A stretch of DNA of 28,860 bases, taken from the IMG/VR virus record IMGVR_UViG_3300036804_000069, positions 1 to 28,860 of that record. The stretch is one strand, 5' to 3'. The notes under the pieces are model-generated. The model did no database searches and had not been told where the DNA came from. It saw only the letters and a list, made by a program, of their open reading frames with translations. This document shows, in pieces, positions 1 through 28,860 of this stretch (position 1 is its first letter; each line of letters opens with the position of its first letter). Source of the DNA: a virus. Made by a program: the position numbers and the translations under genes.

Positions 1-2
1 CC

Positions 3-581
3 ATGCGGGCCACATCCTTGGACGCCCGCGACCGGGCCCGGATCGCGGCCGAGCTGGACCGCCGATATCCGCCCGATCCTCTGCCGGCCCCGGCCGCAAC
101 GGGTGACGCGGTTGGGGATCTGCTCGCCGACCGGGCCGCGCTCGACGCGGCCACGGACCCGATGCCCGCCCCGGAAGAGTGGGGCGCCCTCGCCAACGAT
201 GCGAAGTTCGCAGACGAGCTGGCCGCCGCAGTCAAGGCTGCCGAGAAGAAGACCGGCGCCGAGCCGGTCGAACGGATCACCAGGGCCAAGGCGCGGGAGA
301 TGTACGCCGAGTACGTCTATCGGCAGTACCTCGACGCCGAGGACGCTTGCCGCGGGTACCTGCTCAACAAGAAGGCACAGACCGACGGCATCGACCCCAT
401 GAGTCTGTTCTCTGGTCCGGCCCGCATTGCTCACGCGCGCGCGTCGGATGAACTGCGCGAGTGGTGGCGCGTCAATGGCCGCCTGACGCAAGCTGAGTTC
501 ATCGAGAAGGCGACAGGCCAGGAGTCGGCCGCCGCTGCGAAGGCCCGTAAGAACGAGTCGGACCACCAGAACCGGAGATGA
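3..581 (+). CDS. Unrecognised head-region protein, possibly 5'-truncated
   Basis: The frame is open from the window edge to a TGA at 579-581. The first ATG is at base 3 with only two bases before it, so the true start may lie upstream and this may be the C-terminal part of a longer protein. The visible 192 residues are hydrophilic and mostly helical in character, with Ala/Asp/Glu-rich stretches and a charged tail. I see no signal peptide, membrane segment or catalytic motif. Its position, one small gene plus one opposite-strand gene before the scaffold, is where phages often place a portal-associated minor capsid (MuF-type) or maturation protein. That is inference from order only; no such motif is visible. 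The coding frame is well supported by G/C-rich third positions. Confidence 0.75.
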   Translation: MRATSLDARDRARIAAELDRRYPPDPLPAPAATGDAVGDLLADRAALDAATDPMPAPEEWGALANDAKFADELAAAVKAAEKKTGAEPVERITRAKAREMYAEYVYRQYLDAEDACRGYLLNKKAQTDGIDPMSLFSGPARIAHARASDELREWWRVNGRLTQAEFIEKATGQESAAAAKARKNESDHQNRR

Positions 582-583
582 GC

Positions 584-745
584 ATGGGAACGCGCGAGGA
601 CATCACACAGGCTGTGGACGAGGGGGCTGAAGCTGGCCACCGCGGCGACCGGCCGACCGCATGCCCGTACCCGGCTGACACGCTGCTCCGCGCGGCGTGG
701 ATCCGCGGCTACGCCACCGTGCGCCCGATCACGACCGCGGACTGA
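584..745 (+). CDS. Rmf/CrpP-fold-like small protein
   Basis: This 53-residue protein is too short for usual ORF cut-offs but resembles the ribosome modulation factor/CrpP fold. It has a glycine-spaced first helix (EGAEAGHRG, residues 13-21), then a CPYP turn at 27-30, then LLRAAWIRGY at 34-43. E. coli Rmf has the same order (EAGxxG, CPY, W..GW). Rmf dimerises 70S ribosomes in stationary phase; actinobacterial and phage relatives are untested. I chose the ATG at 584 because a GGAG at 574-577 sits six bases upstream; an in-frame ATG at 578 overlaps the previous stop and would add two residues. The 3' end overlaps the convergent minus-strand gene by 17 bases. Family assignment is by motif only. 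The role could be ribosome hibernation or modification of host translation. Confidence 0.7.
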   Translation: MGTREDITQAVDEGAEAGHRGDRPTACPYPADTLLRAAWIRGYATVRPITTAD

Positions 746-1037
746 ACCGCACGACCGGGCGATAACCGTCGAGGTCGCCGACGGCAACGCCGAGCGCGCG
801 CAGCTGCTCGACGATGGCGCCGAGGCGTGACAGCTGGCGAGTGAGGGCGGACCACTGCACCACTCGCACCGTGTCGCCAGCCTCGACCGCGTTGACCATC
901 TCGCGCCATCCCGGCCCGATTTGCAGGGATGAGCCCGCGTCCCAGTAGACGCGCTCGCACCCGGCAGCGCGCAGCGCAGCGATGTCCCGTGCGCGTCTGT
1001 TCGGGCTGCTGTGCCGTACGTACCCATGCATCGTCAT
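729..1037 (-). CDS. Isolated resolvase-like N-terminal domain, catalytically degenerate
   Basis: The 102-residue product aligns along its whole length with the resolvase/invertase catalytic domain: GYVRHSS at 5-11, AAGCERVYWD at 24-33, then a GD-x-V strand and an LxRL helix. Tyr6, Arg8 and Ser10 match the family positions for active-site residues. However, the usual DRxxR helix reads SALTR (63-67), losing the Asp and first Arg. The C-terminal DNA-binding helix-turn-helix, zinc ribbon and coiled coil are absent. The ATG at 1037-1035 has a strong upstream GGGGGAG on the minus strand. It is the only minus-strand gene among the head genes and overlaps the Rmf-like gene tail to tail. It probably does not recombine DNA alone; it might be a regulator, a dimerisation partner or a relic. 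The family call is firm, the function unknown. Confidence 0.75.
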   Translation of the reverse strand: MTMHGYVRHSSPNRRARDIAALRAAGCERVYWDAGSSLQIGPGWREMVNAVEAGDTVRVVQWSALTRQLSRLGAIVEQLRALGVAVGDLDGYRPVVRFSPRS

Positions 1038-1054
1038 AGACCGATTCTCCCCCA

Positions 1055-1080
1055 GGGCCCGCCAGGCGCGGGCCCTTTTT
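1055..1080 (+). terminator. Rho-independent terminator inside the head gene cluster
   Basis: A perfect 8-bp GC stem (GGGCCCGC / GCGGGCCC, 5-nt loop CAGGC) at 1055-1075 is followed directly by five T residues at 1076-1080. It would stop plus-strand transcription coming from the genes upstream, just before the scaffold and capsid genes. It also lies at the 5' side of the minus-strand recombinase-like gene. Confidence 0.75.
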
Positions 1081-1092
1081 GCATGCCCACAT

Positions 1093-1111
1093 GGCCCGCC
1101 AGGCGCGGGCC
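1093..1111 (+). repeat. Second copy of the terminator hairpin, without T-run
   Basis: The 19-base core of the terminator stem-loop (from 1056) is repeated exactly at 1093-1111, 37 bases downstream. It can form a 7-bp stem with the same CAGGC loop but is followed by CAACACC, not T residues. It ends 12 bases before the scaffold ribosome-binding site, so it may act as an RNA structure ahead of the scaffold gene rather than as a terminator. Confidence 0.7.
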
Positions 1112-1135
1112 CAACACCGCACCAGGAGTGCACCC

Positions 1136-1774
1136 ATGAGCGAGACCGCGACCAGCACGGCGACCGGCGACACTGGCCAGCAGGGCGACCCGGCGACGGC
1201 ACCGACCGGGCAGGACCCGACCACCGCCGCGCAGCCGAGCACCGACCCGGCCACTGGTAACGCGGCGGAGGACGCCGCCGCCACGATCGCGCGCCTCGAA
1301 TCGGAGCTGACCGCCGCCCGCAAGGACGCCGGGCGCTCCCGCGTCACAGCGAAGCAGCAGGCCGCCGACGACGCCCGAGCGCAGCTTGCGCAGGAGATCG
1401 GAAAGGCGCTCGGCCTGGTGCCGGGCGACACCCCGCCGGACCCCGCACAGCTCACGCAGCAGCTCACCGAGTCGCAGCAGCAGGCCCGACAGACCACGGT
1501 CGAACTGGCCGTCTACCGCACCGCGCGGGACGCGGGCGCAGACCCTGACGCCCTGCTCGACAGCCGAGCATTCGCGGCCTCGCTCGCCGACATCGACCCC
1601 ACCGACACCGACGCCGTCACCGCCGCCATCAAGGCCGCCATATCGGCGAATCCGAAGCTCGGCGCCGCGCCGGCCGGACCGCCGCGCGGCGGCGCCGACT
1701 TCACCGGAACGCGTACCGGCGAGCGGAAGCCCGCCACCCTTCACGACGCCATCGCCGCCAAGCTCGGCGGCTGA
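1136..1774 (+). CDS. Capsid scaffolding protein
   Basis: This 212-residue protein lies directly before the major capsid gene and has the composition of a phage scaffold. It has a disordered Thr/Pro/Gln/Asp-rich N-terminus (1-42), a long predicted coiled coil (about 43-92 and again about 105-130, LESELTAARKD type), and a basic C-terminus rich in Gly/Pro ending KLGG. Scaffolds organise capsid subunits into a procapsid and then leave, usually after binding capsid through a basic C-terminal helix. The ATG at 1136 has AGGAG at 1124-1128, seven bases upstream. A longer in-frame start at 1079 would fall inside the hairpin region and has no such site. No protease motif is present. Confidence 0.85.
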   Translation: MSETATSTATGDTGQQGDPATAPTGQDPTTAAQPSTDPATGNAAEDAAATIARLESELTAARKDAGRSRVTAKQQAADDARAQLAQEIGKALGLVPGDTPPDPAQLTQQLTESQQQARQTTVELAVYRTARDAGADPDALLDSRAFAASLADIDPTDTDAVTAAIKAAISANPKLGAAPAGPPRGGADFTGTRTGERKPATLHDAIAAKLGG

Positions 1775-1791
1775 ACCTCAGGAGTACCCAC

Positions 1792-2796
1792 ATGCCCGTC
1801 ACCCTTGCCGAGGCGAAGAACAACACCCAGGAGGACCTGGACGTCCAGGTCATCGACGAGTTCCGCAAGGAGAGCGCGATCCTGGATTCGCTCACCTTCG
1901 ACGACGCCGTGAACCCGGCCGGCGGGGGCGCGACCCTCGAATACGGCTACCGGCGCCTGATCACCCAGCCGACCGCGGATTTCCGCGCGCTGAACTCGGA
2001 GTACGCGCCCTCGAACGTCCTTACCCAGAAGTACAGCATCGAACTCAGTGTGCTCGGTGGGTCGTTCCAGGTCGACCGCGTCATTGCGAAGCTGGGCCCG
2101 GCCGCGTCCGGAACCGTCGCGCTGAACATGTCGCAGAAGATCAAGGCGGCCCGCACCCGGTTCCAGGACTCCGTGATCAACGGCGACACCGCCGTGGAGG
2201 CGGACGGATTCGACGGTCTCGACAAGGCCCTGACCGGCAGCGACACAGAGTTCCGGCTCGACGAGGTGACCGACTGGACCGACTTCGACGGCAGCACCCG
2301 CGCCGAGCACCGGGCGCTCGACGCCATCGATGAGTGGCTGTCCCTGCTCGACGGCACCCCGACCGTCATCCTCGGGAACAAGGCCGCGCTCGCCCGCGTC
2401 CGGGCCGCCGCGCGCCGGGCGGGGATGTACACGAAGGACCCCGTGGCCGACCTGATGGGGCCCGGCGGCCGACCGATCGTCCGTGAGACGTACGGCGGGA
2501 TCATCTTCGCCGACCCGGGCGACAAGGCGGGCAGCAACGACCCGATCATCCCCATCGACGACCGCACCGTCGGTGGAACCGCCGCAACGGGGCTGACGGA
2601 CCTGTACGCCTACCGCGCGGGTCTCGACGGCTTCCACGGCGTTTCGACCGTCGGGGGGCAGATCGTATCGACGTGGCTCCCGGACTTCGGATCGTCCGGC
2701 GCCGTCAAGACCGGCGAGGTGGAACTCGGCCCGGTCGGTGTCGTCCTCAAGGCGACGAAGGCGGCGAGCGTCTTCCGCAACATCAAGGTCCGCTGA
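1792..2796 (+). CDS. Major capsid protein (HK97-like fold)
   Basis: The 334-residue protein is the main shell subunit. It has the features of actinophage HK97-fold capsid proteins: an N-terminal helical arm (residues 1-35), the E-loop and P-domain region with the phrase LEYGYRRL, a central A-domain segment with IDEWLSLLDGTPTVILGNK, and a C-terminal strand series ending VFRNIKVR. The size is typical for a capsid protein with a separate scaffold and no fused delta domain. The start has a CAGGAG site before ATG 1792. It lies 17 bases after the scaffold, and its stop overlaps the next start, as expected for a highly expressed head operon. Confidence 0.92.
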   Translation: MPVTLAEAKNNTQEDLDVQVIDEFRKESAILDSLTFDDAVNPAGGGATLEYGYRRLITQPTADFRALNSEYAPSNVLTQKYSIELSVLGGSFQVDRVIAKLGPAASGTVALNMSQKIKAARTRFQDSVINGDTAVEADGFDGLDKALTGSDTEFRLDEVTDWTDFDGSTRAEHRALDAIDEWLSLLDGTPTVILGNKAALARVRAAARRAGMYTKDPVADLMGPGGRPIVRETYGGIIFADPGDKAGSNDPIIPIDDRTVGGTAATGLTDLYAYRAGLDGFHGVSTVGGQIVSTWLPDFGSSGAVKTGEVELGPVGVVLKATKAASVFRNIKVR

Positions 2797-3248
2797 TGAT
2801 CGACACACCGGGCGGCGAGCACCGCGACGCGCTCGCCGCCCCCGCCGTCACCGTCGACACCGACGGCACCCGCCGCCCGCTCAGCGAGGTACTGGCCGAA
2901 CTTGCCGGGGGCGAGGCGCAGCCGGTCACGTGGGAGCAGATCACCGGCAAGCCGGCCGCTTTCCCGCCCGCGACGCACACGCACACGGCCGCGCAGGTGT
3001 CGGACGCGTCGGCGGTCGGCCGCTCTGTACTCACCGCCGCGGACGGTACCGCCGCCCGGACTGCGATCGGGGCGGGCACGTCGTCGCTCGCGGTCGGCAC
3101 CACCGCGGCGACCGCCGCCGCGGGCAACCACGTCCACACCGCCGCGACCGTCACCGCTACGGCGATCGGGCCCGGTACCGCCACCACGGTGCAAGGGGTC
3201 CTCGCCGAGCTGGACGCGCGGATCACCGCACTGGAAGGGGCCCCGTAA
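2796..3248 (+). CDS. Probable head fibre or decoration protein
   Basis: The 150-residue protein begins at an ATG that shares its A with the capsid stop codon. After a 45-residue N-terminal anchor region it carries the fibre-type phrase WEQITGKPAAFPPATHTHTA, followed by Ala/Thr/Gly-rich repeats (DASAVGRSVLTAADGTAA, then HVHTAATVTATA) and a C-terminal heptad-like helix (VLAELDARITALEGAP). The GKP-F-P-HTH phrase is common in trimeric phage fibres. Because it directly follows the capsid gene rather than the tail genes, a fibre bound to the capsid, as in head fibres of other phages, is the best reading. The C-terminal helix would trimerise it. A capsid cement role is the alternative. Confidence 0.65.
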   Translation: MIDTPGGEHRDALAAPAVTVDTDGTRRPLSEVLAELAGGEAQPVTWEQITGKPAAFPPATHTHTAAQVSDASAVGRSVLTAADGTAARTAIGAGTSSLAVGTTAATAAAGNHVHTAATVTATAIGPGTATTVQGVLAELDARITALEGAP

Positions 3249-3427
3249 TGGCCACTCTGCATACCCCCCTCGAAGGCTTCACCGGCCCCGGGCCGGGCGG
3301 CACCACCTTCGTGAACGGCCAGGCCGAGACGGACGATCCGGCGGTGATCGCGTACGCGCGACGCCACGGATACCGGGTCGAGGACGAGCCGAAGAAATCG
3401 GCCGGCCGCACGCCGAAGGGGGACTGA
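3248..3427 (+). CDS. Small conserved head-region protein, unknown
   Basis: The 59-residue protein starts at an ATG overlapping the previous TAA (TAATG). It contains the phrase FVNGQAETDDPAVIAYARRHGYRVE and a lysine-rich tail (KKSAGRTPKGD). This F-x-x-G-x-AxT-DDP-...-GY-V pattern recurs in small proteins between capsid and connector genes of actinophages, but I know of no assigned function. It has no membrane segment or cysteine. Position suggests a minor head or connector role. Confidence 0.75.
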   Translation: MATLHTPLEGFTGPGPGGTTFVNGQAETDDPAVIAYARRHGYRVEDEPKKSAGRTPKGD

Positions 3428-3431
3428 CCCC

Positions 3432-3818
3432 ATGCCCCGTGTGTACGCCACTCCTGACCAACTGGCGGACGCTACGGGGCACCCGGCCCCGCCGGACGCC
3501 GAACGGCTACTGGCACGCGCGTCCGAGGACGTCGACGATGCGCTGATCACCGCCGTCTACCGGACCGATGCCGACGGGATGCCGACGGACCCCGCCATCG
3601 TGGCCGCGCTCACCGCCGCCACCGTGGCGCAGGTCGAGTACGTGGCTGCGCTGGGCGGCGACGACACCGGGGCGGCCGGCCAGTGGGATTCGGTCAGCAT
3701 CGGCCCGGTGTCCATGTCCGGCCGCCGCGGCGGGCCCGTCGGGTCGGCTGTCGACATCGGGCCGCGGGCGCTGCGGACCCTGTCCAGGGCCGGGCTGCTG
3801 CCGGGGGTGATTTGGTGA
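3432..3818 (+). CDS. Head-tail connector (adaptor) protein
   Basis: The 128-residue protein is the first connector after the capsid genes. It has the helical pattern of gp6/gp15-type adaptors: an N-terminal YATPDQLADATG motif, a helix ERLLARASEDVDDALITAVY, a loop, then a long helix with IVAALTAATVAQVEYVAA and a C-terminal segment RALRTLSRAGLL. These adaptors form a ring under the portal and receive the stopper. ATG 3432 lies 4 bases after the previous stop, and its own stop overlaps the next GTG start, so the neck proteins are translationally coupled. Confidence 0.8.
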   Translation: MPRVYATPDQLADATGHPAPPDAERLLARASEDVDDALITAVYRTDADGMPTDPAIVAALTAATVAQVEYVAALGGDDTGAAGQWDSVSIGPVSMSGRRGGPVGSAVDIGPRALRTLSRAGLLPGVIW

Positions 3819-4132
3819 GGGCCCCATCGTGGCTGATGCCGCACCGCATCACCATCCAGCGCTACCGGGGTGATGGACCGGTCGGGCCGGTCTACTGGCC
3901 GCCGGACCCGCCCGCCGCCGCGCTGGTCTCCGAGACCGTACGCACGGTGCGGGACCGAACCGGCGCCGAGGTGACCAGCACCGCGCAGATCATCGCTGCC
4001 CCGGATCTTGCCTGCCCGGCACAGTCCCGCATCACGCTCCCGAGCGGCCGGATCACGACCGCATTGCACGTCTCCCCGCACACCGCGCCGGGCCTCCCGG
4101 TGCCGCAGTCGACGGAGGTGTTTTGCGAGTGA
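3815..4132 (+). CDS. Head closure (stopper) protein
   Basis: The 105-residue protein begins with a GTG overlapping the adaptor stop (GTGA). It is strand-rich: MPHRITIQRYRGDG, then ALVSETVRTVRDRTGAEVTS, then ITLPSGRITTALHVSPHTAPG, ending EVFCE. This size, strand pattern and position match the SPP1 gp16-like head completion proteins that close the portal channel after packaging. I see no similar longer domain. Assignment is by order and fold-like sequence pattern rather than by a catalytic motif. Confidence 0.7.
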   Translation: MRAPSWLMPHRITIQRYRGDGPVGPVYWPPDPPAAALVSETVRTVRDRTGAEVTSTAQIIAAPDLACPAQSRITLPSGRITTALHVSPHTAPGLPVPQSTEVFCE

Positions 4133-4479
4133 CGCAGCGATCACGCCTCACATGGAACGGCGATGCGGTGGTCCGGGGTACCCGCGAGGGTGCGGCCCGC
4201 GGTCTTCGTCTCGGCGCCGAACATGTACTTCAGGTCAGCCGTGAACGCGTCCCGATCGAAGAGGGCACCCTCGAACGCTCCGGCACGGCCACGGTCGACG
4301 AGCAGCAGCTCACAGCCGCCGTTGCCTACGACACCCCTTATGCCGTCCCCCAGCACGAACGGATGGACTACCGGCACGATGCCGGGCGCACCGCAAAATA
4401 CCTTGAGCAGCCGCTTGCCGAGGAGGCGGCGGCAGTCGGCCGGATCATCGCGGCGCAGCTGCGGCGGTCCCTCCGATGA
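4129..4479 (+). CDS. Neck/tail completion protein, HK97 gp10-like
   Basis: The 116-residue protein resembles the minor capsid/HK97 gp10 family: a basic N-terminus, helix GAARGLRLGAEHVLQVSRERVP, the signature IEEGTLERSGTATVD, strand TAAVAYDTPYAVPQHERMDY and a closing helix with arginines. Proteins of this family join tail to neck. I chose GTG 4129, which overlaps the preceding stop (GTGA) and has GGAGG at 4114-4118 at usable spacing. A TTG at 4123 is in frame but too close to that site. The stop overlaps the next ATG. Confidence 0.75.
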   Translation: MTQRSRLTWNGDAVVRGTREGAARGLRLGAEHVLQVSRERVPIEEGTLERSGTATVDEQQLTAAVAYDTPYAVPQHERMDYRHDAGRTAKYLEQPLAEEAAAVGRIIAAQLRRSLR

Positions 4480-4910
4480 GCTACACCGCCGATGTCGTCG
4501 AGGGCCTGGCCGAACTCCTCGACGAGCACGGGCTCGGCACGTACGGGCCGCCGGATGAGCCGTACCCCACGGAGAGCATGGCAATTGTGCTGGGCTTCAT
4601 GCCCGCGGCCCCGGACGCGGTGCTCTGCCTAACGCCGTACCCGGTCGAGGACACAGGCAGCACCGACGCGATCACCGCAGTGCAGGTGCGGATGCGCGCT
4701 GGCCGCGACCCGCGCGACGTCTACCGCGTGGCCGACGCCGTATGCGATCTCCTGCACGGCCGCGAGCACTTCCGGCTCCGTGGTGTGCCGGTCGCCCTGA
4801 TGTGGCGCCAGTCCGAGACGCAACTCGGGCTCGACAGCAACGGCCGTATGGAGCTGTCGGCCAACTACTACGCCCGGACAACCCGGGCCACCCCCAACGC
4901 CTACGAGTAG
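4476..4910 (+). CDS. Tail terminator protein
   Basis: The 144-residue protein follows the neck gene with an ATGA overlap. It has the alternating pattern of tail terminators: an N-terminal helix (YTADVVEGLAELLDEHGLG), strands with LCLTPYPV and TAVQVRMRAG, a helix with DVYRVADAVCDLLHG, then RLRGVPVALMWRQSETQLG and a last strand ELSANYYARTTR. Such proteins cap the growing tail tube and fix tail length together with the tape measure. The position right before the tail tube gene supports this. The alternative family name in databases would be a phage minor capsid protein. Confidence 0.75.
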   Translation: MSYTADVVEGLAELLDEHGLGTYGPPDEPYPTESMAIVLGFMPAAPDAVLCLTPYPVEDTGSTDAITAVQVRMRAGRDPRDVYRVADAVCDLLHGREHFRLRGVPVALMWRQSETQLGLDSNGRMELSANYYARTTRATPNAYE

Positions 4911-4921
4911 GAGCACCGCCC

Positions 4922-5413
4922 ATGAGTACCCCTGTCGATCCCGCAGTGACCGCCCTCGCCCGCAGGTGGCGGCTTGAAGTCAACGTCGGCACCGGGTCTA
5001 CGCCGGATTGGAAGGTTTGCCCCGGCGTCACCGCGTTCACCCCGGCCGCCGAGCCGAACATCGAAGACTCCTCCGACTACGACTCTGACGGCTGGGCCGG
5101 GAACACCAAGACCGGCCAGTCGTGGGAGCTTTCGACCACGATCAACCGAAAGATCGTCGACACAGCGAAGACCTACAACGCCGTACACGAGGCGCTGCGC
5201 CTCGCTTCCTTCGCGTACGGGTCGGCGTCGCTGGTGCACGTCCGGTACATGGACCGCAACGGTCTACCGGAGGCGTACGAGGGGCACGCGCTGGTGACGT
5301 GGGCGCCGTCCGGCGGTGAGTACACCGCTCTGGATCAGGTCGAGGTCACCCTCACTGGTGACGGCCCGCTGAAGCCGATCGAGAACCCGCTTGCCACGGA
5401 TGGTGGCGCCTGA
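4922..5413 (+). CDS. Major tail tube protein
   Basis: The 163-residue protein has the single-domain tail tube pattern: a DVT-like N-terminus (RRWRLEVNVGTG), the phrase EDSSDYDSDGWAGNTKTG-QSW, a helix near AKTYNAVHEALRLASFAYG, and paired closing strands GHALVTWAPSGGEY and VEVTLTGDGPLKPI. It would form stacked hexamers along the tape measure. It starts at ATG 4922 after a GGAG at 4910-4913, is separated from the terminator gene by 11 bases, and its stop overlaps the chaperone ATG by one base (TGATG). Confidence 0.87.
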   Translation: MSTPVDPAVTALARRWRLEVNVGTGSTPDWKVCPGVTAFTPAAEPNIEDSSDYDSDGWAGNTKTGQSWELSTTINRKIVDTAKTYNAVHEALRLASFAYGSASLVHVRYMDRNGLPEAYEGHALVTWAPSGGEYTALDQVEVTLTGDGPLKPIENPLATDGGA

Positions 5414-5928
5414 TGGCAGGGTTTCAGGCGCTCGCCGACTTCCTCGACGACGCGCTCGAACTTCCCGTGACGGGTCGCGATGGTGTCGAGCGGGTCTATC
5501 GGATCGAGGACCCGTCCGCGGAGGACGGCATCAAGATCGAGAAGATCACCACGCTCGCCGCTCGCCTCGCTGCGGGCGGCGAGGCCATCGAGTCCCCCGC
5601 CCTGGACGACGAGCAGGAACTCGACCTCTACCGCATGTGCCTCGGCTCGGCGTACGAGCAGCTGCGCGCCGACCTGTCGTGGGGGCGATTCCGGCACGTG
5701 GCTCTCACGGCCATGATGTGGATCACCGCCGACCGCGAGACCGCGGAAGCGTACTGGGCCACCGGGAACATGCCGGGAAAAGCGGCGCCGAACCGCGAGA
5801 CCAGGCGCCGGGCGTCGCGCGGCTCCTCGGCGTCGGTTGCGGCGAGTACGACGAAGCCACGGGCCTCTACGAGTGGTACGAGGGCGGCCTCGCCGCGCAG
5901 CCGCAAGGCGGCCACGGCCCCGCGCTGA
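5413..5928 (+). CDS. Tail assembly chaperone, zero-frame product
   Basis: The 171-residue product is the short form of the tail assembly chaperone (gpG-like) between tube and tape measure. Residues 1-120 form the conserved helical part (FQALADFLDDALELPV, then AEDGIKIEKITTLAARLAAG, then LGSAYEQLRADLSWGRFRHVALTAMMWITAD). The last 48 residues (Ser/Arg/Ala/Thr-rich) have low complexity. They overlap the -1 frame that encodes the conserved second domain, so they look like the by-product of dual coding. Its ATG shares a base with the tail tube stop. Confidence 0.85.
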   Translation: MAGFQALADFLDDALELPVTGRDGVERVYRIEDPSAEDGIKIEKITTLAARLAAGGEAIESPALDDEQELDLYRMCLGSAYEQLRADLSWGRFRHVALTAMMWITADRETAEAYWATGNMPGKAAPNRETRRRASRGSSASVAASTTKPRASTSGTRAASPRSRKAATAPR

Positions 5929-6131
5929 CGTGGGATGCCCTGCTCGCACAGTGGCCGCTCATTGAATGCGACCTGCACCAGGTCTACGGCATCGACGCCA
6001 GTAGCGGCGTACTCCGCGAGCGGTCATGGCGGTGGCTTCGCGCCCGCATAACCGGCCTGCTCTCCACTGAATGCCGCATCAACCGGCACTTCTCACCGCC
6101 CGACACCAACGGGCAGAAGGGAGGCCGGTAA
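5413..6131 (+). CDS. Tail assembly chaperone, -1 frameshift fusion product
   Basis: The -1 frame from 5781 to the stop at 6129-6131 has no start of its own and encodes a conserved-looking domain (LLGVGCGEYDEATGLYEWYE, then DALLAQWPLIECDLHQVYG, then RSWRWLRARITGLL). A -1 slip on the heptamer at 5775-5781 joins it to residues 1-123 of the zero-frame protein, giving about 239 residues, the equivalent of lambda gpGT. Such fusions keep the tape measure soluble and recruit tube subunits. The reading frame after the slip stops one base before the tape-measure ATG. Confidence 0.85.
5775..5781 (+). promoter_or_regulatory. -1 ribosomal frameshift slippery site G-GGA-AAA
   Basis: The heptamer GGGAAAA sits in the zero frame as CCG-GGA-AAA-GCG, exactly the X-XXY-YYZ register needed for simultaneous -1 slippage. 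A 7-bp stem follows (CGGCGCC at 5783-5789 pairing with GGCGCCG at 5804-5810, 14-nt loop), which could stimulate pausing although its spacing from the heptamer is short. The same heptamer is used by tail chaperone genes in many actinophages. Confidence 0.85.
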
Positions 6132-9100
6132 ATGGCGCTCACCATCGGCGAGTTGACCGGCTACATCACACTGGATGACCGGCAGGTCCGGCCCACGCTG
6201 CGCCGCGCAGAGGGCGATCTACGGTCGTCTGGGCAGCGGATGACTGCCACGGCCGGGCAGGCTGGTACGGCCGCGGGTCGGGCCCTTGGCGGCGGCGCCG
6301 CGGACGGTGCACAGTCCGGGCTTGACGAGGTGGAGGCGGCGGCGCGGGCGGCCGGCCGCCAGGCTGGAGCCGATCTCGCGGACGGTGTCCGTACTGGTCT
6401 GGCTGACCTTGACGGGGATGCGCGGCAGGCCGGTGGCGATGCGGGCGACGCTCTGACTGCTGGTGTGCGGTCGGGGCTCGGCGACCTGGACAGCACGGCC
6501 CGTACGGCGGGCAGGCGTGCGGGGGGCGCCCTCGGCGATGGTCTCGGTGACGGGGCGTCGACCGGGTCGAGTCGTCTGCGCCAGGTGGCGGAGTCTGCTT
6601 TCGCCAAGATCAAGGTGGCGGCGGTCGCGGCGGGTGTCGCGGCCGGCGCGGTGCTGATGCAGGGGATCGGTACGGCACTTGAGCAGGGCCAGGTGACGGG
6701 CCGTCTTGAAGCGCAGCTCGGCGCGACTCCTGCTGTGGCGAAGAAGTACGGAAAGATCGCCGGGTCCATGTATGCGGCCGGTGTGACTGAGGATTTCCAG
6801 GGCGCTGCGGACGCCATCTCTGTCACCATGCGTGCCGGTCTACTGCCGACCAGTGCGACGAATGCTCAGATCAAGAGCATTTCCACGAACGTGACCGATC
6901 TTGCGAACACGTTCGAACTGGATCTCGGGCAAACCGCAAACGCCATTGGCCAGATCATGAAGACCGGCCTTGCCCCGAACGCTAAGACCGCGCTTGACGT
7001 CATCACTAAGGGCCTGCAAGGGATGGGGCCAAGGGCCGATGATATTGCCGACACCTTCAATGAGTACTCGGTGATTTTTCAGCGTCTCGGCCTGAGTGCG
7101 CAGACCGCTACGGGGATTCTTTCGCAGGGCATGAAAGCCGGTGCGCGTGACACTGACGTGGTCGCCGACGCCCTTAAAGAATTCACCATTGAGGGCGTGG
7201 CGGGTAGCGACAAGATCGCTTCCGGCTTCAAAAACATCGGGCTGAACTCTGACCAAATGATCAAAATGATCGGGGAGGGAGGCCCGAAAGCCACCCAGGC
7301 GCTACAAATGACGCTGGACAAGCTCCGCGCAATGGAAGATCCGGTCAAGCGCGACGCCGCCGCAACAGAACTTTTCGGCACCAAGAGTGAGGACACACAG
7401 AAAGCGCTGCTTGCTCTCGACCCGTCGAAGGCCGTTAGCGCGCTCGGGAATTTCTCCGGTGCTGCGGACAAGGCCGGTACTTCTTTGCGCAACAATGCGG
7501 CCACACAGCTTGAGGCATTCAAGCGCGGGTTGCAGCAGAGCGTCGTAAATGTGCTGGCCTCGCAGGTGCTACCGGTGCTGCTCCGCTTCGGCACGTGGGC
7601 ACAGCAGAACTCCGGAACGCTCAAGATCCTCGCGGGGGTGATCGGCGGGGCTCTCGTGCCGGTCCTGGTGCTGATGGGCGTCACGGCGACGGTCTCGGCC
7701 GCACGCACGGTCGCGGCGTGGGTGACCACGGGTGCGTCGTCGCTCGCCTCGGCTGGTACGCAGGTGGCATCCGGTGCACGCGTGGCCGCTACGTGGCTGC
7801 TCATGGGTGTGCAGTCCATGATTCAGGGCGCGCGTATGGCTGCGGCGTGGGTGGTGGCGATGGGTCCGATCGGATGGGTTATCGCCGCGATTGTGGGACT
7901 GGCCGCGGTTATCTTCCTGAACTGGGACCGGATCAAATCTGCGACTAGTGCGGCGTGGGACTGGCTTTCTTCCAAGGTTGTGGGGGTCGGTAAATGGCTG
8001 CTCGACTTCTTCCTTAAATGGAACATCGTATCCATTTTCCTACGCCACTGGGACAGCATTAAGTCCGGTGTAACGAAAAAGGTCACCTCACTCCTCATCT
8101 ACCTCATCGCCCTTCCTGGGAGGATAAAGACCGCCCTCGGGAACCTAGGGTCGCTGCTGCTGGAAAAGGGCCGCAATATCGTCCAGGGCCTATGGACTGG
8201 CATCAAGGGTATGGGCGGCTGGATCAAGGGCAAGCTGATTAGCTGGGCCAAGGATTCAATTCCGGGCCCGATCGCAAAAGCCCTGGGCATTCACTCGCCG
8301 TCGAAGGTGACCAAGGCACAGGGGCAATGGATTGCGCGCGGCCTGATTGACGGGCTGACCGGCTCGACGAAACAGATCAAGGCCGCATCTACGAAGCTCG
8401 CAGACATGGTGACCGATGGTCTTCGGCCGGGCAAGAAGCGGGCGCAGGCTCTCGGGAAGATCAGTACCGGCAGTAAGAAGCTGGTCGCGCTCGCCAATCG
8501 GGAAGTCAAGATCGCGGGACAGCTTAAGTCCGCTCAGAAGAAACTTGCCGATCAGGTCGCGGCCCGCGACAAGCTCGCCGCTGACGTCCGTAAGGGCGTC
8601 CTCGACACCGGGAACATCACGTCGATGGACGGGCCCGCTACGGCGGACACGATCATCAACACTTTGGCCGCGCGGGTCGATCAGGCGCAGCGTTTCGCCG
8701 CTCAGCTTGCCACGCTCCGGAAAAAGGGCGTCCGGTCCGACCTGATCGCGCAGATCGCACAGGCCGGGGTCGAGCAGGGCGCATCGTCGGCCGCGGTGCT
8801 CGCGAACGCGTCGGCGTCGCAGATCAAGCAGATCAACGCGCAGCAGGCTGCACTCACCAAGGCTGCGACGGCCGCCGGAACCACTGCCGGTGACGCCATG
8901 TACGGCAGTGGCATTCAGGCCGCGCAGGGTCTCGTGAAGGGGCTCCAGTCGCAGCAAAAGGCGATCGAAAAGCAGATGCTGAAGATCGCGCGCGGCATGC
9001 AGGCCGCGATCAAGAAGGCCCTCGGCATCCACTCGCCGTCGCGAGTGATGGCCGCAATCGGCCAGTACATCCCGCAGGGGCTCGTGCAGGGCATCGATGG

Positions 9101-9338
9101 CGAGCGCCGCGCGGTCGACCGGTCCATGTCCGCACTGGTCGACCCGTCCGCCGTGCCGATCCCCACGGGGTCGATGGCGTCGGGCGGCTCGGGTTCGGCT
9201 GGTTCGGCCGGCCGCACGGTGATTGAGATCCGCTCCAGTGGCAGCCGTCGGGATGACGCGCTGCTCGATGAGCTGCGGCACGCAATCCGCGTCCGTGGTG
9301 GAGACGTTCAGCTCGTACTCGCGGGCAAGAGAAAGTAG
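6132..9338 (+). CDS. Tape measure protein
   Basis: The 1068-residue protein is the longest in the window and directly follows the chaperones. Residues 1-160 hold Gly/Ala/Asp-rich near-repeats of the AGADLADGVRTGLADLDG type. A membrane-like helix follows (about 165-180), then a helical TP901-type tape-measure core. Two strongly hydrophobic segments lie at about 497-535 and 571-598 (GPIGWVIAAIVGLAAVIFL). The C-terminal third has long charged coiled coils (KKLADQVAARDKLAADVRKG). Two copies of a GIHSPS(K/R)V motif lie at about residues 716 and 962, a known recurring element of tape measures. It sets tail length; at the usual 0.15 nm per residue this predicts a tail near 160 nm if unprocessed. No lytic enzyme motif was seen. 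Confidence 0.93.
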   Translation: MALTIGELTGYITLDDRQVRPTLRRAEGDLRSSGQRMTATAGQAGTAAGRALGGGAADGAQSGLDEVEAAARAAGRQAGADLADGVRTGLADLDGDARQAGGDAGDALTAGVRSGLGDLDSTARTAGRRAGGALGDGLGDGASTGSSRLRQVAESAFAKIKVAAVAAGVAAGAVLMQGIGTALEQGQVTGRLEAQLGATPAVAKKYGKIAGSMYAAGVTEDFQGAADAISVTMRAGLLPTSATNAQIKSISTNVTDLANTFELDLGQTANAIGQIMKTGLAPNAKTALDVITKGLQGMGPRADDIADTFNEYSVIFQRLGLSAQTATGILSQGMKAGARDTDVVADALKEFTIEGVAGSDKIASGFKNIGLNSDQMIKMIGEGGPKATQALQMTLDKLRAMEDPVKRDAAATELFGTKSEDTQKALLALDPSKAVSALGNFSGAADKAGTSLRNNAATQLEAFKRGLQQSVVNVLASQVLPVLLRFGTWAQQNSGTLKILAGVIGGALVPVLVLMGVTATVSAARTVAAWVTTGASSLASAGTQVASGARVAATWLLMGVQSMIQGARMAAAWVVAMGPIGWVIAAIVGLAAVIFLNWDRIKSATSAAWDWLSSKVVGVGKWLLDFFLKWNIVSIFLRHWDSIKSGVTKKVTSLLIYLIALPGRIKTALGNLGSLLLEKGRNIVQGLWTGIKGMGGWIKGKLISWAKDSIPGPIAKALGIHSPSKVTKAQGQWIARGLIDGLTGSTKQIKAASTKLADMVTDGLRPGKKRAQALGKISTGSKKLVALANREVKIAGQLKSAQKKLADQVAARDKLAADVRKGVLDTGNITSMDGPATADTIINTLAARVDQAQRFAAQLATLRKKGVRSDLIAQIAQAGVEQGASSAAVLANASASQIKQINAQQAALTKAATAAGTTAGDAMYGSGIQAAQGLVKGLQSQQKAIEKQMLKIARGMQAAIKKALGIHSPSRVMAAIGQYIPQGLVQGIDGERRAVDRSMSALVDPSAVPIPTGSMASGGSGSAGSAGRTVIEIRSSGSRRDDALLDELRHAIRVRGGDVQLVLAGKRK

Positions 9339-9349
9339 GGAGGGGCACC

Positions 9350-12109
9350 GTGGCGTTTCCCGAGACCTCGCTCGGTCTCCGCGCCGAGCTGCTGCTCGGC
9401 GCAGCCTGGACGGACATCACGAAGGACGTGTACACGCGTGAGCCGATCCAGATCACGCACGGGACGGCGAGCGAGGGGGCGCAGACTGACCCTGCGTCCT
9501 GCTCGCTGCTCCTGAACAACAAGGACGGCCGCTACAGCCCGCGTAACCCGCTCTCTCCGTACTACGGGCAGTTGGGTCGCAACACGCCTGTGCGCGTCAC
9601 GGTACCGGGGCCTGAGTCGTACCTTGCGTTGGACGGATCAGCCGAGGCGTACGCCACCACTCCGAATGCGGGCCCTCTCAGCATTACCGGCGATCTGGAT
9701 ATCCGGGCCGAGGTCACGGCGGATTGGTCAGCCACACGGCCTCAATTCGTGATTGGGAAGTGGGACGCGGCGGCAGGGCAGCGTAGCTACATGCTTGTAC
9801 TAGAGGCCGGGACGCTGGGCCTGTACTGGTCGGCGGTGGGCACGTCTGGCATGTTCGTGCGGCAATTACTGCCAGCCATGCCAGAGCGGGCCGCGGTGCG
9901 GGCGACCCTGGACGTCGACAACGGGGCCGGCGGTAAAACCATCCGGCTGTACTGGGCTCCGTCGATGGTGGGCCCGTGGTTCGAATTGCCGGCGTACTCC
10001 GAGGCGGGCACCACATCGATTTTCAGCGGTGGTGCCCCGCTCCGGGTGGCACCGACATCAACCACGGTTGTACCGCCGTCGCGTCCAATGGAGGGCCGGG
10101 TTCACCGGGCCGAGGTGCGAGCAGGGATCAATGGCCCGATCGTGGCCGCCCCTGACTTCACCTCGGCCCCTGTGGGCACCCGGTCATTCAGCGACAGCGC
10201 GGGACGTTCATGGCAGGTGCAGGGGCCCGCCGAAATCACCAACAAGGAGGGGCTATTCGCGGGCGAGGTATCCGAGTGGCCGCCCCGCTGGTCGCCGGGC
10301 GGGCATGACGCCTGGGTACCGGTACAGGCCGCGGGCATTCTCCGCCGCCTGGGCCAGGGGCGGCGTCCGCTGCAATCGACGCTGCGCCGCCGTGTGCCGT
10401 CCGATCCTGCACTGCTGGCGTATTGGCCGATGGAGGACGGCGAGACCGCCACTCAGCTCTACTCCCCCATCGACGGGGTAGGTCCGCTACGGGTGACGGG
10501 GCTTGACCTGGCCGCCGATGACAGCCTGCCCGGATCGGCGCCGTTGCCGACACTTGGCGCGGTGGCCTCCCTGTCCGCGACGGTACCGGCCACATCTGTG
10601 AAGGGGTGGCAGACCGAAATGGTCTACCGGTTGCCGACCCTGCCCACCATTCAGACTGAGATCCTGCGCGTGTCGGTGGCCGGGTCGACAATGCGGACCG
10701 TGCACGTCTTTGCGTCGACGGCCGGTATCAGGGTCGAGGCCCGGAACGCGGACGGCGACACCCTCGCATTCATCCTGTACACCGTCCCCGCGGCGCTCGC
10801 GGATTTTGCCGGGGTCTGGAACCGGCTTGCAATCTACGTATCGGACCACGGCGGCGGGCAGACTCGTGTGGCATGCGCCTGGCGCGACATCGCCGCCGGG
10901 GCATGGTGGTACACGTACACCCTGATCACCGGGGCCATGGGCACAGCCACCGCCGTAACGGGCAACTGGGGTTCGGGTACCCAGGGCATGACACTGGGGC
11001 ACCTTTCGGTTTTCGCCCTTCCCGGCGCCTCAGCCGGTACCCCCGGAACCTTCATCTACAACGGGGCTGACTCCGGCTTCACCAACGAGCGGGCCCTCGA
11101 CCGCTTGCAGCGCCTCGGCCAGGAGGAGCCGACCCTACGTCTGTCCACGAGACCGGGCGACACCACAGCCGGGTCAGAGCGCATGGGGCCACAGGGGCAG
11201 GTCGAGCTCATGACCCTGGTGGGTGAGGTCGTCGAGACTGACGGCGGGGTCTTGTACGAGCGCATGGACCGGCTTGGGCTCACCTACCGCGACCGCGCCA
11301 CCCTCTACAACCAGGCGCCCGCGCTCACACTCGACTATGCGGCCGGCCACGTCGCGCCGCCGCTGGAACCGGTCGAGGACGATGCCGGGCTCCGAAACGA
11401 TGTAACTGTGACCCGGCAGGGTGGCAGCTCTGGCCGTGCGGTGGTCGAGGACGGGACGCTGTCGGTGCTGCCGCCGGAGCAGGGCGGCGTGGGGGTGTAC
11501 GAGGAGGCGGTGACGCTCTCACTCGGTACCGACGAGCAGCCGCAGCAAATCGCGGGGTGGCTGGCGCATTTGGGTACGTGGGATGAAGCCCGGTATCCGT
11601 CGGTGCGGGTGCTGCTGCATCGTCAGCCGCAGCTCATCCCGGCCGTGCTGCGGCTGCGTCCCGGTGACCTCGTGCGCATCACCAACCCCCCGCCTTTCAC
11701 GGGGCCGGGCCCGCTAGATCTGCTCGTACGGCAGATTCAGCACCAGCCGCGACCGCGGGCATGGGAGGTCACACTCGTCTGCTCTCCGGCGGGCCCGTAC
11801 CGGGTGGGCGTACGGGGTGATGTGGATCGCGGCCGGAGAGACACGGCAGGCAGTGTGCTGGCGGCTCCGGTAGCGTCCTCGGCTACCAGTCTGTCAGTGG
11901 CCACCACAGTGGGCCCGCTATGGACCACTGCCGCCGCCGTTTTTCCTTTCGACGTACTCGTAGGCGGCGAGCGGATGACGGTCCGCAACGTCACGGGGAC
12001 CGGGTCGCCGCAAACCTTCACGGTGACCCGCTCCGTCAACAAGATCACCAAGGCGCAGACCGCGGGCACAGGTGTGAGCCTGGCACACCCCGCGGTCCGA
12101 GCACTATGA
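9350..12109 (+). CDS. Large minor tail (tail hub) protein with LamG-like domains
   Basis: The 919-residue protein starts at GTG 9350 behind a GGGAGGGG site. Residues 1-90 resemble an actinophage distal-tail N-terminus (ITHGTASEGAQTDPASCSLLLNNKDGRYSPRNPLSPYYG). Residues 92-300 form a concanavalin/LamG-like jelly roll (LALDGSAEAYATTP, then LYWSAVG). A second LamG-like region begins at about 350 with the hallmark LLAYWPMEDGE and runs to about 570. Residues 570-830 look like a tail-hub (Tal/gp27-like) body with DLVRITNPP, followed by a short beta-rich tail. It probably forms the baseplate hub under the tape measure and binds host surface sugars. Fusion of distal-tail, sugar-binding and hub parts explains why no separate Dit gene is visible. 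Confidence 0.82.
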   Translation: MAFPETSLGLRAELLLGAAWTDITKDVYTREPIQITHGTASEGAQTDPASCSLLLNNKDGRYSPRNPLSPYYGQLGRNTPVRVTVPGPESYLALDGSAEAYATTPNAGPLSITGDLDIRAEVTADWSATRPQFVIGKWDAAAGQRSYMLVLEAGTLGLYWSAVGTSGMFVRQLLPAMPERAAVRATLDVDNGAGGKTIRLYWAPSMVGPWFELPAYSEAGTTSIFSGGAPLRVAPTSTTVVPPSRPMEGRVHRAEVRAGINGPIVAAPDFTSAPVGTRSFSDSAGRSWQVQGPAEITNKEGLFAGEVSEWPPRWSPGGHDAWVPVQAAGILRRLGQGRRPLQSTLRRRVPSDPALLAYWPMEDGETATQLYSPIDGVGPLRVTGLDLAADDSLPGSAPLPTLGAVASLSATVPATSVKGWQTEMVYRLPTLPTIQTEILRVSVAGSTMRTVHVFASTAGIRVEARNADGDTLAFILYTVPAALADFAGVWNRLAIYVSDHGGGQTRVACAWRDIAAGAWWYTYTLITGAMGTATAVTGNWGSGTQGMTLGHLSVFALPGASAGTPGTFIYNGADSGFTNERALDRLQRLGQEEPTLRLSTRPGDTTAGSERMGPQGQVELMTLVGEVVETDGGVLYERMDRLGLTYRDRATLYNQAPALTLDYAAGHVAPPLEPVEDDAGLRNDVTVTRQGGSSGRAVVEDGTLSVLPPEQGGVGVYEEAVTLSLGTDEQPQQIAGWLAHLGTWDEARYPSVRVLLHRQPQLIPAVLRLRPGDLVRITNPPPFTGPGPLDLLVRQIQHQPRPRAWEVTLVCSPAGPYRVGVRGDVDRGRRDTAGSVLAAPVASSATSLSVATTVGPLWTTAAAVFPFDVLVGGERMTVRNVTGTGSPQTFTVTRSVNKITKAQTAGTGVSLAHPAVRAL

Positions 12110-12121
12110 GAAGAGAGCACC

Positions 12122-12589
12122 ATGCCTGACCTGCTGGCAGGGTCCATCATGCGAGCACTGGACACCACGGCAACGCTTGCGTCTGTGGCCGGGACATCGA
12201 TCGACACCACGAGCATTACCTACACGGCTGCCGTGACTGGCGGCACGTACGCAGACTGCGCCGTCGTATTCGTGGCGCCGACCACTGGCCGAGTCAAAAT
12301 TTATACATCTGCGCGCCTGATCAACTCCGGGGCAACTGCGGGAACGTTGATCGTGCCGGAGACTAGGACCGGCGGCATTATCGGAGCTGGCACGGTCGTC
12401 GAGACCGCCTCTGACGGAAATGGCGTATCCCACTACGGCACGACGTTCTCGCGGCTTGGCGCCACACATCTACTGTCCGGGCTGATCCCAGGTGCCACGT
12501 ACAACGCCCGTTTGCTGCACCGAACATCAGTGGCGACCGGCACAGCGTCCATCGCTCTCCGAGAGCTGATCGTAGAACCCGCAACATGA
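12122..12589 (+). CDS. Small tail-associated structural protein
   Basis: The 155-residue protein is beta-rich and Thr/Gly/Ala-rich (TLASVAGTSIDTTSITYTAAVTGG, strands TGRVKIYTSARL, then ATGTASIALRELIVEPAT). It has no cysteines needed for zinc binding and no membrane segment. It lies 12 bases after the large tail protein and before a terminator, where phages often encode a receptor-binding or baseplate accessory protein. The pattern resembles a compact jelly-roll tip domain, but I do not recognise a family. A purine-rich GAAGAGAG precedes ATG 12122. Its codons contain somewhat more A/T than its neighbours, which may reflect separate acquisition. Confidence 0.75.
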   Translation: MPDLLAGSIMRALDTTATLASVAGTSIDTTSITYTAAVTGGTYADCAVVFVAPTTGRVKIYTSARLINSGATAGTLIVPETRTGGIIGAGTVVETASDGNGVSHYGTTFSRLGATHLLSGLIPGATYNARLLHRTSVATGTASIALRELIVEPAT

Positions 12590-12621
12590 CTGGGCCCGCC
12601 CGCCCGCTCGCCTACCAACTC

Positions 12622-12649
12622 GCCCCGCGCCGATCCGGCCGGGGCTTTT
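12622..12649 (+). terminator. Terminator between tail and lysis genes
   Basis: A stem of 10 bp with one bulged C (GCCCCG-c-GCCG, loop ATC, CGGC-CGGGGC) at 12622-12645 is followed by TTTT at 12646-12649. It would close the structural operon. No clear promoter was seen in the 22 bases before the endolysin start, so the lysis genes may depend on partial read-through. Confidence 0.75.
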
Positions 12650-12671
12650 CTCATGTCTGGAGACACCCACC

Positions 12672-13496
12672 ATGGCCATACCGCTCACCGACAGGGTGAT
12701 CGCGACAGCGCGGGCCGAAGTCGGATACCACGAAGGCAAGTCCGGCGGTCACTGGAACAACAAGACGAAGTACGCGCCGGCCGTTCCGGGCCTTGAATGG
12801 GCGGACTGGCAGGCGTGGTGCGCGACGTTCGTGTCGTGGGTGGCGATGACCGCCGGGGTTGCCGAGCTGTTCCCGCGTACCGCGAGTTGCGCGGCCGGAG
12901 TGAAGTGGTTCCGGGACCGCAAGCGGTGGTCGGAGTTTCCGGCCGTTGGCGCTCAGGTGTTCTACGGGACCGGGGGCGGATCACATACGGGGATAGTCGT
13001 CTCGTACACCGCGGACACGATCACGACCGTAGAGGGCAACACCAACACGTCCGGGAGCGCCGAGGGTGACGGGGTGTACCTGAAGACCCGGCAGCGTCGG
13101 GATGCGTACGTGTACGGGTACGGGTACCCCGCCTATCCGGAGGGCATCAAGTCGGCCGACCCTGCGTGGGCAGACAAGGCGCCAAAGCCGACCGCGCCGA
13201 GCAAGCCGCCGACTCCGGCGAAGCCGAAGCCGTACGCGCCGCCGAAGTTCCCGGCGGGTCTCGCCCCTGGCCGCAAGTCGCCCTCCGCAAAGCCGCTTCA
13301 GCGGGCGCTCAAGGCCGCCGGGTACATGTCCGCCGCCATTCCCGAGGCGGACAACTACGGGCCCGCCACACAGGCCGCCACCGCCCGCTTCCACCAAGCG
13401 CACCCCGCCTACCGGGGCAAGGGCCTGCACTACGACCCCGCCATCGGCCCGCGCGGCTGGGCCGCGCTCCACACCATCGCCTACGGGAAGAAGTGA
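12672..13496 (+). CDS. Endolysin: CHAP hydrolase plus peptidoglycan-binding domain
   Basis: The 274-residue lysin has an N-terminal CHAP-type cysteine hydrolase (about 1-155). The catalytic Cys50 lies in WCATFVSW, His105 in SHTGIVVSY, and Glu121/Asn123 in VEGNTN. Such domains cut amide or peptide bonds in peptidoglycan. A proline/lysine-rich linker (about 168-200, repeated PKP) leads to a C-terminal domain of the PG_binding_1 type (about 205-270: LQRALKAAGYM, then NYGPATQAATARFHQAHP, then GPRGWAALH). No signal peptide is present, so release should depend on the holins downstream. ATG 12672 has a GGAG at 12660-12663. It heads the lysis cassette and is followed closely by the holin gene. Confidence 0.92.
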   Translation: MAIPLTDRVIATARAEVGYHEGKSGGHWNNKTKYAPAVPGLEWADWQAWCATFVSWVAMTAGVAELFPRTASCAAGVKWFRDRKRWSEFPAVGAQVFYGTGGGSHTGIVVSYTADTITTVEGNTNTSGSAEGDGVYLKTRQRRDAYVYGYGYPAYPEGIKSADPAWADKAPKPTAPSKPPTPAKPKPYAPPKFPAGLAPGRKSPSAKPLQRALKAAGYMSAAIPEADNYGPATQAATARFHQAHPAYRGKGLHYDPAIGPRGWAALHTIAYGKK

Positions 13497-13501
13497 TCGC
13501 C

Positions 13502-13729
13502 ATGAAGCCCAGCACGAAGCGGGCTGTCCGTACCTTGGTTCAGGCCGCCGTCGGCCTGGCCGCCGCGCTCCCCGCGATCGTGGCCGCATCCGGCATCCCG
13601 CAGTCCCTGCCGTGGGTGGCCGGGGCGCTCGCCGTCGCGGCCGGCGTCTCCCGCGTCATGGCTCTGCCGGTCGTCGAGCAGCTGCTCGACCGGGTCGGGC
13701 TCGGTCTCGGTGAGGAGGGCAGCGGGTGA
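13502..13729 (+). CDS. Holin with two membrane spans
   Basis: The 75-residue protein has a basic N-terminus (MKPSTKRAVR), two predicted membrane helices (about 10-30, LVQAAVGLAAALPAIVAAS, and 36-58, LPWVAGALAVAAGVSRVMALPVV) and a short charged C-terminus (LLDRVGLGLGEEGSG). This is the layout of a class II holin, which opens the membrane to the endolysin at the end of the lytic cycle. It lies 5 bases after the endolysin stop, and its own stop overlaps the next GTG start. The ATG at 13502 was chosen because the longer open frame upstream is antisense-like filler overlapping the endolysin. Confidence 0.85.
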   Translation: MKPSTKRAVRTLVQAAVGLAAALPAIVAASGIPQSLPWVAGALAVAAGVSRVMALPVVEQLLDRVGLGLGEEGSG

Positions 13730-14037
13730 CCGAGCCCACCGACACTGCCGCCGTAGCGGTCGCCCTGGCCGAGCTGCGCGGCACCATGGCCGAGGGATTC
13801 GCCACCGTCAATGGCAGCCTGGCCCTGCTCGCACAGCGCGGTGACCAGACCGACCGGCGCCTTGTCGACGTTGAGCAGCGCCTCGACGCGCTCGAACGGG
13901 GAGAGACGGAACGGCAGAAGCGCGACACAGGGCGTCTCGACGCGTTGGAGCGGGCCCGGTGGCCGTTGCCGTCCCTGGCCGCGCTGGTCGGCGTGATCGG
14001 CCTCGCCCTGACCCTCTGGCAGTTCTCCCAGACGTGA
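13726..14037 (+). CDS. Coiled-coil protein with C-terminal membrane span (second lysis protein)
   Basis: The 103-residue protein starts at a GTG overlapping the holin stop (GTGA). Residues 12-76 form a long heptad-like helix (VALAELRGTMAEGFATVNG, then RRLVDVEQRLDALERG), and residues 82-100 (PSLAALVGVIGLALTLWQF) form one membrane span close to the C-terminus. This resembles XhlA-type lysis partners that work together with a small holin, with the coiled coil facing the cytoplasm. It could be a holin regulator (antiholin) or a spanin-like factor. It is the last gene before the terminator. Confidence 0.75.
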   Translation: MTEPTDTAAVAVALAELRGTMAEGFATVNGSLALLAQRGDQTDRRLVDVEQRLDALERGETERQKRDTGRLDALERARWPLPSLAALVGVIGLALTLWQFSQT

Positions 14038-14040
14038 CAC

Positions 14041-14076
14041 CGCCCCCTTCCGCAGCGTGCGGAAGGGGGCGATTTC
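14041..14076. terminator. Strong bidirectional terminator after the lysis genes
   Basis: A perfect 14-bp stem (CGCCCCCTTCCGCA at 14041-14054 with TGCGGAAGGGGGCG at 14058-14071) has a 3-nt loop and is followed by ATTTCG. It lies between two convergent units, the lysis operon and the minus-strand HD gene, and can serve both. Confidence 0.8.
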
Positions 14077-14088
14077 GTGCGTCCGGGG

Positions 14089-14670
14089 TCAGGCCTTCGC
14101 CTCGCCGAGGGCCGTCCGCAGCCAGTCCAGTGAGCCCTGACTCAGAAGCTCATCGGCAAGCCGCTGGCCGGTCTCGGTGACCAGACGGGCACGGCTGTTG
14201 TCGATCCACCGCTGTGCGTTCTCGTAGCCCTGGGCTTTGTACTCGATGCCCTGAAGCATGCATTCCAGCTTGTCCGCGTCTCGGGCGCAGATGGCCTCCC
14301 GTGATTCCTTGCCTTCGTACTCGGCGACAACGTCACGGATCGCCGATGCAAGCACCTCCGGCATGTCGGCCGTCTGGTCCGCGGTCACCTCCTGCGGGTC
14401 GCCGGCAGGTGCGTACTTCTTCCCGACGTAGTTCACGTCTCCGGTCCGGGTCTCTTGCGTGTCGTGCCACACCGCGAGGTAGGCAGCTCGGGCAGGGTCG
14501 GCACCCTCCAACTTCGCGATGATCGTGGCGATCAGCGATGTGCGCCATGAGTGCTCGGCAACACTCTCGGGGTCGCGGACCCCGGCCATCCACCAGCCAG
14601 TGCGCCGCGCCTGCTTGAGCGTGCCCGCCTCGTACAGGAAGCGGCCCACTGCGGACAGGTCGTCAGCCAT
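14089..14670 (-). CDS. HD-domain phosphohydrolase (YfbR/HDDC2-like 5'-deoxynucleotidase)
   Basis: The 193-residue protein has the HD metal site: His40 in PESVAEHSWR, His69-Asp70 in VWHDTQE, and a late Asp (131 or 133) in CARDADKLE. The opening phrase RTGWWMAGVRDPESVAEHSWR is characteristic of the HDDC2/YfbR group, which removes phosphate from dNMPs. Length matches that group. It is the downstream member of a two-gene minus-strand unit, 12 bases after the XRE regulator. In a phage it could adjust nucleotide pools, but HD genes beside such regulators are also seen in Streptomyces chromosomes. The block therefore looks host-derived. Substrate is inferred, not shown. Confidence 0.8.
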   Translation of the reverse strand: MADDLSAVGRFLYEAGTLKQARRTGWWMAGVRDPESVAEHSWRTSLIATIIAKLEGADPARAAYLAVWHDTQETRTGDVNYVGKKYAPAGDPQEVTADQTADMPEVLASAIRDVVAEYEGKESREAICARDADKLECMLQGIEYKAQGYENAQRWIDNSRARLVTETGQRLADELLSQGSLDWLRTALGEAKA

Positions 14671-14682
14671 GACCCTCTCCTC

Positions 14683-15801
14683 TCACGCCTCGGCGAGGCG
14701 GATTGCGTACCGGATGCCCTCCAGCTCCCGGCGCGAGCGCGCCGACAGCTCCCGGCTATCCAACATCACGGGGAGGGCTGCGCGTAGCTCGTTCCCAGTT
14801 GAGGTTCCGGGGCGCAGCAAGTTCGGTCGAGCGGCGAGCAGGGACCACAGGGTGTGGACGTTCAGGTCGAAGAAGCCATGGCTCGGGGTCATGCCTCGTA
14901 CGAGGTGGCCCATCAGTTTGTCGCCGGGCCACGGGCCTGGGCTCGGGGCGGCGATGAAGTCGTCGGACAGCTGGATGTGCGGTGCCTCGCCGATCCAGTA
15001 CGCCCAGTAGTTGAGGTTCGCTGCCTCGCCTGCATCGTCGTCGGCGAGCGTCGTGGTGATGAAGTGCCCCATCCGGTCCCGATCGCCCTGCCTGGCGGCG
15101 ACGGCCGCGACCGAGCGGGAGTTGAGCCAGCTTGTCAGCCAGCCGTTCGGGCGCTCGGTCCGCTGCTGCTGGGCCAGCCACTCAGAGGTATCGGGCGCAT
15201 CGTCGTACCCGGCCAGGTAGAGGGCTTGACGGCGCAGTAGGAAGCGTTCCGTGCCGCGCGCATGTTCGGCGGCCTGGCGCATGCGGGAGAAGAAGCGCCT
15301 ACGGTCGGCGGTGGGAAGTTCCGGCCCGCGCGGTACGGGGCCCCGGCGCGGTCGCGGCGGGTCAGGCAGCGCCCGCAGCGGTGTCGGAGTCACGCCGTTG
15401 AGCGGCCAGGCCAGCACCTCAACTAGGTCCCGCTGCATGACCCATGCGCCGATCGGGCTGTCGTCGGCGGATGTGTCCTCGTCGAGCGCACTGGCCAGCA
15501 GTACGTCTGCCTCCATAGCCCGCTCCAAGGCTAAGAGCAGGGCTGGCGCGCTGCCCAGCTGCAAGAGCTGGTGGCGATACATGAGCATCTGCCCGACCGG
15601 CACAGCCGTCAGAGGCCGGCGTCCTGATTCCCATCCTGCAACGGTGTCGGGCGAGATCCGGAACCACTCTGCAAGAGCCTCCTGCGTGTGGCCCAACTGC
15701 TCACGGATCAGGCGGAAGACGTACCCGGACACTATGCCGCCGCGGCCTCTCTGCGGCGTTCCCTGACCGCCGGTCAGGGTGGTGCGTGATCCGGTGCCCA
15801 T
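14683..15801 (-). CDS. XRE-family transcriptional regulator with large C-terminal domain
   Basis: The 372-residue protein has a helix-turn-helix at about 28-75 ([32 protein letters not shown] by parts, recognition helix near 50-60). A helical C-terminal region of about 290 residues follows, with TPR-like or effector-binding character ([16 protein letters not shown], then [14 protein letters not shown], then [19 protein letters not shown]). This architecture is typical of Streptomyces chromosomal regulators, larger than usual phage repressors. ATG 15801-15799 has an AAGGGGG on the minus strand five bases upstream. It diverges from the tiny-gene operon at 15932 across a 130-bp gap and may control it. 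It is unlikely to be the immunity repressor, which better fits the gene at 19245. Confidence 0.82.
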
Positions 15802-15931
15802 GGCATCCCCCTTGCCTGTCGAAGCGGCCAGACACCCGTACCCGCAGTCAGTTCAGGCGGTGGCCCCTGCCCCATACCGTCGTATACGCAGTGATGGCCG
15901 GGCGACTCAGGGTAGTGGAAGGGGCGTCGTC

Positions 15932-16084
15932 GTGACGATGACAATCAAGGTGTACGAGGTGAACCGGGAGGGCACCGTCCGCGTCGTGCGCCCGGAGGCC
16001 GAGGTCACCCCGCTCAAGACCGTGGACCAGACGTCCGCGTACCCGGCCTGCGAGTGCGACCGGTGCAAGGACGACCTCCGGTGA
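15932..16084 (+). CDS. Tiny Cys-rich protein, first of three overlapping genes
   Basis: The 50-residue protein begins at GTG 15932 with GGAAGGGG at 15917-15924, seven bases upstream; an ATG two codons later has poorer spacing. It ends with YPACECDRCKDDLR, three cysteines (40, 42, 45) that could help bind zinc, perhaps in a dimer. Similar small proteins occur beside XRE regulators in Streptomyces, but I do not know a function. Its TGA overlaps the next GTG. Confidence 0.7.
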   Translation: MTMTIKVYEVNREGTVRVVRPEAEVTPLKTVDQTSAYPACECDRCKDDLR

Positions 16085-16230
16085 TCGCGCTGACGAAGCG
16101 GCTACCCGTGCCGGGCGACGCGTACCTGACTTGGATCGGTCACACCTACAGGTGCGCTACCTGCCGTGCCGGGGTCACGTGCCCCACAGCAGTACTGCTC
16201 GGCCGGGTCTGGCGGACGGTCCGCCGATGA
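16081..16230 (+). CDS. Tiny Cys-rich protein, second of three overlapping genes
   Basis: The 49-residue protein is too short for routine ORF calling. It starts at a GTG overlapping the previous stop (GTGA) and ends at a TGA overlapping the next ATG. It contains YRCATCRAGVTC (Cys25, Cys28, Cys34) and a basic C-terminus (GRVWRTVRR). Strict overlap on both sides supports it as a real, coupled gene. Function unknown; a partial zinc site is plausible. Confidence 0.62.
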   Translation: MIALTKRLPVPGDAYLTWIGHTYRCATCRAGVTCPTAVLLGRVWRTVRR

Positions 16231-16388
16231 AGACCGAATCAAGTCGGATCATCACGCACTGCTGTTGGGACATGGACCCGAAGACCGCCGCCCGGTGCGC
16301 CCTGGAGCCCAGGCACAAGGGCGACCACTACGACCCGTACGCCCGCCCCTCATGGGACCGGCCGGGTACCTCGTGGCCCGCCAAATGA
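16227..16388 (+). CDS. Tiny zinc-motif protein, third of three overlapping genes
   Basis: The 53-residue protein starts at an ATGA overlap with the previous gene. Residues 12-34 carry CCWDMDP...RCALEPRHKGDH, a C-x-L-x3-H-x-G-x-H type motif found in many small actinobacterial proteins and probably zinc-binding. It ends with Trp/Pro-rich YARPSWDRPGTSWPAK. No function is known to me. A hairpin follows its stop. Confidence 0.68.
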   Translation: MKTESSRIITHCCWDMDPKTAARCALEPRHKGDHYDPYARPSWDRPGTSWPAK

Positions 16389-16390
16389 CA

Positions 16391-16432
16391 CCCGCTCGCG
16401 GCTGTTGATCGCGCCGGCCAGCCGCGGGCGGG
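16391..16432 (+). terminator. Hairpin ending the tiny-gene operon
   Basis: A 14-bp stem with one G-T pair (CCCGCTCGCGGCTG at 16391-16404 with CAGCCGCGGGCGGG at 16419-16432, 14-nt loop) begins two bases after the stop codon. There is no clear T-run, so termination may be partial or rho-assisted. Confidence 0.5.
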
Positions 16433-16671
16433 CCCACTCTTCAGCAAGCCGGAATCGCAGCCCGCACCCCACCTAGACCGCCCTGGTCAACTGCCCCCGT
16501 CGGTTGGCCGGGGCTCCCCGCCCGTACCCGAGGCCGGCGGCGACCGGGTGCGGCAGAGGCTGAACTTGACCCTGCCGCTTACAGACTCCCGTCGGCTGCC
16601 GCCCCTTGGGCGGTCGGGCAGTCGACGGGTAGCGGGCGGAGAAACCCCCGCCCCCAACGAAGGGATTGACC
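16433..16671 (+). promoter_or_regulatory. Structured leader before the DUF397 gene
   Basis: This 239-base gap holds no convincing gene. It contains a compound inverted repeat at 16588-16629 (outer arms CCCGTCG/CGACGGG, inner CTGCC/GGCAG and CCGCCC/GGGCGG) and a further hairpin GGGCGG/CCGCCC at 16634-16653. That hairpin ends 18 bases before the ATG at 16672. It could be a terminator-attenuator leader or a protein-binding region. No confident promoter was identified. Confidence 0.4.
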
Positions 16672-16878
16672 ATGAGTGATCAGCCCGTGTTCGAGTTCGT
16701 TTCGGCGGCCATGTGCCGCGACAAGAAGGTGGGCAACTGCCCGCAGGTCGCACTCAATGTTCCCGGTACCGTGGCGGTGCGGGACAGTGAGCGGCCGGAC
16801 GAGGTCGTCACGATGACGGCTGCCGGGTGGGCATCGCTTGCTGCCGCGGTGAAGGCTGGAGAGTTCGACCTGACCTGA
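16672..16878 (+). CDS. DUF397-domain protein
   Basis: The 68-residue protein matches the actinobacterial DUF397 pattern: CRDKKVGNCPQVAL, then GTVAVRDSERPDEVVTMTAAGWASLAAAVKAGEFD by parts. The VAVRDS-x-P and W-x2-F/L-x-G-E-F-D phrases are diagnostic. In Streptomyces these proteins are encoded beside XRE regulators of the WhiJ/AbaA type and have been proposed to act with them in developmental control or as toxin-antitoxin-like pairs. Here the nearest XRE gene is the divergent one at 14683, about 870 bases away. ATG 16672 has a GAAGGG upstream. Its presence strengthens the view that this block came from a host chromosome. Confidence 0.82.
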   Translation: MSDQPVFEFVSAAMCRDKKVGNCPQVALNVPGTVAVRDSERPDEVVTMTAAGWASLAAAVKAGEFDLT

Positions 16879-16889
16879 GAGGTAGTCCT

Positions 16890-17060
16890 GTGAGTTGCTG
16901 CCCGCGCTGCACTGCTGCGTCCCTGATTGATCCGGAGAGCGGTTTGCGATGGTGCGCTCGGTGCGGGCAGCACTTCGGTCTTGAGGTCCGCCGTTGCTCG
17001 GGGCTTTGGTGGCAGCGCGCTCGCGCTACCAGAGCGCCGGCCAGGCTTCGGGAGCACTGA
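16890..17060 (+). CDS. Small zinc-ribbon protein
   Basis: The 56-residue protein starts at GTG 16890, 11 bases after the DUF397 stop, behind GAGAGG. It has two cysteine pairs, CCPRC (3-7) and CARC (22-25), spaced as in a zinc ribbon, followed by a basic, Arg/Ala-rich tail. It lacks further domains. The role is unknown; a nucleic-acid or protein-binding knuckle is plausible. It is the last gene before the candidate attP. Confidence 0.65.
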   Translation: MSCCPRCTAASLIDPESGLRWCARCGQHFGLEVRRCSGLWWQRARATRAPARLREH

Positions 17061-17142
17061 CCAGGACGACACCGACCGCCCCGGTCGGCCGCACCCCGTC
17101 GGCCGGCCGGGGCTCACTCGCGTCTTTCCCGCAGGTCAGCAG

Positions 17143-17192
17143 CCACATGTTTTAGACACAATGTTGGTGGTCACTGTGTACAAAACATGCTC
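17143..17192. other. Candidate phage attachment site (attP)
   Basis: An AT-rich island lies 28-78 bases beyond the 3' end of the integrase gene. It contains a 44-bp imperfect dyad at 17146-17189 with arms CATGTTTT and AAAACATG, then ACACA/TGTGT, then TG/CA. From the outside inward, 15 of the first 18 positions pair, while the central 8 bases do not. The centre falls on the non-palindromic dinucleotide GT at 17167-17168. This size, symmetry and location match attP sites of large serine integrases. No experimental or homologous site is available here to confirm it. Confidence 0.6.
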
Positions 17193-17220
17193 CTACTACC
17201 GCAGTCAGCCCCTGGGTGGG

Positions 17221-18852
17221 CTACTCGGCCTCGGTGGTCACCTCGGCCCATGGGTCAGGCTCCCACATCGGGTGGACCTCGACGCTCACCCCGTTTTCCG
17301 TCCGGACGAGCGCCACCCGCCGCAGGAGCTGCTTCAGTAGAGCGTTCTTCTCGGTGTCGTGCATCTCGACCCAGGTATCCAGCAGCCCCATGAGGATCGG
17401 CTCGTAGTCGGTTCGGTGCGGCATGGTCTCCACCTTCGCTACCCGTTCCATCGCCGCCGTGTTCACCGCCTGCTGCTGCCTGATCCTGTCGCGCGTTGCC
17501 TCGTACTCACCAGGCCCGTACTCGTCCGGATTCATGGCCCGGTCGGCGCGTAGGTTCGTGAGGCCGGCCGCGAGCTTGATTGCTTCCGCTTCCAGCCGCG
17601 CCCGCTCGCGGGCCGCCATCGCCCTCTCGTCGATGACTGCACTGCGCGGGGCGGGGATTGGGGGCGCCGCGTCGATATCGGGGGCCACCTCCCGTTCCGC
17701 CCACGCGCGGACTTCCTTTTCAACGTGTGCGCGGTTTGCCCATACACCGCCGCAGCCATGCATTGCCGTGATAGCCCGTAGACCGCATGCGTAGGCGTAG
17801 CCGCGCACGTTGGTAACGACGCCTTTTACGGATCGCTGGGCTGACTGTGCGGGGACAGTCCCGTGGCACTCACCGCATTTGATCAGATTGGTGAGGGGGT
17901 AGAGCGCCCGTCGAGCCCGCGGCGGGGTCGCCTTGATTGCCTTGCGGCGCTCGCGGTACAGCTGCCACAGCTCCGCGTCAACCAAGTCCTCTTGGGCACC
18001 TGGCACGAAGAGCATGTCAGGGCAGTTGCCGCGTTTTTCCTGGGGGCACCGGCAGGCTGGATTGTGGACGCGGAGGAGCCCCGCGCAGAAGCCGGAATCC
18101 ATGTAGCGCATCAGGGTCTGTTGGGACCATGCGCCGCCGCGGACGGTGCGCCATCCGGCCTGGTTCAGGTCAGCCACCATGCCGTAAAAGGGGTCGCCGT
18201 CTACGTATTGCCTGTATCGGTCGGCCATAACCGGGCCGGTCTCTGGGTGAGCTGTGTACGTCTCTTCTTGCAGCCGCCATCCTGTCGGGGCTTGCGCATC
18301 AGGGACGCGGCGAGGCGTCCAAATGTACCCGAACCGAGGCCGACCGGTTGAGGGCAGGTGAAGTTTGTAGCGGCGGTGGTCGTGCGTCTCCCGCCACTGC
18401 TCGCCGCGTACGTCGCTTTCGTAGGCGGCGAATTCGAAGAGGATGCCGCGCTGGAGTCGGCCAGTGGCGGTGCGGGCGTCGCCTTCCTCGGTGGCGGATT
18501 GCAGCTGCCCGCCCGCATCTTCAAGGCGCTTGAGGTTGACCGCGACGCCGTCGCGGGTGCGCCCGAAGCGCGAGTATTTCCAGACCGCGATGCCCTTGAC
18601 GTCACCGGCTTCTATCCGCTTGATACCGCCCATGATCTTGCGTTTGAAGTTCCGGCCGGTTGTGTCAAGGTCGGTAATCCAATCGACGATGCGCCGGCCG
18701 GTGCGGGTGGCCCATGCCTCAATGGCGGTGCGTTGTAGCTCTGGGCTGATCTTTTCTTCCTTCCATGTGCTGACTCGGATGTAACCGAGCCAGGGCTCGC
18801 CGTCCTCATTGGTCGGCGAGCCCTGGAAGGTGGCTGGTACTGCTGTGGTCAT
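17221..18852 (-). CDS. int: Large serine integrase
   Basis: The 543-residue protein is a large serine recombinase. The catalytic domain (about 20-165) has YIRVST with catalytic Ser28, and AVWKYSRFGRTRDG with the helix-E arginines. A recombinase domain follows (about 185-290, GRPRFGYIW, then VADLNQAGWRTVRGGAWSQQTL). A zinc ribbon has CGEC and later C-x-C cysteines (LIKCGECHG, YACGL, HGCGG). A coiled coil (RERARLEAEAIKLAAGL) precedes the C-terminus. It would recombine attP with a host attB without supercoiling; excision needs a directionality factor not identified here. ATG 18852-18850 lies one base from the stop of the upstream membrane gene, which favours it over an extended frame reaching 19029 that overlaps that gene. 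Confidence 0.93.
   Translation of the reverse strand: MTTAVPATFQGSPTNEDGEPWLGYIRVSTWKEEKISPELQRTAIEAWATRTGRRIVDWITDLDTTGRNFKRKIMGGIKRIEAGDVKGIAVWKYSRFGRTRDGVAVNLKRLEDAGGQLQSATEEGDARTATGRLQRGILFEFAAYESDVRGEQWRETHDHRRYKLHLPSTGRPRFGYIWTPRRVPDAQAPTGWRLQEETYTAHPETGPVMADRYRQYVDGDPFYGMVADLNQAGWRTVRGGAWSQQTLMRYMDSGFCAGLLRVHNPACRCPQEKRGNCPDMLFVPGAQEDLVDAELWQLYRERRKAIKATPPRARRALYPLTNLIKCGECHGTVPAQSAQRSVKGVVTNVRGYAYACGLRAITAMHGCGGVWANRAHVEKEVRAWAEREVAPDIDAAPPIPAPRSAVIDERAMAARERARLEAEAIKLAAGLTNLRADRAMNPDEYGPGEYEATRDRIRQQQAVNTAAMERVAKVETMPHRTDYEPILMGLLDTWVEMHDTEKNALLKQLLRRVALVRTENGVSVEVHPMWEPDPWAEVTTEAE
18790..18826 (-). promoter_or_regulatory. Perfect 12-bp hairpin in the 5' coding part of int
   Basis: CCAGGGCTCGCC at 18790-18801 is exactly complementary to GGCGAGCCCTGG at 18815-18826, with a 13-nt loop. 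It lies 27-63 bases into the integrase reading frame. Such a strong stem just after a start codon can slow ribosomes, hide translation signals or cause early termination, so it may limit integrase synthesis. There is no T-run on the minus-strand transcript side. Confidence 0.55.
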
Positions 18853-18853
18853 G

Positions 18854-19219
18854 TCACTGAGCTTTCCGTTCGGGGTTGTTGGTGCCGGTGACGCGAGTGG
18901 GCAGCCGCCGGACGTTTTCGAAGTCAGCGTGGCCGCCGTCTCCGGTCGGCGCGGTGGTTGGCGGTTCAAGCAGGCCGCGGGCGACGTGGTCGAGGGCGAG
19001 GCGGTATCCGGCGGTGTGTGCGTCGGCAAGCTGGTCGGCTGCCACCTGTTGGGCGCGGCGTTGGGTCCAATAGACGACTACTGGGAGGGCGGCGAGTGTC
19101 GTAAGTAGGCCGACGGTAGCGAGCAGGTCGGCATGGTGGGTGGGAAGAAGTCCGGCAGCACCTGTGAGAAGTCCGGCCGTGACGGCGAGAATTGCGGCCG
19201 GCGGGATGGTGTGGCGCAT
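18854..19219 (-). CDS. Two-span membrane protein between repressor and integrase
   Basis: The 121-residue protein has two predicted membrane helices (about 5-26, IPPAAILAVTAGLLTGAAGLLP, and 32-51, LLATVGLLTTLAALPVVVYW) joined by a very short His/Asp loop. A 68-residue soluble tail follows, with a helix QRRAQQVAADQLADAHTAGYRLALDHVARGLL and a basic end. By the positive-inside rule the tail faces the cytoplasm. ATG 19219-19217 has GGAGG seven bases upstream. It lies 25 bases after the repressor gene and one base before int, so all three should share one transcript expressed in lysogens. No family is recognised. Superinfection exclusion is a reasonable guess from the position, not shown by sequence. 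Confidence 0.78.
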   Translation of the reverse strand: MRHTIPPAAILAVTAGLLTGAAGLLPTHHADLLATVGLLTTLAALPVVVYWTQRRAQQVAADQLADAHTAGYRLALDHVARGLLEPPTTAPTGDGGHADFENVRRLPTRVTGTNNPERKAQ

Positions 19220-19244
19220 GGTGCTGCCTCCGTGCTCGGTTCGA

Positions 19245-19676
19245 TTACTCGGCGACGGCGTCGCCGTTGGTGGTGGGGGGCTTCCGTAGGGTTTCTGTCA
19301 TTGAGACGAACAAGCGGCGTGCCTGATCGTCGACGATGCCAAGTTCGTCTGCTGCCTCGTCGGGTGTGATGTGCCGCCGGGCGCCGGGGGTCTGAACGGC
19401 CCTTAGTTCGTCTGCCGAGAGGATGCCGGCGCGGACGAGGATTTCGGCCAGGGGTACGTCAAGGGCTGCGGCAAGTTGGGCTAGGACTCGGGTATCTGTG
19501 GCGCCCTGGCCGCTAAGAATGCGGCTGATTGTGGCGCGGCCAATGCCGGAGTCGTCCGCGAATCGCGTGCGGCCTCCGCCGCGGGCTGACATCTCGTATC
19601 CGCGGCGAACAAGCTGATCGTGCAGCCACTCGCCGAACTGTTGGGCCTGAGCCCCAAGCCCATCTCTATGTTCCAT
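19245..19676 (-). CDS. HTH repressor, probable immunity repressor
   Basis: The 143-residue protein has a Cro/CI-type helix-turn-helix (about 14-75: FGEWLHDQLVRRGYEMS, then FADDSGIGRATISRILSGQG, then DTRVLAQLAAALDVPLAEIL). A C-terminal region with a helical DEAADELGIVDDQARRLFVSM may dimerise it. There is no peptidase (LexA/CI-like) domain. It heads the minus-strand lysogeny unit and diverges from the Cro-like gene, the standard arrangement of a genetic switch. The ATG at 19676-19674 has no Shine-Dalgarno; a TANNNT hexamer 6 bases upstream suggests a leaderless message. A 14-bp palindrome overlaps the start codon, consistent with self-repression. Confidence 0.82.
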   Translation of the reverse strand: MEHRDGLGAQAQQFGEWLHDQLVRRGYEMSARGGGRTRFADDSGIGRATISRILSGQGATDTRVLAQLAAALDVPLAEILVRAGILSADELRAVQTPGARRHITPDEAADELGIVDDQARRLFVSMTETLRKPPTTNGDAVAE

Positions 19677-19684
19677 GGATGGAA
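19671..19684. promoter_or_regulatory. Operator candidate O1 at the repressor start
   Basis: TTCCATGGATGGAA on the plus strand (TTCCATCCATGGAA on the other) has 6-bp arms around a 2-bp centre. It covers the repressor ATG and the end of the putative minus -10 hexamer TACGTT (19688-19683). It matches the consensus KTCCAYYCRTGGAM shared with O2 and O3. Confidence 0.6.
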
Positions 19685-19707
19685 CGTACCGCCCGTGGCC
19701 GGTACGT
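19684..19707. repeat. Inverted repeat upstream of the repressor
   Basis: ACGTACCG (19684-19691) and CGGTACGT (19700-19707) form perfect 8-bp arms separated by 8 bases, directly beside O1. TACCG arms also occur next to O2 and O3, so this may be a second binding element of the switch, for the repressor or the Cro-like protein. Confidence 0.5.
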
Positions 19708-19891
19708 GCATCGAGACTCTGAGTGCTGGCTTCGAATTTTCACGATTCACGCACACAAAGCACCCCCGACGTGCCATTTATTCGAACGCATGACCGAATC
19801 AATGACTGATCGTGCCGCTTTGTTGGCTCTGTGTCAACAAGAAGGGAATCGGGCGTTCCGCAACCCGCATCGTCCACATGTCGTGCTAACG

Positions 19892-19905
19892 TTCCACTCG
19901 TGGAC
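19892..19905. promoter_or_regulatory. Operator candidate O2 at the Cro-like gene promoter
   Basis: TTCCACTCGTGGAC has arms TCCAC/GTGGA around TC. It directly overlaps the last base of the putative -10 TAACGT and lies about 30 bases upstream of the Cro-like ATG. Seven bases after its TGGA comes TACCG, as at O3. Confidence 0.6.
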
Positions 19906-19937
19906 GGACGATACCGGCCACGAAAGGACGATCTCTC

Positions 19938-20144
19938 ATGTACGACCGCTCTGCCCTCATCGCAGCCGCCCAAGACATGGGCGACCTCACCCCTTCCGAC
20001 GTCTCCCGACGGCTGAAGGTTGCACGGAACACCGGATGGCGATTGTGGAACGGACACACCGCACCGTCCGCGCAACTGGCGGCCCTCGTTGAGCGCGAAT
20101 ACGGCGTTTCCGCGCGGCACTTGATCAAGCGAACCGCCGCATGA
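19938..20144 (+). CDS. Cro-like small HTH protein
   Basis: The 68-residue protein is almost entirely one helix-turn-helix domain (about 18-62: TPSDVSRRLKVARNTGWRLWNG, then APSAQLAALVEREYGVSARHLI). It is the first gene of the rightward early operon and diverges from the repressor, the place of Cro or of a directionality factor. The GWRLWNG recognition segment with tryptophan is unlike the repressor's. ATG 19938 has AAAGGA at 19923-19928. Its stop overlaps the next ATG (ATGA). Both Cro-type switching and excision control are possible. Confidence 0.8.
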   Translation: MYDRSALIAAAQDMGDLTPSDVSRRLKVARNTGWRLWNGHTAPSAQLAALVEREYGVSARHLIKRTAA

Positions 20145-20329
20145 CCACGCCGACCACCACCCGCGAGCAGGCCATCCGTAACGCCCGTGCCGTCCTTGAC
20201 GCCGCCCTTGACCGGATCGCCCGCGACCGCGCCGAGGGTCGTCTCACCCCGGACGCCGAGTCCCGTATCCGGCTGGCCGAGCGCCGCTACGCCCGCCGCC
20301 ACCCGCAGCACACCAACTGCGCCGCCTGA
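20141..20329 (+). CDS. Small helical early protein, unknown
   Basis: The 62-residue protein starts with an ATGA overlap to the Cro-like gene. It is charged and helical (REQAIRNARAVLDAALDRIARDRAEG, then ESRIRLAERRYARRHPQH by parts) with one cysteine at the end. It could be a small DNA- or protein-binding accessory of the switch gene to which it is coupled. No family recognised. Confidence 0.72.
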   Translation: MTTPTTTREQAIRNARAVLDAALDRIARDRAEGRLTPDAESRIRLAERRYARRHPQHTNCAA

Positions 20330-20339
20330 CCACGAAAAA

Positions 20340-20370
20340 GGGCCGCCCCGGATTCCGCCCGGGACGACCC
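20340..20370 (+). terminator. Intergenic hairpin in the early operon
   Basis: An imperfect stem (GGG-CG-CCCGG pairing with CCGGG-CG-CCC, two C-A mismatches, 7-nt loop) follows the gene ending at 20329. It has A residues before it and no T-run after it. On the minus strand it would be followed by CTTTTTC, so it may stop antisense transcription or act as an RNA-processing structure. Confidence 0.45.
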
Positions 20371-20395
20371 ACACGACCGTGAGGAGACACGAATC

Positions 20396-20800
20396 GTGAA
20401 CACCCCGCACACTACCCGCCGCCCGCTCCGTGGTGCGCTCGCCATCTACGGCGCCCGCTCCGCCCGCCGCGACATGCAGCGCACAGCAGTGATCGGCCGC
20501 CAGCTCGACCAGATCGCCCCCGGCGTCGCCATGGTCCGCACGGTGCCCGTGATGACCGACGGTCTCGGCGGTACCGACCGCCGGTACACGACATGGGCCA
20601 CCCTCGACAACGACCTCGGCCAGCCCATCGGCGACCGCGCCGCCAACCGCGCCGTCCGCCAGCTGCTCCACCACATGTTCCCCGGCGCCGACTGGACCCG
20701 CCCGCAGAACTACGACGTCCGCACCGGGCAGCTCACCATCCCGCAGCCGCTCACCGCCCCGGCCGGCCTCGGCATCGACACCGCACCGGTATCCCGATGA
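20396..20800 (+). CDS. Conserved early protein, unknown
   Basis: The 134-residue protein starts at GTG 20396 behind GAGGAG. It has a basic N-terminus (TTRRPLRGALAIYGARSARRDM), then a mixed strand-helix part with VAMVRTVPVMTDGLGG, RYTTWATLDNDLG, a helix NRAVRQLLHHMFPGADW, and a strand YDVRTGQLTIPQ. The pattern of a small alpha/beta protein is clear but I do not recognise the family. It is coupled to the next gene by an ATGA overlap, placing it in the recombination part of the early operon. Confidence 0.78.
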   Translation: MNTPHTTRRPLRGALAIYGARSARRDMQRTAVIGRQLDQIAPGVAMVRTVPVMTDGLGGTDRRYTTWATLDNDLGQPIGDRAANRAVRQLLHHMFPGADWTRPQNYDVRTGQLTIPQPLTAPAGLGIDTAPVSR

Positions 20801-21165
20801 TGCGCCCCGGGCTCACCGCCGACGGCCACGCCATTCGCCTGCCGGTCGGCGAGGCCATCCTCGCCCCGCTCCTCGATGACCTCGCCGTCGCGTACGCCGA
20901 GGACCCGACGACGGTCGGCACGCTGCTGCGGGTGCACGCCGAGTCAGTGAGGCGCCTGGACCACGCCGTCGCCGACGACGCCATGCCGGACTACGAGCGC
21001 GCGATCCGTGCCGCCGAGGCCGACGGCTCCCGCGAGTTGCTGCTCGCCGAGTTGCCCGCCGAGCACGCTGACCCGCTGCTGTCGCCGGACGCCGCTATCA
21101 CCCTCGCCGGGCGGTTGACCCGCCTCGCCGGACACATCCGCCACACCCGAAAGGCCACCCCGTGA
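20797..21165 (+). CDS. Helical early protein preceding Bet, unknown
   Basis: The 122-residue protein begins at an ATG overlapping the previous stop and ends in a stop overlapping the bet GTG. It is helical and acidic: VGEAILAPLLDDLAVAYAED, then GTLLRVHAESVRRLDHAVAD, then a basic end (RLTRLAGHIRHTRKATP). No motif for nuclease or DNA binding is visible. Tight coupling to the annealing protein suggests a role in recombination or replication, by position only. Confidence 0.78.
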   Translation: MMRPGLTADGHAIRLPVGEAILAPLLDDLAVAYAEDPTTVGTLLRVHAESVRRLDHAVADDAMPDYERAIRAAEADGSRELLLAELPAEHADPLLSPDAAITLAGRLTRLAGHIRHTRKATP

Positions 21166-22271
21166 CGATCGCCCTTGCCGAGCGCCCGCAGGCGCCCGCG
21201 ACCGCCCCCGGCGGCTCCCTCGCCGTCCGCCCCGACCAGACCGCGTGGACGGACGAGCAGGCCGCCGTACTCCGCCAGTCCGGCATCAAGCAGCAGGTGA
21301 CCACCGCCGAACTGTCCGGCTTCCTGCACCTGTGCCAGCGCACCGGCCTGGACCCGTTCAGTCGGCAGATTTACCTCATCGGCCGGTACAGCAAGAAGGA
21401 CGGGCGAGACGTCTACACGCCTCAGACCGGCATCGACGGATACCGCGTCATCGCCCAGCGCGTGACTTCGCAGACCCGCGGGACCTACGGCTACGAAGAC
21501 GCCCTGTGGTGCGACCCGTCCGGCCGGTGGCGGGACGTGTGGCTCGCCGACGCGCCCCCGGCCGCCGCAAAGGTCACCGTGATCCGAAACGGGCAAAAGT
21601 TCTCCGCCGTGGCCCGGTTCTCCGAGTACGTGCAGACCTTCCCCGACGGAAACCCCAAGGGTCTGTGGGCGAAGATGCCCGCCGGGCAGATCGCAAAGTG
21701 CGCCGAAGCGCTCGCGCTCCGCAAGGCGTTCCCGCACGACCTCGCTGGGGTGTACACGGCCGAGGAGATGGGCCAGGCCGACAACGCCGCGCCCGACGCC
21801 GGACCGGCCCCGCAGATACAGCACATGCAGCAGGCGCAGCCGGACGAGTGGGCCACGGCGCAGCCGCGTCGCGACTACCTTGCCGAGGCCCGCGCCGCAG
21901 AGACCGTCGAGGACGTCCGCGCGATCTACCGTGCCGCCCTGGCCGAGTTCGGCCCGAGCACAGCGACCGCGCAGGAGATCGCGTCGATCGGCGCGACGAA
22001 GCCCGGGGCGAAGGTGGCCGAGCAGCCCGCGCCGGCCGCCGACCCGGGGATCGGCGCCGCCCCGGCCGACGACGGCTACCAGGCCGACGACCCCGCCGAA
22101 CGGGCCGCGGTCGAGGCCGAGCAGCGGTTGCGCCTCGCCGCGTCCCGCGCCAATCTCCCCACCCTGGACGCCGACTTCCAGACCGTCTACGGCATCCCGA
22201 TCGAGCAGGCCACCGCGCAGCAGCTCGACACGTTCCGTGCGCGCATCGAGGCCGCCGGGGGTGCCCAGTGA
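21162..22271 (+). CDS. bet: Bet/RecT-type single-strand annealing protein
   Basis: The 369-residue protein matches phage recombination protein Bet in residues about 30-205: LSGFLHLCQRTGLDPFSRQ, then IYLIGR, then TGIDGYRVIAQR, and later GLWAKMPAGQIAKCAEALALRKAFP. Bet-type proteins bind single-stranded DNA and anneal complementary strands during phage recombination and concatemer formation. Residues 205-369 are an Ala/Pro/Glu-rich extension with a helical segment (YLAEARAAETVEDVRAIYRA) and a final helix, longer than lambda Bet (261 residues). GTG 21162 overlaps the preceding stop. The usual exonuclease partner is not recognisable in the window. Confidence 0.88.
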   Translation: MTIALAERPQAPATAPGGSLAVRPDQTAWTDEQAAVLRQSGIKQQVTTAELSGFLHLCQRTGLDPFSRQIYLIGRYSKKDGRDVYTPQTGIDGYRVIAQRVTSQTRGTYGYEDALWCDPSGRWRDVWLADAPPAAAKVTVIRNGQKFSAVARFSEYVQTFPDGNPKGLWAKMPAGQIAKCAEALALRKAFPHDLAGVYTAEEMGQADNAAPDAGPAPQIQHMQQAQPDEWATAQPRRDYLAEARAAETVEDVRAIYRAALAEFGPSTATAQEIASIGATKPGAKVAEQPAPAADPGIGAAPADDGYQADDPAERAAVEAEQRLRLAASRANLPTLDADFQTVYGIPIEQATAQQLDTFRARIEAAGGAQ

Positions 22272-22888
22272 CCACCGCTACGGAACAGAAGGTGCAAGCG
22301 CCCGATCCGGCGTACCTCGCCGCAGTCCTCCGCCAGCGACAGGCCATGCAAGCCCAGCTCGACCGCGCCAAAGCGATGTTCGCCGAGGTCGACACCGACG
22401 CCACGGCGCTGCTCGCCCAGCAGTACACGGCAACCAAGTCCATCAAGACGGACATCACGCTTCCCGACGACACGACGAAGTTCGCCACGGTGACACGCGT
22501 CGGGGGCGAGGCCGAAGCGCAGGTAACCGACCGCGCAGCGTTCCACGCATGGGTACGCGACACCTACCCGGACCACTGGGGATTCAAGGTCATCCCCGCA
22601 CGCACAGAGACCATCGTCGATGGCGCGTTCGCTGATCAGGTGTTGGCCACCGTGACCGCGGCCAACGTCGCCGAGTACGCCGACCCGGAGACGGGGGTGG
22701 TGCACGAGGTACCGGGCGTCACGATCCGGCCGACGCGCCGCGCGTACTTCCGGTGGCTGTTCACCCGGGCGAGCAAGCGCCAGCCGCTCGACGGCCGCGA
22801 GTTGGCCGCGCAGGCAATCCAGGCCGGACAGATCAGCGCGGACACGCCGCCCGCGCTCCCGGCCGCCGCCGAGCCCGCCGACCAGTAA
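22268..22888 (+). CDS. Conserved protein coupled to Bet, unknown
   Basis: The 206-residue protein starts at a GTG overlapping the bet stop. It has a helical N-terminus (YLAAVLRQRQAMQAQLDRAKAMFAEV by parts), a strand-rich middle (KTDITLPDDTTKFATVTRVGG, then DHWGFKVIPARTETIVDGAF), and PGVTIRPTRRAYFRWLFTRASKR, then an Ala/Pro-rich tail. It lacks the PD-(D/E)XK or metal-binding motif expected of a RecE- or Exo-like partner. It may be a DNA-binding cofactor of the annealing protein. The inference rests on tight coupling only. Confidence 0.8.
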   Translation: MTTATEQKVQAPDPAYLAAVLRQRQAMQAQLDRAKAMFAEVDTDATALLAQQYTATKSIKTDITLPDDTTKFATVTRVGGEAEAQVTDRAAFHAWVRDTYPDHWGFKVIPARTETIVDGAFADQVLATVTAANVAEYADPETGVVHEVPGVTIRPTRRAYFRWLFTRASKRQPLDGRELAAQAIQAGQISADTPPALPAAAEPADQ

Positions 22889-22898
22889 CCCGCCGTAC

Positions 22899-22924
22899 GG
22901 GCCGCCCCAGCACCGGGGCGGCCC
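22899..22924 (+). terminator. Perfect hairpin after the bet unit
   Basis: GGGCCGCCCC (22899-22908) pairs with GGGGCGGCCC (22915-22924) around AGCACC. The first arm is identical to the first ten bases of the hairpin at 20340. No T-run follows and the next start is 15 bases on, so it is more likely an attenuator or processing site than a full terminator. Confidence 0.5.
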
Positions 22925-22938
22925 CCGGAAGGACCCCC

Positions 22939-23280
22939 ATGCGCATCACCCTCATGACCCCCGACCAGCGCGACCGCCTTACCGCCGAGCTGGGGTTGCA
23001 GCACCCCGCCGCGCCCGAGCTGGTCGCCGCGACCGTCGCATGCGCGACCGGCGTACTCCGCAGCGACGTACGCGCCGTCGCCGCTCGGCTGATCGAGGCT
23101 GAGCAGCTGCTCGACACCACCCGCCGCACCCTCGCCCGCGCCGCCACCAGCGACTACCACCACAGCATTTCCGATCTGCTGTGGGAGCTGACACAGGCCG
23201 GAGCCGGAATCACGGATGCGGAACTGGACGCCGCCGAGGCCACCGCCGCCGCCGAGGCGCGAGCGGAGGCCCTGCGATGA
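22939..23280 (+). CDS. Helical early protein, unknown
   Basis: The 113-residue protein begins at ATG 22939 after GGAAGGA. It is helical throughout (PDQRDRLTAELGLQ, then ARLIEAEQLLDTTRRTLAR, then ISDLLWELTQAGAGITDAEL) with an Ala/Glu-rich C-terminus. No cysteine cluster or membrane span. Its stop overlaps the next ATG (ATGA). No family recognised. Confidence 0.75.
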   Translation: MRITLMTPDQRDRLTAELGLQHPAAPELVAATVACATGVLRSDVRAVAARLIEAEQLLDTTRRTLARAATSDYHHSISDLLWELTQAGAGITDAELDAAEATAAAEARAEALR

Positions 23281-23498
23281 GCGCCGCCACCCGCCTCGAC
23301 CGGGCCCGCCGCCACCTCGACACCCCGCCGGCCAAACCAGTGCCCGGACAGCTCGCGGTCGACGCTCCGCCGATCGTCTGCCGCCACGGCAACCCGCAAT
23401 GCAGCGCCGTCCCCACTCGCCCTTACTTCTGCGGCCCGCGGTGCGACGAGCACCAACCGAGCATCACCCGCCCCTACTCCATTCGGGAGCAGTCGTGA
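23277..23498 (+). CDS. Small Cys/His-rich protein
   Basis: The 73-residue protein starts at an ATGA overlap. Cys35-x-His37, Cys42, Cys52, Cys56 and His59 (IVCRHGNPQC, then YFCGPRCDEHQ) could bind one or two zinc ions, in a pattern like small treble-clef proteins. It is coupled on both sides to other small genes. Function unknown. Confidence 0.72.
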   Translation: MSAATRLDRARRHLDTPPAKPVPGQLAVDAPPIVCRHGNPQCSAVPTRPYFCGPRCDEHQPSITRPYSIREQS

Positions 23499-23773
23499 GG
23501 GCGTTCTACCGCGGCTACAGCAGCCGTTCCGGCCGCCTCGCCGCCCAGGTCCGGCGCCTCCACATCATGCGCGAGGACGGGAAATTCCCGGGCCGGTCCG
23601 GCGAGTGCAACGCCGCCGGGTGGGCCCACCGGGACAGCGAGCCGGTGATCCTCGACCCGATCCCGGCCGTACCGCCGCCCGGTCTGGAGTGGTGCCCCGC
23701 GTGCGTCGGCCGTGCCGCTGAACGCGCCGGACTGCTGCACCAGTTCGCCGCCGCCCTCACCGCCCCGCAGTAG
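23495..23773 (+). CDS. Small protein with paired cysteines, unknown
   Basis: The 92-residue protein begins at a GTG overlapping the previous stop. It has a basic N-terminus (VRAFYRGYSSRSGRLAAQVR), then ECNAAGWAH (Cys38, His45) and WCPAC (Cys67, Cys70), which together could form a zinc site. A C-terminal helix (GRAAERAGLLHQFAAALTA) follows. Family not recognised. A strong hairpin follows it. Confidence 0.72.
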   Translation: MRAFYRGYSSRSGRLAAQVRRLHIMREDGKFPGRSGECNAAGWAHRDSEPVILDPIPAVPPPGLEWCPACVGRAAERAGLLHQFAAALTAPQ

Positions 23774-23784
23774 CCCCGCACGGC

Positions 23785-23823
23785 CCCGGGGCGAGGACGA
23801 GCCGCCGCGCCCCTCGCCCCGGG
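23785..23823 (+). terminator. Hairpin before the replication-initiator-like gene
   Basis: CCCGGGGCGAGG (23785-23796) pairs perfectly with CCTCGCCCCGGG (23812-23823), loop 15. There is no T-run; ACAGGAGCACAA, the ribosome-binding site region of the next gene, follows. Confidence 0.5.
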
Positions 23824-23853
23824 CGCCAACCCCCGAACAGGAGCACAACCCCC

Positions 23854-24771
23854 GTGCCATGGTTCAAAGTCGACGACACCGCACACGCTCACCCGAAACT
23901 GCTGAAGGCGACCAACGCCGCCATCGGCCTGTGGATGCGGGCCGGAGCGTACGCGGCCCAGCACCTCACCGAGGGCACCGTGCCCGGTGTCGTCGCTCAG
24001 CTGTACGGCACCACCCCGCAGGCCAAGAAGCTGGTTTCGGTCGGACTGTGGCACGAGCACGGCCACACCTGCGGCCGATGCCCGCAGCCCGCCCCGGGCG
24101 ACTACTACATGCACGACTTCCTGATCTACAACCCCACCAAGGCCGCCGTAGAGAAGGACCGCGAGCAGGCAGCCAACCGGCAGAAGAAGGCCCGCGAGAA
24201 GGCCGCCGAGGTCCGAAACCAGACGGGTAATCGCTCCGATTCATCGTCGAAAGCGAACTCTTTCGCTGGTGAATCAACGACGGAAAATCTCGAAAGCGCT
24301 CCGAATCAGATCGGGTTTCCGGATCTTTTCGCAGGTCAGGATGGGTCGTCACAGCGTGACGGTATGGACCCGTCACGGTCCCCCCGACCCGACCCGACCC
24401 CTACTACTTCCTACGGAAGTAGTAACCCCCCTGCCCCCAAGGGGGAGAGGGCAGCCGCCGCCGCGCTGGTCGAGGTGTGGTGGTCGAAGTACGGCCGCGG
24501 TACGGCCCAGAGCCGGAACACGGTGCGCCGAGCCGTCGAGGACGCCCTCGGCAACGGCCTTGCCGAGCAGCTGCTCGCTGCCGCGCTCGACCGCCTCGGC
24601 CAAACCTCGAAGCCCGTCACCGGCGGAACGCTTCAGTTCGCCCTCTCGGAGATCCGCCGGCCTGCCGCTGGGGCCGACGTAATCCCCCTCGACCCGAACG
24701 CCCCTCGCCGTCCCGGCCGCGCCGCTCAGGCCGCCAACTTCTACGCCGATCTGCTCGCCGAGGAGAACTGA
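23854..24771 (+). CDS. Replication-initiator-like protein
   Basis: The 305-residue protein starts at GTG 23854 behind CAGGAG. Its N-terminus (MPWFKVDDTAHAHPKLLKAT, then GLWMRAGAYAAQHLTEG) is the winged-helix-like start of actinophage replication initiators, with a Cys-x2-Cys insertion (HTCGRCPQP) and YYMHDFLIYNPTK. A Lys/Glu/Arg helix (about 98-115) leads to a disordered Ser/Asn/Pro-rich linker (about 120-195). A C-terminal helical DnaD-like part follows (about 205-305, ALVEVWWSKYGRG, then GGTLQFALSEIRRP). Such proteins bind origin repeats and recruit the host helicase. The linker DNA is unusually repeat-rich. No polymerase or helicase gene is seen, so host replication enzymes are probably used. 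Confidence 0.78.
   Translation: MPWFKVDDTAHAHPKLLKATNAAIGLWMRAGAYAAQHLTEGTVPGVVAQLYGTTPQAKKLVSVGLWHEHGHTCGRCPQPAPGDYYMHDFLIYNPTKAAVEKDREQAANRQKKAREKAAEVRNQTGNRSDSSSKANSFAGESTTENLESAPNQIGFPDLFAGQDGSSQRDGMDPSRSPRPDPTPTTSYGSSNPPAPKGERAAAAALVEVWWSKYGRGTAQSRNTVRRAVEDALGNGLAEQLLAAALDRLGQTSKPVTGGTLQFALSEIRRPAAGADVIPLDPNAPRRPGRAAQAANFYADLLAEEN
24232..24424. other. Candidate replication origin inside the initiator gene
   Basis: This lower-GC stretch holds direct repeats CGCTCCGAWTCA (24232-24243 and 24297-24308) and TCGAAAGCG (24247-24255 and 24290-24298). It has nested inverted repeats GATTCA/TGAATC (24238, 24270) around AGCGAA/TTCGCT (24252-24267), and a perfect 10-bp hairpin TACTACTTCC/GGAAGTAGTA (24402-24424). 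Lambdoid phages also carry their origin inside the initiator gene's linker. Confidence 0.45.
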
Positions 24772-25448
24772 TGGACCGCCGCCAAGTTGCCGCCCTGCTC
24801 GCCTACGCCGACCGGCTCGACCCGACCCGCGCCCCCACCGACAAAGCCGCCGCCGCCGAACGCCTTACCCAGTGGGCCGACTTGCTATCCGACGTCGCCC
24901 CGGCCGCACCGCACCCTGAAGGCCGCCACTGGGACGCCTCACAGGCCGTACGCCGCCACATCGCCACCAGCCCCTACCCGATCAAGCCCAGCGACGTATC
25001 CCGGCCGTGGCACGACTTCCGCCGCGACATTCTCTCCCGCCACGTCGACCCCACCCCGGCCGTCGACCCCGACAACGAACAGGCGTACCGGGCCGCCCTC
25101 GCCACCACCCGCCACGCCATCGAAACCGGCACCGCCGTCGCCCAACCCCGAACCGCACTCCCCGCAGGCACCCGCGAAGAACGCGACCACGAAGCCGCCG
25201 CCCGCCTCGCCCAGTTCGGCGGATACATGCCCCGCACAGTGGCCGACGCCCTCGCCGCCTACCGCCCCGGCATGACCGAACGCCGCCGCCTCGCCGTCGC
25301 CGGACAGCCCGACCCGTACACCGTCCCCTGCCCATGGGGAGCCTGCCGCGCCCCCAAGGGCCAGAAGTGCCAGACCGCCGGCCGAACCCGCGCCAACTTC
25401 CACCCCGCCCGACTCACCGCCGCCGCCCGACAGGAGCAGCCCGCATGA
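24771..25448 (+). CDS. Zinc-finger protein of the replication module
   Basis: The 225-residue protein overlaps the initiator stop by one base (TGATG). The N-terminal helical part (RRQVAALLAYADRLDPTRAP, then RLTQWADLLSDVAPAAP, then SQAVRRHIATSPYPIKPSDV) resembles proteins found beside initiators in actinophages. The C-terminus has a CCCH zinc motif, Cys187-x4-Cys192-x7-Cys200-x10-His211 (CPWGACRAPKGQKC, then NFHPAR). It probably binds DNA or loads a host replication protein. Coupling to the initiator supports a joint role. The helicase-loader idea is inference only. Confidence 0.78.
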   Translation: MDRRQVAALLAYADRLDPTRAPTDKAAAAERLTQWADLLSDVAPAAPHPEGRHWDASQAVRRHIATSPYPIKPSDVSRPWHDFRRDILSRHVDPTPAVDPDNEQAYRAALATTRHAIETGTAVAQPRTALPAGTREERDHEAAARLAQFGGYMPRTVADALAAYRPGMTERRRLAVAGQPDPYTVPCPWGACRAPKGQKCQTAGRTRANFHPARLTAAARQEQPA

Positions 25449-25930
25449 ACCGCAACGTGAAGCACCCGGGGAAGACATACCGCCGTAAGCCGAGCGGCGG
25501 CGACCGCACCCGCGGCGGCCGTACCTGGCGCATCACCGCGTCGTGGAATGCCCGCCCCGACCGGCCCGCCGTCCGCACCACGTCGGACCGCAAAGCCCGC
25601 GACCGCATGGTGGCCGAGTTCGTCGATCAAGGCGGGTACGTCATCGTCGAGGAGGCCAAGGGGTTCAAGTGGCGTGCCTGGCGCGAGTTTGACGGCCCCG
25701 CCGAACTGGCCGCCCGCGCCGACGCCGAACACGCCCAGCAGGAAGCCATGCAGCGCGAGGAACGCCACCGCGCCGACTACCAGCGCCAGGCCGCGCAGAA
25801 CCTCCGCGCCGCCACGTACGCCGCCGCCGACGCATTCGACGACATGGCCCGCATCATGCGCCGCCCGCCCATCGCCCGCGCCGCCACCGGCCAGACCACC
25901 GCCCGCCACATCACCGGCGCCCAGCGATGA
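25445..25930 (+). CDS. Basic early protein, unknown
   Basis: The 161-residue protein starts at an ATGA overlap. Its N-terminal half is basic and Arg/Trp-rich (KHPGKTYRRKPSGGDRTRGG, then TWRITASWNARPDR, then GYVIVEEAKGFKWRAWREF). Its second half is a long charged helix (EHAQQEAMQREERHRADYQ) ending in a helical YAAADAFDDMARIMR. The strand-helix N-terminus could contact nucleic acid. No family recognised. It lies in the coupled replication operon. Confidence 0.75.
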   Translation: MNRNVKHPGKTYRRKPSGGDRTRGGRTWRITASWNARPDRPAVRTTSDRKARDRMVAEFVDQGGYVIVEEAKGFKWRAWREFDGPAELAARADAEHAQQEAMQREERHRADYQRQAAQNLRAATYAAADAFDDMARIMRRPPIARAATGQTTARHITGAQR

Positions 25931-26088
25931 TTCCCGACGCCGTCGCCGCAGTCATCGCCGCCACCATGCGCGACCACCCCACCAGCAACCCCGAAGCCGT
26001 CGCCAGAGCCGCCGTAGCAGCCCTTACCCGCGAGGGCTGGCACATCACCGCCCCCGACGTCATCGCCGCCGCCCTACGCGCCGCATAG
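25927..26088 (+). CDS. Tiny helical protein at the end of the early operon
   Basis: The 53-residue protein is below routine ORF length but begins with an ATGA overlap and ends just before a strong hairpin. It is Ala/Val-rich and amphipathic (DAVAAVIAATMRDH, then AVARAAVAALTREGWHITAPD) and not convincingly membrane-spanning. It resembles small helical proteins common in Streptomyces phages. Function unknown. Confidence 0.65.
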   Translation: MIPDAVAAVIAATMRDHPTSNPEAVARAAVAALTREGWHITAPDVIAAALRAA

Positions 26089-26098
26089 CCCCACCGCA

Positions 26099-26134
26099 GG
26101 GGGGGTGCGACCGAAGTAGCCAACGCACCCCCCC
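26099..26134 (+). terminator. Terminator-like hairpin closing the first early operon
   Basis: GGGGGGGTGCG (26099-26109) pairs perfectly with CGCACCCCCCC (26124-26134) across a 14-nt loop. It begins ten bases after the stop and is followed directly by the O3 control region. A T-run is missing. Confidence 0.6.
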
Positions 26135-26137
26135 GAG

Positions 26138-26169
26138 CGGTATCGTCCACCCATGGACGATCGATACCG
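26138..26169. promoter_or_regulatory. Operator candidate O3 and promoter of the HNH-SSB operon
   Basis: O3 is GTCCACCCATGGAC at 26145-26158, matching the consensus of O1 and O2. It overlaps the end of a TANNNT hexamer TATCGT (26141-26146). A larger inverted repeat CGGTATCG/CGATACCG (26138-26145 and 26162-26169) encloses it, with its centre shifted two bases from that of the inner palindrome. TACCG follows at the same distance as at O2. No good -35 was found. Confidence 0.6.
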
Positions 26170-26219
26170 TCCACACGCGAACCGTGAGCCCCAGTGCTCA
26201 GACCAGGAAGGACCCGCCC

Positions 26220-26702
26220 ATGGCCCGGCCCCGCCCGACTGCCGCATGGCGCTACTGGTCCAAAGTCCGCTTCGACGGCCCCCTTTCGCTCCACAAGCAG
26301 GCCCCCGGCCGCTGCTGGACATGGGCCGCAGGCACCAACAACCGCGGATACGGCAGCTTCAAGCACGCCGGGCAGGTCATTGGCGCACACCGCTGGTCAT
26401 TTGAAGACGAGCACGGCGAGATACCCGCCGGCCTCGAACTCGACCACCTGTGCCGCCGCCGCGCATGCGTGAACCCGGCCCACACCGAGCCCGTCACGCA
26501 CCGCGTCAACACCCTCCGGTCGACGGCCCCCACCGCCCGCAACGCCCGCGCAACGCACTGCCCCCACGGCCACCCGTACAACGACGCAAACACGTACCGG
26601 ACCCCTGCCGGATACCGCCAGTGCCGCGCATGCCGCCGCCGCGAACCCTCCCCCGTGCTCCACCTCCACCCCGCCCACACCACCGAAAGGCAGGCCGCCT
26701 AA
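26220..26702 (+). CDS. HNH endonuclease with C-terminal zinc cluster
   Basis: The 160-residue protein has an HNH_3-type nuclease core: [21 protein letters not shown] by parts with His76, [15 protein letters not shown] with Asn85 and His88, and a preceding GYGSF strand. A second cluster near the C-terminus ([15 protein letters not shown], then QCRACRRRE, Cys114, Cys135, Cys138 with histidines) likely binds zinc. Such free-standing nucleases may cut DNA in packaging, replication or homing. The terminase-adjacent packaging HNH is normally elsewhere, so a replication or homing role is as likely here. ATG 26220 has AGGAAGGA upstream. Its TAA overlaps the ssb ATG (TAATG), so the nuclease is coupled to SSB. 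Confidence 0.87.
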
Positions 26703-27178
26703 TGGCAGGCGAAACCCTGATCACCATCGTCGGCAACCTCGTCGACGACCCCGAACTCAAGTTCACCCCCGCCGGCCACGCCGTCGCCAAATTCCGCGTC
26801 GCCTCGACCCCCCGCACCTTCGACAAGTCCACGAACGAATGGCGCGACGGAGAGGGCCTGTTCCTCACCGTCTCCGCGTGGCGCAGCCTCGGCGAGAACT
26901 GCGCCGGATCGCTCGCCCGCGGCATGCGCGTCATCGTCCGCGGCGCCCTCAAGCAGCGCTCCTACGAGGACCGCGAAGGCGTCAAGCGCACCGTCTACGA
27001 AATCGACGCCGAGGAAGTCGGCCCGTCGCTCAAGTCGGCCACCGCCGCCGTCACCAAGACCAACGGCCAGGCCCAGCGGCAGCAGCAGCCCAGCAACGGC
27101 GGCTACAGCGCCCAGCAGCAGCCCCAGCAGCAGAACACCGGATGGGGCCAGCAGAACACCCAAGAGCCCCCCTTCTAA
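26702..27178 (+). CDS. ssb: Single-stranded DNA-binding protein
   Basis: The 158-residue protein has the OB fold of bacterial-type SSB (about 1-115): [21 protein letters not shown], then [56 protein letters not shown] Gln/Asn/Gly-rich flexible tail follows (about 120-152). The C-terminal tip is QEPPF: the final Pro-Pro-Phe is kept, but the run of aspartates usual in cellular SSB (DDxPF) is reduced to a single glutamate. This may weaken or retarget binding of host partner proteins. It protects phage single strands and would work with Bet and the initiator. Translation is coupled to HNH. Confidence 0.93.
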
Positions 27179-27184
27179 CCCCGC

Positions 27185-27207
27185 CCGCGGCCGACGTCCG
27201 GTCGCGG
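27185..27207 (+). terminator. Hairpin after ssb
   Basis: CCGCGGCCG (27185-27193) pairs with CGGTCGCGG (27199-27207), with one G-T pair and loop ACGTC, starting six bases after the ssb stop. No T-run is present. The 60 bases between it and the next gene hold only a GC-rich spacer and a ribosome-binding site. Confidence 0.45.
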
Positions 27208-27267
27208 CCAGCACCGCGCGCGCGAGCAACCCGCGCACCCTCCCACTCCACACCCTGAGAGGACCCC

Positions 27268-28257
27268 ATGAACGACCAGCCCAACACCCCGCCGCCGTCC
27301 GACGCCGAACTGATCGAGCACGCCCGCGCCGCGGGTTGGCACGAGCCGGAGAAGGCCCCCGAGTTCCTCGCCGCGTACCGGGCGCACGTCGAGGAGCGGT
27401 CGGCCGCCGACGGTGCGCAGCCGTGCGGATCGGTTCGTGACGTCCTGCCGTGCATCCTCGCCCAGGATCACGACGGCCTCGCCCACCAGGACGTGAACGG
27501 CTACAAGTGGCCGACCGCCACCGCGCTGCGCCAGGCTGCCGAGGACCTGCGCCCGGCCGGCCTCGACGCCCTGCTCGGTTACGTTGCGGCCAACCTCCCC
27601 GACGAGCCGTGCGCCCATGAGTCATGGGACGTCACCGGCGAGCACCGCACCGACGCCGGGTGGGTCAAGTCCCGGAAGTGCAACGGCTGCTCCGCCTCGC
27701 TCGACCCGGTCACCGAGGCCGAACCCCACTGGGACTTTCAGCCTGCCGAGCTTGCGCAGGGCCAGGCCGACGCCGACGCGCTCGCAGCCGAGTTCCCCGA
27801 CACCGCCGAGTCCCTGCTCGCCGAGCTGGTCGACGACCTCGCCCACCTTCGCCGCGCCCCCGCCATTGCCGCCGACTACCTCGCCCGCCACCGCGCCATC
27901 GTGTTCGCAGTCGTGGCCGACGTCGTCGAGGCGCTGCCCCAGGATCACGAACTGGACCCGGGGCGCGGCGACGTGGTCGTCATGCTGCGCGCCGCCGCCA
28001 CGCTCGCCGCCGCCGTCGCCAACCCTGCCGAGCAGCCGCCAGCCGAGCGTCCCCTCGACGACACCGTGAGGTGCGCCCACGACTACGGCCTGATGCGCGA
28101 TTCCTGCCCCGGATGCGACGCCGAGCAGGAGACCCCGCACGCGGCCGACCCTGTCACCGTCCGCCCGTCATGGGCCAAGCGCGACATGCGCCGTTGCCGC
28201 CGCTGCTCGCTCACCCCCTCGCACCGCATCCACCGCGCCCCGCGAGGCGACCAGTGA
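27268..28257 (+). CDS. Large Cys/His-rich early protein, unknown
   Basis: The 329-residue protein starts at ATG 27268 after GAGAGGA. It alternates helical segments (ELIEHARAAGWHEPEKAPEF, then LLAELVDDLAHLRRAPAIA, then VVADVVEAL) with three likely zinc sites: PCAHESW with CNGC, CAHDYGLMRDSCPGC, and CRRCSLTPSHRIH near the C-terminus. The last two resemble repeated small zinc modules. Family not recognised. It heads a run of coupled small Cys-rich genes, so a shared role in host take-over or nucleic-acid binding is possible but unproven. Confidence 0.8.
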   Translation: MNDQPNTPPPSDAELIEHARAAGWHEPEKAPEFLAAYRAHVEERSAADGAQPCGSVRDVLPCILAQDHDGLAHQDVNGYKWPTATALRQAAEDLRPAGLDALLGYVAANLPDEPCAHESWDVTGEHRTDAGWVKSRKCNGCSASLDPVTEAEPHWDFQPAELAQGQADADALAAEFPDTAESLLAELVDDLAHLRRAPAIAADYLARHRAIVFAVVADVVEALPQDHELDPGRGDVVVMLRAAATLAAAVANPAEQPPAERPLDDTVRCAHDYGLMRDSCPGCDAEQETPHAADPVTVRPSWAKRDMRRCRRCSLTPSHRIHRAPRGDQ

Positions 28258-28523
28258 TCCGCGGCCACTGGTTCCGCGCCGACACTGCCGACCAGCCGTG
28301 CGCCTACTCGGCATGCAGCCGACCGCAGGCCGAACACGCCGAGTCGTGCGGCGAATGGATGGACCCCCGCCACTGGTACCGGCCCACGCTGCGCCGCCTC
28401 GCACGCTGCGCCCGATGCGGCCGGCCGTTCGCCCACTCGACGCACCACGGCAGCCGCGAGAACCGCCGTCTCTGGCACTCCGACCACCTCGCCCACCTCG
28501 CCCAGAAGGTTCGCCGCCGATGA
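28254..28523 (+). CDS. Small Cys/His-rich protein
   Basis: The 89-residue protein starts with a GTG overlapping the previous stop. It has two cysteine groups, PCAYSACSRPQAEHAESC and CARCGRPFAHS, with histidines nearby, followed by a basic helix (HLAHLAQKVRRR). This suggests two zinc sites. Its N-terminal CxxxC-PQAEH phrase repeats the style of the modules in the preceding gene. Function unknown. The stop overlaps the next ATG. Confidence 0.72.
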   Translation: MIRGHWFRADTADQPCAYSACSRPQAEHAESCGEWMDPRHWYRPTLRRLARCARCGRPFAHSTHHGSRENRRLWHSDHLAHLAQKVRRR

Positions 28524-28684
28524 CGACCGAGCCCCGCCGGTACGGCCGCACCAACGCCGCCCGCACCGAAGCCGACCGCCTCGCCGCACTCGGCCACCAC
28601 GTCCACTACGCCGCCGAGGGTGAGACCACATGCCACACCGGCCACTGCGCCCGCGCCGCAGCCGCGAAGGAGGCGCAGCGATGA
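28520..28684 (+). CDS. Tiny protein with C-x4-C motif
   Basis: The 54-residue protein starts in an ATGA overlap. It is basic at the N-terminus (TTEPRRYGRTNAARTEADRL) and carries HHVHYAAEGETTCHTGHCAR, where two cysteines and histidines could bind a metal. Its stop overlaps the next ATG. Overlaps on both sides support coding. Function unknown. Confidence 0.65.
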   Translation: MTTEPRRYGRTNAARTEADRLAALGHHVHYAAEGETTCHTGHCARAAAAKEAQR

Positions 28685-28827
28685 GCTACCGCGCCCGCCG
28701 CGCCGCACGCCGCAACGCCCGCATCCTCGCCACCCTCCCGCCCGTCCCCATCCCGTCCGACGAGGACCGGTCGCCGGACTACTGCTTCACCTGCGGCCGC
28801 CGCTGCGGCTCCCAGCCCCACTCCTGA
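28681..28827 (+). CDS. Tiny Cys-rich protein, last gene in the window
   Basis: The 48-residue protein starts in an ATGA overlap. A basic N-terminus (SYRARRAARRNARILATL) is followed by YCFTCGRRCGSQPH, three cysteines and one histidine that could form a CCCH knuckle. It ends 9 bases before a hairpin, closing the operon. Function unknown. Confidence 0.65.
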   Translation: MSYRARRAARRNARILATLPPVPIPSDEDRSPDYCFTCGRRCGSQPHS

Positions 28828-28836
28828 CCCGCCCCG

Positions 28837-28860
28837 GGGCCCGCCCACCACGGCGGGCCC
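28837..28860 (+). terminator. Hairpin at the right window edge
   Basis: GGGCCCGCC (28837-28845) pairs perfectly with GGCGGGCCC (28852-28860), loop CACCAC. Any T-run would lie beyond the window, so this is probably the terminator of the second early operon. Confidence 0.65.

Follow-up and report, generated by a model that had tools for sequence, protein, structure and literature searches.

Small serine recombinases, such as the Tn3/gamma-delta and Sin resolvases and the Gin and Hin invertases, consist of a catalytic core (Pfam Resolvase, PF00239), a helix E and a helix-turn-helix DNA-binding domain, in a total of about 185-205 residues. The catalytic set is made up of Ser10 together with Arg8, Asp67, Arg68, Arg71 and a loop Arg. 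The DRxxR residues are numbered 67, 68 and 71, and the loop Arg approximately 45, in the Tn3/gamma-delta resolvase numbering. Large serine integrases extend the core with recombinase and zinc-ribbon domains, and TnpA of the IS607 family carries an N-terminal MerR-type DNA-binding domain alongside helix E and an intact active site. Published accounts identify Ser10 as the catalytic serine of Tn3/gamma-delta-type resolvases (PMC9943657), and describe dimerisation of small serine recombinases through helix E and pairing of IS607 TnpA cores through helices B and D (PMC6188088). Searches of the open-licence literature on stand-alone, truncated or inactive serine-recombinase domains, and on reverse cargo in the head operons of Streptomyces phages, listed no description of a gene like the one analysed here.

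A bare serine-recombinase core among phage head genes

The window, by which we mean the entire 28,860-base stretch of DNA analysed, is a virus fragment with head genes 68-85% identical at the DNA level to those of Vondra-, SV1- and Raleigh-type Streptomyces phages. The features relevant to the present analysis are listed below.

3-581, + strand: C-terminal part of a head morphogenesis/capsid maturation protease (phrog_12049, E 1e-70)
584-745, + strand: gp5-like gene, 53 aa, whose homologues hold the corresponding position in Vondra, SV1, Raleigh and relatives
729-1037, - strand (stop codon included): P0001, a bare serine-recombinase core of 102 residues, from the open reading frame and its PF00239 and phrog_125 matches
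1047-1053, - strand: GGGGGAG, a putative Shine-Dalgarno-like site 9 nt ahead of the P0001 start codon, read from the sequence
1054-1076, + strand: terminator-like, T-tailed hairpin that bounds the cargo slot on the right and is conserved (20 of 30 stretches have a hairpin with a T tail)
1093-1111, + strand: second hairpin copy without T tail, from the comparison of hairpins across stretches
1136-1774, + strand: scaffold gene (phrog_2303 head scaffolding, 3.5e-5; phrog_8952, 2.5e-56; position of the Vondra scaffolding protein)
1792-2796, + strand: major capsid protein (phrog_212, E 6.4e-74)
17221-19029, - strand: large serine integrase of the phage (PF00239 and PF07508; phrog_95, E 3.6e-74), a candidate partner of P0001

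A sequence-only reading of this DNA had described a stand-alone, degenerate serine-recombinase domain on the opposite strand, inside the head genes. The stand-alone nature and the strand are borne out: the 102-residue P0001 contains PF00239 alone and has no DNA-binding domain. Its location needs correcting: it occupies the intergenic gap between gp5 and scaffold, and the overlap with gp5 is confined to the final 17 nt of that gene.

P0001 matches the N-terminal domain model PF00239 with 44.6 bits (E 2e-11; cut-off 23.3), which rules out a chance antisense open reading frame, and further matches were obtained to the phrog_125 DNA invertases (E 1.3e-6) and to Sin (E 9.2e-6). PF00239 is the only domain above the Pfam cut-off, so the recombinase and zinc-ribbon domains of large serine integrases are absent; likewise, the core starts at residue 3 and there is no N-terminal MerR-type domain as in IS607-family TnpA. 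Nor is P0001 a piece of the phage's own integrase, with which it aligns at just E 0.44 (BLASTP). The top PDB sequence match, a designed repeat protein (7ong), was rejected as a composition artefact, its single stretches giving E values of 40 or more, and no family among the PADLOC defence models matched P0001 or P0002 (the related core described below) at E<=1. GC content by codon position is 0.72/0.54/0.83, compared with 0.72/0.52/0.83 for the neighbouring protease gene. The start codon is backed by P0002, as both proteins open with M-T in the same alignment column. Longer frames from 1202 or 1133 were rejected: they cross the hairpins and the 5' end of scaffold, and the P0002 start column corresponds to the ATG at 1037.

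An AlphaFold2 model, for which the window protein was combined with eight viral relatives, reached a moderate pLDDT of 75.3; the block containing SALTR averages 60, and residues 91-102 are unfolded with values below 50. The modelled fold superimposes on Tn3 resolvase (residues 1-101) with Z 13.7 and an rmsd of 2.1 over 95 aligned residues, and on gamma-delta resolvase (residues 1-102) with Z 13.1. The IS607-family TnpA core is predicted to share the fold (6dgc, Z 10.9), and IS607, large-integrase and unrelated Rossmann-like folds appear at lower ranks. As judged from the model, P0001 terminates at the residue equivalent to 102, where helix E would start, and it has no helix E. The open reading frame also ends without a C-terminal helix-turn-helix DNA-binding domain. 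Using eight C-terminal queries, tblastn revealed no convincing remnant of helix E or helix-turn-helix 3' of either P0001 or P0002, the best match covering 11 residues at E 0.018.

Loss of active site residues

Comparison with 66 rows of ordinary small serine recombinases shows which features of the core remain. P0001 resembles them in the core fold, the beta1 G-Y-x-R-x-S motif (G5, Y6, R8 and S10 are all retained), the G-D-T/V strand and the second Arg of DRxxR. As previously noted for Tyr6, Arg8, Ser10 and SALTR, the domain is degenerate, with WSALTR in place of the usual LDRxxR. S10, R8 and R71 are present, while D67 is replaced by Ser, R68 by Ala and the loop Arg by Gly. The last of these, at position 41, is Gly in both P0001 and P0002 and Arg in all 66 ordinary rows. 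Position 63 is Ser in P0001 and Ala in P0002 (Asp in 65 of 66), and position 64 is Ala in P0001 (Arg in 66 of 66), whereas P0002 keeps R68. The catalytic serine, for its part, is Asp in P0002 and Ser in 63 of the 66 rows. Both cores have gained Trp at positions 44 and 62, where Leu occurs in 60 and 61 of 66 rows respectively, and both retain R8 and R71. With the D67/R68 pair, the loop Arg, helix E and the DNA-binding domain all missing, P0001 is a core without the full chemistry.

A single relative, in a prophage with a different capsid gene

The searches gave a single further core that is both bare and degenerate. This protein, P0002 (L161:9573-9848, - strand; 91 residues, 26.2 bits against PF00239), is 43% identical to P0001 (42% in a second comparison) and comes from a genome sampled within the genus to which the L121 strain (Streptomyces sp. 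CB01580) belongs. It is flanked by a phage serine integrase with tRNA-Asp on one side and by an HNH gene on the other. Terminase, portal and capsid genes lie further on in the same prophage, the capsid being unlike that of the window when compared by eye. Like P0001, P0002 stands alone and faces against the late genes. It differs in R68, in the Asp at the catalytic serine and in its location, which is not the gp5-scaffold gap. In the genome search that gave P0002, ordinary recombinases are at most 39% identical, barring two short local matches (51 and 53%) inside long frames. The sequence-only reading had proposed collecting homologues with an eye to the degenerate motif and opposite orientation, and had reasoned that intact homologues with a C-terminal DNA-binding domain would mark P0001 as a recent fragment. 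The outcome was different: the closest homologue, at 43%, likewise consists of a degenerate core alone and is oriented against the late genes.

A phylogenetic tree pairs P0001 and P0002 outside the 66 ordinary recombinases with support of 99/92. The tree has few columns, its two branches are long, at 1.07 and 2.53 changes per column, and the outgroup rows were picked by a P0001 + P0002 profile. The pairing could partly reflect long-branch attraction, and the shared substitutions are the better argument for kinship. The two proteins have lost partly different residues of the same active site while frame and length are kept, which fits a lineage without chemistry that does something else. As just two members were found, conservation rests on one comparison at 43% identity with long branches.

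Searches for further members

Searches of the phage and plasmid collections with P0001 (tblastn) gave no match at E<=0.01 or 0.001. Relaxing the threshold to E<=10 returned 17 phage and 358 plasmid records, and the annotated ones among the matches listed are recombinases, invertases or resolvases; no ordinary relative in the 17 phage records is an actinophage protein. P0002 returned 95 phage records at E<=10, with DNA invertases among the matches listed. Scans of viral contigs with P0001, A1, P0002 and a DNA pattern confirmed ordinary recombinases as relatives and no new bare core. Among these relatives, L164 continues beyond the edge of its contig and L166 is embedded in a longer out-of-register frame; both keep LDR..R. 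One further hit, L195, is a chance match. None of the 165 stretches of genome contigs obtained with P0001 was confirmed, and no further bare core was found in 1969 genome slots (overlapping draws); members could have been missed here, as the best 12 first-look candidates were scored in most genomes.

The searches also turned up another type of serine recombinase without a DNA-binding domain (L163:5361-6323, + strand, and L162:5102-5576, + strand, both G092; L140, G133). It consists of a tandem pair of cores, of which the second carries YDRLGR and ends just past a helix-E-like AEYEHAWKLEK. The L162 copy is frameshifted and belongs to the same genome as P0002.

A variable cargo slot between gp5 and scaffold

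In the named relatives of the window, protease, gp5, a gap of about 105-116 nt, scaffold and capsid follow one another in order. To survey this gap, we used 30 distinct gp5-to-capsid stretches and recorded the distance from gp5 to the T-tailed GC hairpin, the 10 stretches without such a hairpin being left uncounted. The distance was 26-41 nt in 14 of the 20 remaining stretches and 308-1162 nt in the other six, namely the window (311 nt), L114 (308 nt), L088 (390 nt), L083 (498 nt), L018 (881 nt) and L111 (1162 nt). The inserts of the relatives have no homology to P0001, and none of the 29 other distinct stretches contains this gene. A tblastn search with P0001 across 119 head-region loci likewise gave wrong-frame noise only, the best match (E 0.009) being antisense of the protease region.

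The slots of L018 and L111 hold forward genes of 223 and 368 aa respectively. L112, whose hairpin was unscored, carries in the same slot a 284-aa protein (5847-6701, + strand) with apparent membrane segments and a weak match, below the cut-off, to the two-transmembrane domain CyanoTRADDas_TM. Reverse genes ahead of scaffold were found in L010, L013, L020, L041 and L061, some encoding small HTH-like proteins below the Pfam cut-offs; of these, L020 is one of the 30 stretches, and the other four fall outside them, having no gp5 match. Family searches assigned no function to most of this cargo. Relatives thus have either no gene or other genes at the place occupied by P0001, as is expected of cargo. 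The coexistence of short and long gaps, with unrelated genes on either strand, indicates that the gp5-scaffold gap is a variable cargo slot of which P0001 is one occupant, and the slot offers a place to look for other cargo in this phage family.

Two observations concern the slot and its border. A reverse family, EVGPLLEAEAMRK...PGQVDIWEACAEVAAE, lies ahead of scaffold in three relatives (L010:3958-4179, L013:3946-4215 and L041:3962-4294, all - strand); the L013 copy matched no Pfam family and adjoins a reverse HTH-like gene. On the right-hand side, two GC hairpins whose loops are of the CCAGG type stand at 1054-1111 of the window and at the same place in relatives, and the first of them is followed by a T tail. 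At least one hairpin was detected in 23 of the 30 gp5-to-capsid stretches, two or more in 21 and a T tail in 20, using a loose filter by which a few counted hairpins lie elsewhere in the stretch. Standing before scaffold, this terminator-like site may determine how much scaffold is made relative to protease.

A proposed repurposing of the core as phage cargo

The anatomy of P0001 is well supported, and the gene itself is real, unusual and rare. As to its role, the explanation we favour, with about even confidence, is that P0001 is a cargo gene of a Streptomyces-type temperate phage in which a recombinase core has been repurposed as a non-enzymatic binding protein. This small serine recombinase core has lost residues of its chemistry (D67, R68 and the loop Arg), the dimerisation helix E and the DNA-binding domain; the protein would be made and kept by selection. 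As an extra, sporadic gene facing the other way between conserved genes, P0001 resembles the accessory ('moron') genes of prophages in its placement. Accessory loci of prophages are often read independently of the late operon, according to one study (PMC7067206), and P0001 may be expressed in this manner, as reversed cargo genes often are; a scan for sigma-70-type promoter-like sites found none for P0001, with none expected. The protein would work by binding as opposed to DNA cutting, most likely targeting another serine-recombinase core or another protein via its surface and former active-site pocket. Without helix E, the core might self-pair via helices B and D as in IS607 TnpA, or contact another core through a surface like the R interface seen in the Tn3 and Sin resolvases. 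The absence of P0001 from the 29 other stretches speaks against the cargo reading, as the gene might have arrived recently and be short-lived. Should the clade prove real, a core kept without chemistry would give this fold a second, non-enzymatic life in phages.

The main rival, which we consider possible though doubtful, is a decaying fragment: a mobile element would have brought in a small resolvase or invertase gene, which would since have been deprived of its 3' half and now be drifting. The missing helix E and helix-turn-helix, the lost active-site residues and the absence from all close relatives are in keeping with decay, and frameshifted serine-recombinase copies do occur in the genome of P0002 (L162). 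Set against this, the reading frame is unbroken, its GC by codon position is host-like, and a second, independent bare core of near-equal length shares the Arg to Gly change at position 41, the loss of D67 and both new Trp residues. The existence of P0002, together with the lack of a convincing C-terminal remnant beside either gene, weakens the decay explanation.

It is unlikely that P0001 acts as a dominant-negative partner of an active serine recombinase, be it the phage's own integrase, that of a rival phage or a host resolvase. A core without chemistry could poison a tetramer, and contacts between catalytic cores outside helix E exist in the Tn3 and Sin resolvases (the 'R interface'; PMC9943657). 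However, helix E is the main dimer and tetramer contact, and its absence makes dimerising with the integrase in the usual form less likely; P0001 also bears little resemblance to the window integrase (the BLASTP alignment above), and no actinophage protein occurs among its ordinary relatives in the phage collection. A related proposal, that a chemistry-dead core free of DNA-binding parts, made from the prophage, serves as an actinophage decoy, capping incoming serine integrases and blocking integration by competitors, we regard as quite unlikely. Serine integrases underlie Streptomyces vectors and many tools of genome engineering, so a natural protein that bound and blocked them would be useful.

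A nucleic-acid-binding remnant appears distinctly improbable. Such a domain would bind DNA or RNA through R8 and R71 without cutting and act as a small regulator of late genes, and both members do retain these two arginines, R71 being the second of DRxxR. However, neither the DNA-binding domain nor the portion of helix E that enters the minor groove is left, and no sequence-specific contact is predicted.

Finally, the earlier suggestion of an antisense RNA element on head transcripts, with the protein incidental, is very improbable: the opposite orientation, the overlap with gp5 and the lack of a minus-strand terminator-like site in 560-1800, which may permit minus-strand read-through, agree with it, but the gene sits in an intergenic gap, with a 17-nt overlap it leaves the greater part of every head gene free of antisense sequence, and frame and domain are preserved in P0002, away from the same head genes.

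Elsewhere in the window, the lysis genes are followed by an HD-domain protein (14089-14670, - strand) that matches HD_3 with 93 bits and a YfbR-like family with 41 bits, as well as a phrog dATP triphosphohydrolase; a nucleotide-pool or defence function is possible.

Follow-up and report, generated by a model that had tools for sequence, protein, structure and literature searches.

For phage SV1, the attP has been proven experimentally to lie downstream of int (PMC4068962), and the announcement of the cluster BP phages makes no mention of att sites (PMC9583777). Elements that integrate at the 5' end of genes are known from other systems: IMEVchUSA3 at dusA and ICE SXT at prfC insert into the 5' end of their target and supply it with a new N-terminus and with expression signals and, in the dusA case, 35 codons are replaced and a new promoter has been shown (PMC8409611). 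That an element restores the 5' end of a host gene is, as SXT and the dusA island illustrate, already known. Here, we describe an attachment site next to a serine integrase gene in a phage related to SV1 and the BP phages.

The integrase region of the phage

The window, i.e., the whole stretch of 28,860 nucleotides that was analyzed, derives from a Streptomyces phage that resembles SV1 and cluster BP, and is recorded in IMG/VR as a linear virus fragment. The Streptomyces phages closest to the 7-kb middle section of the window are HFrancette, Cumberbatch and Vondra (cluster BP), followed by ToastyFinz, Darolandstone, PapayaSalad, Raleigh and SV1. Genes and site follow each other in the order tape measure, endolysin, HTH, attP, integrase, repressor and RecT, and no tRNA target is present in the window. 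The integrase and the two genes upstream of it are as follows:

17221..18852, minus strand: large serine integrase of 543 aa (PF00239 and PF07508; phrog_95 integrase)
18854..19219, minus strand: small gene between repressor and integrase (phrog_12722, unknown function; annotated as a membrane protein in HFrancette)
19245..19676, minus strand: HTH repressor, upstream and in the same operon direction (phrog_3949 transcriptional repressor, HTH_3)

Resolvase and Recombinase domains of the integrase score above the cut-off and its 543 residues fall into the range expected for large serine integrases (~450-700). The C-terminal part, where a zinc ribbon and a coiled coil would be expected, yields no Pfam match at 0.001; paired cysteines (CGECHG, HGCGGVW) are visible in its sequence.

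An imperfect dyad adjacent to int

The site itself is composed of the following elements:

17146..17189, minus strand: 44-bp imperfect dyad with both half-sites, assigned as attP from dyad scoring, its conservation in BP phages and the breakpoint of related prophages
17167..17168, minus strand: central (crossover) dinucleotide, AC in integrase orientation and GT on the plus strand; dyad centre, within the sole sequence common to attL and attR of relatives
17168..17189, minus strand: integrase-proximal half-site, predicted to become attL and to fuse in frame to xthA
17146..17167, minus strand: integrase-distal half-site, predicted to become attR; matches the phage halves of attR in loci L041 and L133

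The dyad reads CATGTTTTAGACACAATGTTGG/TGGTCACTGTGTACAAAACATG, with its centre between G17167 and T17168. In complete agreement with the initial annotation, rescoring returned a 44-bp imperfect dyad that is centred on GT and pairs at 15 of the 18 outer positions, and the description as an AT-rich island in GC-rich DNA adjacent to int also holds: GC content is 38.6% compared to a mean of 69.2%, a value as low being found in only 0.03% of all 44-mers of the window, and the integrase stop (17221, minus strand) is 31 bp away. Size and position are those of a serine integrase attP, for which an imperfect dyad of ~40-50 bp beside int is expected. When the outer 18 positions are scored, the dyad is the only centre in the 28.9 kb window that reaches at least 15, with 0.15 expected from 20 first-order Markov copies of the window. 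Over all 22 pairs the score is undistinctive, since 13 centres in the window reach at least 15/22, and proof must therefore come from comparison.

The same dyad directly follows int in the BP phages, which encode integrases 76% identical to that of the window. Identity is complete across the 28 integrase-proximal columns; in the distal half, 6 of the 22 positions differ. When viral contigs were searched with a DNA pattern of the half-site, L008 was the only locus to match.

Junctions in related prophages identify xthA as their target gene

Prophages with integrases 68-69% identical to that of the window, from S. luteolifulvus (L003) and S. roseicoloratus (L004), break exactly at the dyad. In S. 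luteolifulvus (69% identity), attL consists of the integrase-proximal half joined to an exonuclease III gene (GAGTGTTTTGCTAACTGTGACCTC/CGCCAATGTGAACGG), and at attR, ~40 kb away, the native start of the exonuclease III gene is joined to the distal half (GGGTGCTCACTGTGACCTC/AGTCAACGTGGGTAAAACACTC). The two junctions have only ACTGTGACCTC in common, the last two bases of which are the dyad centre. In S. roseicoloratus (68% identity), attL and attR share only ACGAC, which likewise ends on the dyad centre AC. A third relative, L057, exhibits the same attL arrangement, and in all three prophages the half found at xthA is homologous to the proximal half-site of the window. The host gene at the junctions belongs to Exo_endo_phos PF03372, and an uninterrupted (empty) xthA site is present in two other Streptomyces, where the protein starts with M-L-T-V-T-[S/T]-[V/A]-N-V-N-G. 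Phylogenetic analysis placed the xthA-targeting integrases, with the window integrase among them, in one supported clade (99/95).

The comparison of attL and attR half-sites that had been proposed with the initial annotation thus locates the junctions of related prophages exactly here, with a shared core that ends on the central dinucleotide; at the dyad centre, attL and attR of the relatives carry a non-palindromic AC or TC, as expected for serine integrases, identity of the dinucleotide being seen in the relatives and, for the window phage, on the attP side. Breakpoint, target (xthA codon 6) and shared core can be read directly from the sequences of the related prophages. Prophage junctions at the dyad, a PF03372 host gene and a single xthA clade make it very probable that the dyad represents an intact attP used by the adjacent serine integrase; after integration, xthA is probably rebuilt. 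No prophage of this exact phage was found, and we infer xthA codon 6 as its own target from relatives with integrases 68-76% identical. On this model, the integrase would cut at the central 2 bp (AC) and join attP to attB at xthA codon 6. Target gene and codon, together with the start-codon function of one attP half described below, go beyond the initial annotation.

The RNA of the region folds into a long hairpin (z -4.0), and the dyad could accordingly be regarded as acting on the integrase transcript, as a terminator or a regulatory hairpin, rather than as an attachment site. We give this hardly any credence: it lacks a T-run and was missed by the terminator scan, related prophages break exactly at its centre, and its left half stays fused to xthA in lysogens, where the hairpin is absent.

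The site is in the unrecombined state

In the window, phage sequence makes up both half-sites and both flanks. The flank on the distal side, CTGACCTGCGGGAAAG, is found again in the phage-derived half of attR in S. luteolifulvus and, in more diverged form, in the BP phages, and a distal CTGACCTGCGGGAA block is present in the same attR half. Gene order runs unbroken through the site, as in free phages (HFrancette); provirus records, in contrast, end at or near it. Since both flanks are phage DNA, the site is, to judge from its surroundings, an unrecombined attP, belonging to a free phage, to excised DNA or to an internal junction of a tandem prophage. The same conclusion had been drawn earlier from the symmetry of the half-sites; it is upheld by the phage flanks and the continuous gene order, symmetry alone being a weak argument.

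It is very unlikely that the DNA stems from a lysogen, with the site being either a recombined attL or attR or the internal attP of a tandem prophage. The absence of host sequence from both flanks excludes attL and attR, and gene order continues through the site. The argument from the flanks is limited to attL and attR, as a tandem prophage with an internal attP would look identical in sequence, and two contigs of S. roseicoloratus point to attP junctions of this kind in the assembly of a lysogen. These contigs of genome G002, C79 (119,588) and C114 (end 1), with loci L068 and L005, carry the same ~41.8 kb prophage; each contig terminates at the 5-bp att core, a pattern that attP junctions would produce, whether from a tandem prophage or from excised circles. 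The IMG/VR proviruses L009-L011 and L013 are trimmed at the integrase stop and give no junction.

The integrase-proximal half-site carries putative start signals in frame with xthA

Two elements of the proximal half and its border would be relevant for translation of the target gene:

17190..17194, minus strand: AGGAG, Shine-Dalgarno-like sequence, 6 nt before TTG
17181..17183, minus strand: TTG, start predicted to be supplied to xthA, followed by TAC ACA GTG ACC (Y T V T); frame anchored on the core

Read in the xthA frame, the proximal half is AGGAG-6 nt-TTG TAC ACA GTG ACC/AC, so that attP-supplied codons (M-Y-T-V-T) face native M-L-T-V-T. All six xthA-type sites examined have the TTG, no stops and M-x-T-[VL]-T, and a Shine-Dalgarno match is found in five of them. 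An initiation signal in frame with codon 6 occurs in 5/6 related half-sites vs. 0.6% of random positions. A start and N-terminal codons supplied in frame by the element are thus present in the related prophages and predicted for the window phage, where the attP half would provide xthA with a ribosome-binding site, a TTG start and codons 2-5. Integration therefore probably rebuilds xthA, as far as can be read from the half-sites, rather than destroying it.

Sister attP sites contain the TTTTG motif as well, without using it as start, and it must therefore be seen first of all as an integrase-binding motif. As it forms an internal codon there, and as relatives of the SV1 type do not repair the AMP-ligase genes into which they insert, the in-frame start could be a mere by-product of this motif, with attP assigned correctly and integration simply disrupting xthA. 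We consider this unlikely, because all xthA-type sites inspected retain the start codon, an open frame and M-x-T-[VL]-T, five of six with a Shine-Dalgarno match, and because the sister clade even carries a 5' fragment of its host gene. Beside int, phages of this clade contain the first part of an acyl-CoA ligase gene (~75-100 codons from the 5' end), which stops inside attP (L012, L014, L015, L018, L019 and L022, after int; L048, L049, L050 and L053), and prophages such as L048 have the fragment joined in frame to the host gene. The sister clade thereby lends support to restoration as a genuine theme among these phages.

The SV1-type integrases located inside AMP-ligase genes (L051, L054, L061 and L064) are accompanied by no sign of gene restoration. 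L058 had been labeled as acyl-CoA-ligase-type; the label is doubtful, as no arm motif is present at this locus and the tree places it within the SV1 branch. L058 and L067 (G044, contigs C1 and C2) represent an identical integrase and flank at two places in one genome.

Predicted transcription of xthA and host range

Beyond attP, a candidate end of the integrase operon was noted:

17078..17113, minus strand: strong G+C hairpin (RNA fold z -2.6 for 17060-17130)

The hairpin has no U-run and was missed by the terminator scan; a similar one is present in HFrancette. Terminator and promoter scans returned nothing near attP, and no convincing terminator lies between int and attP. On recombination, the likely terminator would move to the other prophage end, which would leave xthA as the last gene of the repressor-integrase operon, with which it is probably transcribed. 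On the minus strand between 17131 and 17225, the xthA start signals in attP are buried in the long RNA hairpin (z -4.0); integration removes one of its arms and could switch xthA translation on.

The central dinucleotide corresponds to positions 1-2 of xthA codon 6, AC specifying Thr and TC Ser. AC is found in 37 and TC in 170 of 296 Streptomyces genomes, with neither pattern in the others; the core of the window phage, AC (GT on the plus strand), matches the rarer Thr and not the commoner Ser allele. Both alleles also occur as core dinucleotides of phages. Productive joining by serine integrases requires that the central dinucleotides be identical, and the window phage should therefore be limited, on the evidence of its core, to AC-allele hosts; its attB would be found where xthA codon 6 is a Thr codon (ACN). 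We tentatively propose, at somewhat less than even confidence, that attP doubles as translation start of xthA, that lysogeny moves the host exonuclease III, a DNA-repair enzyme, into the repressor-integrase operon and that the AC/TC core decides which Streptomyces species can be lysogenized.

Comparison with known systems

Codon 6 of xthA constitutes a new mapped serine-integrase target in Streptomyces that differs from the sites of phiC31, phiBT1 and SV1 and is useful for integrating vectors, which would do the host gene little harm if xthA is truly restored. The attP sequence would have to satisfy two codes at once, one for binding of the integrase and one for starting a host gene. Two propositions become testable, namely that lysogeny puts exonuclease III under phage control and that a 2-bp xthA allele limits lysogeny.

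The recombination itself is ordinary, attP, place and chemistry being those of the SV1 family. The SV1 integrase (gp27) belongs to the same family (~50% identical) and the gene order is the same; as in the window, the SV1 attP is a dyad of about the same size downstream of int with a short shared core (PMC4068962). SV1, however, integrates inside SCO4383, a CoA-ligase gene, whereas the window phage is predicted to target the start of xthA and to restore its host gene. Closer still are HFrancette, Cumberbatch and Vondra with their 76% identical integrase and identical integrase-proximal attP half. In a partial literature search, we found no report of a serine integrase that restores a start codon or of integration into xthA. 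IMEVchUSA3 and SXT use tyrosine integrases and, as a mobilizable island and a conjugative element, are unrelated to the window phage, which would resemble them in 5'-end integration with a new N-terminus and new start signals. In the window phage, unlike in the dusA case, these putative signals are contained in the attP half-site or border on it.
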